Shown: piece after piece, positions 1 through 64,000 of the stretch
How positions within the stretch are numbered: the first letter of the stretch is position 1
Layout of the letters: the number at the start of each line of letters is the position of its first letter
From: Bacteroidales bacterium
GTDB lineage: Bacteria > Bacteroidota > Bacteroidia > Bacteroidales > ML635J-15
Direction of reading: 5' to 3'
Length of the DNA stretch: 64,000 nucleotides
Assembly: GCA_003249955.1 (NCBI GenBank)
Contig: QKHS01000055.1
Location: forward strand, 1 to 64,000
Position numbers and translations under genes: made by a program
Notes under the pieces: model-generated
Database searches by the model: none
Told to the model about the DNA's origin: nothing
Seen by the model: the letters and a program-made list of their open reading frames with translations, nothing else

Positions 1-51
1 GAACAATTGGTTATTTGAGGGGTAAAAATATCATTGATTATTTTAGAGAAC

Positions 52-81
52 CTGTGATTAAAATCATTTCACAGTTTTTTT
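52..81 (+). terminator. Possible rho-independent terminator
   Basis: A 6-bp stem (CTGTGA/TCACAG) with an AT-rich loop is followed by seven T residues. It could end a plus-strand gene lying left of the window. The stem is short, so the call is weak. Confidence 0.35.
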
Positions 82-300
82 ATTGCTGTTACTCATTGTT
101 TAAATCAATTTTACAGCCATTTTACACCCATAAACAACCCATACTACAAACAAAATTATTATAGCCGTTAAACCACCATAAAATGATATTAAAAACAATA
201 CAAAATTAGCAACTCTAAAAAACATCAAATCAATTCTGATACGGTTGATTTGTAAAATTTGCTCATCAGAATAAAGCAAATTTTAAGCACTCAAATTTTG

Positions 301-545
301 GGATCTAGCTAAATTTCTGGTGGCTGCGTCAAATAAAAAAATCATAGCTACAAATGTTCATAAAAGCGACGCGGGCAGGCCATGGAACCGCGGCCCGGAG
401 GGCAAGCTCGCCAAAGGCAAAAACTGCGGGCCAGCTCCAGAGGTTAACCTGCGAAGCAGCTAACGAACACCATAAAAAATAAACAACCCTGTGAGTAAAA
501 TCAAAACAAATAGTCCCGAAGAACGGCGAAGCCAATTGTGTAGAG
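301..545. repeat. Truncated and diverged MITE-like repeat copy
   Basis: Starts GGATCTAGCTAAATTTCTGG and continues through CTGCGTCAAA, ATCATAGCTACAAATGTTCAT and ACTGCGGGCCAGCTCC. The same blocks occur in inverted orientation at the right end of the element at 45911-46297. The middle carries extra sequence near 390-415. Farther on, AAAATCAAAACAA and AATTGTG still match the other copy. No matching inverted end is visible on the right, so this copy looks one-ended or decayed. A minus-strand reading frame over it is judged non-coding. Confidence 0.6.
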
Positions 546-562
546 ACGACTAATTCCATACA

Positions 563-624
563 AGCTTTGGCACTGAATTTTCAGTAGTTGGCGAGTAGAA
601 ACCATAAATTCTGTGTCAAAGCTT
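563..624. repeat. Dispersed hairpin repeat, copy 1
   Basis: An imperfect inverted repeat: AAGCTTTGGCACTGAATTT pairs with AAATTCTGTGTCAAAGCTT across a loop of about 25 nt. A second copy with a different loop lies at 29314-29370. There is no T-run, so it is a dispersed palindrome rather than a clear terminator. Confidence 0.55.
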
Positions 625-761
625 TTAAAACCACCTAAATAATTACTATTATTTCATATTTGATTTTTTGAAAAAGCTCTTACTTTTGGAATATGATAAT
701 TATTTTCAATCTAAAAATTGATAGTCACAACAAAAATGAATAAAATTTAAATCGTAATAAA

Positions 762-1187
762 ATGTCTCATAAATATTTTGATCAGCAACTTACCGGCATG
801 GCTGGTGAATTTCTTACCGTAGGCAAGTTGTTTAAATTGGGATTACAGGCTTCTGTTACTTTTGGAAATGCCAAAGCAATTGATGTTTTGGCTTACAATC
901 CTGAAAACAATAAGTCTTATGCCGTTCAGGTAAAGACTTTGAGAAAAAAGAATTGTTTTCTTTTAAAAAAAGAGAATATTAGTCATGATCATATCTTCGT
1001 TTTTATAATACTGAATGATTTTGAGCAAGATGAAGCATTTTTTGTAGTTGAAGGAAAAGAGATTCTTAAAAACTTAGAAAAATTCTACGGGTCTTCATAT
1101 AAAAATCCGGATAAACCAAGTAAAATGCCTGCAATAAATTATGGCTCTCTAAAAGAGTATAAGGACAATTGGTCTGTGTTTAAGTAA
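762..1187 (+). CDS. PD-(D/E)XK-like endonuclease-fold protein
   Basis: 141 residues with no signal peptide or membrane segment, so probably cytoplasmic. The N-terminal half has the layout of the restriction-endonuclease-like fold: helix with Glu16 (GMAGEF), Asp41 in AIDVLAY at the end of a beta strand, and Gln56-Val-Lys58 in AVQVKT, a QxK version of the ExK half-motif. The rest is a beta-rich tail. It resembles small orphan PD-(D/E)XK proteins of the intron-endonuclease/DUF4365 type; a DNA-cutting role is inferred and the target is unknown. It stands alone between the repeat copies at 301-624 and the repeat/tRNA block at 1208-1604, with no methyltransferase partner, which suggests acquired DNA. 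The ATG at 762 is the only good start. Confidence 0.7.
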   Translation: MSHKYFDQQLTGMAGEFLTVGKLFKLGLQASVTFGNAKAIDVLAYNPENNKSYAVQVKTLRKKNCFLLKKENISHDHIFVFIILNDFEQDEAFFVVEGKEILKNLEKFYGSSYKNPDKPSKMPAINYGSLKEYKDNWSVFK

Positions 1188-1207
1188 TTAAATTCCGCTG
1201 TTAAATG

Positions 1208-1316
1208 TAGCAAGAGCCCGATAGGGGAAGACATTACAAAGCAAAAATATCACTTATGCTTCGCAGAATTTTATTAATGTCCTCAAAATCTGAGAAACTA
1301 TGTTTCTGATTTTTAT
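1208..1316. repeat. Direct repeat unit, decayed copy of 1369-1490
   Basis: Runs from GTAGCAAGAGCCCGATAGGGG through ACATTACAAAGC, ATCACTTATGCTTCGCAGAA and CCTCAAAATCTGAGAAAC. The same order of blocks, with scattered changes, recurs about 160 bp downstream beside tRNA-Met. The inverted right arm present in the downstream copy is missing here. Confidence 0.7.
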
Positions 1317-1368
1317 AATTCTGTCTTAATTTTTCACCATTAGTGATTCAGAAATTGTTGGCGGGGTT

Positions 1369-1530
1369 GCTATCGCGAGCCCGGTAGGGGGAGACATTAC
1401 AAAGCGAAACTATCACTTATGCTTCGCAGAATTTTTATTAATATCCTCAAAATCTGAGAAACTTCGTTTCTGATTTTGAGGATATTAATAAAAAAAACCG
1501 CTAACGCGGTTTTGTGATAGTTTTGCTTTG
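1369..1530 (-). repeat. Large nested palindrome abutting the tRNA-Met 3' end
   Basis: Three nested stems are visible. The outer stem is 17 bp (1400-1416 with 1514-1530, one G:U or mismatch) and ends exactly one base from the tRNA. Inside it sit a 20-bp perfect stem (1435-1454 with 1472-1491) capped by AGAAAC-TTC-GTTTCT, and the terminator hairpin at 1498-1509. Read from the tRNA promoter on the minus strand, this would form a long structured trailer. The left part is shared with 1208-1316. Confidence 0.7.
1491..1513 (-). terminator. Rho-independent terminator of tRNA-Met
   Basis: On the minus strand a hairpin AAAACCGC-GTTA-GCGG is followed by eight T residues. It lies 18-40 nt past the tRNA 3' end and is in the right orientation to end the tRNA transcript. 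Confidence 0.7.
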
Positions 1531-1604
1531 TAGCGAGAGGCGGGGTTGAACCGCCGACCTCATGATTATGAATCATGCGCTCTAACCAACTGAGCTACCT
1601 CGCC
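1531..1604 (-). tRNA. tRNA-Met (anticodon CAT)
   Basis: A 74-nt cloverleaf on the minus strand: acceptor GGCGAGG, D arm GCTC-AGTTGGTTA-GAGC, anticodon stem CATGA with loop TTCATAA, variable AGGTC, T arm GGCGG-TTCAACC-CCGCC, then the 3' acceptor strand and discriminator A. CCA is not encoded; the next bases are CAAAGC. The CAT anticodon could also belong to a lysidine-modified tRNA-Ile, but the overall arms fit elongator Met. G:U pairs close both ends of the acceptor stem. Confidence 0.92.
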
Positions 1605-1777
1605 ATTATTTCAACTTTCGTGCTTTTATCCCGGAGTAAATTTCTTGTTAAAAGCGAGTGCAAAAATAATTAATTTTATTAATAAACAAATAAAGTTTGC
1701 AAACTAATTTAAATTTTTATAAATTGCATCGGAATCTTAAAATAAGATACATTATTAAATTGACTTAAAGGCTTATT

Positions 1778-2155
1778 ATGTTAAAAATAGAAATTGAATA
1801 CGATTTTAATTCTTCACCAAGGGTTTTATACAATCGTCTCAGCACAGCAGCAGGACTTACAGAGTGGTTTGCCGACGACGTAAAAGTAAAAGAAAATATA
1901 TATACTTTTGTTTGGGATGGTATAGAAGAACAGGCAGAACTGGTGTCAAAAAAAGATTTATCTTTTGTAAGATTCAAATGGATAGAAAGCGAAAATGAAG
2001 AGGCTTATTTTGAATTTAAAATACTTACTCAGGACCTCACAAACGAAATTGCGCTTATTATTACTGATTTTGTCATAGAAGATGAAAAAGAAGAAACTAT
2101 CGAGCTTTGGGAGACTCAGGTAAATAAACTTAAATATATTTTAGGCGCAGTGTAG
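1778..2155 (+). CDS. START-like (AHSA1-type) domain protein
   Basis: 125 residues making a single small helix-grip domain: beta strand IEIEYDF, a helix (SPRVLYNRLSTAAGLTEWF) of the SRPBCC/Aha1 type, the characteristic WFADDV turn, antiparallel strands with WDG, and a long C-terminal helix (LWETQVNKLKYIL). This is the short Bacteroidota START-like family. Its ligand is unknown. It has no signal or membrane segment. It sits 46 nt before the LptF/G permease gene, so co-transcription is likely but a functional link is only inferred. ATG at 1778 is preceded by an AT-rich leader. Confidence 0.85.
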   Translation: MLKIEIEYDFNSSPRVLYNRLSTAAGLTEWFADDVKVKENIYTFVWDGIEEQAELVSKKDLSFVRFKWIESENEEAYFEFKILTQDLTNEIALIITDFVIEDEKEETIELWETQVNKLKYILGAV

Positions 2156-2173
2156 TTTAATCTCATTGGTTTT

Positions 2174-2190
2174 TGTATTTTTGCATGTCT
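2174..2190 (+). promoter_or_regulatory. Bacteroidota-type -7 element before lptF/G gene
   Basis: TATTTTTG at 2176-2183 matches TAnnTTTG and lies about 20 nt before the ATG at 2202. No clear -33 TTTG partner, so the permease may also be read from the upstream gene. Confidence 0.4.
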
Positions 2191-2201
2191 AAAAAAATGA
2201 C

Positions 2202-3704
2202 ATGTTTAAAAAATTGCACATATACATAATTAAATCTTTCCTCGGTCCCTGGATTGCAACTTTTTTTATATGTGTTTTTCTTTTGTTGATGCAGTTTCTT
2301 TGGAAATACATTGATGACCTAGTGGGAAAAGGTCTTGAATGGAATGTTATTACAGAATTACTGTTCTATGCATCATTAACATTAGTTCCGTTAGCTTTAC
2401 CTCTTTCTGTTTTGCTTGCAACCATTATGACTTATGGTTCACTTGGTGAAAAGAACGAACTTTTTGCAATGAAATCAGGAGGGGTTTCACTATACAGAAT
2501 AATGTATCCTCTTTTTGTTTTTAACTTAATCATAAGCATAGGAGCATTTTACTTTTCTAACAACTTACTGCCATACACCAATCTTAAAATGCGTTCCCTT
2601 TTGTACAGTATTCAGCAACAAAGGCCGGAAATCAGCATCCGCAACGGCATTTTCACAGAACCTGTTGATAACCTCAGCATTAAAGTAGATCGCAAATACA
2701 GAAATAATAATACACTCGAAGGAATACTGATTTATGACCACCGCAATAAAGCAGGAAATACAAATGTTACAACAGCTAAAGCCGGGAACATTAAAATTAC
2801 CGAGGACAAATCCTATTTAATACTTGATCTTAGTGATGGATTCAGATATGAGGAACTTAAAATGGATAATGATGTCAAATCATCAAATAAAAAACATCCG
2901 CACCAAACCTCAAAATTTAAAAACCAGATAGTTTACATTGAACTGGACGGACTGGGACTTGACCGTAATAATGAAGACATCTTTAAAAACGGTTTTGAAA
3001 TGCTTAATAACAAACAGCTTAAACAAGCTGTTGATTCACTCAAAAACAGCCTTCACAAAAGAGAATACGACATTTATTTCAACATTATCGAGTATTCATT
3101 ATTTAAAGGAGAAAACAAATGGCGGAATATGAGTGATGAAGAAAAACTAATCGCTTATACTAAAGTGGAAGAATCTACAATTGATTTAAATAAGTCAACT
3201 TTAAATATAGATTCAATTTACAACAATCTTAACAGTAGTCAAAAACGCAAAGTTGTTGACTTTGCCTATAATTATGCAAGTTCTGCAAAACAATATGTAG
3301 AATTCTCCAAAGATGAGCTTAGCGGATACAACAGATGGATAGCCAGACATGAAATTGAGTGGCACCGTAAATTTGTACTGGCAATTGCATGCCTTTTATT
3401 TTATGTTATAGGAGCTCCGTTAGGCGCAATAATACGAAAAGGAGGCTTTGGTTTTCCTGTAATAATATCTGTATTTATTTTTCTTATTTATTATATAATT
3501 TCTATAACTTTTGAAAAAACTGCCAGAGAAGTAGTCATGGCTCCTGAATTCGGCATGTGGATAAGCACGTTTATCCTTATTCCTGTAGGTATTTTTATTA
3601 CTTACAAAGCAGCCAATGATTCGATGCGAATAAGTACACATTTCTACTCCAAAATCACCGGGATATTCAAAAGAAAATCCAAAAGACAGCCCGATTATCA
3701 ATAA
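2202..3704 (+). CDS. LptF/LptG family permease (YjgP/YjgQ)
   Basis: 500 residues. Inner-membrane subunit that, with LptB, drives lipopolysaccharide from the inner membrane to the LptC/A bridge. Three N-terminal transmembrane segments (about residues 12-33, 48-75, 98-120) with the family phrase PLALPLSVLLATIMTYGSLG and ELFAMKSGG. A long periplasmic part with the jellyroll region follows, then a hydrophilic stretch (about 225-385), and three C-terminal membrane segments (about 388-412, 418-440, 450-470) including GAPLGAIIRKGGFG. It is longer than the enterobacterial versions (about 360), as is usual in Bacteroidota. LptF and LptG cannot be told apart from sequence alone. The next gene starts 39 nt downstream. 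Confidence 0.92.
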   Translation: MFKKLHIYIIKSFLGPWIATFFICVFLLLMQFLWKYIDDLVGKGLEWNVITELLFYASLTLVPLALPLSVLLATIMTYGSLGEKNELFAMKSGGVSLYRIMYPLFVFNLIISIGAFYFSNNLLPYTNLKMRSLLYSIQQQRPEISIRNGIFTEPVDNLSIKVDRKYRNNNTLEGILIYDHRNKAGNTNVTTAKAGNIKITEDKSYLILDLSDGFRYEELKMDNDVKSSNKKHPHQTSKFKNQIVYIELDGLGLDRNNEDIFKNGFEMLNNKQLKQAVDSLKNSLHKREYDIYFNIIEYSLFKGENKWRNMSDEEKLIAYTKVEESTIDLNKSTLNIDSIYNNLNSSQKRKVVDFAYNYASSAKQYVEFSKDELSGYNRWIARHEIEWHRKFVLAIACLLFYVIGAPLGAIIRKGGFGFPVIISVFIFLIYYIISITFEKTAREVVMAPEFGMWISTFILIPVGIFITYKAANDSMRISTHFYSKITGIFKRKSKRQPDYQ

Positions 3705-3743
3705 TTTATTGTTACTTTGCATGCGAATTCTGAGGGAATTGAT

Positions 3744-4955
3744 ATGAGGATACTGGTTTTAACAAATAAAATGCCCTACCCTCCAAAAGACGGAGGGTCT
3801 ATCGCAAGTCTTACACTGGCACTTTCACTCCAAAAATGTGGTAATGAAGTTGATATATTATCAATGAATACATCAAAACATTACTTTGATGTAAAAAAAA
3901 TTCCGGCTGAAATAACCTCAAAAACAGGTTTTTACAGTGTTGAAATTAATACAGACACAAGCATTGTGAAAGCTGCAAAAAACCTGTTACTTTCCTCAAA
4001 ACCTTATAATGCAGAAAGATTTATATCTGCAGAATTTAAAACCCGGCTTTCGGAATTATTACAAAAAAATGATTACGATATTATTCAGATGGAAGGCCTC
4101 TATCTTTGTCCGTATATTGAAACAATACGTAATTATTCTAAAGCAAAAATTTCGCTGAGATCTCACAATATTGAACACGAAATCTGGAAAAGAGCGGCTG
4201 TAAATGAAAACAACTCTCTCAGGAAAATATATAAACGAAACCTCGCATCCAGAATCAAGAAATTTAAGCTTAAATATCTTAACAAATATGATTTTCTGAT
4301 TCCTATTACTACCAGAGATGCCATGCTGTACAAAGACCTTGGGAACATTTTGCCGGTTCATGTAACACCTACAGGCATAGATTCAGACAATCCTTTCTTA
4401 ACAGCAGACAATTCTGTTTCAGAATTCCCGGGATTTTTCCATATAGGTGCTCTTGACTGGATTCCGAATCAGGAAGGGCTTACATGGTTTATTGACAATG
4501 TGTGGAAAAATTTCAGCACAAAACATCCTGAATACAGATTCTCTCTGGCAGGACGAAATGCTCCTGTTTCATTTGAGAAGTACCTGAACAACAACAGCAT
4601 AAATTATCTGGGAGAAGTTGAAGATGCAGCAAAGTTTATTTCCTCAGGATCGGTAATGATTGTTCCGCTACTGTCAGGGAGCGGAATGCGCATAAAAATA
4701 ATTGAAGGGATGGCTGCCGGGAAAACAATTATCACAACCTCAATAGGAACCGAAGGAATAAATACCACAAACGGAGAAAATATTCTGATAGCCAATACTC
4801 CTGAAGAATTTACCGGACAACTGGAAAAAATCTGCAACGATCAGAATTTACATAAGCGTATATCTGAAAATGCACGTAAATTTGTTATTGATAATTATGA
4901 TAACATAAATATTGCAGCAAGTCTGACAGAATTTTACAAAAACAGTCTGAAATGA
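3744..4955 (+). CDS. GT4-type glycosyltransferase
   Basis: 403 residues from ATG 3744. An upstream TTG at 3717 is possible, but MRILVLTNKMPYPPKDGG is the natural family start and GAGGG lies just before it. Two Rossmann-like halves of the GT-B fold: an N-terminal acceptor half with SLRSHNIEHEIW near residue 145, and a C-terminal donor half with FHIGALDWIPN and the nucleotide-sugar motif GSGMRIKIIEGMAAGK and IGTEGI. Retaining transferase of group 1; sugar and acceptor are unknown. Its stop overlaps the next glycosyltransferase start by four bases (ATGA), so the two are translated together and probably act on one surface glycan. Confidence 0.9.
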   Translation: MRILVLTNKMPYPPKDGGSIASLTLALSLQKCGNEVDILSMNTSKHYFDVKKIPAEITSKTGFYSVEINTDTSIVKAAKNLLLSSKPYNAERFISAEFKTRLSELLQKNDYDIIQMEGLYLCPYIETIRNYSKAKISLRSHNIEHEIWKRAAVNENNSLRKIYKRNLASRIKKFKLKYLNKYDFLIPITTRDAMLYKDLGNILPVHVTPTGIDSDNPFLTADNSVSEFPGFFHIGALDWIPNQEGLTWFIDNVWKNFSTKHPEYRFSLAGRNAPVSFEKYLNNNSINYLGEVEDAAKFISSGSVMIVPLLSGSGMRIKIIEGMAAGKTIITTSIGTEGINTTNGENILIANTPEEFTGQLEKICNDQNLHKRISENARKFVIDNYDNINIAASLTEFYKNSLK

Positions 4956-6118
4956 TAATAGCTCTCCAAATAATATTATGGTTTTCTGTCTTTCTGATTT
5001 TTCACACCTATGTTCTGTACCCTTTTTTACTGTTTTTATTTGCCGGAAATAAAAAAAATGAATTTACACAGATTGCTGAGTATCCTAAAGTAACTGTGAT
5101 AATGTCGCTTTTCAACGAAGAAAGTGTAATTGCCCAAAAGCTGGATTCAATAATAAATTCTGATTTTCCTCACGATAAAATACAAATAATTATAGGGTCA
5201 GATAACAGTACCGATAAAACAAACGATATCGTCTCTGATTATGCTGCAAAATATAGTATGATTGATTTCACTGCATTTAAAGAAAGACAGGGAAAATCAA
5301 ATGTCATTAACAGCATGATAGACAAATCTGATTGCGAAATTCTGATATTATCCGATGCTAACGTGTTTTTTGAGAAAAACACAATAAGTGAAATTGTAAA
5401 ACCTTTTGCCAATCCTGAAGTCGGGCTTGTTGATACCCACATGAAAAACACAGGCTTACGCAAAGAAGGCATTTCAATTCAGGAAAAATCTTACATATCC
5501 AGAGAAGTTCATATTAAAAACCGCGAAGGAATATTGTGGGGAACAATGATGGGGCCGTTCGGAGGTTGTTTTGCCCTTAGAAAAAATCTTTATTCTCCTG
5601 TTCCAAAAAACTTCCTGGTGGATGATTTTTACATCTGTATGAAAGTAATTGAGAGCGGCTACAAAGCCATTAATAATCTTGATGCAGTAGTTTACGAAGA
5701 TGTTTCAAACAACCTTGCAGATGAATTCCGCAGAAAAGTGCGTATTGCTACAGGAGATTTTCAGAACTTAAATGAATTCAGGAAAATGCTTTGGCCGCCA
5801 TATAAAGGCCTTGGCTTCAGCTTCTTGTCTCACAAAGTACTAAGATGGATTACACCTATATTTATCTTACTATCTTATGCTGCAAACGGAATACTTGCAT
5901 TTGAATCATATTTCTACCTTATTTTATTCATTTGCTATAATTTTCTGCTGTTGTTACCACTTGCTGACTTTTTACTTAAAAAATTAAATATACATAATGT
6001 ACTTTTGCGGTTTATTACGCATTTCTTCACAATGAATCTTGCGTTATTAACCGGAATGTTTAAAGCAATAAAAGGAGTTAAATCAAATGTCTGGAAACCA
6101 ACAAAAAGAAATCAATAG
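4952..6118 (+). CDS. Membrane GT2-family glycosyltransferase
   Basis: 388 residues. An N-terminal membrane helix (about 4-28) leads into a GT-A domain starting [14 protein letters not shown] with GSDNSTDKT. The metal-binding position reads LSDANVFF, so the usual DxD is DAN here. [11 protein letters not shown] and [10 protein letters not shown] follow, corresponding to the acceptor-site region, then [10 protein letters not shown]. Two to three C-terminal membrane helices (about 295-360) anchor it, as in processive or lipid-linked sugar transferases. The substrate is unknown. It overlaps the preceding GT4 gene by 4 nt and the following ribBA by 32 nt. Confidence 0.88.
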
Positions 6119-7325
6119 ACCTCTTAATACAATCGAAGAAGCTATTGAAGATATAAGAAACGGAAAAATAATTATTGTAGTTGACGATTATGACAGGGAA
6201 AATGAAGGAGACTTTATTGTCGCTGCCGAAAAAGTAACGCCTGAAATCGTAAATTTCATGGCAACACACGGGCGTGGCCTCATATGCGCATCCCTTACCG
6301 AAAGCCGTTGCAAAGAACTTAATCTTGAACTGATGGTCGGTAAAAATACCGCTGTTCATGAAACACCATTCACCGTATCTGTCGATTTAATCGGCGAAGG
6401 TTGTACAACCGGTATATCTGCATCAGACAGGGCTAAAACAATTTTAGCACTTGTTAACGACAAAACCAAAGCCGAAGATCTTGGCCGTCCTGGTCATATA
6501 TTCCCGCTAATGGCCCGCGAAAACGGGGTTTTACGTCGTGCAGGACATACCGAAGCAGTTGTTGACTTAACCCGTTTGGCAGGACTTAAACCAGGCGGAG
6601 CACTTGTTGAGATAATGAACGAAGACGGCACAATGGCCAGATTGCCTCAGCTAATGCAGATTGCTGACAAATTCGGACTTAAAATAGTAAGTATTGAAGA
6701 TCTTATCAAGTACAGACTCGAATTTGACAGTCTTATTATAAGAGGCGAAAGAGTAAGTCTCCCGACAGAACACGGGACTTTTGACATGATTCCGTTTAAA
6801 CAAAAAAGTAACGGGCTGGAACATTCTGCTTTAATTAAAGGATCATGGAATCCCGATGAAACTGTGCTTGTAAGAGTTCACTCAAGCTGTGTTACCGGAG
6901 ATATTTTCGGTTCTATGAAATGTGATTGCGGACACCAGCTACACGAATCGATGAAAATGATTGACGAAGCCGGACAGGGAGTTGTTCTGTATTTAAATCA
7001 GGAAGGCCGCGGAATAGGATTAATGAACAAAATAGCCTCTTACAAACTTCAGGAGAACGGACTCGATACCGTTGAAGCTAATGTTCATCTCGGTTTTCAG
7101 CCTGACGAACGCGATTACGGAGTCGGAGCCCAGATTTTGAGAAACCTTGGAATAAAAAAGATGATTCTGATTACAAACAATCCTCAAAAAAAAGCAGGAT
7201 TAAAGGGATACGGCCTTGAAATATGCGGAACCAAAAGCATCGTGATAAAACCAAATAAATTCAACAAATTTTATCTCGAAACCAAAAAGAACAAAATGGG
7301 TCACGAACTGAATCTTGACGAATAA
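6087..7325 (+). CDS. ribBA: Bifunctional DHBP synthase / GTP cyclohydrolase II
   Basis: 412 residues, the normal length of the fused enzyme. Residues about 10-205 are 3,4-dihydroxy-2-butanone-4-phosphate synthase (acidic motif [11 protein letters not shown], then [12 protein letters not shown] and [11 protein letters not shown]). Residues about 215-400 are GTP cyclohydrolase II, with the zinc site [18 protein letters not shown] and the GTP motif [14 protein letters not shown]. The two activities supply both precursors of riboflavin from ribulose-5-phosphate and GTP. All key residues visible are intact. The start overlaps the glycosyltransferase gene and the last base is shared with fmt, so it is embedded in an operon; no FMN riboswitch is visible. 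Confidence 0.96.
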
Positions 7326-8260
7326 TGGGAAAAAAAAGGCCGGATATCGTTTACATGGGAACTCCCGGTTTTGCAGTTGAACCACTCAAAACTCTGGTCG
7401 AAAACGGTTACAATATTAAAGCGGTAGTAACGGCAACAGACAAACCGGCAGGCAGAGGTTGTAAAACTTCTGTTTCCGAAGTAAAAAAATATGCAACAGA
7501 AGCCAGGTTACCGATATTGCAGCCTGAAAAACTTAAAAATCCTGAATTTATTGAAAAACTCAGGGAGCTAAATGCAGATTTATTTATTGTTGTTGCTTTC
7601 AGAATGTTACCGGCAGAAGTGTGGAAATTACCAAAACTGGGAACATTTAACCTGCATGCTTCTCTCCTGCCCGATTATCGCGGTGCTGCGCCAATTAACC
7701 ATGCAATTATAAACGGAGAGACAAAATCAGGTATTACAACTTTCTTTATAAATGAAGATATTGATACCGGGAACATTATTTTTCAGGAAGAATGTGAAAT
7801 AGAAAAAGATGACAATGCCGGAAGTCTTCACGATAAACTAATGTATGCCGGAGCGAAACTCGTCTTAAAAACAGTTGATGAAATTTCGGCAGGAACAATA
7901 AAAACCGTTGAGCAACAAAACATACTTAACCGCAATCTTAATAATGCACCCAAGCTTAATAAGGAATTCTGCAAAATTAATTTTAACAACTCCTGCGAAA
8001 CAATTCACAATCTGATAAGAGGTTTGTCGCCTTATCCGGCAGCATGGTTTGAACTTACAGGCTCAGGCGAAACAATTAAGGTTTTTAAAAGCCACTTTGA
8101 ACTGGTATCTCATAATGAAAATGCAGGGAAATTAATAAGCGATAACAAAAGTTATCTTAAAATTGCCTGCGCCGATGGATTTCTATTCCTTGATGATTTA
8201 CAAATGTCCGGAAAAAAAAGGATGAATATTAAAGATTTCCTGAACGGGTATAAGTTTTAA
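7325..8260 (+). CDS. fmt: Methionyl-tRNA formyltransferase
   Basis: 311 residues, normal length. It formylates Met-tRNAfMet with 10-formyltetrahydrofolate for translation initiation. The N-terminal Rossmann domain begins IVYMGTPGFAVEPLKTL and carries the folate-binding and catalytic motif LHASLLPDYRGAAPINHAI (Asn/His/Asp catalytic set with ITTFFINEDIDTGNI). The C-terminal OB-like tRNA-binding domain covers about 200-311. The gene starts on the last base of ribBA's stop codon, so the two are translationally coupled. Confidence 0.96.
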   Translation: MGKKRPDIVYMGTPGFAVEPLKTLVENGYNIKAVVTATDKPAGRGCKTSVSEVKKYATEARLPILQPEKLKNPEFIEKLRELNADLFIVVAFRMLPAEVWKLPKLGTFNLHASLLPDYRGAAPINHAIINGETKSGITTFFINEDIDTGNIIFQEECEIEKDDNAGSLHDKLMYAGAKLVLKTVDEISAGTIKTVEQQNILNRNLNNAPKLNKEFCKINFNNSCETIHNLIRGLSPYPAAWFELTGSGETIKVFKSHFELVSHNENAGKLISDNKSYLKIACADGFLFLDDLQMSGKKRMNIKDFLNGYKF

Positions 8261-8337
8261 GTAAGCCTGAGATCAAAAATCAGACTATCCCACTATGTTT
8301 AAAGGATTGCGGGACAGATACAAATCGCCATTATTCC

Positions 8338-9654
8338 CTAGTTATTAGCAGAATTAAACACTGTAAAATTAACCAGTCTGTCGTAAGAGCTACCGGGTTC
8401 CCGATAATATAAAAATAATAAATAGTCGTTTTGGGTTTGCTGATGACTGCCTTCAAAAAAGCTGTGATCCGGCTTTTTGGTCTTATCATTATCAACCAGA
8501 AGATACCGGTAATTATAATAACCCTGTTTTAAAAACAACAGTTTTTCATAACATCTGGTTTCAAGATTATAGGTTAATTTTGAATCTTCATTAAGTTCAT
8601 AGCCTGTAAGATCTCCGTAAAGATAAATATCTGCATTGTTTAAAGGAATATTATACTCAAGACTGAACTTTACAATTGCATACTCTGCCTGAATTTCAGG
8701 AAAATCGTTGTTGGCAAACCGCTTTGTTCTTACAACATAACTACCGTTAATATCTTCCACACTACGGTAAGGAGAAAACATTTCAGGCTTGTCTTTAAGC
8801 AATGTAATATGATAATACGGTTTATTAAAATCTATCTGCTCCACGCGTTCCGAATTAAGTTCCAGATTATTAAAATTAAAATACCTGTATTCGTTTGAAG
8901 CATTGAACAAAATTTTATCATCCCATTCATAAACTACATTATCATTATCAATAAAACTGAACGGGAAATCGCAAACAACAGTATTCCACTCGTAATTCTG
9001 TATTACGACAGGCTTTAACTGTTCTGCCGGGTCGTATAAATCCAAACCTTTTTTGCTTACGGTAAAATCAAGTTTCTGATAATTATTCCGGTATTCTTTC
9101 TCAACTCCGGGGTTAATCCTTCCGGTAACCTCAGCTATTTGCTCATACACCATAAATCTTCTTGTAAAAGCAATTTTGTCACCGTCATCAGCCTTTATAT
9201 ACACAACCAAAAGATAATTCCCTGACTTTGTCAACTGCAGATCCCTGTTAGGAATTTCCAGCGTACAATGAGTATATTGCACCAATGTGCTTTGCGAATC
9301 TTCATAATCTTTTATTTCATTTTCTTCAAATCCGTCGGCATATTCAAAAAACATAAGAGTTGATGGCTTCCAGTCGTATGTACAATGAATAACGGTGTAA
9401 TAATAATCTTCCGGTCCCGATTCAATCTGGTCAAAATTAAGCAAAAGCACATTATCACTATCCAGATTAAGTACCGGATAACCCGATTCCCAGTCGGACG
9501 GATGAAGCCTTACTGTTTTTAAATTTCTGGCATATACTCTGTCTGAATAATCAATGCTGTCACGATTAATTGCAAGTAAACCACTGTTAAAAAACAATAA
9601 AGCAACTAAAACGATAAAAGCATGTCTCTTGTATGGCATAAGTATTGTAAACAT
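8338..9654 (-). CDS. Type IX secretion system plug protein (DUF5103)
   Basis: 438 residues with an N-terminal signal sequence (a second start at 9639, MPYKRH, gives a neater one). Mature part begins near YSDRVYARNLKTVRLHP, then DNVLLLNFDQ, DYYYTVIHCTYDW and DLQLTKSGNYLLVVY, the N-terminal domain of the DUF5103 family. The C-terminal half ends with NDYLLFLYYREPGSSYDRL. In Flavobacterium the related Plug protein closes the SprA outer-membrane translocon between substrates; that role is taken from the family. It fits the T9SS cargo protein at 19942. Divergent from the next gene; no T9SS core genes lie in the window. Confidence 0.88.
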   Translation of the reverse strand: MFTILMPYKRHAFIVLVALLFFNSGLLAINRDSIDYSDRVYARNLKTVRLHPSDWESGYPVLNLDSDNVLLLNFDQIESGPEDYYYTVIHCTYDWKPSTLMFFEYADGFEENEIKDYEDSQSTLVQYTHCTLEIPNRDLQLTKSGNYLLVVYIKADDGDKIAFTRRFMVYEQIAEVTGRINPGVEKEYRNNYQKLDFTVSKKGLDLYDPAEQLKPVVIQNYEWNTVVCDFPFSFIDNDNVVYEWDDKILFNASNEYRYFNFNNLELNSERVEQIDFNKPYYHITLLKDKPEMFSPYRSVEDINGSYVVRTKRFANNDFPEIQAEYAIVKFSLEYNIPLNNADIYLYGDLTGYELNEDSKLTYNLETRCYEKLLFLKQGYYNYRYLLVDNDKTKKPDHSFFEGSHQQTQNDYLLFLYYREPGSSYDRLVNFTVFNSANN

Positions 9655-9699
9655 TTTACGATTTTTTATTTTACTAAGTAAAACATATTATTTAACTTT

Positions 9700-10692
9700 A
9701 TGAAAAATTTCTTTATGAAAAATACTATAGCGTTTTGTTTTTTATTTTTATTGCCTTTGCTATCATTTTCTCAGGGAATTAATTCAAAAGCGATTAAGGT
9801 AACAAACAATCTTAATGCCAATTATACAGATGTTACGGGAACCAAGCTTACAATTATACCTCCCAGAGGATTCAGCAAGAGCAAAACTTTTACCGGATTT
9901 AACCACGAGCTTGCAGGCAGTAGCATTGTAGTTACCGAAATTCCCGGCGATGTCAACAGAAATTTTATTGGGTTCGACAAAAAATATCTTATCAAATCGG
10001 GTGTTGTAACCGAAAAAGAAACTTTTTACCAGATAAACGGGTATGATGCAATGTTAATTGAAGGAAAGCAGGTTGCTTACGGAAAAACATACTACAGACA
10101 GATGCTTGTAATCGGCGATATTTACAGAACATATCTGCTTAGTGCTTCCATGTTGTCAACATCTTCGGAAAAGCATCTTGCCGAGGTAAAAGCATCTTTA
10201 CTAAGCGTAATTTACAACCCTGATCAAAAATCGGACATTACAGACAGATTTGACTTTACAGTTGACGTAAGCGGGACTGTTTTGAAAAAAGCCAACATGA
10301 TGCTGAGTTCACTTACTTACACCGACGATGGTAATGTCCCTTCAAAAACTACAGAAAAAACTGCAATGACAATCCGAAAATCGACACTAACCAAAGCAGT
10401 AAGTGAAGACGATAAAAAGCAATTATGCATAAAGCTTTTCGAATTATATCCTCTGGAATGGGTTAGCGACATAAAACGAGATCCCAAGCTTATAAAATCC
10501 GGTAATTTATCCGGTTATGAGATTTATTCAATGGGCAAGAACAAGGAATTATACAAACAGGAAATGATTTACCAGGCAATCCTGTTCAACAATCTCGATT
10601 ATTACGTTATAACCGGTATAACCTATGGTAAGTTCGAAGAAAATCTAAGCATGTTTAAAAAAGTTATGAAAACTTTTAAGCCTTACAAGTAA
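9700..10692 (+). CDS. Secreted protein of unknown function
   Basis: 330 residues. Signal peptide about 1-25 (FLFLLPLLSFSQG), so exported. Two related halves are suggested: a PsbP/DcrB-like part with IIPPRGFSKSKTFTGF, then FDKKYLIKSG and INGYDAMLIEGKQ followed by YRTYLLSASM, and a second part beginning near TDRFDFTVDVSG. This pattern (signal, proline-containing strand, GYDAM and a later YVITG strand) is shared by small exported Bacteroidota proteins, but no activity is known. Divergent from the T9SS plug gene with only 45 nt between them. Confidence 0.7.
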   Translation: MKNFFMKNTIAFCFLFLLPLLSFSQGINSKAIKVTNNLNANYTDVTGTKLTIIPPRGFSKSKTFTGFNHELAGSSIVVTEIPGDVNRNFIGFDKKYLIKSGVVTEKETFYQINGYDAMLIEGKQVAYGKTYYRQMLVIGDIYRTYLLSASMLSTSSEKHLAEVKASLLSVIYNPDQKSDITDRFDFTVDVSGTVLKKANMMLSSLTYTDDGNVPSKTTEKTAMTIRKSTLTKAVSEDDKKQLCIKLFELYPLEWVSDIKRDPKLIKSGNLSGYEIYSMGKNKELYKQEMIYQAILFNNLDYYVITGITYGKFEENLSMFKKVMKTFKPYK

Positions 10693-10837
10693 TTACGCAG
10701 TCGAAAAACTGCTAATCATTTTTTATAACCCCGGAATTAAATTTTTATTAAGCAAATTTAACATTTTGCATACTTATTTTAGTGCAGATATCGGTTATAT
10801 TAGCATGAAATATTATGTAATTATTTATTTTACAAAA

Positions 10838-11017
10838 ATGGAAAGGCTTTTAAAAAACATCAGGTATTTCGGATTTCTCGGATTCTTCAGTATCCTGGGA
10901 TTTCGTTATTTTCAGACTGATGAATGGTCGTATTTGTTATTTTTCCCATGGGTACTCTGGTTTGCATTTTTCATTCCGGGATTGACAAAGTGGAAAGATA
11001 ATTACGACAGTAAATAA
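10838..11017 (+). CDS. Small membrane protein
   Basis: 59 residues from ATG 10838; an upstream TTG at 10766 would add a non-conserved tail. Two hydrophobic stretches (about 9-22 GFLGFFSILGFRY and 29-48 LLFFPWVLWFAFFIPGL) followed by a charged end. It resembles short DUF3796-like membrane proteins, but this is not certain. Function unknown. The next gene is convergent. Confidence 0.5.
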   Translation: MERLLKNIRYFGFLGFFSILGFRYFQTDEWSYLLFFPWVLWFAFFIPGLTKWKDNYDSK

Positions 11018-11037
11018 TGTAGTTCAAAACCATCTGA

Positions 11038-12465
11038 CTATTCAGAGGTCATCCCTATCTCCCTGTGTATCAGCCTGACAGGTACGTTATAATTATTGCG
11101 GATAAACTCAGCCATATGCTCGGCACAATATACGCTGCGATGCTGTCCGCCGGTACAACCAAAACTTATCATAAGAGAATTAAAATCTCTTTCGATATAA
11201 TTATCGATTGTAGGTTTTACGGATGCAATTGCATTTAGAACAAAATCATCAATATCAGAATTTGATTTAAAGAAATCTATTACTGCCTTATCTCTGCCTG
11301 TTTTGGTTTTATATTCCGTATAACGCCCGGGATTGTGAATTCCCCTGCAGTCGAAAACAAAGCCACCTCCGTTTCCGGTCTTATCATCAGGAATTCCTTT
11401 TTTATAACTAAAGCTATAGACGGTAATCGTAAACTCAGGGAAAACATGATTCTCAAAACTCTTTAAAACTGATATTTCATGCAAAACCCTGCTCAGTTCA
11501 GGATAAGATTCAAGCACAGGTCTGGTCTGTAATAACTGCTCCAGATTGCGCAAAGCAAAAGGAATACTTTCAATAAAATGTTGCTTTTTCTCAATCAGTC
11601 CCCGCAAACCATAAGCCCCGAGAGTTTGCATCACGCGCACATACACATAACTATAAAATCTTTTGGTAAAATTTTGTTTGTCTATATTAACATATGTGTT
11701 TATCTGACCATAATAATAATCAAGTAATTCCTGTTTTTTTTCTTCGGGAATAGCAGCTTTTGCCTGATAAAGCAATGATGCTACATCATACTCGGGAGCT
11801 CCCTTTCTCCCACCCTGATAATCAATAAAGTAAGGCTCGTCATTCTTTATAATTATATTGCGGGACTGGAAATCACGGAACATAAAAAACTTCCACCCGT
11901 CATCAGACAAGCCTGATGCAAAACACTCAAAATCGTCCTGTAATTTTTTCTCGTCATAATTTACACCTGTGCGGTTAAGAAAATAATACTTAAAATAATT
12001 AAGGTCGAACAATATTGACTGTGTATCGAATTCACTTATCGAATATGCTTTGGAAAAATCAATATAACTTGCTGAGGTTATCTGCATTTTAACCAAAGCT
12101 TTTAATGATTTTTTGTACAATTCCGTCAGATAATCATTAAATCCGCTGGTTTTACGTTCTCTTTCAACAATTCCCAACAACAAATCGTCACCGAAATCTT
12201 CAATAAAATAACAATTAAGATCTTCCGAAACATAAAAAATATCAGGAACATTCAGCCCAACAGATTTAAATACGGAAGAAAAATACAGAAATGTTTCCGT
12301 TTCTGTAATATTTTCGCTGTAAACCCCCAATACCGAATTATTACCATTAACAAATCTAAAATAAGACCTGTCCGAACCGGCCTGAGTTATACGACTGCAT
12401 TTTTCAGGACTTGCACTATAAAATATGCTATAATAATCCGTAAGAATCTTTTTAATATCTTTCAT
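11038..12465 (-). CDS. Sugar kinase-like phosphotransferase fused to RapZ C-terminal domain
   Basis: 475 residues from ATG 12465 (an upstream start at 12513 adds a poor leader). Residues about 1-310 are an aminoglycoside-phosphotransferase fold kinase: SDRSYFRF nucleotide loop, YFIEDFGDDLL hinge, catalytic FRDFQSRNII and metal-binding IDYQGG. Residues about 345-475 match the RapZ C-terminal domain: VYSFSYKKGIP, FVFDCRGIHNPG and the signature ISFGCTGGQHRSVY. The kinase half resembles AmgK-type MurNAc/GlcNAc anomeric kinases; the RapZ C-terminal domain in E. coli binds glucosamine-6-phosphate and the sRNA GlmY/GlmZ. Combined with neighbouring anmK, a role in amino-sugar or cell-wall recycling is inferred. 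Confidence 0.85.
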   Translation of the reverse strand: MKDIKKILTDYYSIFYSASPEKCSRITQAGSDRSYFRFVNGNNSVLGVYSENITETETFLYFSSVFKSVGLNVPDIFYVSEDLNCYFIEDFGDDLLLGIVERERKTSGFNDYLTELYKKSLKALVKMQITSASYIDFSKAYSISEFDTQSILFDLNYFKYYFLNRTGVNYDEKKLQDDFECFASGLSDDGWKFFMFRDFQSRNIIIKNDEPYFIDYQGGRKGAPEYDVASLLYQAKAAIPEEKKQELLDYYYGQINTYVNIDKQNFTKRFYSYVYVRVMQTLGAYGLRGLIEKKQHFIESIPFALRNLEQLLQTRPVLESYPELSRVLHEISVLKSFENHVFPEFTITVYSFSYKKGIPDDKTGNGGGFVFDCRGIHNPGRYTEYKTKTGRDKAVIDFFKSNSDIDDFVLNAIASVKPTIDNYIERDFNSLMISFGCTGGQHRSVYCAEHMAEFIRNNYNVPVRLIHREIGMTSE

Positions 12466-12639
12466 CTTGCAAAACATCTGATTTGCAGTAAAAATAGACA
12501 AACAAATCAACATTTTTATAGAGTAAATTGATTTTTTTCAACTTATGAGTGTTAGAAAACTTTACAATGCTGTTTTATTAAGCTAAAGCAAAATGGCACT
12601 TTTTTGTAACAAAACTACAGAATTACAATCAGTAAGAAT

Positions 12640-13701
12640 TTAAGGCATTGCCAGAGATCCGCTGCACGAATCCCTTCCTGCTCCTGTAACAGAAGCAAGG
12701 CAATTATTTTTATTAAGATAACGTAGTAATCCTGAAAAAGCAAAAACCACGGCTTCTTTAAAGTTTATCAGCTCAGGTTTCGGAACAACAATCTCCGCAT
12801 CGGTATTTTCTTTTATCACAGAAATAAAAAAATCGTTAAAAGCACCTCCGCCGGTTATCAAGACATTTTTCCGTCCGTTTAATTCAGTTGCAATTTTTTT
12901 TGCCGAATGAACTGCAAAAGTATGAAGAACATCTTCTGTTTTTGCCCCGGAATACCTGTCAAGGACAGGACGGACGAATTCATCAACCCATTCTCTGGAC
13001 AAAGATTTAGGTGCTTTTTTTGTATAATATTCCAAAGCATCAAGTTCAGAGAGCATCCCGGAAATAAGTTCTCCCGATGAAGCAACTATACCTTTGTCAT
13101 CGTATTTTAATCCAAGCCTGCCGGCAAGTTCATTCAATACAATATTAACTGCCGAAATATCATAAGCAACACGTTGTCCTCCGGTATTTTTAAAAGAAAC
13201 ATTGGAAAAACCTCCAAGATTAAGACATGCATCATATTGTCCGAAAAGAAGTTCGTCTCCTATGGGAACCAGCGGAGCTCCCTGCCCTCCTAACGCTATA
13301 TCGCCGGACCGGAAATCATATACACAGGCAATACCTGTCAATTTTGCTATAACTTCGCCACTACCTATCTGTAAAGTATAAAATTCCTCCGGATTATGAA
13401 ATACCGTATGTCCGTGTGATGCTATCAGCAATATGTCTTCTTTTATGCCGGACTTAAATTTATTAATGTTAGCAGCGCAGAATTTTGCAAATTCAATATC
13501 CGCTTTTCGAAGAGATTTCGCGTCAAGTGTATGCAGTTTGAGTAAACTTTCTCTCATTTCAGCAGAGTACTCCACCGATTCAGCCTTTTTTATTTTTACA
13601 GACACCCGATTGTCATTAAAGGCAAAAGAACATAGTGCTATATCGAGGCCATCAACCGAAGTTCCCGACATCAGACCAATTACTGAATACTCCTGCATCA
13701 A
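12640..13701 (-). CDS. anmK: Anhydro-N-acetylmuramic acid kinase
   Basis: 353 residues, normal length. It opens and phosphorylates 1,6-anhydro-MurNAc released from peptidoglycan, giving MurNAc-6-phosphate. The N-terminal phosphate loop GLMSGTSVDGLDIALC is intact, as are GQGAPLVPIGDELLF, LGGFSNVSF and the C-terminal ITGGGAFNDFF. The acidic catalytic residue lies in the DFRSGDIALGGQGAP region. It lies 175 nt upstream (in reading direction) of the APH-RapZ fusion gene and may be co-transcribed. Start ATG at 13701; MQE one codon later is equally good. Confidence 0.95.
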   Translation of the reverse strand: MMQEYSVIGLMSGTSVDGLDIALCSFAFNDNRVSVKIKKAESVEYSAEMRESLLKLHTLDAKSLRKADIEFAKFCAANINKFKSGIKEDILLIASHGHTVFHNPEEFYTLQIGSGEVIAKLTGIACVYDFRSGDIALGGQGAPLVPIGDELLFGQYDACLNLGGFSNVSFKNTGGQRVAYDISAVNIVLNELAGRLGLKYDDKGIVASSGELISGMLSELDALEYYTKKAPKSLSREWVDEFVRPVLDRYSGAKTEDVLHTFAVHSAKKIATELNGRKNVLITGGGAFNDFFISVIKENTDAEIVVPKPELINFKEAVVFAFSGLLRYLNKNNCLASVTGAGRDSCSGSLAMP

Positions 13702-13783
13702 ATGATTTTTATATTTTTTTTGTACAAAAATAGAATATTTAAAACAAATTCTTTATCTTAGCAGTCAATAAAATTTATCTGAA

Positions 13784-14641
13784 ATGAAAAGAATAATTGT
13801 TCCCGTTGATTTTTCTCAAGAATCGTTGAAAGGGCTTGAATTGGCTATATTGTATGCCAATAAGTTTAATTCAGACCTGCAAATGGTATTTGTACAAAGC
13901 AGTAAACCCGGAAAATTTCATATTGAGTTAAAGAATCAGTATGATTATGCATTGGAAGAATTTGAAACAATTGTAAGAAAATACAGAGCACAACTTCATC
14001 AGGACTGCGATTTTTCTTATATTATTAAATCAGGAAAGGTTCACGAAGAAGTTGCCCATCAGGCAGAAGCATTCGACGATTCAATGATTATCTGTTCTAC
14101 TAATGGTGAGTCAGGCTTCTCCGACTATGTTATAGGAAGCAATGCATACAGGATTGTTCAGGAAACAGACAGACCGGTTATTACGGTTACTTCTGATAAA
14201 TACATTGGTGAAGTAAAAAAGATAGTTATGCCGTTGGATATTACTAAAGAAACACGCGAAAAAGTTCCTTTGGTAGCACGTATTGCAAAAGTATTTGACT
14301 CTGAGGTACATATTATTAAGGTAACAGGTTCTATGAATGAAGGTGTTCACAACAAATTAAAAATGTATGCAACTCAGGTAAAGAAATTTTTTGATGAGCA
14401 GGGTGTTAGATATCAGTCAAGTCTTTTGATAGGAGATAATATTTCTGACTCAACAATTGAATATGCAAAAACTGTTGATGCTGATCTTATTGCAATAATG
14501 ACAGAACAGACAACAACAATTGCTAATTTTCTTTTAGGCTCTTTTGCTTATCAAATGCTTAATACTTCGCCGATACCTGTATTGAGTGTTACGCCAAAAG
14601 GCTTATTCTTCACTTATGGAATGAGAACTACAGGCGGATGA
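13784..14641 (+). CDS. Tandem universal stress protein
   Basis: 285 residues with two UspA domains. Domain 1 (about 1-140) has RIIVPVDFSQESLKGLELA and ends in IGSNAYRIVQETDRPVITV. Domain 2 (about 145-278) has KIVMPLDITKETREKVPL and LLGSFAYQMLNTSPIPVLSV. The G-S-N/F-A-Y loop corresponds to the ATP-binding G-x-G-S/T region. Cytoplasmic stress or energy-state sensor by family. Single-gene unit with its own terminator at 14662. Confidence 0.92.
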   Translation: MKRIIVPVDFSQESLKGLELAILYANKFNSDLQMVFVQSSKPGKFHIELKNQYDYALEEFETIVRKYRAQLHQDCDFSYIIKSGKVHEEVAHQAEAFDDSMIICSTNGESGFSDYVIGSNAYRIVQETDRPVITVTSDKYIGEVKKIVMPLDITKETREKVPLVARIAKVFDSEVHIIKVTGSMNEGVHNKLKMYATQVKKFFDEQGVRYQSSLLIGDNISDSTIEYAKTVDADLIAIMTEQTTTIANFLLGSFAYQMLNTSPIPVLSVTPKGLFFTYGMRTTGG

Positions 14642-14661
14642 TAATAAAAATAGCAAACCCC

Positions 14662-14693
14662 GGAGCGATTGGAAACAATCGCTCCTTTTTTTT
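14662..14693 (+). terminator. Rho-independent terminator after universal stress gene
   Basis: A 10-bp perfect stem GGAGCGATTG-GAAA-CAATCGCTCC is followed by eight T residues, 20 nt after the stop codon. Confidence 0.93.
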
Positions 14694-14724
14694 AATATTA
14701 TGCTAAGGAATAAAGTAATACTAA

Positions 14725-14763
14725 TTGCGTTACATTATTAATTTTACTTATTTTTGTTTAATA
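14725..14763 (+). promoter_or_regulatory. Promoter with TTG and TATTTTTG elements
   Basis: TTG at 14725-14727 and TATTTTTG at 14749-14756 fit the Bacteroidota -33/-7 spacing. The transcript would start near 14763, which favours ATG 14782 as the start of the lipoprotein gene over any upstream codon. Confidence 0.6.
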
Positions 14764-14781
14764 ATTATTAAAGTATTTTTT

Positions 14782-15291
14782 ATGAAAAATCTTAACGTCA
14801 TTCTGATTTTCAGCCTTTTGGCTGTAATGGCATTATCTTGCGGAGGTAATAAAACTGAAGAAAAAAAAGAAGTAAAACCTGCACAAAATCTTGATGAGCT
14901 TGTTAAAAAGTTTGATAATAAAGAATTTAAAGATTGTGACGAATTTCTGGCTGCCGGAGATGAGATTATTGACGTTTATATTGCAACTGTAAATAAGGCT
15001 TATGATGGTGACGCAAAAGCAAAAACAGATCTTGAAGTTTTTGAAGATTTTATGAACAAATTTGATAAAACTGCAGAAAAATTTTCAGTAGAATGTCCTG
15101 ACAAATTTGATAAATGGGCCGAAAAAACAGATAAACGTGTTTCGGAAGTTACAGATAAACTTATTCAGATTTTTTATGAAGAATATGAAGGCCTGCAATG
15201 GGATGAAAATATTGACAAAGAACTTGAAAAACAACTCGAGGAACTTAACGAGGATTTGAAGAAAGTTGAAGAAGAAGACAATGCTTTGTAA
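14782..15291 (+). CDS. Small lipoprotein, charged helical
   Basis: 169 residues from ATG 14782. Type II signal peptide with lipobox ALSC, so lipid-anchored after about residue 19. The mature part is almost entirely charged helix, rich in Lys, Glu and Asp, with two cysteines (FKDCDEFL and SVECPDKFD) and a heptad-like C-terminus (LEKQLEELNEDLKKVEEE). It resembles other Bacteroidota DUF6591-like lipoproteins, but no function is known. Terminator upstream and a promoter at 14725-14756 make it the first gene of its unit; the next gene starts 19 nt after. Confidence 0.75.
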   Translation: MKNLNVILIFSLLAVMALSCGGNKTEEKKEVKPAQNLDELVKKFDNKEFKDCDEFLAAGDEIIDVYIATVNKAYDGDAKAKTDLEVFEDFMNKFDKTAEKFSVECPDKFDKWAEKTDKRVSEVTDKLIQIFYEEYEGLQWDENIDKELEKQLEELNEDLKKVEEEDNAL

Positions 15292-15310
15292 AATGATTCT
15301 TAAGTTTTAA

Positions 15311-16234
15311 ATGTTAAACATATGCATACCGGTTTTTAATTACGATGTAAACACATTGGTAAGTTCATTACACAAGCAGTGTATTGAAGCCGGTACAGAT
15401 TTTAACATCCTGATATTTGAAGATGGTTCGGATAAAGAACACATAGAAATTAACAGTAAAATTAAGCTGCTTCCGAATGTAAAACAATTAATTTCAGAAA
15501 AAAACACCGGCCGTAGTGCCGCCCGTAATTTTCTCGCAGATAATGCATTGCCCGGAAAAATACTATTCATGGATTGTGACTCTGCAATACACGATAAAAA
15601 TTACATTAAAAATTATCTCGAAAACTTTGACAAAGATATTGTGTGTGGAGGAACAGCGTATTTACCGGCACAAAAAAAACAGCCTTCGGTATTAAGATAC
15701 AAATACGGGATAAAGCGTGAGATGACTACTGCGGCCACAAGAAACAAAAATCCGAACAAAGCCTTTTCCACATTCAATTTCATGATTTCGAAAGATATTT
15801 TCAAAACTGTAAGATTCAGAGAATTTTTGCACGGATACGGCCACGAAGACAGCTTATTCGGATTTGAACTTAAAACAAATTCTTATAATATACACCACAT
15901 TGACAATCCGGTTGTTCACGAAGGAATAGAAGACAACAATATATTTCTTGAAAAAACTGAACAGGGAATCAGAAACCTTTTAATAATAGAAAACAACAAG
16001 CTTATTAATAAAGACTTTACCCGGGAAATAAGAATTGTCAAAACATATTACAAACTACGTAAACTCAGGCTGGTAAGCATTCCCTACATTTTTTTCAGAC
16101 TTTTTGAAAACATTGTTAAAAAACATTTGTTAAAATCTCATAATCCATGTTTATACATGTTTGATTTATACAAAATTGGTTATTATTGTAAAATAAAAAG
16201 ACTTGAAAATGAAAAAACACTCATTAATAATTAG
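15311..16234 (+). CDS. GT2-family glycosyltransferase
   Basis: 307 residues. GT-A domain begins LNICIPVFNYDVNTLV; EDGSD and KNTGRSAARNFLA follow, and the metal-binding site is LFMDCDSAI (DCD). GYGHEDSLFGFEL is the region holding the catalytic acidic residue in chondroitin-synthase-like GT2 enzymes. The C-terminal 70 residues are basic and hydrophobic but not clearly transmembrane. Sugar and acceptor are unknown; probably cytoplasmic face. The 3' end overlaps the M48 protease gene by 26 nt. Confidence 0.88.
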   Translation: MLNICIPVFNYDVNTLVSSLHKQCIEAGTDFNILIFEDGSDKEHIEINSKIKLLPNVKQLISEKNTGRSAARNFLADNALPGKILFMDCDSAIHDKNYIKNYLENFDKDIVCGGTAYLPAQKKQPSVLRYKYGIKREMTTAATRNKNPNKAFSTFNFMISKDIFKTVRFREFLHGYGHEDSLFGFELKTNSYNIHHIDNPVVHEGIEDNNIFLEKTEQGIRNLLIIENNKLINKDFTREIRIVKTYYKLRKLRLVSIPYIFFRLFENIVKKHLLKSHNPCLYMFDLYKIGYYCKIKRLENEKTLINN

Positions 16235-17030
16235 AAGCATTATTCCTGTTATTTTGATTTTCATGTTATTCCTGAGCAATTGTTCTACAATTCCGATTAT
16301 AGGTCGCAAACAACTTACACTTCTCCCCGAATCGCAGCTTGTAAGTATGGGAGTAACCAATTACCGGGGTTTTCTGGACACAATGCCACTGGCTGCCGAT
16401 GCTAAAAACACGCAGATGCTGAACGAAGTAGGTACAAATATTTCAAACGCTGTGGAGCAATACCTTAAAGATAACGGGCTGGAAAACAGATTAAAAGACT
16501 TTGACTGGGAATATGCACTGGTAGAGTCAAATGTCCCAAACGCATGGTGTATGCCGGGAGGAAAAATTTGTTTTTACACGGGAATATTGCCTTACACAAA
16601 AAATGCTGACGGAATGGCTGTTGTTATGGGGCACGAAATTGCACATGCTGTTGCCCGTCATGGGAACGAACGAATGACACAACAACTCCTTACTATTGCA
16701 GGGGGCATGGCGTTATCTGAGTTTATAAAAACCAAACCTGCCGAAACCCAAAGTGTCTTTTTAAATGTTTTTTCTGTTGGTGCTCAGGTAGGAATACTGC
16801 TTCCATATTCCCGCAAGCATGAATACGAAGCCGACAGGCTTGGTCTAATATTTATGGCTATGGCAGGATACAATCCAGAAGAGGCTGTAGCATTCTGGAC
16901 AAGAATGTCAGAATCAGGCGGTGCAAAACCACCCGAATTCCTCAGCACGCACCCTTCGGACATAAAAAGAATAGCAAACATGAAAAAAGTTCTTCCCGAA
17001 GCAATGACATACTATAATAAATATAAATAA
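16209..17030 (+). CDS. M48-family metalloprotease lipoprotein
   Basis: 273 residues from ATG 16209 (a TTG two codons earlier is possible). Lipobox FLSNC near residue 25 points to lipid anchoring in the envelope. Peptidase domain: MPGGKICFYTGIL, zinc motif HEIAHAVARH and third-ligand motif YEADRLGL, then LSTHPSDIKRIANM. This is the BepA/LoiP-like group that handles outer-membrane protein quality; that role is taken from the family. The start lies inside the preceding glycosyltransferase gene. Confidence 0.92.
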   Translation: MKKHSLIIRSIIPVILIFMLFLSNCSTIPIIGRKQLTLLPESQLVSMGVTNYRGFLDTMPLAADAKNTQMLNEVGTNISNAVEQYLKDNGLENRLKDFDWEYALVESNVPNAWCMPGGKICFYTGILPYTKNADGMAVVMGHEIAHAVARHGNERMTQQLLTIAGGMALSEFIKTKPAETQSVFLNVFSVGAQVGILLPYSRKHEYEADRLGLIFMAMAGYNPEEAVAFWTRMSESGGAKPPEFLSTHPSDIKRIANMKKVLPEAMTYYNKYK

Positions 17031-17035
17031 AATTT

Positions 17036-17043
17036 TATCTTTG
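17036..17043 (+). promoter_or_regulatory. TATCTTTG -7 element
   Basis: A perfect TAnnTTTG match 24 nt before the ATG at 17068. It indicates a separate transcript start for the dihydroorotate dehydrogenase-like gene. Confidence 0.6.
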
Positions 17044-17067
17044 TAAGCAAATTATAATTAGGCAGCT

Positions 17068-18048
17068 ATGGAAAATCTCAAAACCAATTACCTTGGATTA
17101 GAATTAAAAAGTCCTGTTATCGTAAGTAGTTCAGGCTTGAGTAAAAAAATTGAAAATCTTAAAATTGCAGAAGAAAAAGGTGCGGGTGCAATAGTTTTAA
17201 AATCATTGTTCGAAGAGCAGATTACATTTGAGAGCAATAAAGCAATTGTTGACAGCATCGACTATCCCGAAGCAGTTGATTATATTAAAAATTATTCCAG
17301 ACACAACTCATTAAGTGAGTATCTTGATTTAATAAAACTTGCAAAAAGCACTGTTAAAATACCGATAATTGCCAGCATAAACTGTACAACCGATATGGAA
17401 TGGGGCGGATTTGCAAAAGAAATTGAAAAAGCCGGTGCCGATGCTCTGGAACTTAACATGAATATTTTCCCGTTTGACCCGGACCAGGCTCCGTCAGAGA
17501 TTGAAGAAAAATATTATAATATCGTTGAACATGTTAAGGCTAACACAAATCTCCCGATTGCAATAAAAATCGGAAAAAATTTTACCAGTCTTCCTCATTT
17601 CATAAAACAAATGACGTTCAGAGGAATTAACACTTTTGTTTTATTCAACAGATTTTTCGAGCCTGTTATTGACATAGAAAAACAAGAGATGACCACATCT
17701 TCGGTTTTAAGCTACGAAAATGATGTAAAACAATCTTTACGTTGGGTAGCAATTATTAAAGGCCTTTTACCGGATGTGGAAATTTCTGCATCTACAGGAA
17801 TTCATTCTGCAAACGGAGCAATTCAGCAAATTCTGGCCGGTGCAAATACGGTTCAGCTATGTTCGGTTCTCTACAGAAAAGGTGTTAAAGAAGTAGGACA
17901 TATAAACGAAGAAATCAGCAAATGGATGAAAGAAAACTCATATAAATCTATAGACGATTTCAGAGCAAAACTTTCTTATGCCAATATTAAAGATCCGCAT
18001 GTTTACGAAAGATTCCAGTTTATAAAACACTTTACAGCTATAGAATAA
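17068..18048 (+). CDS. Dihydroorotate dehydrogenase-like flavoprotein
   Basis: 326 residues forming a TIM-barrel flavoenzyme. Starts NLKTNYLGLELKSPVIVSSSG, with IVLKSLFEEQ, IIASINCTTD, ALELNMNIFPFD (substrate/FMN side), IAIKIGKNF and the C-terminal FMN-phosphate region SASTGIHSANGAIQ and ILAGANTVQLCSVL. It lacks the usual active-site Cys/Ser loop of true PyrD in the expected form, so an oxidoreductase of the PyrD/PreA type acting on an unknown pyrimidine-like substrate is the safer call. Convergent with the AMP nucleosidase gene. Confidence 0.85.
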   Translation: MENLKTNYLGLELKSPVIVSSSGLSKKIENLKIAEEKGAGAIVLKSLFEEQITFESNKAIVDSIDYPEAVDYIKNYSRHNSLSEYLDLIKLAKSTVKIPIIASINCTTDMEWGGFAKEIEKAGADALELNMNIFPFDPDQAPSEIEEKYYNIVEHVKANTNLPIAIKIGKNFTSLPHFIKQMTFRGINTFVLFNRFFEPVIDIEKQEMTTSSVLSYENDVKQSLRWVAIIKGLLPDVEISASTGIHSANGAIQQILAGANTVQLCSVLYRKGVKEVGHINEEISKWMKENSYKSIDDFRAKLSYANIKDPHVYERFQFIKHFTAIE

Positions 18049-18072
18049 GAAACTAAATACTGAAAGGAAAAA

Positions 18073-18118
18073 TTTTAGCCACGAATGCACTGTTTAATTA
18101 GTGAATCCGTGGCTAAAT
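18073..18118. terminator. Hairpin between convergent genes
   Basis: TTTAGCCACG-AATGCACT pairs imperfectly with AGTGAATCCGTGGCTAAA across a short AT loop. It sits midway between two convergent stop codons, with A/T runs on both sides, so it probably serves as a bidirectional terminator. Its GCCACG/CGTGGC ends resemble the palindromes at 55481-55971. Confidence 0.6.
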
Positions 18119-18143
18119 TATTTTATAATTTTTTATTTAATAT

Positions 18144-18914
18144 CTAAAACTGCAGGTGCTTTACGGACGATCCGCCACGTTCAATAAGTCTCAGTGATTC
18201 GATACCTATTTTAATGTGATCCTGAACATATTGTTCAGTAACTTTTTTGTCACTTTCATCTGTTTTAACACCTGTAGAAATCATCGGCTGATCACTTACC
18301 AACAGCAATGCCCCTGTAGGAATTCCGTTGTCAAAACCTACGACAAAAATTGTAGCTGTTTCCATATCTATTGCCATTGCACGGGTTTTGCGCAGATATT
18401 TCTTAAAACGTTCATCATATTCCCACACACGTTTGTTTGTTGTAAGCACCGTTCCGGTCCAGTAATCCCTGCCATAGTCCCGTATTGAGGTGGAAACTGC
18501 ACGCTGCAACTGGAAAGCTGGTAAAGCAGGAACTTCCGGCGGCAGATAGTCATTGGAAGTACCTTCGCTCCTTATAGCTGCAATCGGTAAAATTAAATCC
18601 CCGAGTTTATTTTTTGCTTTAAGTCCGCCGCATTTTCCTAAAAACAGAACAGCTTTGGGAGAAATTGCACTTAGCAAATCTATTATTGTTGCTGCATTGG
18701 GACTTCCCATCCCAAAGTTTATTATCGTTATATTTCCCGAAGTTGCATTTGCCATATTTTTCTCAAGCCCTTCTACAGGAACATTGTTCCACTCTGCAAA
18801 CAAATCAACATAAAGCTGAAAATTTGTCAACAAAATATATTGGCCAAAACTATCCAGACTTTTACCTGTATAACGTGGTAACCAGTTTTGTACTATTTCT
18901 TCTTTTGTCTTCAT
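18144..18914 (-). CDS. AMP nucleosidase
   Basis: 256 residues from ATG 18914 (an upstream start at 18959 adds a leader not expected in the family). It hydrolyses AMP to adenine and ribose-5-phosphate. Phosphorylase-fold motifs: TIINFGMGSPNAATIID, LFLGKCGGL, an EGTSNDYLPPEVPALP substrate loop, AIDMETATIFVVGF and the purine-binding LLVSDQP. This is the short Bacteroidota form, about half the length of E. coli Amn, which carries an extra regulatory domain. Monocistronic. Confidence 0.93.
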   Translation of the reverse strand: MKTKEEIVQNWLPRYTGKSLDSFGQYILLTNFQLYVDLFAEWNNVPVEGLEKNMANATSGNITIINFGMGSPNAATIIDLLSAISPKAVLFLGKCGGLKAKNKLGDLILPIAAIRSEGTSNDYLPPEVPALPAFQLQRAVSTSIRDYGRDYWTGTVLTTNKRVWEYDERFKKYLRKTRAMAIDMETATIFVVGFDNGIPTGALLLVSDQPMISTGVKTDESDKKVTEQYVQDHIKIGIESLRLIERGGSSVKHLQF

Positions 18915-19027
18915 CTCAAGTATGTATTTTTGATATCTTATGGTTTTTGCAATAATCAAACAGTCATTAAAATCAGAACCGCTTAAGCACTATAATAATT
19001 ATGCAAATATACAACATTTATATTAAT

Positions 19028-19057
19028 CAAAAAAAACGGGAAGTTTTTAGCTCCCCG
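19028..19057 (-). terminator. Rho-independent terminator of hsp20 gene
   Basis: On the minus strand CGGGGAG pairs with CTTCCCG (one G:U) across CTAAAAA, then eight T residues; 30 nt after the stop. Confidence 0.75.
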
Positions 19058-19086
19058 CTCTTTTTCCAAACTAATAGTGAAACTAA

Positions 19087-19503
19087 TTACGAAACTTTAA
19101 TCTGCTTCATGACTTTGGCTTCGTTATCCTTTGGGATCAAAACCTTAAGAATTCCGTTTTCGTAACCTGCTTCAATTTTTTCTTTATCCACATTGTCAGG
19201 CAATGTATAAGATTTTTTGAAACTTCCGTAACTGAAACCCCTGTAATAATACTTGTTTTCTTTCTTTTCTTCGGTCTTTTCTTTCTGGCTCGAAATTTCC
19301 AGAACATTGTCTTTTACTTCGATGTTGAAATCGCCTTTATCCATTCCCGGCACTGCTGCTTCTACTACAAATTGTGATTCTGTTTCGTACACGTTAAAGT
19401 CCGGGCGTGTAAATACTGCTGAATTTTCAACCATGTTTGCATCGTTAAAAAATGCGTCAAATACTGATGGTAAGTAACCATTTGTGCTTCTTCTTACTAA
19501 CAT
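19087..19503 (-). CDS. Small heat shock protein (Hsp20/alpha-crystallin)
   Basis: 138 residues. A short N-terminal arm is followed by the alpha-crystallin domain (about 33-128): FNVYETESQFVVEAAVPGM, FNIEVKDNVLEISSQ, the acidic/lysine loop before YYYRGFSYGSFKKSY, and the closing motif GYENGILKVLIPK (A-x-x-x-G-I-L). The C-terminal IKV tail can act as the I-x-I-like anchor. ATP-independent holdase chaperone in the cytoplasm. The 438-nt region upstream shows no CIRCE-type repeat. Confidence 0.95.
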   Translation of the reverse strand: MLVRRSTNGYLPSVFDAFFNDANMVENSAVFTRPDFNVYETESQFVVEAAVPGMDKGDFNIEVKDNVLEISSQKEKTEEKKENKYYYRGFSYGSFKKSYTLPDNVDKEKIEAGYENGILKVLIPKDNEAKVMKQIKVS

Positions 19504-19941
19504 AATTTTGTCCTCCGTTATTTTTAATTATTAATATTTTTGTTTTCGGTTATGTATAGTCAAACTACATACCGATTGGTTTTTTATGAAATTTTTGCAG
19601 AAAAATCATTTTACAAGCGTCATTTTGTCCGAATACAATGTTTTAATCATGCCATTTTGTCTGATTTGGATATTTTTTAATCTTTCCAATTGTTTAGAAA
19701 CTTAAAACGGGAACTATAAGACTCTTACCTACCAAAATTACGGGCCTTATACACCATCCCCTGACTTAACTCCGTAATCAAAATGTTATGAACAGAGATC
19801 TCTTATATAAAATCTGTCGGTAAATATTGTTTGAAAGTGATTATTATTGAAAAAAACCTTGAATATTGTGAGTAAAAAATTTTTCCCGGAATTCAAACAT
19901 TAAATTATTTTAAGTATTTTTACACTTCAAAATTTTGTACC
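19504..19941. other. Gene-free region between hsp20 and T9SS cargo gene
   Basis: 438 nt of AT-rich DNA between two divergent genes. It must hold promoters for both. I see no repeat, hairpin or convincing TAnnTTTG element. Confidence 0.5.
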
Positions 19942-21831
19942 ATGAAAAAAGGACTTTTACTTTTAATCTTATGCACTTTATTTATTAATGTTTCATTATT
20001 GTCTCAGGTGTATCAGCTTCCGAACGGAGGTTTTGAAACATGGGACGGAAACGGATCTGATGACGAGCCTGCAAACTGGAACGCCTTTCCGTCAGCAGCC
20101 TGCGATTTATCATTCCCTGCATCACTCGGCTGCGGATCGGCAACAGAAACAAGGCATGAAAAATCGACAGATAAAAGACCCGGATCGTCAGGAAACTATA
20201 GCTGTAAATTGTTTGCCACCTCTGTTCTGGGAGTTATTGCCAACGGAACAGTTACCACGGGGCAAATCAGAATAGGAAGTACTACGGCAGCCAATACCGA
20301 GAATTATAATATTACCCGAACCGGTGATTCTCAATTCAGACAGTCAATTGGTGCCAAACCGGATTCAATAAGATTCTGGGCAAAATTTGTGTGTCCGTCA
20401 ACAACACAAACAGCCAAGCTATCTGCGATAATCCACAACAATTACGCTTACCGTGACCCTGACGGCTCAGATTCAAATGCCGAATCCCACGTTGTTGCAA
20501 AAGCAACACATTTTTTCACAAGAGGCGATCAGACCTGGGTACAATACTCTGTTCCTTTTGATTACAACCACCCGGCATCTGATGAAGCTTACATATTAAT
20601 TACCTTTACAACCAATTCTACTCCCGGTGTTGGTTCCACATCTGACGTTTTATATGTTGACGACGTAGAATTGGTGTATAACACAAAACTTGAAAATTTA
20701 AAAGTAAACGGAACTTCTGTTCCTGATTTTAACCCTGCTGTTCATGACTATTATATAAATGCAGATTGTGGAAGCACATCAACAGTTACAGCACTTGCAC
20801 AAAGTCCCAATGCAAGCGTAAACATAACGCAATCTTCAGGTGGGACACCTGCTGTTGTAACAGTTACATCAGGTAACTCTTCCGACACTTACCATGTTTA
20901 TTTCAGCTACGTTAACACTGAAGAAATAAATGATGAAATTTGTGCAGGCGAACCTTATAACAGCAACGGATTTTCATTACCTACCCAAAATACTGCCGGC
21001 ACATTTAATCATCAGCTTATTATTTACGAATCCGGGACCTGTGACAGCATTGTAAACCTTAGCCTCACCGTACATCCTGCATATGTTGACTCTCCTGCCG
21101 ACATTATGATTTGCGGAGACGGAGAATATAACTTTCACGGAACCATAATTACCGAAGCCGGATATTACGAAGCCACCTTAACAAGCATTCACGGCTGCGA
21201 CAGTGTTGTTTCATTAAACTTAACAGTCGGAAGTTACTATCAAAGTCAGATAAACGCATCAATCTGCGAGGGCGATTATTACACTGAAAACGGATTTGAC
21301 ACAAATATTGCAGGAGCAGACACCATAACATATTCAGCTCAAAACGGATGCGACAGCCTTGTAGTTCTAAATCTAACCGTCAATCCTGTTTTTTCAGTAC
21401 ATATAAATGACAGCACAACGGTAGGCACAGCATATACATCCAACGGTTTTGATCTGGCAGCAACAGAAATTGCCGGCACTTATAATTACAGCCTGCAACT
21501 AAACAGCGAATTCGGGTGCGACAGTACGATATTTTTAACTTTATTGGTAAAAGATATTCCCGGAGACACTACACCTGAGCCTGACGGCAATTTTAACTTC
21601 TCCGTTTTTCCGGTTCCGGCAGTGGAAGAACTGATAATCGAATCTGATGCTGTAGTTACTTATCAGGTTGATTATGTTATTTATGATTTATTTGGTAAAA
21701 AAACTCTATCAGGCAAAATAGTAAATCAGGAGACTATAATTGACATAAGCCAACTGGCAGCGGGAATATACTTTATTAAGATAATTTACAGCCAGGAAAA
21801 AAATACGATATTAAAATTTCTGATTAATTAA
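19942..21831 (+). CDS. Secreted cell-surface protein with T9SS sorting domain
   Basis: 629 residues. Signal peptide about 1-22. Residues about 23-255 form a beta-sandwich of the PCMD carbohydrate-metabolism type (PNGGFETWDG at the start, DDVELVYN at the end). A short cadherin-like/Ig strand region follows, then four repeats of about 45-60 residues (roughly 330-545), each starting with a (N/D)xxICxG-type strand and ending in GCDSxxxLxLTV. The C-terminal 75 residues are a type A T9SS sorting domain (FSVFPVPAVEEL, VDYVIYDLFGKK, LAAGIYFIKI). Expected to be exported through T9SS and anchored or released at the surface, perhaps binding glycans. Confidence 0.9.
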   Translation: MKKGLLLLILCTLFINVSLLSQVYQLPNGGFETWDGNGSDDEPANWNAFPSAACDLSFPASLGCGSATETRHEKSTDKRPGSSGNYSCKLFATSVLGVIANGTVTTGQIRIGSTTAANTENYNITRTGDSQFRQSIGAKPDSIRFWAKFVCPSTTQTAKLSAIIHNNYAYRDPDGSDSNAESHVVAKATHFFTRGDQTWVQYSVPFDYNHPASDEAYILITFTTNSTPGVGSTSDVLYVDDVELVYNTKLENLKVNGTSVPDFNPAVHDYYINADCGSTSTVTALAQSPNASVNITQSSGGTPAVVTVTSGNSSDTYHVYFSYVNTEEINDEICAGEPYNSNGFSLPTQNTAGTFNHQLIIYESGTCDSIVNLSLTVHPAYVDSPADIMICGDGEYNFHGTIITEAGYYEATLTSIHGCDSVVSLNLTVGSYYQSQINASICEGDYYTENGFDTNIAGADTITYSAQNGCDSLVVLNLTVNPVFSVHINDSTTVGTAYTSNGFDLAATEIAGTYNYSLQLNSEFGCDSTIFLTLLVKDIPGDTTPEPDGNFNFSVFPVPAVEELIIESDAVVTYQVDYVIYDLFGKKTLSGKIVNQETIIDISQLAAGIYFIKIIYSQEKNTILKFLIN

Positions 21832-22039
21832 TTTTAAAAAGCAACATAAAACATAACGTGCTGATTACCAAACAAATACAATAAATATTCAAAGTACAGT
21901 TCGTAGTTTTCAACATTTTTTTAATAACTTATATAAATCTTTTGTTGTTGAAAAATAAATTTTAATTATTTTTACCACAGTTATTTAAGAGGGAAGCCGA
22001 AAACTTTAGAGTAGGCAAAAATATTAAACTATTACAACT

Positions 22040-22255
22040 ATGACAGAACAGAAACCCGTTCAAAAGAAAATGATGATGGTTTTAATTTGCTGGTTCGCAG
22101 GATCTTTGGGAATTCACAGATTAATGATGGGATACAGCAATTGGTGGATCATGCTTATTACTTTAGGTGGTTGCGGTATTTGGACAATTTATGATCTTAT
22201 TATGATCTTAACTGACAAAATGCCAATGGCAGACGGAAGACCATTAGAAAAATAA
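22040..22255 (+). CDS. TM2 domain protein
   Basis: 71 residues, two membrane helices (about 10-30 and 35-55) separated by a short turn. Family motifs are LGIHRLMMGY, then WWIMLITLGGCGIWTIYDLI. This is the TM2 domain, whose function in bacteria is unknown. Followed by its own terminator and then a second TM2 gene with zinc ribbon, probably a duplicated pair. Confidence 0.9.
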   Translation: MTEQKPVQKKMMMVLICWFAGSLGIHRLMMGYSNWWIMLITLGGCGIWTIYDLIMILTDKMPMADGRPLEK

Positions 22256-22277
22256 TTCTATCGGGAATTAAAAAGAC

Positions 22278-22303
22278 AGGGCTTTTCAGGCCCTCTTTTT
22301 TTG
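22278..22303 (+). terminator. Rho-independent terminator after TM2 gene
   Basis: AGGGC and GCCCT pair across TTTTCAG, followed by a TCTTTTTTT run, 23 nt after the stop codon. Confidence 0.75.
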
Positions 22304-22334
22304 AAAAAATTTATCAACCCAAAAATACAAAAAC

Positions 22335-22709
22335 ATGAAAAATTGCATTACTTGCGGAGCTCAGATTGATGATGAAGTTATGGTTTGTCCTGTATGCGGA
22401 GCAAATCAGAACCCACAGCAACAACCGGCATATGAACAACCGGTAATTAACCAACAGCAAAACAACCAGAACGCAAATCCCGGACAGCCAGGGACTCCTG
22501 AAAAAGAAAAAACAACCGCTCTTATCTTATGTATTCTTCCATACATTGTTCAGGTTCATGGATTACATAGATTCTATACCGGTCACATTGGCATTGGTAT
22601 AATCCAGCTTTTAACCTGGGGCGGATGTGGTATCTGGACTTTAATTGATTTAATCCAAATTGTTTCCGGAAATTTTAAAGATGCAGAAGGAAGACCACTT
22701 AAAGGATAA
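22335..22709 (+). CDS. Zinc-ribbon TM2 domain protein
   Basis: 124 residues. The N-terminus is a zinc ribbon with CxxC pairs at Cys4/Cys7 and Cys18/Cys21. A glutamine/asparagine/proline-rich linker (about 25-58) leads to a TM2 domain (about 62-115): LHRFYTGHIGIGIIQLL then GGCGIWTLIDLI. Both this and the preceding protein end in a (A/D)GRPL(E/K) tail, supporting duplication. Function unknown. It overlaps the DUF2752 gene by 29 nt. Confidence 0.9.
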   Translation: MKNCITCGAQIDDEVMVCPVCGANQNPQQQPAYEQPVINQQQNNQNANPGQPGTPEKEKTTALILCILPYIVQVHGLHRFYTGHIGIGIIQLLTWGGCGIWTLIDLIQIVSGNFKDAEGRPLKG

Positions 22710-23019
22710 ATCCAATTTCAGGAAAATTATTATTCCTTATTTAAAGAAAAATATTGTAATAACCGGCATTGCCGGTTATTATTTTATCGGATTAATACTT
22801 TATCTTTTTGCAGATACAGATATTTTAATTCCATGTATCTGGTACACTCTTTTTGACATAAGATGTCCGGGTTGCGGATTAACAAGAGCATTTATCCACC
22901 TGCTAAGTCTGGATTTCACTGCTGCCTGGCACTCAAACCCATTGATTTTCATCGTTTTACCCGGGATGTCATATTATATCATAAGAGATTTTGTTTTATT
23001 TGTAAAAAAGAACAAATAG
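22681..23019 (+). CDS. DUF2752 membrane protein
   Basis: 112 residues from ATG 22681; a TTG at 22660 is possible. Two or three membrane segments (about 18-40, 74-98) around the family signature RCPGCGLTRAFIHLL and AAWHSNPL. The paired cysteines suggest metal or disulfide chemistry, but no function is known. It often sits with TM2 proteins, as here, and overlaps the preceding gene. Confidence 0.85.
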   Translation: MQKEDHLKDKSNFRKIIIPYLKKNIVITGIAGYYFIGLILYLFADTDILIPCIWYTLFDIRCPGCGLTRAFIHLLSLDFTAAWHSNPLIFIVLPGMSYYIIRDFVLFVKKNK

Positions 23020-23022
23020 TTA

Positions 23023-24537
23023 TTGGAATTATTTACAGACAATATTATTGTTACAATAACGGCATTTTTGCTAAGCTTTACAGCTTTTGCCGTTTCTGCA
23101 ATATTACACTCAAAAAACAAATGCAAAATTTCTTTGGTCGTTTTAATAGCCGGAGGTCTGCTTCTACGACTTGTAGTTTCTTCTGATTTATATCTTCATC
23201 CTCACGATGAAAAATTTCATGCTCTTGTTGCAAAAAACATCACCAGGCATCCGTTAAAGCCAACCTTATATGACAATCCTGTTCACAATGTTAATTACAA
23301 GGACTGGTCATCAAATAATGTATGGTTGCACAAACAGCCATTTCCGCTTTGGACAATAGCCGCAAGCATTTCAATATTAGGGAACAACGAATTTGCAGTA
23401 AGATTTCCGTCTGTTATTCTTTCTGCTCTTGGGATATGGCTGATTTACCTGATTTGCATGTTCTTCTTTACCGGCAAAAATCAGAAAAGAATTGCATGGA
23501 TGGCGGCTTTTCTGTATGCTATAAACGGATTAATTCTTGAATTAACAGGCGGAAGAGTTGCAACTGACCATTACGATTTGTTTTTTATGGTACTTATTCT
23601 TACTGCCATTTACTTCACCATAAAGTTTATTCAGACCGGGAGACTGTATTATAATGTTTTAACAGGCTTATTCATCGGGTTAGCTGTCCTCACAAAATGG
23701 CTTCCTGCATATATTGTATTGCCCGTGTGGATTTTGCTCGTTTACGACTCTGACAAATTTAAAACAAAACAAATCGTAACCAATTTCCTTATTTTAACGA
23801 CTGTTTCATTTGCTGTTTTTTTACCATGGCAAATATATATTCATTCTGCATTTCCTGCTGAAGCAGCATACACGTCAAGTTTTAACTTAAGGCATCTTAC
23901 AGAAGTGCTTGACAACCAAACAGGCCCGTTTTACTTCTTTTTTGCACGCATGGGAACCAATTACGGAGAACTCGTTTATTTGCCCCTGGTTTTTCTGATT
24001 ATTTATGTAATCCGAAATCACAAAGATTTAAAAAAACTTTCTATTGTTGTATGGATATTCGTTCCGCTACTTTTTTTCTCATTTTCAAAAACCAAGATGC
24101 AGGCTTATATTTTGTTCATTGCCCCTGCCCTGTTTATGATCTCGGCCTGGTTCTGGCACACAGCAAGAGAAAAGCAATTAAGCGGAATAAATAAATATCT
24201 TAAATACGCTGTTCTTGCTTTAATGTTAATTCTGCCAGTCCGTTACTGCATAGAAAGAGTAAAACCTTTTTCTTCAGAAAGCCGGAATCCGGAATGGTCA
24301 AAAAACATTAAGGAATTTGCAAAGACACCTATACCTGAAAAATCGCTGTTGTTTAACTACAGCAGGCCAATTGAAGCAATGTTTTATGCAGACATTACTG
24401 CATATTCGCATTTACCTGGACTAAAAGATCTGAATGATTACTTAAAAAACGGTTATACAGTTTACATAAACCTTAACGAAAATATTCCTACCGAAGTACT
24501 TAATACAAAAGAACTGGTGTTTGTTGAACTTGAGTAA
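23023..24537 (+). CDS. GT39-family membrane glycosyltransferase (ArnT/PMT-like)
   Basis: 504 residues with about ten to twelve membrane helices. TTG start at 23023, three bases after the preceding stop; no nearby ATG would keep the first helix. The first periplasmic loop has HPHDEKFHALVAKNI with the catalytic acidic residue typical of GT-C lipid-linked sugar transferases; GGRVATDHYDLFFMVL lies at the next loop. C-terminal 110 residues form a periplasmic domain. It transfers a sugar from polyprenyl phosphate to an unknown acceptor, perhaps lipid A or a protein. Confidence 0.87.
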   Translation: MELFTDNIIVTITAFLLSFTAFAVSAILHSKNKCKISLVVLIAGGLLLRLVVSSDLYLHPHDEKFHALVAKNITRHPLKPTLYDNPVHNVNYKDWSSNNVWLHKQPFPLWTIAASISILGNNEFAVRFPSVILSALGIWLIYLICMFFFTGKNQKRIAWMAAFLYAINGLILELTGGRVATDHYDLFFMVLILTAIYFTIKFIQTGRLYYNVLTGLFIGLAVLTKWLPAYIVLPVWILLVYDSDKFKTKQIVTNFLILTTVSFAVFLPWQIYIHSAFPAEAAYTSSFNLRHLTEVLDNQTGPFYFFFARMGTNYGELVYLPLVFLIIYVIRNHKDLKKLSIVVWIFVPLLFFSFSKTKMQAYILFIAPALFMISAWFWHTAREKQLSGINKYLKYAVLALMLILPVRYCIERVKPFSSESRNPEWSKNIKEFAKTPIPEKSLLFNYSRPIEAMFYADITAYSHLPGLKDLNDYLKNGYTVYINLNENIPTEVLNTKELVFVELE

Positions 24538-24540
24538 AAA

Positions 24541-24879
24541 TCATCTTGCAAATGCCTGAATTTCATCAATCAGTCCCTGTTCAAATGCTTTTTTTACCAA
24601 TTGTCTTTCTCCAATGCGGTTAAGGTATAAACTTGCATAATTACGCTGAATCAATGTTCCGTTAAACAAATAGTATTTTATCCGCTCAAAACCGGCATCA
24701 GTCTCAACAAGGCTTAATGCAAAATCCACATATCTGGTCATGGCAAAGTCTGAATCTTTATCCAAATGGCCCATAACAAAATCCACACCTTCGGCGTTCC
24801 CTTCCTGAGCTTTATTTATAAGTTCTTTTAATTTCCCCGAAAACTGATACATTGCACAATTTTGGTTATTTGCTGGCAT
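24541..24879 (-). CDS. Conserved helical protein of unknown function
   Basis: 112 residues, all helical by pattern. KELINKAQEGNAEGVDFVMGHL and LFNGTLIQRNYASLYLNR look like two HEAT-type helical pairs. No signal or membrane segment. Start ATG at 24879, only 4 nt past the preceding gene, so co-transcribed with the 25117 gene and downstream of an FNR-like site. Function unknown. Confidence 0.6.
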   Translation of the reverse strand: MPANNQNCAMYQFSGKLKELINKAQEGNAEGVDFVMGHLDKDSDFAMTRYVDFALSLVETDAGFERIKYYLFNGTLIQRNYASLYLNRIGERQLVKKAFEQGLIDEIQAFAR

Positions 24880-24883
24880 CTGC

Positions 24884-25117
24884 TTATTTTAACTGTATAA
24901 AAGTATTGTTTTCAATTCCTTTCCTTATCCAGCGCATAAGAGTAATTGCCTTATATTCCGGCTCTAAATAAGTAGTTTTCAATTCATCATCCATACTGTT
25001 TATTTCCAGTTGGTACTCATGATTTTCTGTTTTGATACGATAATATGCCTTTCCAAAACATACAAAAGAAAACTCTGCTTTTGTCCCCTTAACAATAGTT
25101 TTTAAATCCTCCATCAT
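24884..25117 (-). CDS. Small conserved protein of unknown function
   Basis: 77 residues from the double ATG at 25117/25114; a farther start at 25174 would run through the FNR-like palindrome and is less likely. Mostly beta: AEFSFVCFGKAYYRI then HEYQLEINSM, with a final helix ITLMRWIRKGIEN. No export signal. Forms a pair with the next gene 4 nt downstream. Function unknown. Confidence 0.6.
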   Translation of the reverse strand: MMEDLKTIVKGTKAEFSFVCFGKAYYRIKTENHEYQLEINSMDDELKTTYLEPEYKAITLMRWIRKGIENNTFIQLK

Positions 25118-25160
25118 TATAAATTTCCGGCAAAGGAAAACAAATGCTAAGATTCTTTTT

Positions 25161-25174
25161 TTGACATAGATCAA
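25161..25174. promoter_or_regulatory. FNR/Crp-like operator
   Basis: TTGACATAGATCAA, a 14-bp palindrome differing by one base from the FNR consensus TTGATnnnnATCAA. It lies just after the Crp/Fnr regulator gene and 44 nt before the start of the two-gene unit downstream, the position of an activator or autoregulatory site. Confidence 0.6.
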
Positions 25175-25183
25175 AAAATGTGG

Positions 25184-25741
25184 TTATCCTTTCCTTATGC
25201 GGCTCAAAGTTTCCTGAGTTATTCCAAGAATCGATGAAATATGGCCAAGCTTTGCCCTTTTTATAATCTCGGGGGCAATCATTTGCAAATACTCATATTT
25301 CCCTTTTGCATCTTTAACACTAAGTGCTTTGGAGTGAATGTCTGCATTAACAAACTCCCTCTCCATCAAAGTATTTGCAAAAATGACAAATTGCGGGAAC
25401 CTTATCAGCTTTTCGCTGTTTTGACGGGTAATGCTAATAGCTACAGTATCTTCACAAGCCTGAAGATATTCGGTAGAAGGAATGTTTTGAGAGTAGCTTT
25501 GTAATGAAGTAAAAGTTTGATTTTCAGTATTTATCCAAACAGTAATTTCCTTGCCATCATGAATATAATATTTACGCACCATGCCTGATTTGAGAAACCA
25601 TATTTTATTGCAACGCCTGCCTTGTTCAAGTATTAATTGATTTTTCTCATAATACTCAATTTCAGAAAGCTGCTCCAGTTCCCTGATAGCTTCATCGTCA
25701 AGCCTGACAATTTGTTCAATATAATTTATAAGCTGATTCAT
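25184..25741 (-). CDS. Crp/Fnr-family transcriptional regulator
   Basis: 185 residues. Cyclic-nucleotide-binding-like beta barrel (about 20-115): EYYEKNQLILEQGRRCNKIWFLKSG. The long dimer helix lies about 118-145, with a short C-terminal helix-turn-helix, LGHISSILGITQETLSRIRKG. This is the normal compact Bacteroidota form and is not truncated. There is no N-terminal cysteine cluster, so it is not a classical iron-sulfur FNR; the ligand is unknown. The FNR-like box downstream suggests it controls the adjacent two small genes. Confidence 0.9.
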   Translation of the reverse strand: MNQLINYIEQIVRLDDEAIRELEQLSEIEYYEKNQLILEQGRRCNKIWFLKSGMVRKYYIHDGKEITVWINTENQTFTSLQSYSQNIPSTEYLQACEDTVAISITRQNSEKLIRFPQFVIFANTLMEREFVNADIHSKALSVKDAKGKYEYLQMIAPEIIKRAKLGHISSILGITQETLSRIRKG

Positions 25742-25801
25742 TCTGCCAATGTTGCATTTTTAACAGTGCCTTTTTTTAGCCATATAAGTGCTTACAAGTA
25801 C

Positions 25802-26323
25802 TCATTGTTTATCCGGGACATTTTTGTGTTTAGCAATTTGTTGTTTTATTCCCAACTCATATAACAGAATAAAAAAACCGGTCGTAAGCGTAATATCTGC
25901 AATATTAACTATCCCTGTGTGAAAGATATAAAAGTCGAAAAACAAAAAGTCAGTAACAGAACCATACAAAAACCGATCAATAACATTTCCAAGTCCGCCG
26001 GCAATAACACAGGTCATTGCTATTCTCATCAATTTAGACAGATTATCCCGTTTAAGCACATAATATAAGGCATATCCCAGTACAATCAACGGAATATAAA
26101 TCATCAATATTTTATACCATACCCTCGGCATGCTATCCCCTAAACTTAGAAATGCCCCGGTATTCTCTATCTTTGTTAACGTGATAAAATTATCTATTAC
26201 AACAATTTTTTCATTATAGCTGACTTTCTCTCTGACAATGTTTTTAGATATCTGATCGCAGGCAACACTGGCTATTAAAAGTGACAAAATCAGCAAATTC
26301 CCTGTAAGTTTAGTTTTTTTCAT
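25802..26323 (-). CDS. lspA: Lipoprotein signal peptidase (signal peptidase II)
   Basis: 173 residues with four membrane helices. Cleaves the signal peptide of prolipoproteins before the lipidated cysteine. Motifs: CDQISKNIV near the N-terminus, ENTGAFLSLGD, GGLGNVIDRF with catalytic Asp, and VTDFLFFDF followed by FNxAD-like VNIADITLT with the second Asp. Both aspartates are present. Serves the lipoproteins predicted in this window. Start ATG 26323. Confidence 0.96.
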   Translation of the reverse strand: MKKTKLTGNLLILSLLIASVACDQISKNIVREKVSYNEKIVVIDNFITLTKIENTGAFLSLGDSMPRVWYKILMIYIPLIVLGYALYYVLKRDNLSKLMRIAMTCVIAGGLGNVIDRFLYGSVTDFLFFDFYIFHTGIVNIADITLTTGFFILLYELGIKQQIAKHKNVPDKQ

Positions 26324-26434
26324 TTGTATATTTTAACAGTCTCTTTATTAACATTAAAGCAAAAATAAGGAAATAAATTCAGGATGAAGCTTTAAACTTT
26401 CTCTATCTTTAACAAACAAAAAGAATTTATCCTG

Positions 26435-27190
26435 TCATTTAAAATCAACACCAATCTCATTCAAAATATTTTGTAAATCTGCTTCATTCACCAAGGCTCC
26501 TGATTTCATTCTCACATCCTCCGGGTGACTAACCAATTGGTTACCACATCTAACATCCAAGGCAAAAACGATTTCTTTATTCCTTTCGAATACAATTCCT
26601 GCTTCCGGGATAGCAGAACCACACCAACCCCATTCAAAATTGCTTGGCAGGCTAATCATACTAAGAAGTTTATGGCTCTGAACTTTATTGAGTTTTTTAC
26701 CTCTACCTTTAATTATTTTAGAATTCAACACCAATTTACCATCTTTCTCAATTACAATAGTATTTTCGGGTTCTCCTTCCATACGAAAACTTGACATCCA
26801 AAGTTGTGTATTTATTTTATAAACTTTGACAACTAAATCTGTTGAATCAATAGTAAGTAGCCCGTCTTTAGATAATTTACGATCCATTTTAGCAATCCAA
26901 TCATAAATATCAGGGCTTATTCCGAAACGCCCCTCTGATTCTGACAATAATTCAACATACAAGTTTCTAATCTCAATTTCAACAAATGTTTTAGGATCAG
27001 CATTTATTTTTTTGTAAACAATGACCTTTAATGAATCCTGCAATATCTTAACACTATCTTTCTGACACCCAATTTTCAAAAATTCAGAAGCAATTTCGAC
27101 CTTATTGTATGAATCAGACTGATTGCATTGATTAAAAGAACACATCAATCTCATAGATATTGTCAATATTGCAAACAAAATAACTTTCAT
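26435..27190 (-). CDS. Exported protein of unknown function
   Basis: 251 residues. A hydrophobic N-terminus with cysteines at about 17 and 22 (LMCSFNQCNQS) suggests an exported protein, possibly a lipoprotein. The C-terminal half has the pattern EWGWCGSAIPEAGIVF then ALDVRCGNQL, like small Bacteroidota lipoproteins that carry a C-x-PR-x-GIVF motif followed by a second cysteine motif. Activity unknown. First of a group of small unknown genes, all on the minus strand. Confidence 0.65.
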   Translation of the reverse strand: MKVILFAILTISMRLMCSFNQCNQSDSYNKVEIASEFLKIGCQKDSVKILQDSLKVIVYKKINADPKTFVEIEIRNLYVELLSESEGRFGISPDIYDWIAKMDRKLSKDGLLTIDSTDLVVKVYKINTQLWMSSFRMEGEPENTIVIEKDGKLVLNSKIIKGRGKKLNKVQSHKLLSMISLPSNFEWGWCGSAIPEAGIVFERNKEIVFALDVRCGNQLVSHPEDVRMKSGALVNEADLQNILNEIGVDFK

Positions 27191-27259
27191 ATCTTATATT
27201 TTAATTGTCCGATGCACGTACTTTTTGCAAGAATATTTTTGCACACTACTTATATTTTC

Positions 27260-27712
27260 TTAATTCACAATAGGTGAATTCTTCAAAAGATATTTATCCC
27301 ATAATATTTTCGCATCTTTAATCACGACTGACTTTAGCCGGGAACTTTCAGAAACAAGTTCAGGATAATCTAAAGCCAGCCAGGCCATTGTTTTCTTTTT
27401 AACCTCAAGATTAACTATTAGTATCGGCTTTGTAAACAAATTCCCGACAATAACATAATATGTTCCTTCAGAAGTCACAATATCTACAAAATTATTCTCA
27501 TTTTGATTGTTCCAGTTTCTAAATTCTGAGAGATTCAATGTTTCAATCACCTCGTCTCCCATACATATAGAAAGAATGCATGAGTCCTGAATATGCTCAA
27601 TAATATTTGAATTTATTATTACCCTTATTTTCCCTTCTATTTTCGCCTGAGCTGATGCAAATACACTTAGCATTGTCAAGGATGAAATAAATATAAGTTT
27701 TAAACTTTGCAT
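27260..27712 (-). CDS. Exported protein of unknown function
   Basis: 150 residues. Signal peptide about 1-22 (LTMLSVFASAQA). The mature part is beta-rich with one striking strand, GTYYVIVGNLFTKPILIVNLEVKKK. No recognised domain. Its start is preceded by the shared intergenic repeat at 27760-27820, as are the next two genes. Function unknown. Confidence 0.6.
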   Translation of the reverse strand: MQSLKLIFISSLTMLSVFASAQAKIEGKIRVIINSNIIEHIQDSCILSICMGDEVIETLNLSEFRNWNNQNENNFVDIVTSEGTYYVIVGNLFTKPILIVNLEVKKKTMAWLALDYPELVSESSRLKSVVIKDAKILWDKYLLKNSPIVN

Positions 27713-27759
27713 AAATATTTTTTCAGCAATATAATGACATTCATTCTCTGGGTTGAATA

Positions 27760-27820
27760 TTTCAAAATCTCACCACTATCCTATCCCAACAAATCTAGTA
27801 TAAAGTTTTTGAACCTGCAA
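27760..27820 (-). repeat. Shared intergenic repeat, copy a
   Basis: About 60 bp: TTTCAAAATCTCACCACTATC, a variable part, CAAATCTAGTATAAAG and TTTTTGAACCTGCAA. Copies b (28579-28645) and c (29107-29163) stand in the same position relative to the next minus-strand gene start. Confidence 0.75.
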
Positions 27821-27888
27821 GTAAGTTTCAACCACACCCAGGGCAAACGCATAAATTATAGCAATGCCACCTAAACATCTTATTCATT

Positions 27889-28536
27889 TCAGATAAAATC
27901 AAGAAACCGTATAATAATCCAAAAAAACATTGATATAATCCCTATAATAAATATTCTGAACCCTGTTCTTCGGGTTTTAAAATCGTAGGCGTAAACCCTT
28001 TCTCCGTTTGGAATTCTTTTTTTGAATTTATAATGGTGGTATCCTATTAAAACACCGAAAACTCCACCGAATATTGCACTAATATAACCAAAAATAAGCC
28101 AGCCCCTGCTTCCCTTTTCAGGTTTACTTAATTCTTCAATTTTTCTATTTTTTAATTTTTTGATATCATCTTCGGAAAATCCTTTTCCTCTATCTTTAAG
28201 AATTTTCTGTGCAAGGATAAAATCTGTTGAACTCCATTCGTTAAAATTTTCAATTATATCAATAAGTTCATTGTCATCAAACTCATATAAATAATAACTT
28301 TCATCAATACCTTCCACATCAGCTTTCGCTGCTTTTTCCAGAATTTGTTCTACCCTTGTAAAATCGGTGCTATATATTTTAATCGCAACATTATTGTCTG
28401 TTGGGCTTGTTCCGGCAAATGCAACATCAATCGAAGGTGAAATATCCTCAATCTGATACTCAATTTCATTTGCTTCAAGCAAATCAAGTAATGGAGCAGC
28501 ATCCTGAATTGAATTGAAATTTTTAAATGTTATCAT
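27889..28536 (-). CDS. DUF2007-like protein with C-terminal membrane helices
   Basis: 215 residues. N-terminal ferredoxin-like domain (about 1-75) of the DUF2007 putative signal-transducing type: SIQDAAPLLDLLEANEIEY and VAIKIYSTDFTRVEQIL. An acidic helical middle (YEFDDNELIDIIENFNEW) follows, then two membrane helices (about 145-168 and 192-213). The partner signal is unknown. Separated from its neighbours by copies a and b of the intergenic repeat. Confidence 0.7.
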   Translation of the reverse strand: MITFKNFNSIQDAAPLLDLLEANEIEYQIEDISPSIDVAFAGTSPTDNNVAIKIYSTDFTRVEQILEKAAKADVEGIDESYYLYEFDDNELIDIIENFNEWSSTDFILAQKILKDRGKGFSEDDIKKLKNRKIEELSKPEKGSRGWLIFGYISAIFGGVFGVLIGYHHYKFKKRIPNGERVYAYDFKTRRTGFRIFIIGIISMFFWIIIRFLDFI

Positions 28537-28578
28537 TTTATTGTGGTTTTATTATTGTTTAATTACAATGCTTATAGA

Positions 28579-28645
28579 TTTTCAAAACTTCACCACTATC
28601 CTACTCGCACCAAATTTAGCTTAAAGTTTCACACCTACAAACCTG
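28579..28645 (-). repeat. Shared intergenic repeat, copy b
   Basis: TTTCAAAACTTCACCACTATC, a variable part, CAAATTTAGCTTAAAGTTTC and ACAAACCTG. It aligns with copies a and c over about 55-65 bp and lies 43 nt upstream of the minus-strand start at 28536. Confidence 0.75.
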
Positions 28646-28648
28646 AAT

Positions 28649-29071
28649 TTATTTTCCGAACAATCTGCTCAGAAATCCTTTCTTTTCAATTTTATCAGAT
28701 CTCTGCTCTTCATTTTGGCGAGGTCTGTGTATAATTCCGGACTGACCGTCAAAAACAACAAATCCCATATTATTTGAAGTCTCAATAATAAAAGGAATCA
28801 CGTTTTCGACCTGCGAAAAAACAACTCCTAAAGTCGTAATCTTATCTCCGGCGTTATTCACCAAAGGTCCGTCACTCCAAACACCATCATCAATTTTATC
28901 ATCCGGCAAATCGCAAATGCACGGGTATTTTTCAGTTAGTTTTTTTATTAATTCAGTAAATCCCTCCGAAGCCTGACCACTATCATTATTATATAAATCT
29001 TCCATGTATTTCCATGCAAGTTTGTCATCTTTCGGAACATCATTCCCTGTAATTGAAATTGTATAACTCAT
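28649..29071 (-). CDS. Small cytoplasmic protein of unknown function
   Basis: 140 residues, no signal. Mixed alpha/beta with an N-terminal strand TISITGNDVP, helix FTELIKKLTEKYP, the aromatic stretch DDGVWSDGPL, strands VIPFIIETSNNMGFVVFDGQ, and a basic tail ending RLFGK. Size and shape resemble immunity proteins of polymorphic toxin systems, but there is no toxin nearby and the resemblance is only an impression. Flanked by repeat copies b and c. Confidence 0.6.
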   Translation of the reverse strand: MSYTISITGNDVPKDDKLAWKYMEDLYNNDSGQASEGFTELIKKLTEKYPCICDLPDDKIDDGVWSDGPLVNNAGDKITTLGVVFSQVENVIPFIIETSNNMGFVVFDGQSGIIHRPRQNEEQRSDKIEKKGFLSRLFGK

Positions 29072-29106
29072 ATCTGAATATTTAAAAGAATTAACGCTAT
29101 GTAAAT

Positions 29107-29163
29107 AAAAACACTCATAATGCTAACAGCAACAAATTTAGGATAAAGTTTTTGAACCTGCAA
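29107..29163 (-). repeat. Shared intergenic repeat, copy c
   Basis: Contains AACAAATTTAGGATAAAGTT and TTTGAACCTGCAA, nearly identical to copy a at its right end and diverged at the left. It lies 36 nt upstream of the minus-strand start at 29071. Confidence 0.7.
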
Positions 29164-29266
29164 TTGTGATTTGCTTTGTTATTTTGAATCGCAAATCAGT
29201 AAGGACATAAAACATATGAATAAATATTTTAGCTAAATATCAAAATCCAGGAGGGATTTAATCTCA

Positions 29267-29293
29267 ATAACCACGGGTTTTTCCCGTGGTTAT
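29267..29293. repeat. REP-like palindrome
   Basis: A perfect 11-bp stem ATAACCACGGG/CCCGTGGTTAT with a five-T loop and no downstream T-run. This is the shape of the palindromes mobilised by REP-associated tyrosine transposases, one of which is encoded at 35896. Confidence 0.55.
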
Positions 29294-29313
29294 AACAACA
29301 ACTAATCTCATAC

Positions 29314-29370
29314 TGGCTTTGGCGCTGAATTTGTTCCAGCTTTTGGCTGACAAATTCTGTGTCAAAGTTT
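29314..29370. repeat. Dispersed hairpin repeat, copy 2
   Basis: GGCTTTGGCGCTGAATTT pairs imperfectly with AAATTCTGTGTCAAAG; the arms match 563-624 but the loop differs. Confidence 0.5.
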
Positions 29371-29400
29371 TTGTAAAATCAGCTAAATAATCAATATCGG

Positions 29401-29689
29401 GAAATTTCCATCTCAAATTTAATCGTCCCATTTACATAGTCAATTGGCGTTATCTCTGTATTTCTCCGCTTTAGCATAGCTTATATATCCACAAAAAAAA
29501 CGTCACTTCCAGGATTAACTTCCGAAACATGAACCTTACCCACACATTTTTGTTATAAATCCCTTAAGTTTGTAACAAAATACATTTTTGCAGATATCAG
29601 CAGCAATATTGACCGGTGGTGAAAACTCACGTATGAATGGTAAGCTAAAAGCTTTATTGGAAATTGGGAACACCTCAATTATTAGTTAA
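29401..29689. repeat. Left copy of duplicated segment flanking KilA-N gene
   Basis: Left copy of a duplication whose right copy is 30592-30970. Three blocks match: a part encoding IDYxNGxIKFExEI on the minus strand, CATAGCTTAT followed by TATCCACAAAAAA, and the mobA promoter with its first 32 codons. The right copy is about 80 bp longer in the middle. Confidence 0.75.
29588..29689 (+). pseudogene. Truncated duplicate of the mobA 5' end
   Basis: 33 codons starting with TTG and ending in TAA: QISAAILTGGENSRMNGKLK and onward match mobA residues 2-33 with only four or five changes, then the frame stops. The homology also covers the upstream promoter region: CACACATTTTTGTTATAAAT and AGTTTGTAACAAAATACATT recur before the intact gene. 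Between the two copies lies the KilA-N gene. A dead fragment left by duplication or insertion. Confidence 0.85.
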
Positions 29690-29713
29690 TTTTCTTGCTC
29701 AATAATTTTCTGA

Positions 29714-30523
29714 TTATTTCAACAATTTTCGGTTTTCGAGCTCCTGAAGTATTTTCATTTGTTGAATGGCAATGCGATTTAGCTTAATAAGCCGCTCATT
29801 TTGAGACATATTCTCATTAATAAATACAGCATTAAGGTTTTCCATATTAGACAAACAAATTAATTCATTGATATTTGCATAATCCCGAATATTTCCGGTT
29901 AAATCGGGGTTAGCTTCACGCCATTGTTTTGCTGTAATTCCAAACATCGCAATATTAAGGACATCGGCCTCGCTGGCATAAATGATTGATGTTTGTGCTG
30001 CAGAAAGTTCTATCGGTATAAGATTTTGTAAAATAGCATCGGTGTGTATATGGTAATTGAGTTTTGCCAATTCACGTTTTGCCGACCAACCCAATAACTT
30101 TTGTTCTTCTTCTTTTAATCGTTGAAATTCTTTTACAATATATAATTCGAATTCAACCGATATCCAACTGGCAAATTTGAAAGCAATATCTTTGTGGGCA
30201 AATGTTCCTCCATAACGTCCTGATTTTACAATAAAACCAATTGAACCGGTTGAATTAATCCATTTTAAAGGCGACATAGTAAACGCATTTAATCCGGCAT
30301 CTTTTCTAAACCCCTCGAATTCGAGGGGTTTAAAATTTGGATTGTATAAAGTTTCCCAAATACCCAAAAACTCAATAGTATTGCGATTTCGCATCCAGTT
30401 TCCGATTACAGCGCTTGTGTCGTCTGTCTTATATTTGGCAATATCTGTTAGCGAGATATAGTCGGTATCATTTATTGACACAATAACGACATCGGTATCT
30501 TTTACATTAATTTTCTTGCTCAT
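29714..30523 (-). CDS. KilA-N domain protein
   Basis: 269 residues. KilA-N DNA-binding domain (about 15-135): YISLTDIAKYKTDDTSAVIG, NWMRNRNTIEFLGIWE, NAFTMSPLKWINSTGSIGF and GRYGGTFAHKDIAFKFASWI. A coiled-coil-like stretch follows (KEFQRLKEEEQKLLGWSAKRE), then a C-terminal helical part. KilA-N proteins occur in phages as antirepressor-like factors and as chromosomal orphans in Bacteroidota. Lies between two copies of the mobA 5' region, which marks it as acquired. A perfect palindrome sits inside the coding sequence at 30307-30332. Confidence 0.88.
   Translation of the reverse strand: MSKKINVKDTDVVIVSINDTDYISLTDIAKYKTDDTSAVIGNWMRNRNTIEFLGIWETLYNPNFKPLEFEGFRKDAGLNAFTMSPLKWINSTGSIGFIVKSGRYGGTFAHKDIAFKFASWISVEFELYIVKEFQRLKEEEQKLLGWSAKRELAKLNYHIHTDAILQNLIPIELSAAQTSIIYASEADVLNIAMFGITAKQWREANPDLTGNIRDYANINELICLSNMENLNAVFINENMSQNERLIKLNRIAIQQMKILQELENRKLLK
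30307..30332. repeat. 26-bp perfect palindrome inside KilA-N gene
   Basis: TAAACCCCTCGAA followed by its exact reverse complement. It encodes KPLEFEGF. A perfect palindrome of this length in coding DNA is unlikely by chance, though the family does conserve an EFxG-like residue set here. Confidence 0.7.
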
Positions 30524-30591
30524 CCACCTACAATTTTACAGGTTCTACATATTCAATGCAACAAACATCTGCTAACATCTTATCTATTTTC

Positions 30592-30970
30592 TTTCCGGAT
30601 AGATTTCCAGTTCAAATTTAATCATGCCATTTTCATAGTCAATTTGCGTCATCTTTGTCTTTTCTCCTCTTGTGCATAGCTTATTTATCCACAAAAAACC
30701 ATACCCCACTTCTAAAATAAATTTTCGATACATGTATAGTTTCCACAAACCTAAACAAAATTCCATTCCCCACAAAACAAACCCCACCATATTTTTATAA
30801 GCATAAAAAACGCTAAACCTTCCCCCCACATTTTTGTTATAAATTTCTTAAGTTTGTAACAAAATACATTTTTGCAGATATCAGCAGCAATATTGACCGG
30901 TGGCGAAAACTCACGTATGAACGGTGAGTTAAAAGCTTTATTGGAAATTGAGAAGACCTCAATTATTTCA
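30592..30970. repeat. Right copy of duplicated segment (mobA promoter side)
   Basis: Matches 29401-29689 block by block, with about 80 extra bases between TATCCACAAAAAA and the mobA promoter. It includes AAGTTTGTAAC and the TACATTTTTG element before the intact mobA start. A short minus-strand frame (ending near 30584, MTQIDYENGMIKFELEIYPE) has a related but start-less twin in the left copy. Whether it is a real small gene is unclear. Confidence 0.7.
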
Positions 30971-31471
30971 CGGCAATACAACGTGTTATCCGATATTTTT
31001 GATAAGATATTTATTTGCGGTAAGCAGGCTGAATATAATCTGCCGCTTGCAGTTTATGAAGATGAGTTCAAAAACAGCGGGCCGGTATCGGGAATTTACA
31101 GCGCTCTGAAAAATGCTGACACAGGTTATGTTTTTATCTTTTCATGCGACATGCCCTTTCTTAATCATGACCTTATCTGTCAGATGATAACAGAAGTAAA
31201 CACCGGAAACTTTGATGTAATAATTCCGGTACACAGCAACGGCATCGAGCCATTACACGGGATATACAGTAAAAACCTTGTTAAAAAAATTGAAAATCAG
31301 TTAAATGACAAAGATTTTCGCATCAGAAAAATTTATGAAGGAATAAACATAAAATATTTTGACGTATATTTACCAATAGAACCGGAAATTGCATTTTTAA
31401 ATGTAAATACCCCGGCAGACCTGAATAAAGCAACAAACTATGCAAAGAGAAATGACAAGCGAACTTATTAA
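30872..31471 (+). CDS. mobA: Molybdenum cofactor guanylyltransferase
   Basis: 199 residues. Joins GTP to molybdopterin to make the guanine dinucleotide cofactor that formate dehydrogenase needs. TTG start at 30872 is required to keep the N-terminal nucleotide motif AILTGGENSRMNGELKALL. FIFSCDMPFLNHDLI carries the metal-binding acidic residue, IIPVHSNGIEPLHGIY the substrate side, and FLNVNTPADL the C-terminal family motif. Its 3' end overlaps the NuoE-like gene, so cofactor synthesis and the enzyme share a transcript. Its 5' end is duplicated at 29588. Confidence 0.93.
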   Translation: MQISAAILTGGENSRMNGELKALLEIEKTSIISRQYNVLSDIFDKIFICGKQAEYNLPLAVYEDEFKNSGPVSGIYSALKNADTGYVFIFSCDMPFLNHDLICQMITEVNTGNFDVIIPVHSNGIEPLHGIYSKNLVKKIENQLNDKDFRIRKIYEGINIKYFDVYLPIEPEIAFLNVNTPADLNKATNYAKRNDKRTY

Positions 31472-31925
31472 AGAAATTCTCGGAAAATATCCGGGTACAA
31501 AAGACAATCTGATCAAAGCCCTTCACGAACTGCAGGAAACAAATCCGCTTAATTATATAAGCCCTGAAATTATGGAAAAGTGTGCTGCACATTTCCGGCT
31601 TACCAAAGCTCAGGTTTACGGTGTGGTTACATATTATTCAATGTTCAGTATCAAGCCAAGAGGAAAATATCACATAAGTCTCTGCAAATCACCTGTTTGT
31701 TCTATGATGGGGAGCGAAAACATTTTCAGATATCTCGAAGACAAATACGGTTTATTACCCGATCATGTTTCAGACGACGGGCTTTTCTCTCTCGAAAAAT
31801 CGGAATGTCTGGGACGTTGCGGCAAAGCTCCTTCGATGATGATAAACAAAGATGTTTACACCGGACTTACCACAGATAAAATTGATGAAATATTGTTAAA
31901 TCTCAAATCAAAACCGGGAAAATGA
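31440..31925 (+). CDS. NuoE-like [2Fe-2S] subunit of formate dehydrogenase complex
   Basis: 161 residues. Helical N-terminus, then thioredoxin-like fold holding one [2Fe-2S] cluster: CKSPVC (C-x4-C) near residue 83 and CLGRC (C-x3-C) near 123. VYGVVTYYSMF is the usual NuoE helix. The ATG at 31440 lies inside the mobA gene (32-nt overlap); ATG 31452 is an alternative. The stop overlaps the NuoF-like start (ATGA). In soluble NAD-linked hydrogenases and formate dehydrogenases this subunit passes electrons between the NuoF-like and catalytic subunits. Confidence 0.93.
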   Translation: MQREMTSELIKEILGKYPGTKDNLIKALHELQETNPLNYISPEIMEKCAAHFRLTKAQVYGVVTYYSMFSIKPRGKYHISLCKSPVCSMMGSENIFRYLEDKYGLLPDHVSDDGLFSLEKSECLGRCGKAPSMMINKDVYTGLTTDKIDEILLNLKSKPGK

Positions 31926-33148
31926 TTTTAAACGATCCTAAAATAGCATTAGCCAGAGCCGGTAAAATAAATCCGGCATCAATAGAAGAATTTATAAATA
32001 CAGGCGGATTTGAATCTGTAAAAAAAGCCCTTAAAATGAACCGCGGCGATCTTCTTGATTATGCCGAGAAGTCGGGACTTAAAGGCCGTGGCGGCGCAGG
32101 TTTTCCAACCGGCATGAAACAAAGATTTACCAGTTCTTCGTGCCAGACCTGCGAAAACCGCTATGTTGTGTGCAATGCCGACGAAGGCGAGCCCGGTACT
32201 TATAAAGACCGATTCATAATGGAATCTGATCCGTTTTTGCTTATAGAAGGAATGATTCTGGCCGCCTATTCAATAAATGCAAACTATGCTTATGTTTACC
32301 TGCGTGGCGAATATTACCAGTCAATTGACAACATTAAGAATGCGATAAAATTGTCTTACGAAAATGGTTTTCTCGGGCAAAACATTCTGAATTCGGGTTA
32401 TAATCTGGATATGGACATTTATCTGGGTGGAGGTTCATATTTGTGCGGAGAAGAACTGACTTTACTTGAGTCTCTCGAAGGCAAACGCGGATATCCAAGA
32501 ATAAAACCTCCGTTCCCGGCAGAAAAAGGGCTTTGGGAATTTCCCACTCTGGTAAATAATGTTGAGACATTTTCTCATTTGCCGTTTATCGTAAATAATG
32601 GCTTTGAAACATATTCCCAAACCGGAACTGCCGAATCAAAAGGGACAAAAATCTTTTGTGTAAGCGGTAATGTTCAAAAACCAGGAATTTATGAATTTCC
32701 GTTTGGAATTACACTGCGTGAACTTATTTTCGACATTGCCGGTGGTATGAAATCTGACTTTTCGTTCAAAGGAGCTTTGCTGGGCGGTGCCGCCGGAACT
32801 TTTGTTAACGAAACACTTCTTGACACTCCCCTGGCTTACGAAACACTGAAAAAAGAAGGCGCAACTCTTGGCTCCGGTGCCGTAATCGTAATCGACGACA
32901 AAACCGATCTTAAAAAGATGTTGTCCTCTATCCTCTCCTTTTTCAAACACGAATCATGCGGCAAGTGCGTTCCGTGCCGGATCGGCACAACAATTCTTTA
33001 CGATAAAATTTCATCCACGGATTTTACTGCAGATGATCTAAAGTTTATGCTGGCAGAAGCAGAATATATGGCAAAAAACTCTTTGTGTCCTTTGGGACAA
33101 AGCCCTGTACTGCCGGTAAAATCATTCTTAAAATGGTTCGTTTTATAA
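31922..33148 (+). CDS. NuoF-like NAD(P)H/FMN subunit of formate dehydrogenase complex
   Basis: 408 residues. FMN/NADH-binding part: GLKGRGGAGFPTGMKQRF, VCNADEGEPGTYKDRF, then YLGGGSYLCGEELTLLESLEG. SLBB-like part about 235-320. The C-terminal [4Fe-4S] site is SCGKCVPCRIGTTIL with a fourth cysteine in SLCPLGQSP. It lacks the extra thioredoxin-like N-terminus and ferredoxin tail of bifurcating HydB-type proteins, so it is the compact form. It carries NAD(P)+ reduction for the complex. Overlaps the NuoE-like gene by 4 nt and lies 16 nt before the catalytic subunit. Confidence 0.94.
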   Translation: MILNDPKIALARAGKINPASIEEFINTGGFESVKKALKMNRGDLLDYAEKSGLKGRGGAGFPTGMKQRFTSSSCQTCENRYVVCNADEGEPGTYKDRFIMESDPFLLIEGMILAAYSINANYAYVYLRGEYYQSIDNIKNAIKLSYENGFLGQNILNSGYNLDMDIYLGGGSYLCGEELTLLESLEGKRGYPRIKPPFPAEKGLWEFPTLVNNVETFSHLPFIVNNGFETYSQTGTAESKGTKIFCVSGNVQKPGIYEFPFGITLRELIFDIAGGMKSDFSFKGALLGGAAGTFVNETLLDTPLAYETLKKEGATLGSGAVIVIDDKTDLKKMLSSILSFFKHESCGKCVPCRIGTTILYDKISSTDFTADDLKFMLAEAEYMAKNSLCPLGQSPVLPVKSFLKWFVL

Positions 33149-33164
33149 TTTCAACATCAGATTT

Positions 33165-35885
33165 ATGAAAAACATCACAATCGAAATAGACGGAAAAAAA
33201 ATAACAACCGAAGAAGGGACAAATCTGTTGCAGGTAGCCAGAGACAACGGAATCGACATTCCGGGACTATGCTATCATAAAAAACTTACACCTACAGGAG
33301 CATGCCGCCTTTGCGTGGTAAAAGTAGAAAATATGCCAGGTCTGGTAATGTCCTGTACAGTTCAGGTTAAAGACGGAATGAAAGTAACTGCTTTTGACGA
33401 AGAAACCGAACAAAACCGCAGGCATACGCTGTCATATCTGCTGTCGGAACATAACGAAGCTTATAACGCTTCTTATGAAGATGAATTACGGCCTTTAATC
33501 AGACGCTACAAGCTGGAAAAACCTGCTGACAGGCCGGTAAAACCCATTTGGCAGAATATTCCCCGGATTATTGATGACAGCTCACCGGTTTTAACTTACG
33601 ATTCGTCAAAATGCATTAAATGTTTCCGTTGTATAAAAGCCTGCGAAGAAGTTCAGGGTAAAGGCGTATTAAGTTTTGCCGACAGAGGTATTTCAAAATA
33701 TATAGTGGCTGGTTTCGGCGAATGGAAAAATTCTGAATGCGATGGTTGCGGAGAATGCATCCAGCTTTGTCCTACAGGTGCCATTGTTGAAAAGCCGTTC
33801 CGGGGGAAATTCAAAATTGATACTGTTGAAAAAAAGGTAATTACAACCTGCCCTTATTGCGGCGTTGGCTGTCAGACAGAAGTTTTTGTAAAAGATGAAA
33901 AGATTGTAAGAATAGACGGCGTTGAAGGCGTTTTACCAAACGATGGCAGACTTTGCGTAAAAGGACGTTTCGGATATCAGTATGCAAATCATAAAAAACG
34001 ACTTACCCATCCGCTGATTAAAAAGAACGGAAAGTTTGTAAAATCAAGCTGGAACGAAGCATTAGACCTGATTGCATCTAAATTTAACGAAATAAAATTA
34101 AAGTATGGTTCTGAATCACTGGCTGCATATAGTTCTGCAAAATGCAGCAACGAAGAAAATTATCTGTTACAGAAATTTGTAAGACTGGCTTTTGGCAACA
34201 ATAATATTGACTATTGCACCAGGCTTTGTCACGCTTCCACTGTTACAGCAATGTTAAAGCAGTTTGGCGATGGTGCCGGAAGCAATTCAATTCAGGATTT
34301 TGAAACAACGGATTGTCTTTTTGTGATCGGAAATAATATTATCGAAACCCACCCGATAACGGCCACTTACGTAAAAAGAGGGAAAGCTGAAGGACAAAAG
34401 ATTATTGTTGTGGACCCGCGTTGGACTCCGCTTGTAAAATATGCCGACATATGGTTACAGCCGAAATTGGCAACTGATGTGGCTCTGCTTAACGGATTGG
34501 TTAACATTATAATTGAAAACGACTGGGTTGACAAAGATTTTATTGCAAACCGTGTAGAAAACGGACTGCAAGCTTTTGATGAATTAAAAGCCATAACCAA
34601 CAAATACACACCATCTTACACAGAAAAAATTACCGGAATATCTCAGAAAAAACTTTACGAAGCGGCAAAAATGTATGCCACTGCTCACACTGCAATGATT
34701 GCCACCGGAATGGGTATGAGTCAGCAAACAGTAGGAACCAACAATGTGTTTTCTTTGATAAATATGTGTCTGGTTACCGGACAAATCGGCAAAGAACGCT
34801 GTGGTGTCAATCCTCCGCGTGGTCAAAACAATGTTCAGGGAGCAACTGATGTAGGAGCCAGTCCGGTAAATTACCCGGGCTATATTCCCGTCACAAACGA
34901 TGAAAACCGCAGAAAAATTGCAAAACTCTGGAATGTTCCTTACGAAAATCTTGATCCTAAACCGGGACTTACAACTATTGAAATAATGAATGCTGCTTAT
35001 GACGGCAAAATAAAAGCACTTTATTGCATGGGCGAAAATCCGGTAATCACTGACCCTAACCAGAATCACACCATTGCAGCCCTTGAGAAACTTTATTTTC
35101 TTGTTGTTCAGGACATTTTCGAAACCGAGACATCCTTTTATGCAGATGTAATTCTGCCTGCAGCCAGCTTGTTCGAAAAAGACGGAAGTGTTGTAAACAG
35201 CGACCGCAGAGTCTTAAGATTAAGAAAAGTAATTGATGCTCCGGGAGAAGCAAAAACTGACTGGAAAATAATTATTGAAGTAGCAAACCGTATGGGAACA
35301 GATATCGGAAACTATGAAAATGCCGAAGAAATCTGGAACGAAGTAAGAGAGGCTGCGCCCATTTTAGGCGGAGTAACCTACCAAAGAATTGAGCACGAAG
35401 GTATTCAATGGCCTTGTCCGACGGAAGATCACCCGGGAACATCAACATTGTTTCTGGAAAAATTCAATACCCCGTCAGGAAAAGCAAAGATTATCCCCGT
35501 AGATTACCAGCCGCAAAGTGAAATTGCTACGGAAGAATTTCCGATAATTATGAACTCCGGCAGAATGCTTTACCATTATCACTCTTCAACATTATCACGC
35601 AAAAGCGACATTTTAAATGCATATGCAGATAAGTCTTATGTGATAATGAATCCTAACGACGCAGAAAGGCTTGGAATTAAGGACGGAGATGAAGTTCTGG
35701 TATGTTCTCCCCGCGGGAATTTAAAAACCCGGGCAATGGTCCGTGACGAAGTTTTAACAGGTGAAGCTTTTATGCCCTGGCATTTTCACGAATCACCGGT
35801 AAATGCACTTACAAGAAGCGAAATGGACCCGCAATCCAAAATTGCCCCGTTTAAATACTCGGCAGTGAGGATTGAGAAGGCTTAA
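33165..35885 (+). CDS. fdhF: Formate dehydrogenase alpha subunit, Cys type, NuoG-like N-terminus
   Basis: 906 residues, cytoplasmic (no Tat signal). Residues 1-80: plant-type [2Fe-2S] domain (GLCYHKKL, GACRLC, VMSC). Where most relatives have a His-Cys [4Fe-4S] motif (H-x3-C-x2-C-x5-C), this reads SEHNEAYNASYEDELRP with no cysteine. Two [4Fe-4S] clusters follow: CIKCFRCIKAC and CDGCGECIQLCP. From about 225 the molybdopterin oxidoreductase begins with CPYCGVGCQTE and LCVKGRFGYQY. The metal ligand is Cys355 (TGT at 34227, in YCTRLCHAST), so not selenocysteine. The C-terminal dinucleotide-binding domain covers about 790-906. Oxidises formate to CO2, or runs in reverse. Confidence 0.94.
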   Translation: MKNITIEIDGKKITTEEGTNLLQVARDNGIDIPGLCYHKKLTPTGACRLCVVKVENMPGLVMSCTVQVKDGMKVTAFDEETEQNRRHTLSYLLSEHNEAYNASYEDELRPLIRRYKLEKPADRPVKPIWQNIPRIIDDSSPVLTYDSSKCIKCFRCIKACEEVQGKGVLSFADRGISKYIVAGFGEWKNSECDGCGECIQLCPTGAIVEKPFRGKFKIDTVEKKVITTCPYCGVGCQTEVFVKDEKIVRIDGVEGVLPNDGRLCVKGRFGYQYANHKKRLTHPLIKKNGKFVKSSWNEALDLIASKFNEIKLKYGSESLAAYSSAKCSNEENYLLQKFVRLAFGNNNIDYCTRLCHASTVTAMLKQFGDGAGSNSIQDFETTDCLFVIGNNIIETHPITATYVKRGKAEGQKIIVVDPRWTPLVKYADIWLQPKLATDVALLNGLVNIIIENDWVDKDFIANRVENGLQAFDELKAITNKYTPSYTEKITGISQKKLYEAAKMYATAHTAMIATGMGMSQQTVGTNNVFSLINMCLVTGQIGKERCGVNPPRGQNNVQGATDVGASPVNYPGYIPVTNDENRRKIAKLWNVPYENLDPKPGLTTIEIMNAAYDGKIKALYCMGENPVITDPNQNHTIAALEKLYFLVVQDIFETETSFYADVILPAASLFEKDGSVVNSDRRVLRLRKVIDAPGEAKTDWKIIIEVANRMGTDIGNYENAEEIWNEVREAAPILGGVTYQRIEHEGIQWPCPTEDHPGTSTLFLEKFNTPSGKAKIIPVDYQPQSEIATEEFPIIMNSGRMLYHYHSSTLSRKSDILNAYADKSYVIMNPNDAERLGIKDGDEVLVCSPRGNLKTRAMVRDEVLTGEAFMPWHFHESPVNALTRSEMDPQSKIAPFKYSAVRIEKA

Positions 35886-35895
35886 AAAACGATTT

Positions 35896-36564
35896 ATGAC
35901 CTTATTTAGAAATAAATATCGTGTCGAATCCCCTCGTATGCCCAATTGGGATTATGCAGGCAACGGAATTTATCTTTTAGGAATGCAAACCCAATACAGA
36001 AAGCAGTATCTGGGGAAAATAGTAAATAATGAAATGATTTTGAGTCAATGGGGGCTGATTGCTTTTAACGAGTGGATTAAATCTTATGAGATAAGAAAAG
36101 AATTAATATTCGACACTTTTCAGTTTATGCCAGACCACATGCACGCACTGGTAATCATCAATAAAATAGAATTAATAGAAAGGTTTAGAGACGAGAATAT
36201 AGAAGACAATAATTCCGGAAATCTTCTTAATGGCGAGACACACGGCCGTGTGCCTCGGATTATAGAAGAATCTGAAATTATCGGTATTAAAGGAGAAAAT
36301 CCAGAAAAGAAAGACTATTCTTATTTGATAAGAAAACCTAAATCTCTTTCTTCCTTTATAGCCGGATATAAAGCAGCAGTTACTTCAAAAATAAACGATT
36401 GGATTGATGCAAACGACCCCGGAATACCAAAGTTCAACAGAAAAAATAAGTTTTGGCAACCTAACTACTATAGTAAAACATTATTTACCAGAGAAGATTA
36501 TTTCAGATATAAAAATTACATAAGAAATAATCCGTTAAAATGGAACAAAGGTGATTTTGTTTAA
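35896..36564 (+). CDS. REP-associated tyrosine transposase (RAYT, Y1 type)
   Basis: 222 residues from ATG 35896 (the TTG at 35872 lies inside the formate dehydrogenase gene). HUH motif in FMPDHMHALVII. The C-terminal helix LFTREDYFRYKNYIRNNP carries the candidate catalytic tyrosine. YLLGMQTQYRKQYLGKI corresponds to the N-terminal strand pair. A hydrophilic insertion (about 95-150) contains the 22-bp palindrome at 36235-36256. Single copy, no terminal repeats and directly behind an operon, which is usual for domesticated RAYT genes that move REP palindromes. Confidence 0.85.
   Translation: MTLFRNKYRVESPRMPNWDYAGNGIYLLGMQTQYRKQYLGKIVNNEMILSQWGLIAFNEWIKSYEIRKELIFDTFQFMPDHMHALVIINKIELIERFRDENIEDNNSGNLLNGETHGRVPRIIEESEIIGIKGENPEKKDYSYLIRKPKSLSSFIAGYKAAVTSKINDWIDANDPGIPKFNRKNKFWQPNYYSKTLFTREDYFRYKNYIRNNPLKWNKGDFV
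36235..36256. repeat. Palindrome inside RAYT gene
   Basis: CACACGGCCGTGTG is perfect and extends with GAG/CTC arms after one mismatch. Lies in the insertion of the transposase gene. Its GC content is high for this DNA. Confidence 0.55.
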
Positions 36565-36604
36565 CTTTACCTGATAAAAAAATTTTAACTTAACCGGGAA
36601 TAAT

Positions 36605-37300
36605 ATGAAGGCTATTTTAAGTGTTGTTTTAATAATTTTTCTTTGTAATTCAATACTTGCACAGGATAATTCAAAATCCAAAGATAATTCTTACGCCATA
36701 GCAAGAAGCACTGCAAAAGAAAATATCATTCAAATGAAGCAATCTGTTCTATTAGTAAGGCTTCATACAAAAAAGGCCTCTATACAGGCTTTGCGTGAAA
36801 TCGGGAAAAATGAAGATGCAGACAAAGTAGAAAACAGACAATACCTGGAAAATATCAGGATAGTAAGTGCTTTCAGAAGGCATTTTAACTTTTGCCCTGT
36901 CTATTTCTTTTACAGCGAGCATTCCCAAAATATTATTGATAAGCAATTTGATAAAGTTCTGTTTATCAATGACAGCCTTGTTGAAGATCCTTCAATTAAA
37001 CCGGATCTGACTTCTTTTTATATTTCAGAATTTGCCAACCATCAGCCTGATACAGCAATGTATTATTCCGGTAGCACCTATCGTGCAGATGGAAGTGATA
37101 ACCCGGAACCCGTAAAAAAATACTACGGCGGAACAGAATTGCAGGTTGAAGGTTTGCTTGTCGAAAATCAGGTTTTCGTTCAGTTATCCGATCCTTTTCC
37201 AAATTTCATAAAGTCAGGGATATTCAACAGCAAAGAAATGGCAAACAAATGCGTAACAAAATTAAACGACAGGTTACACAATTTTTATAATGCTCAGTAA
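36605..37300 (+). CDS. Secreted protein of unknown function
   Basis: 231 residues. Signal peptide about 1-20 (LIIFLCNSILAQ). The mature part starts with a basic helical region (MKQSVLLVRLHTKKASIQALREIG), then beta strands: VSAFRRHFNFCPVYFF, SYHSEH-like YSEHSQNIID and FYISEFANHQPDTAMYYSG. No recognised domain. Convergent with the nitroreductase fusion gene. Confidence 0.6.
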   Translation: MKAILSVVLIIFLCNSILAQDNSKSKDNSYAIARSTAKENIIQMKQSVLLVRLHTKKASIQALREIGKNEDADKVENRQYLENIRIVSAFRRHFNFCPVYFFYSEHSQNIIDKQFDKVLFINDSLVEDPSIKPDLTSFYISEFANHQPDTAMYYSGSTYRADGSDNPEPVKKYYGGTELQVEGLLVENQVFVQLSDPFPNFIKSGIFNSKEMANKCVTKLNDRLHNFYNAQ

Positions 37301-37345
37301 GCCCTGCAAATTACTGCAATAACAACTTAACATAACAAAACATAA

Positions 37346-37374
37346 GGCGCAGTAATACAATTTATTACCACGCC
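37346..37374. terminator. Hairpin between convergent genes
   Basis: GGCG-CA-GTAATA pairs with TATTAC-CA-CGCC; no T-run directly after it. Lies between two convergent stop codons and may end both transcripts. Confidence 0.45.
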
Positions 37375-37411
37375 TGAATATTTAATAAAACCTATAAATA
37401 CAGCAACGAAA

Positions 37412-39241
37412 CTACCACTGATTCCAATGCATTTTTTCAGGTTTCCATTTATCTTTTGGTTTATCTTCTCCGGTTGGATAACCGATAGGAATAACATTAA
37501 GCGGAATGATATTATCCGGTAATCCGAGAACATTTCTCACCGGGCTGATTCTTTCTTTATACGGATAAGCGGCTGTCCAGACTGCGCCTAATCCCGTTGC
37601 TTCCGCTGCCAGCAAAACATTTTGAGATGCTGCGGCACAATCCTGAACCCAATATGCCGAATCAGCATCTGTTGCAGCCTTTTCCATATCTCCGCAGACA
37701 ACTATCGCTGCCTGAGCATCGAAAAGCATTTTTGCATATGGTAACGAATCTGCCAATGCATCAAGTTTTTCTCTGTCCTGCACTACTACAAAAGCCCAGG
37801 GTTGCAGATTTCTGGCACTGGGAGCTGCCATACCGGCTTTTACCAAAACTTCCAGTTGTTCTTTTGTAACTTCCTGATCGGTGTAATGTCTCACCGATTT
37901 ACGATTGTGAATAACGTCAATAGCAGGGTTCATAATTACCGTCTCCTTTTTAGCTGTTTGGGTTTCATTATTATCAGGTTTCAGAAAATTCACATATATC
38001 ATAACCAAAACGCTGATTGCCAGAACAATATTAAGCAGTACCGAAACTCTTATTTCTTTTTTTTTTGAAGATTTGCCTGATTTCCCTCTTAACAGGCTGA
38101 AAAACGCACCTGTAGGACAAAAGAATCTGCACCATGGTTTATTAAAGAATATTGACAAAAATAACATCACCAAAGCCAGTATCAAAACGGCAAGTGATGC
38201 AAACTGAAATTTAAAGGCTGAGAACGGCTCAAAATTCTCAATGCTAATATCTGTAGCCACAACAATTAAAACAGCTATTACGAAAAGAAAAACAAACCTC
38301 AGCGACTTTAAAACAGATGTAATATTTGTGTCAAATACAACTTTCTTCTTGTTTAGTTTACCGACCAGTTCCTGAGCTGCTCCGAAAGGACATACAAACT
38401 GACAATAAAAAGATTTATTGGTTATTAATGGCAACAAAACAGATAAAAATAAAACTACAAGTAAAAATATCTTTGCCCCTATATCAACCCCGTTAACAAG
38501 CCAGTTATTCAGTAAAGCTATGCTTATAAAATCCCCCTGCCAGAACCCCAGTATTCCTACGGAAGCAATCAGCAAAAATATCCTAAACCTGTTGGCCTGC
38601 TGAGGAACAAGAAAACTAAATATCGCAAAAATCAGAAACAGAAATGAAGCAATTACACCAAGAATATTTACCCAGCCCTTACCGCCTTTTTCTTTCTTTG
38701 CATCACAAAATTTTGATAACCTTACATTCATCGACTCTATAAACGCAGTACTTGAAAATGTAGCTCCGCTTACAGCATCAACCTTTTTATCCAAAGCTTT
38801 TCTTGCCGATAAGCCGTTCCATGACTCAAAAAATCCATCTGAGGTAAGACTTTCAATCCATGATGGAGTCTCTGAATTTTCAAATAAATACAATTGTTTT
38901 ATTTTGTTTTTTGCATCAAAAATTATAGCAAATGGAACCGGACCACCGAACCCTTCTATTGAATCACAATAAGGAGACGTAAAAATAACATAACTGTCAA
39001 GCTCATCTTTAGAATTGTACAAATAATAACAATCCTGTGCAGAATCAAGTTTATAGTAAGAAAAATCATTTACAATTTCGGGAAAAAACTTTGTTTTATC
39101 CGTTAAAACCACAGTTTCTTCTTTTTTGGAGTTTTCGTCTGTTCTGAAACTGTAATTAAAAACTTTACCGGAACTCAGAATGATTACTGCCATTGCAGCA
39201 ACCAGTAAAAATATCTTTAAAATCCTGTTGGTATTTGCCAT
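37412..39241 (-). CDS. FMN-binding / polyferredoxin membrane / nitroreductase fusion
   Basis: 609 residues, three parts. (1) N-terminal anchor (about 7-25) and an extracytoplasmic FMN-binding domain of the RnfG/NqrC/NosR type with AVSGATFSS, Thr161 being the expected covalent FMN site. (2) About 185-420: five to six membrane helices with two cysteine motifs, FYCQFVCPFGAAQE and PWCRFFCPTGAFF, typical of NapH/NosR-like polyferredoxins (each CxxxCP, so fewer cysteines than a full ferredoxin). (3) About 440-609: nitroreductase domain, RKSVRHYTDQEVT, APSARNLQPWAFVVV, AATGLGAVWT-like AEATGLGAVW. Electrons could pass across the membrane from flavin to flavin; substrate unknown. Confidence 0.88.
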   Translation of the reverse strand: MANTNRILKIFLLVAAMAVIILSSGKVFNYSFRTDENSKKEETVVLTDKTKFFPEIVNDFSYYKLDSAQDCYYLYNSKDELDSYVIFTSPYCDSIEGFGGPVPFAIIFDAKNKIKQLYLFENSETPSWIESLTSDGFFESWNGLSARKALDKKVDAVSGATFSSTAFIESMNVRLSKFCDAKKEKGGKGWVNILGVIASFLFLIFAIFSFLVPQQANRFRIFLLIASVGILGFWQGDFISIALLNNWLVNGVDIGAKIFLLVVLFLSVLLPLITNKSFYCQFVCPFGAAQELVGKLNKKKVVFDTNITSVLKSLRFVFLFVIAVLIVVATDISIENFEPFSAFKFQFASLAVLILALVMLFLSIFFNKPWCRFFCPTGAFFSLLRGKSGKSSKKKEIRVSVLLNIVLAISVLVMIYVNFLKPDNNETQTAKKETVIMNPAIDVIHNRKSVRHYTDQEVTKEQLEVLVKAGMAAPSARNLQPWAFVVVQDREKLDALADSLPYAKMLFDAQAAIVVCGDMEKAATDADSAYWVQDCAAASQNVLLAAEATGLGAVWTAAYPYKERISPVRNVLGLPDNIIPLNVIPIGYPTGEDKPKDKWKPEKMHWNQW

Positions 39242-39251
39242 AAATAAAAAA

Positions 39252-39959
39252 TTAAATTATGAATATGCAAGGCTTTTTATTCAAATCCATCTTCGACTTC
39301 TTCCACTCTGCGATTGTTTTTGTTAATATAAACTCATCCTCACAACTAACATTTGATGCGACACAAAGATAAGTATGCGGATTAAGATTTGAAAGAATAT
39401 CTTCAAATAATTTATTATTACGAAATGGTGTATCCATAAAAATCTGAGATTGCTTCTCTTTAAAAGACCTCTGTTCCAGACTTTTAAGTTTAGCTACACG
39501 AAGTGACGATTCAACAGGAATATAGCCGTTAAATGCAAAATTTTGCCCGTTTAAACCCGAGGCCATTAATGCCATAAATATCGATGACGGACCTGATAAC
39601 GGCACAACCTTAATTCCTCTTTCGTGAGCCGTTTTTACAATAATATTTCCGGGATCTGCCACACAAGGCAGTCCGGCTTCGCTTATCATACCTACATTAT
39701 GTCCGGCCATGCAAACGTTAAGATAACCCGAAATATCAACAGGTTGCGTATGCTTGTTCAACTCATAAAAACTAAGCTCGTCAATACAGATATTTTTATC
39801 AAGTTTTTTCAGGTATCTCCTTGCATTTCTTATGTCTTCAACGATAAAATGTTTTATCTCTGCGGCAATTTTGTGCACCAAATCCGGTACTACCGAGTCT
39901 GTTTCAGTGTTCCCTATAAGATTCGGGATAAGATATAAACGTGCTTTTGTAGAATTCAT
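39252..39959 (-). CDS. SAM-dependent methyltransferase, RsmI-like tetrapyrrole methylase fold
   Basis: 235 residues from ATG 39959; the frame runs open to 40208, but that extension crosses the promoter of the divergent gene. LYLIPNLIGNTETDSVVP, HFIVEDIRNARRYLKKL, GMISEAGLPCVADPGN and PLSGPSSIFMALMASGL match the tetrapyrrole-methylase fold of RsmI, which 2'-O-methylates C1402 of 16S rRNA. The shorter Bacteroidota form lacks the RsmI C-terminal domain, so it may have another target. Divergent from the PhnP-like gene. Confidence 0.88.
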   Translation of the reverse strand: MNSTKARLYLIPNLIGNTETDSVVPDLVHKIAAEIKHFIVEDIRNARRYLKKLDKNICIDELSFYELNKHTQPVDISGYLNVCMAGHNVGMISEAGLPCVADPGNIIVKTAHERGIKVVPLSGPSSIFMALMASGLNGQNFAFNGYIPVESSLRVAKLKSLEQRSFKEKQSQIFMDTPFRNNKLFEDILSNLNPHTYLCVASNVSCEDEFILTKTIAEWKKSKMDLNKKPCIFII

Positions 39960-40045
39960 AAAATAAATTATTTGCAAAAATAGTGAATTGTATGGTATAT
40001 TCTGGCCTTGTGACAAAATGATTTTATTTTTAAACAGGATAAAAT

Positions 40046-40053
40046 TATATTTG
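40046..40053 (+). promoter_or_regulatory. TATATTTG -7 element
   Basis: A perfect TAnnTTTG match, 15 nt before the GTG at 40069. It supports that codon as start and a very short leader. Confidence 0.6.
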
Positions 40054-40068
40054 TAAAAATTAATTATT

Positions 40069-40830
40069 GTGGAAGTAGTTATTCTCGGCACGGGGACATC
40101 ACAGGGAATACCTGTTATAGGCTGCAATTGCGCTGTTTGCACCTCTTCTGACTCTAAAGACAACCGTTTGCGTTCCTCTGTGCTTATAAAACATGATAAT
40201 TTAAACATCCTGATTGATGCAGGTCCTGATTTCAGACAACAAATGCTGAGAGAAGGGATTAATAAACTTGATGCTGTTATTTTAACACATGAACATAAAG
40301 ATCATATAAGCGGACTTGATGACGTAAGAGCCTTTAATCATATGACAGGAGGGCCTATGGAAGTTTATGCCGAAGATCGTGTACTGAGAGCAATAAAAAA
40401 CGAATATTCTTATGTCTTCTCAGGAAATAATTACCCTGGTATTCCAAAACTAAGCCTGAACGAAATTTCCGAAGACATCTTTTTCATCGGCAATTTAAAA
40501 ATACAGCCGGTAAGAGTTATGCACTGCTATTTACCTATACTCGGATTCCGGATAGAAGATATGACTTACATTACAGATGCAAACTTTATATCAAATAAAG
40601 ATATACTTAAAATACAGAATAGTAAAGTCCTAATTATAAACGCATTAAGAAAGAAAAAACATGCTTCTCATTTTTCGCTTGACGAAGCTATTGATATTGC
40701 AGGCAAATGTAATCCGCAGAAAACTTTGTTTACACATATCAGTCATCACATGGGCTTACATAAAGATGTATGCTTTGAACTTCCCGTAAATACCGAACTG
40801 GCTTATGACGGACAAAAATTAACAATCTGA
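40069..40830 (+). CDS. PhnP-like MBL-fold phosphodiesterase
   Basis: 253 residues, GTG start at 40069. Metallo-beta-lactamase fold: LGTGTSQGIPVIGCNCAVC (family start with structural zinc cysteines), ILIDAGPDFRQQ, metal motif LTHEHKDHISGLDD, and ITDANF, TLFTHISHHMG near the C-terminus. Related to PhnP, which opens 5-phosphoribosyl 1,2-cyclic phosphate, and to RNase Z-like hydrolases; no other phosphonate genes are near, so the substrate is uncertain. Two bases separate it from the DUF819 gene. Confidence 0.9.
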   Translation: MEVVILGTGTSQGIPVIGCNCAVCTSSDSKDNRLRSSVLIKHDNLNILIDAGPDFRQQMLREGINKLDAVILTHEHKDHISGLDDVRAFNHMTGGPMEVYAEDRVLRAIKNEYSYVFSGNNYPGIPKLSLNEISEDIFFIGNLKIQPVRVMHCYLPILGFRIEDMTYITDANFISNKDILKIQNSKVLIINALRKKKHASHFSLDEAIDIAGKCNPQKTLFTHISHHMGLHKDVCFELPVNTELAYDGQKLTI

Positions 40831-40832
40831 GT

Positions 40833-41981
40833 ATGAAAGAAGTATTATTAAGCCTTTTTTATCTTTTATTTCCGTATTTAATAATTGTTTTAACGGATAA
40901 ATATAAAACACTTAAAAAGTTTGGCCCCGTTGTTTTATGCTTCATATCCGGTCTTGTTTTAAGCTTTTCCGGCATTTTACCAAAAGGTAGTGAAGGGATT
41001 CAGGATATTTTTATCAGTGCAACGGTCGTCATTGCTTTGCCAATGCTTCTGTTCAGTTCAAATCTCGCCTCATGGAAAGCCATTGCAGGGAAGACATTAC
41101 TTTCCTTCATTTCCGGAATAATAAGCCTTATTGTGATTGTAACCGCAGGATATCTCATATGGCATGACAAAATTGCTGATGCAGATAAAGTTGGCGGCAT
41201 GATGATAGGATTATATACAGGAGGAACTCCAAACCTTGCAGCAATACAATCGGCACTTGAGGTAAAACCGGAACTTTATCTTATGATTAATACCTACGAC
41301 CTCTTCTACGGAGCTGTATTTCTGCTTTCAATTATGAGTTTCGGAAAGATTGCATTAAAATTCATATTGCCGGTATTCAAAAGCAAATCAGACAATTACA
41401 CAGATTTAAATAAAGGACTGATTGAAGATAAAGGAGATAATCCGTTTGTTAAATCCGAATTCAAAAATCACCTGTTTACGTTTAGTCTTGCAGTATTAAT
41501 TGCCGGAACAGGAGCCGGAATAAGCTTTTTAATAACAGGAAAAATTTCAATGCTGATAATAGTTCTTGTCATTACGACTCTCAGTCTTATTGCCGGGTTA
41601 TTAAAAAAAGTTAAAGAAATTAAATCATCTTTCAATCTCGGCATGTACTTCATTCTGGTATTCAGCCTTGTTCTTGCGTCCATGGTAAATCCCGACCTGT
41701 TAAGCGATATAAGCTATAATCTGTTCTTTTATATTGGCTTTACAATTTTCGGCACATTATTCCTGCAAATAATTCTGGCTGTAATTTTCAGAATTGACAG
41801 AGACACCACTTTAATAACATCAACCGCATTAATATGCTCCCCTCCTTTTGTACCAATGATTGCAAGCTCATTGAAGAACAAAGAAATTATCCTCCCCGGA
41901 ATTACCGTAGGGATAATCGGATATGCTGTCGGGAATTATCTGGGTGTTTTAATAGCATTCCTGCTAAAAACTCATTTGTAA
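40833..41981 (+). CDS. DUF819 family membrane protein
   Basis: 382 residues, about ten membrane helices. Family phrases GGMMIGLYTGGTPNLAAIQSA, INTYDLFYGAVFL, STALICSPPFVPMIASSL and IGYAVGNYLGVLIAFLL, which give it the look of a two-fold symmetric carboxylate or sodium-coupled transporter. Substrate unknown. Starts 2 nt after the PhnP-like gene, so transcribed with it. Confidence 0.9.
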   Translation: MKEVLLSLFYLLFPYLIIVLTDKYKTLKKFGPVVLCFISGLVLSFSGILPKGSEGIQDIFISATVVIALPMLLFSSNLASWKAIAGKTLLSFISGIISLIVIVTAGYLIWHDKIADADKVGGMMIGLYTGGTPNLAAIQSALEVKPELYLMINTYDLFYGAVFLLSIMSFGKIALKFILPVFKSKSDNYTDLNKGLIEDKGDNPFVKSEFKNHLFTFSLAVLIAGTGAGISFLITGKISMLIIVLVITTLSLIAGLLKKVKEIKSSFNLGMYFILVFSLVLASMVNPDLLSDISYNLFFYIGFTIFGTLFLQIILAVIFRIDRDTTLITSTALICSPPFVPMIASSLKNKEIILPGITVGIIGYAVGNYLGVLIAFLLKTHL

Positions 41982-42176
41982 ACATGATATGATTTACAAA
42001 TCGCAATGATTTTTCTTTTGTAAATACATTAGCTTCAGTAAATTTACATTTATCAGTATTACAATATAAACCCATAAAACGAACTAATACCGGTAAAGCA
42101 TTTTCACTTAAGGCAGTTTTAACAAATCTCTAACTATCAAAAGACTCATTTACATTGTCATTATAAAAACTATTTG

Positions 42177-42184
42177 TAAATTTG
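42177..42184 (+). promoter_or_regulatory. TAAATTTG -7 element with upstream TTG
   Basis: TAAATTTG fits TAnnTTTG; TTG at 42155 lies about 20 nt upstream as a -33 element. 30 nt before the C1 peptidase start. Confidence 0.6.
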
Positions 42185-42214
42185 TCGACATAATATTTAT
42201 TAAACTAATAATTT

Positions 42215-43414
42215 ATGAAGAAGTTTATCCTTGGATTATGCGCAATTTCACTGCTAAGTCTGAATATTTTCGCTCAGGACGATGGTGAAAAAAAAGAAGA
42301 AGCTTATGTATTTACAGTAAAGAAACAGATTGATGTAACTCCTGTAAAAGATCAGTACAGGTCAGGAACATGCTGGAGTTTCAGTGGTTTGGGGTTTGTT
42401 GAAGCCGAACTGTTAAGAATGGGAAAACCTGAAGTTGACCTTTCCGAAGCGTTTGTTGTAAGAAATGCTTATGCTGAAAAAGCTGAAAAATACATAAGAA
42501 TGCACGGTAGCATCAATTTTGGCGGTGGCGGAGCATTTCACGATGTTTTCAACGTTATTGCCAGATATGGTATAGTTCCGGAAGAAGCATACAAAGGCCT
42601 AGAATACGGCGAAACCAGCCATGTTCACGGTGAACTTGATGCTGTTCTAAAAGCTTATATTGATGCTGTTAAAGAAAATGAAAACAAAAAACTTTCTACT
42701 GCATGGTTAAAAGGATTTAACGGAATTCTGGATGCATATCTGGGTGAAGTTCCTGCTGAATTTACTTATAATGGTAAAAAATATACTCCAAAATCTTATG
42801 CAGAGGAATTAAGTTTCAATCCTGAAGATTATGTAAATATCACTTCTTATACACATCATCCTTTTTATAGCCAGTTCGTACTCGAAATTCCTGACAACTG
42901 GGCATGGGGTCTCTCCTACAATGTTCCTATGGACGAAATGATGGCAGTAATGGACAATGCTATAAACAACGGATACACTGTTTGCTGGGGTGCTGATGTA
43001 AGCGAAAAAGGATTTAAATGGACAAAAGGTGTAGCAGTTGTTCCGGCTGAAGACAGACCCGACCTCGATGGTCTTGAAAGAGCAAAATGGGAAAAATTAT
43101 CAGCAAAAGAAAAAGAAAATCTTCTTTACGGATTTGAAAAACCGGTTCCTGAAAAAGAAATTACCCAGGAAATGAGACAACTTGCTTTCGACAACTATCA
43201 GACCACTGATGACCACGGAATGCTTATTAACGGTATTGCAACGGATCAAAACGGAACACAATATTATCTTGTTAAAAACTCATGGAATACAGCTAATATT
43301 TACGATGGTTACTTCTACGCATCTAAAAGCTTTGTCGAATACAAAACCATGAACATTGTTGTTCATAAAGACGCTTTACCAAAAGATTTGAAAAAGAAAC
43401 TCGGAATAAAATAG
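42215..43414 (+). CDS. Exported C1-family cysteine peptidase (bleomycin hydrolase/PepC-like)
   Basis: 399 residues. Signal peptide about 1-20, so unlike cytoplasmic PepC it acts outside the cytoplasm. Catalytic Cys53 in QYRSGTCWSFSG, catalytic His in TTDDHGMLING and Asn in LVKNSWN are all present. The long middle insertion (about 130-260) is typical of the bleomycin hydrolase group, which often forms hexamers and trims peptides as an aminopeptidase. Single-gene unit with promoter at 42177 and terminator at 43437. Confidence 0.93.
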   Translation: MKKFILGLCAISLLSLNIFAQDDGEKKEEAYVFTVKKQIDVTPVKDQYRSGTCWSFSGLGFVEAELLRMGKPEVDLSEAFVVRNAYAEKAEKYIRMHGSINFGGGGAFHDVFNVIARYGIVPEEAYKGLEYGETSHVHGELDAVLKAYIDAVKENENKKLSTAWLKGFNGILDAYLGEVPAEFTYNGKKYTPKSYAEELSFNPEDYVNITSYTHHPFYSQFVLEIPDNWAWGLSYNVPMDEMMAVMDNAINNGYTVCWGADVSEKGFKWTKGVAVVPAEDRPDLDGLERAKWEKLSAKEKENLLYGFEKPVPEKEITQEMRQLAFDNYQTTDDHGMLINGIATDQNGTQYYLVKNSWNTANIYDGYFYASKSFVEYKTMNIVVHKDALPKDLKKKLGIK

Positions 43415-43436
43415 TTTCAAAATCTGATATTATTGA

Positions 43437-43466
43437 AAAAGACTGCTGATGGCAGTCTTTTTTTTA
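43437..43466 (+). terminator. Rho-independent terminator after C1 peptidase gene
   Basis: AAAGACTGC-TGAT-GGCAGTCTTT with a run of eight T residues, 22 nt after the stop. Confidence 0.92.
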
Positions 43467-43523
43467 TATATGATTGTTCATAAATATTTAATATGAATTT
43501 AACCAATACCGGCAATTATTATT

Positions 43524-43531
43524 TAATTTTG
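43524..43531 (+). promoter_or_regulatory. TAATTTTG -7 element
   Basis: Perfect TAnnTTTG match 26 nt before the ATG of the flavodoxin-fold gene. Confidence 0.55.
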
Positions 43532-43557
43532 TAACTCTTACTTAAAAACAGGATGTT

Positions 43558-44145
43558 ATGAAAGCACTTATTATTTATGCAAATTACAAAGAACAGAGTT
43601 TCACAGCCGCAATAAGAGACACTTTGGCTGAGTCATTTCACAACAATGGTCACGAAGTTGTGGTTCGCGACTTGTATGAAATAAAATTTAATCCTGTATT
43701 AAGCAAAAAAGACCTCGAATCAATAGACAACGAGGTTTTCCCTGTTGACATTATGAATGAGCAAAAATTCATTCAATGGGCAGATATGATTTGTTTTGTA
43801 TATCCGGTATGGTGGTCAGGAATGCCTGCAATTCTGAAAGGATACATTGAAAGAGTTCTTGTTATGGGTTATGCTTTTGATTTTGAAGGAGACGAAGCTA
43901 TTCCGAAATTAAAAAACAAAAAAATCGCAATATTCAACACAACAGGCTCAAAGAACGTATATAAAGACGAGTCAGGACTTCAGGCATTAAACAAAATTAC
44001 CCATGATTGTATTTTTGGATTCTGCGGAATGCAAACCGTTGAACATAAATACTTTACAGCAATTTCAAAAGCGAGCACTGAAGAAAAAAATGCTATTTTT
44101 GATGAAGTCCGGGATATTGCAACAAAATTGCTGGGAAAAGCATAA
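43558..44145 (+). CDS. NAD(P)H dehydrogenase (quinone), flavodoxin-like fold
   Basis: 195 residues. KALIIYANYKEQSFTAAI is the FMN phosphate loop, FVYPVWWSGMPAILKGYIERV the flavin/substrate motif of the YwrO/MdaB/KefF group, and KKIAIFNTTGS the next loop. Two-electron reduction of quinones or similar electrophiles in the cytoplasm. Own promoter at 43524; the next gene is 111 nt away. Confidence 0.93.
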   Translation: MKALIIYANYKEQSFTAAIRDTLAESFHNNGHEVVVRDLYEIKFNPVLSKKDLESIDNEVFPVDIMNEQKFIQWADMICFVYPVWWSGMPAILKGYIERVLVMGYAFDFEGDEAIPKLKNKKIAIFNTTGSKNVYKDESGLQALNKITHDCIFGFCGMQTVEHKYFTAISKASTEEKNAIFDEVRDIATKLLGKA

Positions 44146-44256
44146 CAGTCTTATCTCACTTTAACCCGCTTCTGCTTTTTAAATTAAACATCAACATGTT
44201 AATAAATTCAAAGTTGTATTATCACAAAATGCAGCTTTTATTGCGAATTTTGAATC

Positions 44257-44568
44257 ATGAAAGAAAAAACAAATGCATTAGGAAAAGTAATACTTGTAAT
44301 TATTCGTTACAAGTACCTTGTTGTAATATGTTTTTTTGCAATATGGATTACCTTTCTGGATTCCTACAACCTTATTGACCGCTTTAAAAACATGCAAAAA
44401 CTTAATGCACTTAACAAAGAAGTCGAATTCTTTAAACATGAGATTAAAGTTTACAACACCCAGTACAAAGAATTATTCTCGGACAAAAATGATCTCGAAA
44501 AATTTGCAAGGGAACAATATCTTATGAAAGAAGAGAACGAAGATATTTTTATTATTATCTCCGATTAG
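44257..44568 (+). CDS. FtsB/DivIC-like septum formation initiator
   Basis: 103 residues. One membrane helix (about 19-38, LVVICFFAIWITFL) followed by a periplasmic coiled coil (about 48-80) and the conserved end LEKFAREQYLMKEENEDIFII. Family proteins form a complex with FtsL and FtsQ at the division site. Its stop overlaps the convergent YqgE gene by 4 nt. Confidence 0.9.
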   Translation: MKEKTNALGKVILVIIRYKYLVVICFFAIWITFLDSYNLIDRFKNMQKLNALNKEVEFFKHEIKVYNTQYKELFSDKNDLEKFAREQYLMKEENEDIFIIISD

Positions 44569-45149
44569 TTTAATTCAGGGTCAACCGGAAAATTCTTCCA
44601 TATCTCATAGCGTTTATCCACCAGATCCAGTGATCTTCTCCACATATCAGAATCTGAGCTAAAAATAAATTCATCCGCAGAAGAAGCTACCAGCCAAGAA
44701 TTGAAAACAATTTCGTCATTTAACTGACCGGGAGCCCAGCCTGAATTCCCTAAAAAGAATTTGATATTATTTTCATTTGCATACCCGCTGTTTACAAGTT
44801 CTCTGATATCATCAAAATCGCCCCCTATGTACAAATCGCCACCGATGTTAACAGAACCTGAAATAAAATCAAATGTATGAATGCAGAACAACACATCCTG
44901 AGCTACAGGACCACCGTAATACAAAGGGATTTTATCATTTACGATTCCATCCATAACATCACTTAGTTTTTTGCCGGATTTAAGGTTAAGAATAAGCCCT
45001 GTAAATGAATCTTTCAGTTCTTCCACAATAAGTACAACGCTTCTGCCAAAATATTCGTCATTAAGCAGTGGTTCGGAAATAAGCAGCTTTCCCTCCGATG
45101 GTTTTACATCATTTGAGATAATGCGTAATATGTCCAAATCATACATCAT
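44565..45149 (-). CDS. YqgE/AlgH family protein
   Basis: 194 residues, about the family length. GKLLISEPLLNDEYFGRSVVL, FTGLILNLKSGKKLSDVM, PLYYGGPVAQDVLFCIH and FFLGNSGWAPGQLNDEI are the family blocks. Molecular function unresolved despite structures. Cytoplasmic. Start ATG 45149 (ATG 45146 is an alternative). Confidence 0.94.
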   Translation of the reverse strand: MMYDLDILRIISNDVKPSEGKLLISEPLLNDEYFGRSVVLIVEELKDSFTGLILNLKSGKKLSDVMDGIVNDKIPLYYGGPVAQDVLFCIHTFDFISGSVNIGGDLYIGGDFDDIRELVNSGYANENNIKFFLGNSGWAPGQLNDEIVFNSWLVASSADEFIFSSDSDMWRRSLDLVDKRYEIWKNFPVDPELN

Positions 45150-45299
45150 GGAACAAATTTACTGAAAATAATAATGCAAATAAAAACCATAATAATATTT
45201 TTTCGTGTTTTTGATATCATTTTTATGCGATTTGACCATTTTCCATGTCATTCTTATCTAAAAGTTGTAAAATCTATTATTTTTTTTATAAAAATAATA

Positions 45300-45410
45300 T
45301 TTACTTTGCATCGAAAATCAAATTCAAGTTTGATTTATCTTTTCTCTTTTTCATGGTTGATTGGGGTTAGTACAAAGAACCGGAGCACCAAACTCCGGTT
45401 CTTTTCTTTT
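45300..45410 (+). ncRNA. Structured small RNA, tandem copy 1
   Basis: Candidate promoter TTACTTTGCA (45301-45310) is followed by hairpin 1, AAATCAAA/TTTGATTT (45315-45336), then the conserved linker (45340-45372, reading TTTTCTCTTTTTCATGG then TTGATTGGGGTTAGTA), then hairpin 2, a 12-bp stem AAAGAACCGGAG/CTCCGGTTCTTT (45374-45404) with a T-rich tail. Predicted transcript about 95 nt. Copies 2 and 3 keep the linker but have different stem sequences. No protein frame fits all three. Confidence 0.8.
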
Positions 45411-45538
45411 ACATAATATTCACAGGTAAAAATAATTATTACCCATATGGCACATTATTTTTTTACCGTTAACTTTTCTTTAAGAATTTAACATGTGCTT
45501 TATGACAATAATCAACAATATCTTTAAATAAGTTGCGT

Positions 45539-45650
45539 TATCTTTGCAGTAACAAACATCAGAGTAAAATCTGATAATGTTTTCTCTTTTTCATGGTTGA
45601 TTGGGGTTAGTATTGAGCCTGAGTTTCCAAAAACTCAGGCTCTTTCATTT
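45539..45650 (+). ncRNA. Structured small RNA, tandem copy 2
   Basis: A perfect -7 element TATCTTTG at 45539-45546, hairpin 1 ATCAGA/TCTGAT (45558-45575), the same linker (45580-45612, identical to copy 1), then a perfect 12-bp stem GAGCCTGAGTTT/AAACTCAGGCTC (45615-45642) with tail TTTCATTTT. Predicted transcript about 95-100 nt starting near 45553. The distance from CTTTGCA to the linker is 31 nt (29 in copy 1). Confidence 0.82.
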
Positions 45651-45787
45651 TATATAATACAAAAACATGCTTTATCCAAAAACACAACACAATGTATCAT
45701 TTTTAAAACATTTGCACACATTTTACAACTTGTTATTATAAATTATAAAAAAGTCGTGCAACAAAACACCCCTAACCGGAGTTTTAT

Positions 45788-45880
45788 AAGCAAAGTAATA
45801 AGTATCATTACTTTCTCTTTTTCATGGTTGATTAGGGTTAATACAAGAACCCGGGCCCCAAACCCGGGTTCTTTATTTTA
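45788..45880 (+). ncRNA. Structured small RNA, tandem copy 3
   Basis: Hairpin 1 AAAGTAAT/ATTACTTT (45792-45814), linker with two G-to-A changes (45812-45843, GATTAGGGTTAATA), then hairpin 2 GAACCCGGG/CCCGGGTTC (45847-45871) and tail TTTATTTTATT. No promoter is recognisable at the position used in copies 1 and 2, so this copy may be silent or driven from elsewhere. Confidence 0.75.
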
Positions 45881-45910
45881 TTAGGTAGTGTTAAAAAAGA
45901 GGGTATTTAA

Positions 45911-46297
45911 GGATCAAGCAAAATTTCTGGGGGTTTACAAAAAACATGAAGTAAAAATATTTGCATTTAGAAAAAACAAGAAAATATTATTATCATTTTC
46001 TTTTGTCATTGCCACAAAAGAAACAAAAAGGCTAGGGAAAACAAAGCTTCACCCCACCTCAATCAAAACAACAGAATTGTATGACAACCGGGTCTAAAAC
46101 AAAGTTCCATCACACTTTCCCTTGCAACTTTGTTTTAGAGAATGACATAACAATGTCAGCTTGCCACAATTCTAGTTGTTTTGATTTTCACCTCCGGAGC
46201 TGGCCCGCAGTTTTCCCTCGGCCTGCCCGCATCGCTCTCATGAACATTTGTAGCTATGATTTTTTTTGACGCAGCCCCCAGAAATTTTGCTTGATCT
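45911..46297. mobile_element. MITE-like element with 22-bp inverted repeats and 8-bp target duplication
   Basis: Ends at 45912-45933 and 46275-46296 are perfect inverted repeats (GATCAAGCAAAATTTC then TGGGGG). GTATTTAA flanks both sides directly (45903-45910 and 46298-46305). Inside are further inverted arms: AATCAAAACAAC and AATTGT near 46062-46081 against 46165-46186, and TCTAAAACAAAGTT against AACTTTGTTTTAGA. No transposase gene. The right end matches the decayed copy at 301-545 in inverse orientation. Short open frames in it are not genes. Confidence 0.82.
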
Positions 46298-46372
46298 GTA
46301 TTTAAACAATAAAAATCTAAAAAATTTCCTTTCAGACAGCACAATTGCATTTATATCATAACAGGAATTTAA

Positions 46373-46924
46373 TTATACCCTATAAAAAACACACAGCAAA
46401 AAACAGATTAAATAAACCGGGCTCATTACAATTACAAATATCAGGTCTGTCGCAGAACTTTCTTCATTCTTAAACAGTGCTCCTTGACGGATAAAATACG
46501 GATTTATATTTTTATGATCTTCTTTCCTTGAATTCCGTTGGAAAAAGAAAACAGGCAACATAATCAGCAACGGAAAAAGAAATACTCTGAAAACAAACCT
46601 GTCCGAAACCGGATAGCCGGGAGAAACAAAAATAAAGAGATAATAACAAAATGTTATTACACCTATGTTTATAAAATAATTCCTGTAAATATTTTCCGAA
46701 TCCTGAATTGACAACCAAATACTGTAAATCCCTGATACTATCAGAAATAAAAATCCTGTTTGCTCATATTTAGCATTAAATGAAAGAATCAGAAATATTA
46801 TAGTGGCAAGCAAAAGGAACAAATTATGAGTAAAAACAGACCTTATAAACCAATTCTTCTTACCCTTAATATTCTCATACTCTGCAAACCGCTTATAAGC
46901 TTCTCTGAAATTAAAATTCTCCAT
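46373..46924 (-). CDS. Membrane protein of unknown function
   Basis: 183 residues with four to five membrane helices (about 32-50, 55-72, 83-102, 110-128, 160-180). Starts with an amphipathic helix FNFREAYKRFAEYENIKGKK. No recognised domain or motif. Lies 15 nt past the S9 peptidase gene in reading direction and may be read with it. Confidence 0.65.
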   Translation of the reverse strand: MENFNFREAYKRFAEYENIKGKKNWFIRSVFTHNLFLLLATIIFLILSFNAKYEQTGFLFLIVSGIYSIWLSIQDSENIYRNYFINIGVITFCYYLFIFVSPGYPVSDRFVFRVFLFPLLIMLPVFFFQRNSRKEDHKNINPYFIRQGALFKNEESSATDLIFVIVMSPVYLICFLLCVFYRV

Positions 46925-46939
46925 TAAAACAACTATATA

Positions 46940-49735
46940 TTATTTCAGTCCCTTCCATACTGCCGGCACTCCGGTCTCCAACCACTCCGGACAATCTCCG
47001 TCTTTCAGATAATAATCAAAAAACTGCATCATCCTTACACTTAAATCCATGCAATTGGCACGATTCTTAAGATTATGCTCTTCACCGTTATATGTAAGCA
47101 TCCAGCAAGGCTTGTTTAATCTTTTCATTGCTGCAAACAACTCTATTCCCTGTGTCCACGGCACAGCTCCGTCTCCGTCATTATGCATAATCAAAAGCGG
47201 AGTATTTATTTTATCGGCAAAAAACACCGGTGAATTTTCAATAAATGATGGTAAGTCCTCCCACAATGTTGCTCCTATCCTGCTCTGGCCTTCTTCATAC
47301 TGCATCATTCTGCTGTTACCGCTTTCCCATCTTATTCCACCGTAAGCACTTGTCATATTACTTACCGGAGCACCTGCCATTGCACATGCATACAAATCCG
47401 TTTGAGTAACGAGATAAGCGACCTGATATCCTCCCCAACTCTGTCCCTGCAAACCTATTTTATCCTTGTCCACAAAACCTTTTTCAATTAAAGAATATGT
47501 CCCGCTCACAATCGCATCATAAGCATCACGCCCCGGAGTACCGGTTTTGTACTTAATATCGGGGATAAAAATTATATACCCGTTGCTGGTATATAACGGG
47601 AAATTTATTACAGATCTGCTTGGACGTGGTGTATAATGTCCATAAAGATAGTCAGAATATTTCTCGTAAAAATAAACGATCACAGGATACTTTTTTGAAG
47701 GATCAAAATTTTCAGGCTTGTAAAGCAATCCGCTAAGGCTATCTCCGCTAAAAGATGTCCACGAATACATTTCTGCTGTTCCCCACAGGTAATCATTAAT
47801 TTGAGGATTTGCACTGCTTATTTTCTCTGCATTTTCCCAGTTCTGATTATCTTTAACCACGTATATGTCCGGAAAAGTATTGTAATCAGACAGAGCATAG
47901 CTGTAAACCTCTGATTTTTTTGCTTTTGTAATATCAGAAACTTTTGTTTCTGCATTAATTACAGACGTTAATTCTCCTGTTTTGAGATCAAGACTGTAAA
48001 CGGAACTTTGCTTGGTTGTTTCATTAAAACCTGTAACCAGTACCATTTCATTGTCGTCAATATATTCTTTTTCGGAATCTGTTCTTAAAAACCTTAAGAC
48101 AATGTTATTTTCTCTTCCGAATCCGCCTGTAAGATTTTTCACTTCCCCATCTTTTCCAGAGTTACACAACCACAAATCAAATCTGTCATACAAAATAACT
48201 GCCCTGTCGTTTTTAAGCCATCCGGCAATACCATAAGAGGAAGGTAATTCCGGTAATTCAGACTCTTCATTATAAAAATTAACGCCTGTATTTTCTGTAA
48301 GAGAATAAGAAATTTTACGACGCAAATCATACATATACCATGTAGAATCCTTTTTGTCATAAATTACAGCAAACTTTCCTTCCGGAGCTAAAGAAACAGA
48401 TCCGTCAAAAGCCACTGCAAACTTGTCTTTTTCGCCTGATTGAACATCGACAAACCAATAGTCGCGAAAGCTTGCTGTTTTCCACTGAACAAGATACTGA
48501 TAAGGATAATTGCTGTAACCTAAAGCCACGTCACAATTTGCTTTTTTGCTGAGTGAAACATCGTCCATACTACTGTCAGCAACCTGTACAGCATTCTGCT
48601 TATCAAAATTATAAGTACACAAATATGATTTTTTTCTGTCTTTATCCAGATTTTTAAGTTGCTCAGACTGCAAACGTGAATCTTTCCAGCTCCAGATATC
48701 AAGTTTTACAACCTCATCATCAGGAAGAGAATCTGTTTTTCTTTCCGGGAAAACCGGTGTAGTTCCAAAATACATTTTTCTTCCGTCTTCTGAAAAACGC
48801 AAACTGTAGTTTTCTGAGATTTTCCAGCCGGCAGGAATATTTTTAACCATATCGGCAGTAATCTCTGATTTACTATACTTTTCCGACCCTCCCGGGATTA
48901 TTATAAATGACTTTATTTTTGCAGTATCTGCCGAATAATAGAAAGCAAATCTTTGTCCGTATTTATCTGCACTTAATCCCTGAGCATAACCGTTCTGAAA
49001 CAACACCTGACGTTTCTGCATTGTAGCTGCATCAACAATATAAACGGCAACTGAATCAATGCTATCCTTAAATTCGCTTTTAAAAATCAGCAAACTCCCG
49101 TTATCCGACATTGTATAGTCTGTAACATTTTCAAATTCAGCTTTTACATTATTTTGCAGATTCCAGAATACCAATTTGCTTCCCTCCTGTTTTTTCAATG
49201 GCTTAACGCTATCCGCAGATTGAACAGAATCCTGAGTAATACTATCTTTTGATTCTTCCTGTTTTTTCTCCTCCTCCTTCTCGTAAAGAAATGCAAGCAT
49301 CTGCGACTCTTCATTTGCAAGCTTATATGATTTCACCCTTGCTGCAATATACAGGCTGTCATTTTTTACAGAATACACAAACAGGCTATCCTTTGGAAAA
49401 GTATCTTCTTTTTTCTTTTTTATTTTTAAATTGCGTATAGTATCAGCCTGAGGACAAACCTTAAAAACCAGATAATCTGAATTTTCAGAAAACTGCTGGG
49501 TATTTCCGCGGGAAAAAGATCTGAGCATTTTTCCTGTACTATTGTCGGTCACTATTAATTTACCATCCCCTTTCTGTGGATTTTGCTGATAAACGGAAAA
49601 TCTGCCGTCATTGCAGAATCTGAACTCTTTTAGCTCATTCCACGAGTCATAAACGCTGTGATTTAAAGGTTTTTTCTGGGCAAATACCACCAAACTAAAA
49701 AAAAGAATAATTACAATAATTCCGGTTTTTTTCAT
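46940..49735 (-). CDS. Exported S9-family serine peptidase (prolyl oligopeptidase type)
   Basis: 931 residues. Signal peptide about 1-20 (IIVIILFFSLVVFAQ). Residues about 25-640 form a beta-propeller. A lysine/glutamate-rich insertion near 150-180 is low complexity. The hydrolase domain covers about 660-925: catalytic Ser in GLQGQSWGGYQVAYL, Asp in MHNDGDGAVPW and His in NGEEHNL, with the oxyanion region VIVYFYEKYSDYLY. Cleaves peptides, probably in the periplasm, feeding amino-acid uptake. Start ATG 49735. Confidence 0.93.
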   Translation of the reverse strand: MKKTGIIVIILFFSLVVFAQKKPLNHSVYDSWNELKEFRFCNDGRFSVYQQNPQKGDGKLIVTDNSTGKMLRSFSRGNTQQFSENSDYLVFKVCPQADTIRNLKIKKKKEDTFPKDSLFVYSVKNDSLYIAARVKSYKLANEESQMLAFLYEKEEEKKQEESKDSITQDSVQSADSVKPLKKQEGSKLVFWNLQNNVKAEFENVTDYTMSDNGSLLIFKSEFKDSIDSVAVYIVDAATMQKRQVLFQNGYAQGLSADKYGQRFAFYYSADTAKIKSFIIIPGGSEKYSKSEITADMVKNIPAGWKISENYSLRFSEDGRKMYFGTTPVFPERKTDSLPDDEVVKLDIWSWKDSRLQSEQLKNLDKDRKKSYLCTYNFDKQNAVQVADSSMDDVSLSKKANCDVALGYSNYPYQYLVQWKTASFRDYWFVDVQSGEKDKFAVAFDGSVSLAPEGKFAVIYDKKDSTWYMYDLRRKISYSLTENTGVNFYNEESELPELPSSYGIAGWLKNDRAVILYDRFDLWLCNSGKDGEVKNLTGGFGRENNIVLRFLRTDSEKEYIDDNEMVLVTGFNETTKQSSVYSLDLKTGELTSVINAETKVSDITKAKKSEVYSYALSDYNTFPDIYVVKDNQNWENAEKISSANPQINDYLWGTAEMYSWTSFSGDSLSGLLYKPENFDPSKKYPVIVYFYEKYSDYLYGHYTPRPSRSVINFPLYTSNGYIIFIPDIKYKTGTPGRDAYDAIVSGTYSLIEKGFVDKDKIGLQGQSWGGYQVAYLVTQTDLYACAMAGAPVSNMTSAYGGIRWESGNSRMMQYEEGQSRIGATLWEDLPSFIENSPVFFADKINTPLLIMHNDGDGAVPWTQGIELFAAMKRLNKPCWMLTYNGEEHNLKNRANCMDLSVRMMQFFDYYLKDGDCPEWLETGVPAVWKGLK

Positions 49736-49847
49736 CTCAACATGTTTTTTTGATTTACAAATAAATTAAAAAAAGACCATATCCGAAAATGTAATGTAAT
49801 AATATTAGTGTATTTATCGTTAAAATTCCGTTCAGTAAAAATTTTTG

Positions 49848-49855
49848 TATATTTG
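49848..49855 (+). promoter_or_regulatory. TATATTTG -7 element
   Basis: Perfect TAnnTTTG match 33 nt before the DUF4919 gene start. Confidence 0.55.
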
Positions 49856-49887
49856 AGAAATATGCATCTAAAACAAATAAAACAGAC

Positions 49888-50574
49888 ATGAAATTCATAA
49901 AATACATTATTCCAGTTATTTTATTATTTTCCTCAACAACTATTTATGCGCAGAAAATATCAAAAATTGATTTTGATAAAATAAAGTCTCTAACACAGGA
50001 TAGCCTGTCATTTCAGTATTATCCCGTTTTACTTGACCGGTTCCAAAGTTTTGACACCACATTAAATTTCGAAGATTACAACATGATTTATTACGGGAAC
50101 GTATTTACAGAAATGTATAACCCTTATGGCAAAAGCGAATCAGAAGAAACATTTATTGATTTGTACAAAAAAGAAAAGTATGACGAAGCAATTCCATACG
50201 GCCTGTCATCATTAAAAGAAAATCCTGTTAATCTGAACGTGCTTTTTAAGTTACTGGTAATTTATCATTACAAAAACGATATGGAAAAAGCTAATGCCTA
50301 TGCAACGCTTTATTACAATTTACTCGGGGTAATTTATCTTAGCGGCGACGGAAAGAGTCCTGAGACAGCAATGGTTGTAATTAATGTGTCGGATGAATAT
50401 GAAATTATGGCAGAGTTGCAATTAAAGAATACTTCTCAGGCATTGGTCGGGGACTGTGATTTAATGACTTTTGACACCAAGACTCAAAAAGTGGAAAAAG
50501 GACAGAAAAAGATTAAAAAACTTTACTTTAATGTCAGTAAACCTCTGGATTACCTGGACGGATTATTTAAATAA
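49888..50574 (+). CDS. DUF4919 family secreted protein
   Basis: 228 residues. Signal peptide about 1-22 (LLFSSTTIYAQ). FDKIKSLTQDSLSFQYYPVL and DYNMIYYGNVF are typical of DUF4919. Two TPR-like helix pairs (about 95-150) are followed by a beta C-terminus that includes YLSGDGKSPETAMVVINVSDEY. Function unknown; a periplasmic location is inferred. Followed 48 nt later by another exported TPR protein. Confidence 0.85.
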   Translation: MKFIKYIIPVILLFSSTTIYAQKISKIDFDKIKSLTQDSLSFQYYPVLLDRFQSFDTTLNFEDYNMIYYGNVFTEMYNPYGKSESEETFIDLYKKEKYDEAIPYGLSSLKENPVNLNVLFKLLVIYHYKNDMEKANAYATLYYNLLGVIYLSGDGKSPETAMVVINVSDEYEIMAELQLKNTSQALVGDCDLMTFDTKTQKVEKGQKKIKKLYFNVSKPLDYLDGLFK

Positions 50575-50622
50575 ATGCTGTTCTTAAAACAGATTATAAC
50601 TTACGAATAAAAGTTTGATACT

Positions 50623-51912
50623 ATGAAATATTCATTCTTGTTATTTTTGATTATTGTGTTTCTCTCAACAACGGTTTTTGCTCAGGAGAAGAATTATAAA
50701 GAGATGGCTTTAGAAGAATTTAAGCTTGAACATTATGATGCTGCGATTCAGCTTCTCGACACAGCTTTAACAAAATCTCCTGATGATGCGGAAATATATT
50801 ACTACCTTGGTTTTTTTAACCACTACAGAGCTTATGACAGCAGGCCGCTAAACGGATACGATTATAATTATTCAAAAAATATTTTCGGGTATCTGGAAAA
50901 AGCTATTGAACTTAATCCTGATTACGGTGATGCAAAATACTTTTACGGAGCAGAATGCAGTGCCAATGCTTTTATTTCGATGCAAAACAAAGATCTTAAC
51001 AGTCTCAAACACTTCTATAAACTTGCATTCGACAAAGGAGCTTATCCTGACTGGCTAATAGAATTCGGCAAAAACATGCTGAATTCATGTGATGAGAATG
51101 CAATACTTTTTACAGGAGGAAATGCAGATTTTGACATTTGTTCATATCTGCAGCTTCACCAAAATTTCCGCACAGATATAAGCGTAATTCCTATAGGCAA
51201 TATAGACAGGCCATGGTATGTAAAATATATGAGAGACGGACTGGAAGGAGGTTTTGTTAAAGTAAACATCGGCCTTACCGATTATCAGATTATGGACATT
51301 CATCCTTTTAAATGGGATACGACAACAGTTGAGATAAACATTCCTGAACACCTGAAATCTGAGTTTAAAACAGGCAAAGACTACCGGTTGAAATGGGAAA
51401 TCGTACCCGATCTTTCTTCAGACCGGATGCACTCAAAAATAGAAGGAGAAAAAGCCAAGATGAGAACATACTTAAGTCCGCAAAGAGCAATTTTGTTGCA
51501 TATAATAGAAAATAACTATAGTGAGCGTCCTGTTTTTTTCTCGGTATTGGCCAACAATTTTTTTTACGGAGGGTTAGATGAATATTTCCAGAACTGCGGA
51601 CTGGTTTACAGGCTTGTGCCCGTAAAGACAACCGAAACAGATTACGGGATAAATGCAGAGAAATTACAGAAGCTGCTCCAGTCAAATAATTTCAAATATT
51701 TCAATACCATAAATTCAGATTTAATTCCCCGTATATCGGGCTGTGTATATTCTTATTATGCTGCTGTTATGAATCTTATGGCATATTATAAAAGCACCGG
51801 AAACGAAAAAGAGAAAACAAAACTTATAGAATTTTATAAAAATAATATTAGTATCGGCTTTGACCCTGAATATGAAATACAGGTTCTGAATGCTTTGCAG
51901 AATGATGATTAA
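50623..51912 (+). CDS. Exported TPR-containing protein
   Basis: 429 residues. Signal peptide about 1-20. A TPR region (about 20-145) begins EKNYKEMALEEFKLEHYDAA. The remainder (about 160-400) has the feel of the C-terminal domain seen in exported Bacteroidota membrane-glycoprotein-like TPR proteins: NAILFTGGNADFDICSYLQ, DISVIPIGNIDRPWYVKYM and RPVFFSVLANNFFYGG. Function unknown. Likely read with the DUF4919 gene. Confidence 0.75.
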   Translation: MKYSFLLFLIIVFLSTTVFAQEKNYKEMALEEFKLEHYDAAIQLLDTALTKSPDDAEIYYYLGFFNHYRAYDSRPLNGYDYNYSKNIFGYLEKAIELNPDYGDAKYFYGAECSANAFISMQNKDLNSLKHFYKLAFDKGAYPDWLIEFGKNMLNSCDENAILFTGGNADFDICSYLQLHQNFRTDISVIPIGNIDRPWYVKYMRDGLEGGFVKVNIGLTDYQIMDIHPFKWDTTTVEINIPEHLKSEFKTGKDYRLKWEIVPDLSSDRMHSKIEGEKAKMRTYLSPQRAILLHIIENNYSERPVFFSVLANNFFYGGLDEYFQNCGLVYRLVPVKTTETDYGINAEKLQKLLQSNNFKYFNTINSDLIPRISGCVYSYYAAVMNLMAYYKSTGNEKEKTKLIEFYKNNISIGFDPEYEIQVLNALQNDD

Positions 51913-51978
51913 AGATGCTTTGGGCGGAATTTTAACAATTCTCAAATACAATATTAAACCATGCCTGAAATTTTTAAA

Positions 51979-51986
51979 TATCTTTG
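51979..51986 (+). promoter_or_regulatory. TATCTTTG -7 element of ECF sigma operon
   Basis: Perfect TAnnTTTG match 20 nt before the TTG start at 52006. The short leader supports that unusual start codon. Confidence 0.6.
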
Positions 51987-52005
51987 CAAAAAATAAAATC
52001 TGCCA

Positions 52006-52626
52006 TTGATTCAAAACGATAAATATTTGTTTGAAGAAATAAAAGCCGGAAACAAAAGGGCTTTTGAGCAGATTTTCCGTATCTATTACCAGGATTTGTG
52101 CAGGTTTGCAATGTTTTTGTCCTGTAGTCCCGAAGATGCCGAAGAAATTGTTCAGGAAATGTTCTTCAGGCTATGGCAGAATCATAAAAACATTACTGTT
52201 CCTGTTGCTGTAAAATCATATTTTTATGCTTCGGTAAAAAATGCCGTACTTAACGGCATAAAACACGAAAAGGTAAAAGTTGCCTTCGCTCAGACAAAGC
52301 TAAACCCGGAATTCGACATGGACTCCTCCGAAATAATGGAAAATGCCGAATCTCTTAAAAACATTGAATACGCAATAAATCAGTTACCTGAAAAGAGACG
52401 GGAGATTTTTATCAAATGTAAAATAGATGGTTTAAAATACAAAGAAATTGCCGAAGAGTTAAAAATTTCGGTTAAAACTGTTGAAAACCAGATGGGAGAA
52501 GCACTTAAATTTCTCAGGGAGAAACTTTCCGGGAAAGAATTTATTTTTATTCTTTTAATTTCAGACTTTTTAATTAATAGTGAATTTATAATAGGGGTTT
52601 TTAATAACTTGGTTGTCTTTATTTAG
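52006..52626 (+). CDS. ECF RNA polymerase sigma factor (FecI-like)
   Basis: 206 residues. TTG start at 52006; no ATG would keep region 2 intact. Region 2: KRAFEQIFRIYYQDLCRFAMF and EDAEEIVQEMFFRLW. Region 4 with helix-turn-helix: LPEKRREIFIKCKIDGLKYK and VKTVENQMGEALKFL. The hydrophobic C-terminal tail (ILLISDFLINSEF) is usual in Bacteroidota members. Two bases before the FecR-like anti-sigma gene. It is released when the anti-sigma factor senses an outer-membrane signal. Confidence 0.94.
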   Translation: MIQNDKYLFEEIKAGNKRAFEQIFRIYYQDLCRFAMFLSCSPEDAEEIVQEMFFRLWQNHKNITVPVAVKSYFYASVKNAVLNGIKHEKVKVAFAQTKLNPEFDMDSSEIMENAESLKNIEYAINQLPEKRREIFIKCKIDGLKYKEIAEELKISVKTVENQMGEALKFLREKLSGKEFIFILLISDFLINSEFIIGVFNNLVVFI

Positions 52627-52628
52627 AA

Positions 52629-53603
52629 ATGCATTTCGAGAATAACATACCGGATTACGAATTACTGGCGAAATATCTTGCCGGAGAAGCATCTGCAGAA
52701 GAAACAGGGCTTGTAGAGGCATGGATAAATGATGGTAATCAGGAGGAATTCATTAACATTCGTGCAGTATGGATTGCGTCTGATTCATCTTCAAGAGAAT
52801 TTGATGTTGACAAAGCTTTTAATTCGGTAAATACCAGAATTGCAAAAACCGGATCGCGCCGCAGATTAAATTTTCTGAGCATTGCTGCTGCCGCAATAGT
52901 GCTTATTATTACCATCCCGCTACTGATATTAAGATTTGGCGGAAAAACAACGGAATCTCAAATGCTCAGCTTTATATCTCAGGATTCTGTTGCAAAAATA
53001 TCCATGGGTGACGGTTCTTTACTAACTCTTAATTCCGGCTCAAAAATAGAATATTCAGAAGATTTTGTCAATAACAGAAAAGTCACACTAAGCGGTGAAG
53101 CTTATTTTGAAGTTGCTCATATTGATAACAGTCATAAATTTACAGTTGAAGCCAAAGAACTCGAAATTACCGTTGTGGGAACAAAATTTAATGTAAAAGC
53201 AATAGAAAGTTCCGACATAGTTGAAGTAAGCGTTACCGAAGGTATTGTTAAAGTAAGACAAAAAGACAGCGGGGACTATATTGAATTACGGATTGGGGAA
53301 AAAGTAAGTTTTAATACCAATACCGGGGAATTTATAAAAGATTCTGCATCCACTGTTAATGATATTTACTGGATTACAAAAAAAATAGTTTTCGATAATG
53401 CAGGATTAAGTGAAGTTGCCTCTACCCTTTCGTCTGTCTATGGAGTTGACGTAAATATTGATATGGAAAATTCAGACAGCCTCAGGCTTAACACTTCATT
53501 TGAAAACAACAGTCTTGACGAAGTAATAAAAATTCTTGAGCTGACACTTGATATAAAAATAGTAAAATCCGGTAATTCAATAAGTTTCAGGAATGTTGAA
53601 TAA
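52629..53603 (+). CDS. FecR-like anti-sigma factor (FecR + DUF4974)
   Basis: 324 residues. Cytoplasmic N-terminus (about 1-78) binds the sigma factor; one membrane helix about 82-101. Periplasmic FecR domain (about 115-210): ISMGDGSLLTLNSGSKIEY then VTLSGEAYFEVAH. The C-terminal DUF4974/STN-like domain (about 255-324): KIVFDNAGLSEVASTLSSVY and SLDEVIKILELTLDI. Its 3' end overlaps the next gene by 11 nt. Confidence 0.94.
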   Translation: MHFENNIPDYELLAKYLAGEASAEETGLVEAWINDGNQEEFINIRAVWIASDSSSREFDVDKAFNSVNTRIAKTGSRRRLNFLSIAAAAIVLIITIPLLILRFGGKTTESQMLSFISQDSVAKISMGDGSLLTLNSGSKIEYSEDFVNNRKVTLSGEAYFEVAHIDNSHKFTVEAKELEITVVGTKFNVKAIESSDIVEVSVTEGIVKVRQKDSGDYIELRIGEKVSFNTNTGEFIKDSASTVNDIYWITKKIVFDNAGLSEVASTLSSVYGVDVNIDMENSDSLRLNTSFENNSLDEVIKILELTLDIKIVKSGNSISFRNVE

Positions 53604-55413
53604 AAAGATATTTTTGCACATAATCCTGGTATTACTTCCGGTTATATCGTTTGCACAAAATATCAGTGCAGATAAAAAAATCAGCATTTGTGAAGGTTAT
53701 ATAAGCCCTCAGAAAGCACTTGAAATAATTGAGGAACGGGAAAATGTAACATTCTCATACAATCCTCAGAATTTTAATCTCCCGGGAGAAATATACTTAT
53801 GTAAAAAAAATGTTTCCATGCACGAAATGCTAAATACAATAATGTGCAAAAATGTTACCCTGATTATTGAAAACCGTCATATAATTATAAAGCCGGGAAA
53901 AGAAGTTGAAACAATAATAAAAAAGAGTAAAACTGTAAAAATAACCGGTACTATTGAAAATTCAATTAACGGAATTCCTGTCGATTCGGCAAGAATACAA
54001 ATTTACGACGAATACTTTTACTCAAATTCAGCAGGGTATTTTTCTGTTAAAACATCTGCCGTATCAGACAGTATGATTTTGTTTATTGAAAAACCCGATT
54101 ATACCGGATTTATGTCTGTTATTTCGTGTAATGACCAGTCTGTTCGCGTTTTTCTTCAGCCTGAAACCGGCTATGATTACACTTACATGCCTTCCGGCAT
54201 GAAAGAGAAAAATCCTGAAATAGAAAATCACTGGCTAACAAATATAGTAGTAAGCGAAGAGCAGTCCAATCTGAGTAAAAACAGCCGCAACCTGATCGAG
54301 AAAGATTACCAGTTATCGGTACTACCGAATTTAGGAACTTATTTTGATGAAAGCGGGCTGTGTCGTTTTAAACAATCATACAATATTCTGGCCGGTTATG
54401 TGGGCGAAGTTAACGGATTGGAAGTAGGATTGGGAGTAAATGTTATCCGTTACGATTTAACAGGATTTCAGTTTGCCGGAATCGCCAATATTGTAGGCGG
54501 AGAAGTTTCGGGATGGCAAATCAGTACCGGAGCTAATGTTGTGGCAGGCAATTTTAAAGGAGCCCAAACTTCTTATCTCGTGAATTCAACATGGGGTAAT
54601 TTCATTGGCATTCAGGCTTCTACAGGTGTGAATATTGTTAAATCCAAATTCCGGGGTTTTCAGCTTGCTCCGGTAAATATTATTGCAGACACATTATTAG
54701 GCTGCCAGATCGGGGCAATAAATATCACATCAAAACCGGCTATGGGAACACAGTTTTCCGCTGTAATGAACTATTCCCCTGAGGTTAACAGGTTGCAATA
54801 TTCAACATTCCTTAACATTTCCGGGGAAAACTTTGCCCCTCAGATAGGATTGGTAAACGTTACAAAAACACAGAATAACCTGCAGCTTGGCTTATTTAAT
54901 TTTGCGGACACTGTCCCCGGAATTTCAATCGGTTTTCTCAGTTTTGTAAAAAACGGGTTTACACATCTTGATTATTCTCTTAACGGAAATGCTTTTAGTT
55001 CTGTAAAATTTATAACCGGAACATGGAAGTTTTACAATGTAATAAGTGCATCATTCAGACCGGATAAAGAACCTGACTTTACAGCAGGATACGGATTTGG
55101 CTCTTATTTTAAATTATGGAAGGTTTTCGGATTGAATTATGATCTCACTGCTTCTCAGGTATTCGAGAACAATACATTCAGTTTCAGCAATAATCTTCTG
55201 GCTCAGCTTAATCTGAATCTGAATTTCAGCGTTGCCAAACATTTCACGTTTTACGGAGGAGCTCAACTTAACACTATGTTCACAAGCAACCTTGCAAATG
55301 ATGCCGTAACTTTCGAGAGTTCAATACCTGCCGGCAATATTTTTTTTGATAAACAATACTCAAATATGCGCTGCTATATGTGGCCGGGATTTTCAATAGG
55401 AGTAAGAATTTAA
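53593..55413 (+). CDS. Exported STN-domain protein with surface beta repeats
   Basis: 606 residues. Signal peptide about 1-21. STN-like domain (about 28-105): PQKALEIIEERENVTFSYNP then MHEMLNTIMCKNVTLI. A carboxypeptidase-regulatory-like beta sandwich (about 115-195) follows, then a helix and about ten degenerate repeats (about 270-430) of the LA_2272 surface type, each about 20 residues with GxQxxxGVNxxxxxxxG (for example GAQTSYLVNSTWGNFIG and GIQASTGVNIVKSKFRG). C-terminal beta strands end in GVRI. Likely in the outer membrane. It takes the place where a SusC/TonB receptor usually stands after FecR, and has no TonB plug or barrel. Confidence 0.82.
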   Translation: MLNKKIFLHIILVLLPVISFAQNISADKKISICEGYISPQKALEIIEERENVTFSYNPQNFNLPGEIYLCKKNVSMHEMLNTIMCKNVTLIIENRHIIIKPGKEVETIIKKSKTVKITGTIENSINGIPVDSARIQIYDEYFYSNSAGYFSVKTSAVSDSMILFIEKPDYTGFMSVISCNDQSVRVFLQPETGYDYTYMPSGMKEKNPEIENHWLTNIVVSEEQSNLSKNSRNLIEKDYQLSVLPNLGTYFDESGLCRFKQSYNILAGYVGEVNGLEVGLGVNVIRYDLTGFQFAGIANIVGGEVSGWQISTGANVVAGNFKGAQTSYLVNSTWGNFIGIQASTGVNIVKSKFRGFQLAPVNIIADTLLGCQIGAINITSKPAMGTQFSAVMNYSPEVNRLQYSTFLNISGENFAPQIGLVNVTKTQNNLQLGLFNFADTVPGISIGFLSFVKNGFTHLDYSLNGNAFSSVKFITGTWKFYNVISASFRPDKEPDFTAGYGFGSYFKLWKVFGLNYDLTASQVFENNTFSFSNNLLAQLNLNLNFSVAKHFTFYGGAQLNTMFTSNLANDAVTFESSIPAGNIFFDKQYSNMRCYMWPGFSIGVRI

Positions 55414-55480
55414 ATAAGTATTTCTATTTTGCTACAATGGCACTAAGAAACTAAGACACAAAGTGTTATTTATTTTTTAT

Positions 55481-55560
55481 CGACACTAAGACACTAAAAC
55501 ACTAAAGGTAAGATTCCTTTTTTTGTGATTTTATGCTTTCGCGGCCAATTAATTTTACTT
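55481..55560. repeat. Palindromic repeat, unit a
   Basis: CGACACTAAGACACTAAAACACTAAA pairs imperfectly with the later TTTTGTGATTTTATGC then TTTCGCGGC arm. First of a run of related units to 55971. Confidence 0.5.
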
Positions 55561-55582
55561 CTGTTATTACTAATTTCTTTAT

Positions 55583-55650
55583 TGCCACTAAGACACTAAA
55601 ACACTAAATAGTTTTCTTTTTTGTGCTTTCGTGCTTTCGTGGCTAATTAA
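55583..55650. repeat. Palindromic repeat, unit b
   Basis: GCCACTAAGACACTAAAAC plus ACTAAA as the left arm; TTTTGTGC, TTTCGTGC, TTTCGTGGC as the right arm. Best preserved unit together with e. Confidence 0.65.
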
Positions 55651-55682
55651 TTTTACTTCTTCTGTTACTACTATCTCTTTAT

Positions 55683-55742
55683 TGCCACTAAAACACTAAA
55701 GGAGTTTTCTTTTTTTTGTGTGCTTTCGTGCTTTTGTGGCTA
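55683..55742. repeat. Palindromic repeat, unit c
   Basis: GCCACTAAAACACTAAA left arm (one CACTAAGA step lost); TTTTTGTGTGCTTTCGTGC then TTTTGTGGC right arm. Confidence 0.6.
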
Positions 55743-55759
55743 TAAATTTACTTTTAATG

Positions 55760-55822
55760 TTGCCTTCGACTACGCTCAGTCAACGGATCGATCGTCAGGT
55801 GACTGAGCGTAGCCGAAGGCAC
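55760..55822. repeat. Hairpin repeat replacing left arm of unit d
   Basis: TGCCTTCGACTACGCTCAGT and its near-perfect complement ACTGAGCGTAGCCGAAGGCA, with a loop of about 20 nt. A different palindrome family from the surrounding units; only the right arm of unit d (CTTCGTGGCTTCATGC then TTTCGTGGC, 55850-55876) remains behind it. Confidence 0.65.
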
Positions 55823-55911
55823 TGTAATTTATTATTTGTTTTTACTTTTCTTCGTGGCTTCATGCTTTCGTGGCTATTCAATTTTACTTCTGTTACTACG
55901 AATATCTTTGT

Positions 55912-55971
55912 TGCCACTAAGACACTAAAACACTAAAGTTGTTTTTTTGTGCCTTCATGCTTTTGTGGCTA
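55912..55971. repeat. Palindromic repeat, unit e
   Basis: GCCACTAAGACACTAAAAC plus ACTAAA as left arm; TTTTGTGCCTTCATGC then TTTTGTGGC as right arm. The last unit before the beta-barrel gene at 56056. Confidence 0.65.
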
Positions 55972-56055
55972 ATTAATTTTATTTTTTTCTTCTACCCGAT
56001 AGGGGTATTTTTTTATATGGTTGTCTTAGAATTGAAAACATAAAATTTAATAACA

Positions 56056-56727
56056 ATGAAAAGAACAATTATTACAATCTTAACATTATCATTAGCTGTT
56101 TCATTAATAAGCATAAAGTCTAATGCTCAGGATGCAGGGCGCTATGGCAATGACAATTACCAGACATTACTGAGCAGAGACAGGTGTTTATCTCACGGCT
56201 TTTACGGAGGTTTTGAATTCGGTTATACAGAAGTAGCCAAGCGCAGTTCATTGCTTACAGGCTTTACATTAGCCTGGGTTGTAGATCACACCATTGAATT
56301 GGGGATAACAGGAAAAGGTTTTGCAACAAATCCTCTGCCCGATATCCTTTTACAAAATCAGAATTATCTCTATACAGGTGGTTACGGAGGTTTACACGTT
56401 GCTGCCAATATTTTCGGATACAAGCCGATTAACATTTCATTCCCGGTAACAATTGGTGCCGGAGGAATTTCTTATATCCGTTCACAATACAGCAACTTTT
56501 ATGACGACTTTTACCCTGAAAGTTACTATGCATTCTTTGTAGTTGAACCGGGTATTGAACTACAGTTTAACATGACACGATTCTTCAGGCTAAGTGCAGG
56601 AGTAAGCTACCGATACACATCAGACATATATCTGATATATTCAAACACTTCGGCACAACCTGTCGCAAGCCCGTCAATTTTGCGTGGTATTAACATGGGA
56701 ATTAAATTAAAATTCGGAAGATTCTAG
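56056..56727 (+). CDS. Outer-membrane beta-barrel-like protein
   Basis: 223 residues. Signal peptide about 1-24 (SLISIKSNAQ). Alternating hydrophobic/aromatic strands typical of a small barrel: HGFYGGFEFGYTEV, LTGFTLAWVVDHTIELGIT, YTGGYGGLHVAANIF, FFRLSAGVSYRYTS, ending GINMGIKLKFGRF with a C-terminal Phe as in outer-membrane proteins. Function unknown. Followed 57 nt later by the DUF2807 gene. Confidence 0.75.
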   Translation: MKRTIITILTLSLAVSLISIKSNAQDAGRYGNDNYQTLLSRDRCLSHGFYGGFEFGYTEVAKRSSLLTGFTLAWVVDHTIELGITGKGFATNPLPDILLQNQNYLYTGGYGGLHVAANIFGYKPINISFPVTIGAGGISYIRSQYSNFYDDFYPESYYAFFVVEPGIELQFNMTRFFRLSAGVSYRYTSDIYLIYSNTSAQPVASPSILRGINMGIKLKFGRF

Positions 56728-56784
56728 ACAGGCAAAAAGACAGAGACTAAAAAATCAAAAGATTAACTATTAAAATTAAATAAT

Positions 56785-57573
56785 ATGAAAAAAGCAGTTT
56801 TAACAAGCGTGATATTTGCAGGACTAATGATATTTTTAAACTCCTGCTATTTTGAAAACGGGACTATCAGAGGATATGGTCCTTCAATAGACACTGTAGT
56901 TGATGTGGAGTATGTTACCGGTATAGAAATTGACGGATCTATAGATGTTGAAGTCATTCCTTCAGAGACATTTAAAGTTGTTATTGTTGCTCAGGAAAAC
57001 ATTGCAAAAATGGTTCTTATTGAAGAATTCGGCAGTGTTGCAAAGATAAGCTACAGACCGCATACTAATGTTATTCCTACTGATGTTGCTAAAGTAGTGT
57101 TTTACATGCCTGAGCTCTATTCCGTTAATATTGACGGGTCCGGCGATATATATGTGTATGACAGCTATGAGTCTGAAGAAAAATTCGAAGCAAAAATAAA
57201 CGGTTCCGGCGACATTGTGATAGAAGAACTGGTATGTGACAAATTTGAAGCAACAATTAACGGATCAGGAAACATTGAAGCTTCTGTAGTTGCCAATAAT
57301 ATTGAAACCATTGTCAGAGGCTCGGGTGATTTAAGTTATAACGGAAGCACTGCAAATCATACAATAAAGGTATCAGGCTCCGGTGACGTTGATGCATTTG
57401 ATTTGTTTACGGAAACAACATTTATTGACATTTCAGGTAGCGGCGATGCCTTTGTATGGGCCGAAACTTTGCTCGACATTTATATCTCAGGCAGCGGCGA
57501 TGTAACTTATAAAGGAAACCCGCAACTTAATATTGACATTCCAGGATCAGGAAATGTTATTTCATGGAAATAA
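56785..57573 (+). CDS. GIN (DUF2807) adhesin-like lipoprotein
   Basis: 262 residues. Lipobox LNSC near residue 21. The rest is a right-handed beta helix of the DUF2807/head-GIN type with repeating GSGD(I/V/L) turns: INGSGDIVIEEL, INGSGNIEASVV, RGSGDLSYNG, VSGSGDVDAFD, ISGSGDAFVWAE and ISGSGDVTYKGN, about one turn per 20-25 residues. Expected at the cell surface or in the periplasm; ligand unknown. Confidence 0.9.
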   Translation: MKKAVLTSVIFAGLMIFLNSCYFENGTIRGYGPSIDTVVDVEYVTGIEIDGSIDVEVIPSETFKVVIVAQENIAKMVLIEEFGSVAKISYRPHTNVIPTDVAKVVFYMPELYSVNIDGSGDIYVYDSYESEEKFEAKINGSGDIVIEELVCDKFEATINGSGNIEASVVANNIETIVRGSGDLSYNGSTANHTIKVSGSGDVDAFDLFTETTFIDISGSGDAFVWAETLLDIYISGSGDVTYKGNPQLNIDIPGSGNVISWK

Positions 57574-57683
57574 CATAAACAATTTTGCATGGAGCACACT
57601 CAGAATCTGTTACAGACTTTGATGTGCTGCATGCTACATTTAGTGCAATATAAATAATATTACAAAAACAAAAAAACCAGCAT

Positions 57684-58157
57684 ATGAAAAAGTCAATTTC
57701 GATATCAATAATAGCGATAACTGCAACAATAGGAATATTCCTTTCAGGTTTTGTATTGCAGGGAAAAGAGGACGACGGTAAAACTTCTGTTTCGAAAGAA
57801 GAGGCATTGTACATCATTAAAGAGGTGAAGAAAAAATCCACATGTCATATAGGGGCAATAAAACAAATAGAAAAATATGCCAGAGTTTCTTCATGTAATT
57901 TCAGGAATTTTATAGTTTACGCCATGAAAGCTAGCAACTGTGGCTGCCACACAATGCTGTACGTAAGTCTGGCTGAAGAAACGTCCAAACTCAAAACAGA
58001 AAATCCTTTATTAATAAAAGTTGCTGACATTGTCGAATTACCGGTAATCGGCATTGATATTTTCGACGAGATTTTAACCGCTGCCATTGATGCTGAAACT
58101 CCTGAAGAAATAGCTGAGGTTACAGAAAGAATTAACAATCTTACCGGACAATACTGA
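57684..58157 (+). CDS. Exported protein of unknown function
   Basis: 157 residues. Signal-like N-terminus (about 1-27). Helical mature part with cysteines at about 54, 71, 86 and 88 (STCHIG, SSCNFRNF, SNCGCHTM), which may form disulfides. C-terminal helices contain IFDEILTAAIDAETPEEIAEV. No recognised domain. Ends with a strong terminator at 58188. Confidence 0.65.
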   Translation: MKKSISISIIAITATIGIFLSGFVLQGKEDDGKTSVSKEEALYIIKEVKKKSTCHIGAIKQIEKYARVSSCNFRNFIVYAMKASNCGCHTMLYVSLAEETSKLKTENPLLIKVADIVELPVIGIDIFDEILTAAIDAETPEEIAEVTERINNLTGQY

Positions 58158-58187
58158 AAATAATATTTTAATGCTCCCTTTTTACTC

Positions 58188-58229
58188 GCGGCCGGCAATG
58201 ACACCTGTCTTTTGCCGGTCGCATTTTTT
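58188..58229 (+). terminator. Rho-independent terminator
   Basis: GCGGCCGGCAA pairs with TTGCCGGTCGC (one G:U) across a 13-nt loop and is followed by ATTTTTT, 30 nt after the stop. Confidence 0.8.
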
Positions 58230-58293
58230 GCCTTTACCATAGTGATTCCGGCAATTAAAACCGTTATTAATTCGGGATAATGCACGATTTTTG

Positions 58294-58301
58294 TAAATTT
58301 G
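58294..58301 (+). promoter_or_regulatory. TAAATTTG -7 element
   Basis: Perfect TAnnTTTG match. It overlaps the upstream TTG at 58299, so translation must start at ATG 58317. Confidence 0.6.
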
Positions 58302-58316
58302 CAAAAACTTTTATTT

Positions 58317-59576
58317 ATGAAACGGTTTTTATTCACAATATTCCTTTCGCTGATTCTTGCCGGGACTTTAAAACCGGCCTATATTCTTATTCCTATGGAT
58401 GACAGCCAGAAAGACCATTTAAAAGCTTACGGAATAACTTACTGGACTCTACAAAATGAAGTAGAAGCCTGGTGGTTATTAAATTATCGCGGGGGAAGTT
58501 TTTTACTTTTATTTAATAAAGACATTGAAAAAGAATGCATTTTAAGGGGAGTTTCGTATGAAATAATTGCCGATGCTCAAAAGAACAGCATCTTTAACGA
58601 AATTTCTGCTCCATCTGTAAATATGGATGCGGTAAAACTTGAAAAAGCCCCGAAAATTGCTGTTTACTCCCCTCCTTTCTCACAACCATGGGATGATGCG
58701 GTAACTCTTGCATTAACTTATGCTGAAATTCCTTATGATATTATTTATGACAGGGAAATTCTCAATGGAGAACTTGCAAATTATGACTGGCTTCACCTTC
58801 ACCATGAAGATTTTACAGGCCAGTACGGAAAATTCTATGGTGCTTACGGGCGTATGCAATGGTATCGTGATAATCAAAAAGCTACAGAAGAAGAAGCATT
58901 ATCAATGGGTTTCAACAAAGTCTCTCAGTTAAAACTTGCTGTTGCACAAACAATCAAAGCTTATGTAGCTGAAGGAGGCTTTCTTTTTGCCATGTGTTCC
59001 GCTACCGACTCATTTGATATTGCTCTTGCTGCCGAAGGAGTCGATATTTGCGAATCTATGTTTGACGGCGATCCTGCCGATCCTGATGCACAATCAAAAC
59101 TTGACTACTCAAAATGCCTTGCATTTACAGATTTCACCCTTGTAAGAAATCCTATGGAATATGAGTACTCTGATATAGATGTAACCAAAACAAAGAAAAC
59201 CGGAAATAATGATGACTTTTTCGTTCTTTTCGAATTTTCGGCAAAATGGGACCCTGTTCCTACTATGTTGTGTCAGAACCACACTAATATGGTTCGTGGT
59301 TTTATGGGACAAACCACTGCTTTTAAAGCCGAATTGGTGAAACCAAGTGTTCTTATAATGGGCGAAAACAAAGCAGCAGGCGAAGTAAGATATATTCATT
59401 CCGAGTTCGGCAAAGGGATGTGGACATTTTACGGTGGCCACGATCCAGAAGATTACAGACATTATGTAGGTGATGAAAAAACAGATCTCTCGCTTTATCC
59501 AAACTCTGCCGGCTACAGATTAATTCTTAACAACGTACTCTTCCCTGCTGCAAAAAAGAAAAAACTTAAAACTTAA
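58317..59576 (+). CDS. Conserved exported protein, labelled asparagine synthetase B-like in relatives
   Basis: 419 residues from ATG 58317. Signal-like N-terminus (about 1-22). First part ILIPMDDSQKDHLKAYGITYW and VEAWWLLNYRGGSFLL. From about 110, a class-I glutamine-amidotransferase-like fold: KIAVYSPPFSQPWDDAVTLAL, YDWLHLHHEDFTGQYG and GGFLFAMCSATDSFDIALA, with C-terminal GKGMWTFYGGHDPEDYRHYVG. Homologs carry the name asparagine synthetase B, but no ATP-pyrophosphatase (SGGxDS) motif or N-terminal Cys nucleophile exists, so that name is not supported. Function unknown; common in Bacteroidota. Confidence 0.75.
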   Translation: MKRFLFTIFLSLILAGTLKPAYILIPMDDSQKDHLKAYGITYWTLQNEVEAWWLLNYRGGSFLLLFNKDIEKECILRGVSYEIIADAQKNSIFNEISAPSVNMDAVKLEKAPKIAVYSPPFSQPWDDAVTLALTYAEIPYDIIYDREILNGELANYDWLHLHHEDFTGQYGKFYGAYGRMQWYRDNQKATEEEALSMGFNKVSQLKLAVAQTIKAYVAEGGFLFAMCSATDSFDIALAAEGVDICESMFDGDPADPDAQSKLDYSKCLAFTDFTLVRNPMEYEYSDIDVTKTKKTGNNDDFFVLFEFSAKWDPVPTMLCQNHTNMVRGFMGQTTAFKAELVKPSVLIMGENKAAGEVRYIHSEFGKGMWTFYGGHDPEDYRHYVGDEKTDLSLYPNSAGYRLILNNVLFPAAKKKKLKT

Positions 59577-59691
59577 TATTTACCATCCGATCTTAGGTGT
59601 ATTTTAATATAATTCTATAATCCGGGTTACAAAAAGTAACTCTGAGTCTGAATTTTTTACGGATCTTAACAATTAAAAATTTTAAAAATAT

Positions 59692-59699
59692 TAGCTTTG
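59692..59699 (+). promoter_or_regulatory. TAGCTTTG -7 element
   Basis: TAnnTTTG match 15 nt before the TetR gene start. Confidence 0.55.
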
Positions 59700-59714
59700 T
59701 AAAAAAGGATCCTG

Positions 59715-60299
59715 ATGGAAAGCAATAAAGATATTACCCGTGAAAGTATAATTGCTGCTGCCGGAACGGCATTCAGCAAATTAGGATATAAAAAAACAAC
59801 CATGGACGACATTGCCTGTTTTACAAATGTAAGCAAAACCGGCATCTACTATTATTTCAAAAATAAAGAAGAAGTTTTTAATGAAGTAATAAAAAAAGAA
59901 GCCGAAAAACTTCAGACACAGATATATGAAGCAGTAAATCAGGAAAGTTCTCCCATTGATAAATTATTTGCCTACGTTAATGTCAGAATGTCTGTTCTGA
60001 ACAGTATCTTCAATTATTATTCGACCTTCAGGCATAACCTTTTGGAGCACTTTGATATTATAAATCATAACCGGAAAGAATTTGACAAAGTGGAGACAGA
60101 CATACTTATGAAAATTCTTGAAGAAGGAATCAATAAAGGAGATTTTTTCATAGAACAGGTTGAGGAAACTGCAAAGACAATAATGCTGACATTGAGAAGC
60201 CTCGAAATTCCTTTTTTCGGAATCGAAAATCAGGGAGATTATAAAATATATCTTGAAAGGCTTATAACTATTTGTTTATACGGAATAATTCCCAGATAA
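59715..60299 (+). CDS. TetR-family transcriptional regulator
   Basis: 194 residues. N-terminal helix-turn-helix (about 8-55): RESIIAAAGTAFSKLGYKKT and NVSKTGIYYYFKNKEEVFNEV. The C-terminal ligand-binding helices (about 60-190) have no recognised subclass; the pattern LRSLEIPFFGIE occurs in fatty-acid-related members. Starts a two-gene unit with the TPR protein 2 nt downstream. Confidence 0.92.
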   Translation: MESNKDITRESIIAAAGTAFSKLGYKKTTMDDIACFTNVSKTGIYYYFKNKEEVFNEVIKKEAEKLQTQIYEAVNQESSPIDKLFAYVNVRMSVLNSIFNYYSTFRHNLLEHFDIINHNRKEFDKVETDILMKILEEGINKGDFFIEQVEETAKTIMLTLRSLEIPFFGIENQGDYKIYLERLITICLYGIIPR

Positions 60300-60301
60300 T
60301 T

Positions 60302-60973
60302 ATGATAAAAAAAACTCTTATTACCGCATGTATTATAATCCAGGTTTTTTTAGCCTATTCTCAAAGTGCAGATGAATATTTCGGCAAAGCCTGCACTTAT
60401 GTAATTGAAGGCAATTACAATAAAGCAATAAAATATTTTAATAAAACAATTGAGACCGATCCTGAATTTAATTTTGCATATCTTAACCGGGCCAGCGTTT
60501 ATACACTAAACGGAGATTATAAAAAAGCTATCGCTGATCTGAATATTTATCTTACATACGACCCGGAAAACCCGGGGGCATTGGAAAGCAGGGGGATTCT
60601 TCTAACAGAAACCGGAAATTTCGGATCTGCATTGCCGGATTTATTAAAAGCCTCAGAGCTTAGCCCTGAAAGTCTTTATCTTAATTATTATCTGGGACTT
60701 GTATATTTCAATCTGAAAGATTACAAATCCGCCGTTAAATGTTTTGAGTTATACTTAACAGAAAACCAGAATGATTGGGAGTCTTGTTTTTATATTGCAA
60801 TGTCATATCAATATTTATCTCAAAAAGATAAAGCCTGCGAGTATTCTGATCTTGCTCTGAATCTGGTTTACAGTGTTGAAGAATCGCATAATAGCAAAGA
60901 CAAAAAACATATCAGGCTTCTTAAAGAAGCTTATTCAAACTGTACAGGATCCCAATTCATACTCCCTGAGTAA
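60302..60973 (+). CDS. Exported TPR protein
   Basis: 223 residues from ATG 60302 (the earlier start overlaps the TetR gene). Signal peptide about 1-18 (IQVFLAYSQS). Five TPR units about 21-195: CTYVIEGNYNKAIKYFNKTI, AYLNRASVYTLNGDYKKAIA, DLLKASELSPESLYLNYY and LGLVYFNLKDYKSAVKCF. Protein-protein interaction scaffold, partner unknown. Directly behind the TetR gene. Confidence 0.85.
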   Translation: MIKKTLITACIIIQVFLAYSQSADEYFGKACTYVIEGNYNKAIKYFNKTIETDPEFNFAYLNRASVYTLNGDYKKAIADLNIYLTYDPENPGALESRGILLTETGNFGSALPDLLKASELSPESLYLNYYLGLVYFNLKDYKSAVKCFELYLTENQNDWESCFYIAMSYQYLSQKDKACEYSDLALNLVYSVEESHNSKDKKHIRLLKEAYSNCTGSQFILPE

Positions 60974-61004
60974 AAGTTGATTTTGACCTTGTAAACGTTT
61001 AAAT

Positions 61005-62978
61005 TCAGATCTTGCTAAAAATAAGAACTATTTTGTTAAAATCGGCTGAAGCATTAACGACTCTTCTGTAATCATCATAAATTTCCACAGGATGATACAA
61101 ATCTTTGTAATACTCCTCGATAATGACTTTTACCTTATTTCCGTCCAAAGTATAAGATGATTTAAAGAGCATGTTGTTCTGCTCTTTATCTGTATTATAA
61201 ATTTCTTCCGTATTTAAATCATCCAGATTATTTACTTTGTAGCCATCAGGTATCGTAAAATTGATTTCTCTGTAATAATGCTTGTTATAAGAATCTTCAA
61301 CCGGTATTTTTCTTTCTTCATTATCATACATTTCCATTTGAGGTCCGATTAATTCTCCAATCCTGAATAACTGTAAATCCTGAGCTTTTTCGAAAAATAT
61401 ATCCGAGTCTATTTTCGCCTGTACCGAAGTAGGATATAATCCATAAGAATCCGAATTAAAGCCAGAAGCTACCAGATCTGTAATTTCGCAATCGGCATCC
61501 AGAAAATTAACCATTCCCTCACGAATTTCTTTCTTAAATTTTTCATCAGAAATAAGCTCATAAACAACTTGATATATTTGCGCCCTATATCCGCAAACAG
61601 AATGATAAATATCTAAAGTCACATCATCAAAACCTGATGTTGCAATATCTGCATTAATAATTATGGTATCTCCGGAAAGCTTGTAATCATTTGAAGGAAT
61701 AAATTTTACTTCTCCGACGCCATAATCTTCTCCTGCAATATTCATATTTTTAATAAACAGTCCATAATTATAAATAAATTCATTTCCGGGAAATCCAAGT
61801 CTGTCATAATCCAATGGTGTGGTGTATAAATCAATTTCCGGGAAATAAAAAACAAAATCAGTGGCATATGTCCACAATTCAAATTCAGGGTCAAATTTTG
61901 CTTTAAATCTGTCGCAAGTGAGTACGGTTTCAAACTTTATTCCTGCCAGTTTAAAAAGATTTGCAAATATTTTTGTAGAATTTGTAGCATCTGCAACTTT
62001 CATCCCCCATAATTTAACTATAGAAATTCCATCGGGAAACGAATAATTCATAATGCTCATCCGTTCTTTTACATAACTTTCAATTTTTCTTATCTTATGT
62101 TCTTCATCAAGACCTTTTAAATCAATATCCTTAATTATCTTATTGTAAAGTTTGGCCTCTTCCTTTGTGGTATTCGCAAAAAGATACGTATGTATTATTT
62201 CGCTTAGTTCCCCATATGAAAACATATCCATTTCTCTGTGAATATCACTTTTTGTTAATTTATAGCCAAATTTCATCAAATCGGCATCATAAGCCGAAAC
62301 CATTACATCTTTAAGCATTTCGACACTATCAAGACTAAGCATCCACCTATTCTTTTTTACGGATAATAGTGTGGTATCTGATTGTAACTGCGGCAATCCA
62401 TTGTATGACTTAAAGTTAAAAGTAAACTCCTCAGGACAGATTAATTCAAAGTAATAATTTTTTTGTGGAAAGCCGTTTTGGACATTAATAACATTACCTC
62501 TGATATCAGGGTCCTTGCGATACATGAAAATATATTCTATTTCAGAATTAATATCCGCTCCGTCAATCGCAAAATACCGATAAGTACTTTCTGTTTTCTC
62601 ATCTAAACCTTCTTTAATATCTGCCTGGTTCAATTCTCTTACTACTCCTGCACTATTTACAAGTCTGGCTTTTTCAACCGTTATTTCACTCCTCTCAAAC
62701 ACAGGGAAATAAATTTTGTTGTATTCACTTATCCCGCTGTTTGTCAGAAGTTTCACCTTTTTATGAATCAACAGGTTCTCAACCATCAAACCGTTTGTGT
62801 AAGTAAACTCTCTGCTCATAAAGTTTCTCAATATGTAAACAGAGATATTAGTATCTGCAACAGATACATCTGTCAATACAGGATTATTATCCCAACCATA
62901 ATCACTTCTTTCTGTTTTTACCTGTGCTTTTACACTAAATAAAGTTAAGAGTAAACAAAAAAACAAAGCGTATTTCAT
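61005..62978 (-). CDS. DUF3857/transglutaminase-like exported protein, catalytic Cys lost
   Basis: 657 residues. Signal peptide about 1-18. DUF3857 domain (about 50-240): YILRNFMSREFTYTNGLM and YRYFAIDGADINSEIEYIF. Transglutaminase-like middle (about 265-390): KIRKIESYVKERMSIMNYSF, then WGMKVADATNSTKIFANLF. Aligned to the upstream neighbour's RYGDCKDMSMLI, the catalytic Cys is Ala here and Lys-Asp became Thr-Asn, so enzymatic activity is not expected. DUF3858-like beta C-terminus. Starts 7 nt after the neighbouring DUF3857 gene; tandem duplicates. Confidence 0.85.
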   Translation of the reverse strand: MKYALFFCLLLTLFSVKAQVKTERSDYGWDNNPVLTDVSVADTNISVYILRNFMSREFTYTNGLMVENLLIHKKVKLLTNSGISEYNKIYFPVFERSEITVEKARLVNSAGVVRELNQADIKEGLDEKTESTYRYFAIDGADINSEIEYIFMYRKDPDIRGNVINVQNGFPQKNYYFELICPEEFTFNFKSYNGLPQLQSDTTLLSVKKNRWMLSLDSVEMLKDVMVSAYDADLMKFGYKLTKSDIHREMDMFSYGELSEIIHTYLFANTTKEEAKLYNKIIKDIDLKGLDEEHKIRKIESYVKERMSIMNYSFPDGISIVKLWGMKVADATNSTKIFANLFKLAGIKFETVLTCDRFKAKFDPEFELWTYATDFVFYFPEIDLYTTPLDYDRLGFPGNEFIYNYGLFIKNMNIAGEDYGVGEVKFIPSNDYKLSGDTIIINADIATSGFDDVTLDIYHSVCGYRAQIYQVVYELISDEKFKKEIREGMVNFLDADCEITDLVASGFNSDSYGLYPTSVQAKIDSDIFFEKAQDLQLFRIGELIGPQMEMYDNEERKIPVEDSYNKHYYREINFTIPDGYKVNNLDDLNTEEIYNTDKEQNNMLFKSSYTLDGNKVKVIIEEYYKDLYHPVEIYDDYRRVVNASADFNKIVLIFSKI

Positions 62979-62985
62979 AACATTA

Positions 62986-64000
62986 TTATTTTTTAATTAA
63001 AATTATATTCTCTCTATATGAATTCTTTAATGATTTAAGCGTTTCATTAAAGGTTCCGAAATCGTCTTTTTCCAAAGTTAAATAATCAAGTATGAGTTTC
63101 AGATTATACTCAATTACAGTATCAGTTTTTTCATAAGAAATTTCATAGCTGAATTTGTCTGTTTTAAAACTACTGTTATCAGGAACATATTTCACCTCAT
63201 ATCCGTAAGGAATTTCAAAAGCGACATTCAGACTGATAGTTTCCCGGAAGTCTCTCTCATATGCCAACTCCCGGTCACTTTCAAAAGATTTGAAATTCTC
63301 CATATATTTGTCCAGATTTAAATTTACATAAATCTCGTCATTGTTATACCTTATGTATTTATCCAAATCAAAAGTGTAATTACAATCTACATTATAATTA
63401 TCGAATGTCAGTGTAAAATCAATAAGATTGTATCTGTTAGTGCCTTTGGCAGTTGTTCTGTTTATAAAATTTCTCAGGTATTTTTCATCTCCGGTTTCGT
63501 TCAGATTTCGTCTGAAATTTGATGCGGGATAGCCCTGAAATTCTAATTTACCGGAACCTATCAAAAGATTACCGTCAATATTAACTTTTATTGAATCACA
63601 CAAAATATTTTTTAAAGCCGGTACTTCGGGGATTGTATCAATGTAATATCCATCTCCGTCATTTATCATTATTTGCTTACCTTGTATAAACCCCGTCGGC
63701 ATACCAAACTCGATATATGAGTTTGTTGCATCAAGAAATATATTTTCTTCAGTTATACTATCACGATACACGGCAATCATATGATTATCTACAATAGGTG
63801 AAGCAATTTCATCATATTTATATGGGATATCGCGGGTACCTATCCAGGCAAAATGGGCTTCCACTCCTACCTGTCTTAGCATTTCAACTATCAGCATTGA
63901 CATGTCTTTACAATCTCCGTAACGTCTGCTCATAACGAGATCGGGACTATTGGGGATCAGGCCACCCAAACCATCATTCATCGCAATATACTTAATATTG
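62986..64000 (-). CDS. DUF3857/transglutaminase-like exported protein (5' end outside window)
   Basis: At least 338 codons. The frame stays open to the window edge (NIKYIA precedes the first Met at 63981), so this is the C-terminal part of a longer protein. The transglutaminase core is intact: MSRRYGDCKDMSMLIVEML with catalytic Cys, AHFAWIGTRD, VDNHMIAVY with His and FLDATNSYIEFG with Asp. The C-terminal beta part contains FQGYPASNFRRNL and ISLNVAFEIPYGYEVKYV. Upstream neighbour and probable ancestor of the inactive copy at 61005-62978. Confidence 0.85.
   Translation of the reverse strand, partial: NIKYIAMNDGLGGLIPNSPDLVMSRRYGDCKDMSMLIVEMLRQVGVEAHFAWIGTRDIPYKYDEIASPIVDNHMIAVYRDSITEENIFLDATNSYIEFGMPTGFIQGKQIMINDGDGYYIDTIPEVPALKNILCDSIKVNIDGNLLIGSGKLEFQGYPASNFRRNLNETGDEKYLRNFINRTTAKGTNRYNLIDFTLTFDNYNVDCNYTFDLDKYIRYNNDEIYVNLNLDKYMENFKSFESDRELAYERDFRETISLNVAFEIPYGYEVKYVPDNSSFKTDKFSYEISYEKTDTVIEYNLKLILDYLTLEKDDFGTFNETLKSLKNSYRENIILIKK

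Follow-up and report, generated by a model that had tools for sequence, protein, structure and literature searches.

What do three tandem units encode that share a nearly frozen stretch of sequence set between two hairpins differing from copy to copy? The question is raised by the plus strand of the window analysed here, a 64,000-nucleotide stretch (contig C76) of a 4.7 Mb Bacteroidales assembly, in which the units occupy positions 45301-45411, 45539-45651 and 45757-45884. Each comprises, in order, a 5' hairpin, a near-invariant linker of 32-33 nt and an intrinsic terminator with a stem of 11-12 bp and a T-rich tail. The linkers are spaced 240 and 231 nt apart, in agreement with a first-pass annotation that had placed three units some 235 nt apart at this very location and had credited them with terminator hairpins of 9-12 bp (Table 1). 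The CTTTGCA element that it had marked in copies 1 and 2 is there too, ending 29 and 31 nt before the linker, while its remark that the spacers share nothing holds except for short matches, which are all they have in common. The array is flanked on one side by yqgE (ORF 44565-45149, minus strand; Pfam DUF179/AlgH-like) and on the other by a MITE-like element (45903-46305), which has 22-nt perfect terminal inverted repeats (45912-45933 and 46275-46296) bracketed by GTATTTAA as an 8-nt direct repeat; in the other fetched loci a 17-nt inner segment of the repeat was not seen away from this site. We regard the units as very probably functional small-RNA genes, and our preferred reading, to which we give a probability of roughly 0.7, is that they are multicopy trans-acting sRNAs that mask start codons in the manner of FopS and GibS.

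Table 1. Positions of the parts of the three-unit array and its upstream elements in the window
Feature	Position	Strand	Basis
TCTAAaagttGTAAAAT element before copy 1; candidate regulator or -33 site	45257-45273	+	
Copy 1 promoter -7 box TTACTTTG, one base off TAnnTTTG	45301-45308	+	
Copy 1 5' hairpin, arms AAATCAAA / TTTGATTT	45315-45336	+	folding
Copy 1 linker; putative target-pairing region, antisense to AATCAACC-ATG-AAA-AAG-AGA	45340-45372	+	
Copy 1 intrinsic terminator, 12 bp stem and T-rich tail	45374-45411	+	
Copy 2 promoter -7 box TATCTTTG, full TAnnTTTG	45539-45546	+	
Copy 2 5' hairpin, arms ATCAGA / TCTGAT	45558-45575	+	folding
Copy 2 linker	45580-45612	+	
Copy 2 intrinsic terminator, 12 bp stem and T-rich tail	45615-45651	+	
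Copy 3 TGCAACA element; possible -35 of another sigma factor or regulator site	45757-45763	+	
Copy 3 5' hairpin, arms AAAGTAAT / ATTACTTT; last bases overlap linker	45792-45814	+	
Copy 3 linker, type with AGGGTTAATA	45812-45843	+	
Copy 3 intrinsic terminator, 11 bp stem and T-rich tail	45845-45884	+	

The linker recurs within the GTDB family. Searching with its 26-nt core at up to 3 mismatches finds 28 copies in 14 of 31 family genomes, as against none of the 31 with a reversed control pattern, and a covariance model built from those 28 copies recovers exactly these at E <=0.1, without a match in the remaining 17 genomes. Matches combining a conserved linker with changed stems, which the first-pass annotation had proposed to look for, are present elsewhere in the family. 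The first copy adjoins yqgE in 13 of the 14 carriers, the exception being G016; G003 has a second copy at another place. The copies that lie away from yqgE in G003 (L091) and G016 (L086) are near homologues of window ORFs 58317-59576 and 52111-53603. The 14 stretches with linker records, all from uncultured Bacteroidales, Marinilabiliales or Bacteroidota assemblies, divide into 12 sRNA loci and 2 gene starts on the opposite strand (L107, L118). An order-wide sample of 393 genomes (5 of the same family, 388 of other families) yields matches to the copy-3 form of the core in its own genome and two others. Two of the 388 other-family genomes match, and both matches are MKN and MKK gene starts on the other strand; the linker's sole matches outside the family, L105 (the same sequence as L107), L106 and L118, are such opposite-strand MKK/MKN starts, with ORFs of 269, 502 and 540 aa at L105, L106 and L118. 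Spread by phages or viruses was considered and rejected, as a viral collection gave 0 matches to the pattern. Two diverged relatives that fall outside the pattern, L191 (G001) and L241 (G025), read CTCTTTTTCATGGTTATTGGG(G)TTTTAGTT at another locus and carry a TAnnTTTG-type box and a terminator; by eye we take their neighbouring frames to resemble AMP nucleosidase and ribonuclease Z.

The linker reads TTTTCTCTTTTTCATGGTTGATTGGGGTTAGTA in copies 1 and 2 and TTTCTCTTTTTCATGGTTGATTAGGGTTAATA in copy 3; copies 1 and 2 share its 26-mer TTTTTCATGGTTGATTGGGGTTAGTA without change, and copy 3 departs from it at two bases. Across the 28 family copies 22 of 33 linker columns are invariant, and every change observed in the 26-nt core falls in its 3' third, although the search tolerated mismatches anywhere in the 26 nt. 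Its reverse complement, TACTAACCCCAATCAACC-ATG-AAA-AAG-AGA-AAA, reads like the start of a gene of this phylum, so that the linker is, to judge from its letters, antisense to a translation start, a character that is new here and that the first-pass annotation had missed. In centroid folds the linker is mostly unpaired. RNAalifold on a MAFFT alignment returned only 7 weak pairs within the linker and no compensatory change, an outcome that speaks against structure within the linker and is uninformative for the hairpins because the hairpins are not aligned.

Taken whole, the units have more stable folds than their dinucleotide shuffles (z -3.7, -4.5 and -3.7 for copies 1-3), an excess that comes mostly through the terminator, which is present and folds better than shuffles in all 28 copies (z -3.3 to -7.8). 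Folded alone, the 5' region gives p values of 0.067, 0.053 and 0.133 in the window copies and p <=0.05 in 18 of the 28 family copies, none of the three window copies among them. In place of the uninformative consensus folding we exchanged hairpin arms between copies, cutting the arms at each copy's native fold, which biases the comparison toward the native pairing. Native 5' hairpins average -5.4 kcal/mol vs -2.5 when exchanged, and native terminators -18.4 vs -9.1 kcal/mol; in each case 0 of 500 permutations reach the native value. Only 7 of the 28 native 5' hairpins beat 95% of their own chimeras, as compared with 24 of the 28 terminators, because orthologues share stems: the 5' stems are conserved in sequence within one paralogue type, and most of the stem change therefore lies between types. 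The 5' hairpin is the weaker half of the pattern. Since arm exchange weakens both hairpins, the kept structure that had been read from three copies holds across the family, and the proposal that the linker is selected as sequence and the hairpins as structure is borne out both by the invariant columns and by native arms that pair better than exchanged ones.

If the linker is antisense to gene starts, which starts might it cover? In its own genome there is one 18/18 complementary site outside the sRNAs. Its centre is the start codon of a gene on contig C70 for a giant secreted protein, whose frame stays open for at least 2,800 codons in the piece read and for 3,384 in the homologue search. Perfect sites are expected at about 0.0013 (331 sampled genes), a figure that stands before allowing for post hoc choice of the 18-mer and for non-coding sites. 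Pairing at this site is predicted at -26.0 kcal/mol, the best of the 331 sampled own genes reaching -23.6. Over those 331 start regions the linker pairs with a better mean energy than all 100 shuffled linkers and with a better best 5% than 97 of them, and its start-minus-CDS energy difference outdoes all 100 on both measures; such start-region complementarity above shuffled controls is to be expected of an sRNA that masks start codons. For the real linker, start regions do not give a lower mean energy (-11.52) than regions at +70 within the CDS (-11.85); only the best 5% differ, at -20.6 for starts vs -18.5 for CDS. The bases preceding ATGAAA genes show hardly any preference for AATCAACC, matching it at 2.57 of 8 positions vs 2.40 when permuted. 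The linker half GGGGTTAGTA is not accounted for by the one perfect site. Elsewhere in this genome, a stretch like CATGGTTTATT(C)CCC(T)GCCAAATTACAGAATATTT is repeated at several places on contig C13, between about 11.9 and 62.2 kb (L005, L008).

Across the family, AACCATGAAAAA occurs outside the sRNAs at 76 sites in the 14 carriers (50.2 Mb) vs 46 in the 17 non-carriers (52.6 Mb), an excess confounded by the counts for a control pattern (22 in carriers vs 19 in non-carriers) and by AT-rich clade structure. Of the 76 carrier sites 75 were read, and 37 of these are the starts of ORFs of 40 aa or longer, with homology in scattered pairs only. A single conserved target was not found: the carrier sites in the 14 genomes are not on one orthologous gene. 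That homology comparison omitted the C70 protein. A separate search for its homologues found them in 12 of the 14 carriers and in 3 non-carriers, 15 of 31 genomes in all. Their start sites are weaker and varied, -7.1 to -22.2 over the starts listed, the homologue in G004 retaining AAACC-ATG-AAAAAG at -22.2. SusC/TonB receptors as main targets were rejected for poor pairing: the 22 SusC-like starts found among 30 fetched loci have energies of -7.8 to -19.7, and only 1 of 35 matches passes the SusC cut-off.

Is the family already known under another name? The sole gathering-level Rfam match in the whole window is a tRNA, and Flavo-1 and Bacteroidales-1, two families whose relevance had earlier been left undecided, are absent among the 24 matches at E <=10 over the locus. 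Matches to ncr1015, MicC and csRNA lie far under their cut-offs, are mostly terminator-driven, and were set aside. Searches of openly available full-text literature brought up FopS, GibS, BatR and Rfp18 but no account of this locus. The sRNA family has no match at threshold in Rfam release 15 and is undescribed.

The nearest comparison is with FopS, a group of 14 sRNAs in B. thetaiotaomicron that cover start codons and block initiation (PMC11697453). FopS of Bacteroides (RF04319) is likewise multicopy with an intrinsic terminator, has a UUUUUCAU(A/G)GU core antisense to start codons and GGUUAA further 3', and blocks translation of susC at the initiation region, a masking of the kind also proposed here (PMC11697453). 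As for differences, FopS is described with a single-stranded 5' end (PMC11697453), a feature that the family copies, with their 5' hairpin, lack; the present units stand in tandem beside yqgE with a linker near-invariant over 33 nt, their third copies are without a TAnnTTTG promoter, and the host has few SusC genes. By analogy the sRNAs may work like FopS. GibS of the same species, which occludes start codons, resembles the units in a conserved single-stranded seed that pairs over the start codon and, like the third copies here, is without a canonical promoter, using the non-canonical PM2; compared by description, it differs in being a single gene of 145 nt with an extended single-stranded 5' end and seeds R1 and R2 (PMC7366714). 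BatR of B. thetaiotaomicron is an sRNA reported to bind the initiation regions of cell-surface genes, and by its description differs in length (154 nt), processing and seed location (PMC10861873). Rfp18 of Flavobacterium psychrophilum is an sRNA conserved in Bacteroidota whose predicted targets include secreted proteases and an adhesin; as described, it differs in pairing via its third stem-loop, and its deletion lowered two protease mRNAs (PMC9723704).

The likeness to FopS could also be one of descent, the units being true relatives that derive from a common ancestral R1-seed sRNA, spread through the Bacteroidales and diverged below the Rfam threshold. Copy 3 does align to the FopS model on UUUUUCAUGGU and GGUUAAUA, so that a TTTTTCAT(A/G)GT and GGTTAA core is common to both, but it scores 22.6 bits against a gathering cut-off of 56. 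Copies 1 and 2 are not among the RF04319 matches at E <=10, 17 relative loci gave no FopS match at E <=5, and none of the 31 family genomes passes the cut-off, the highest score being 40.5 bits at another locus in G013. The linker-3 score is reached by 26 of 5000 shuffles and that of linker 1 by 61 of 5000; when the antisense sequences of ordinary ATGAAAA starts are scored against the FopS consensus, 14 of 63 reach the linker-3 score, with a best of 35. Shared function alone can therefore explain the resemblance to FopS, which ordinary antisense gene starts show just as strongly. Two further sets of elements favour descent. One is a match in L319 (G028, locus 1088-1155) that has a TATTTTTG box, TTTTTTTCATAGTTGATTTGGTTTTAGGTTA and a strong terminator, and scores 33 against FopS (reached by 0 of 5000 shuffles) and 29 against the linker (5 of 5000); with its TTTTTCATAGTTGATTTGGTTTTAGGTTA it looks like a possible intermediate sRNA. 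The other is GTGTTTTTCATAGTATTAG, near-identical to the FopS consensus and followed by a terminator, in L312 (G010) and L316 (G006) at locus 1501-1552. G006 and G010 are of the same genus and are without the tandem sRNAs, and in both GTGTTTTTCATAGTATTAG lies directly 3' of the stop codon of a gene that by eye we take to be GAPDH; these elements are possibly 3'-UTR FopS-like sRNAs. Together with L319 they hint at a wider class. We consider common descent possible, though we lean against it.

Alternatively, the linker may chiefly serve to bind a protein, for instance an RRM protein like RbpB, with the RNAs acting as sponges or decoys. FopS associates with the RRM protein RbpB, and the strongest RbpB motif in B. 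thetaiotaomicron is a 41 nt stretch in FopS (PMC11697453); the own genome encodes two RRM_1 proteins, and so long an invariant single strand exceeds the usual seed. What this explanation does not predict is a start-codon complement in register with real gene starts, and we hold it to be improbable. Near one RRM_1 gene (C18:101470-101679), and in the same sense, lies TTTTTTATGGTTGATT (C18:101176-101191, L006), one base from the linker core, which could be chance or a seed mimic. A cis-acting leader mini-ORF or attenuator, to which the ATG-GTT-GAT-TGG within the linker and the terminator after it might point, is very improbable: each unit has its own terminator behind it, the next downstream gene (ORF 46373-46924) is on the opposite strand, and the frame reads MVDWG-stop in copies 1 and 2 and stops after MVD in copy 3, as the first-pass annotation had recognized in calling it non-coding. 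That the array is a mobile repeat or assembly artefact, a thought invited by a tandem repeat adjoining a MITE-like element and by named linker-bearing genomes that are metagenome assemblies, is hardly conceivable and is refuted by the same array's conserved position beside yqgE in independent assemblies with diverged spacers, stems and flanks.

Returning to start-codon-masking sRNAs, we find that the copies differ upstream. The -7-type box of copies 1 and 2 has no counterpart in copy 3, and the family repeats this division. All 12 first-position copies examined have TCTAA at a distance of 73-92 nt ahead of TTTTTCATGG, a count that omits G026.1, G016.1 and G003b.1. A TWnnTTTG box is present in 18 of the 21 copies that are not in third position, at -50 to -34 in 17 of those 18. 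All 7 third-position copies have TGCAACA at -57 to -63, as do 2 of the 21 others, and none of the 7 has TAnnTTTG. Such differences among first-, second- and third-position copies suggest one effector with several possible inputs. We can only guess at an alternative sigma factor for copy 3; a loose TGCAACA-N-GTTAT pattern gave 2 matches in the window plus 400 kb of the own genome, and no wider regulon.

Anatomy, conservation, antisense content and the differing upstream elements are observed; from them we infer transcription, target repression, the signals and any RRM protein partner. The locus would express three paralogous trans-acting sRNAs of about 95-100 nt each, whose transcripts would start near the 5' hairpin, a structure that may protect the 5' end, present the unpaired linker of about 33 nt, and end at the intrinsic terminator. 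An own promoter, an unpaired seed and an intrinsic terminator, all marks of an sRNA of this kind, are here read from sequence. Pairing of the linker with an mRNA would occlude the start codon and keep the ribosome off, as happens with FopS and GibS, and would require no Shine-Dalgarno sequence. Copies sharing this effector and differing upstream would allow different signals to feed one output.

To our knowledge, the Bacteroidota are without Shine-Dalgarno-led initiation and without an obvious Hfq or ProQ. FopS is the worked example of sRNA targeting in the phylum and has been described within the Bacteroidaceae. The present locus would add a second family, outside the Bacteroidaceae, that follows the same start-codon logic but is built differently and has separate elements upstream, and its frozen linker yields a concrete target prediction. 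In its fullest form, which we rate somewhat below even odds, the proposal is that an undescribed sRNA family of uncultured Bacteroidales carries a near-frozen 33-nt anti-start-codon sequence in as many as three genes in tandem, each with conserved upstream elements of its own. One silencing address would then be reached by several signals (through the canonical sigma factor, through TGCAACA as the site of an alternative sigma factor or a regulator, and through TCTAA as an operator), and the family, with the L319-like and GAPDH-downstream elements, would join FopS in a phylum-wide class of start-codon-masking sRNAs. A second family of the kind described would in any case test whether sRNAs throughout the phylum generally act by covering start codons or whether FopS is peculiar in doing so.
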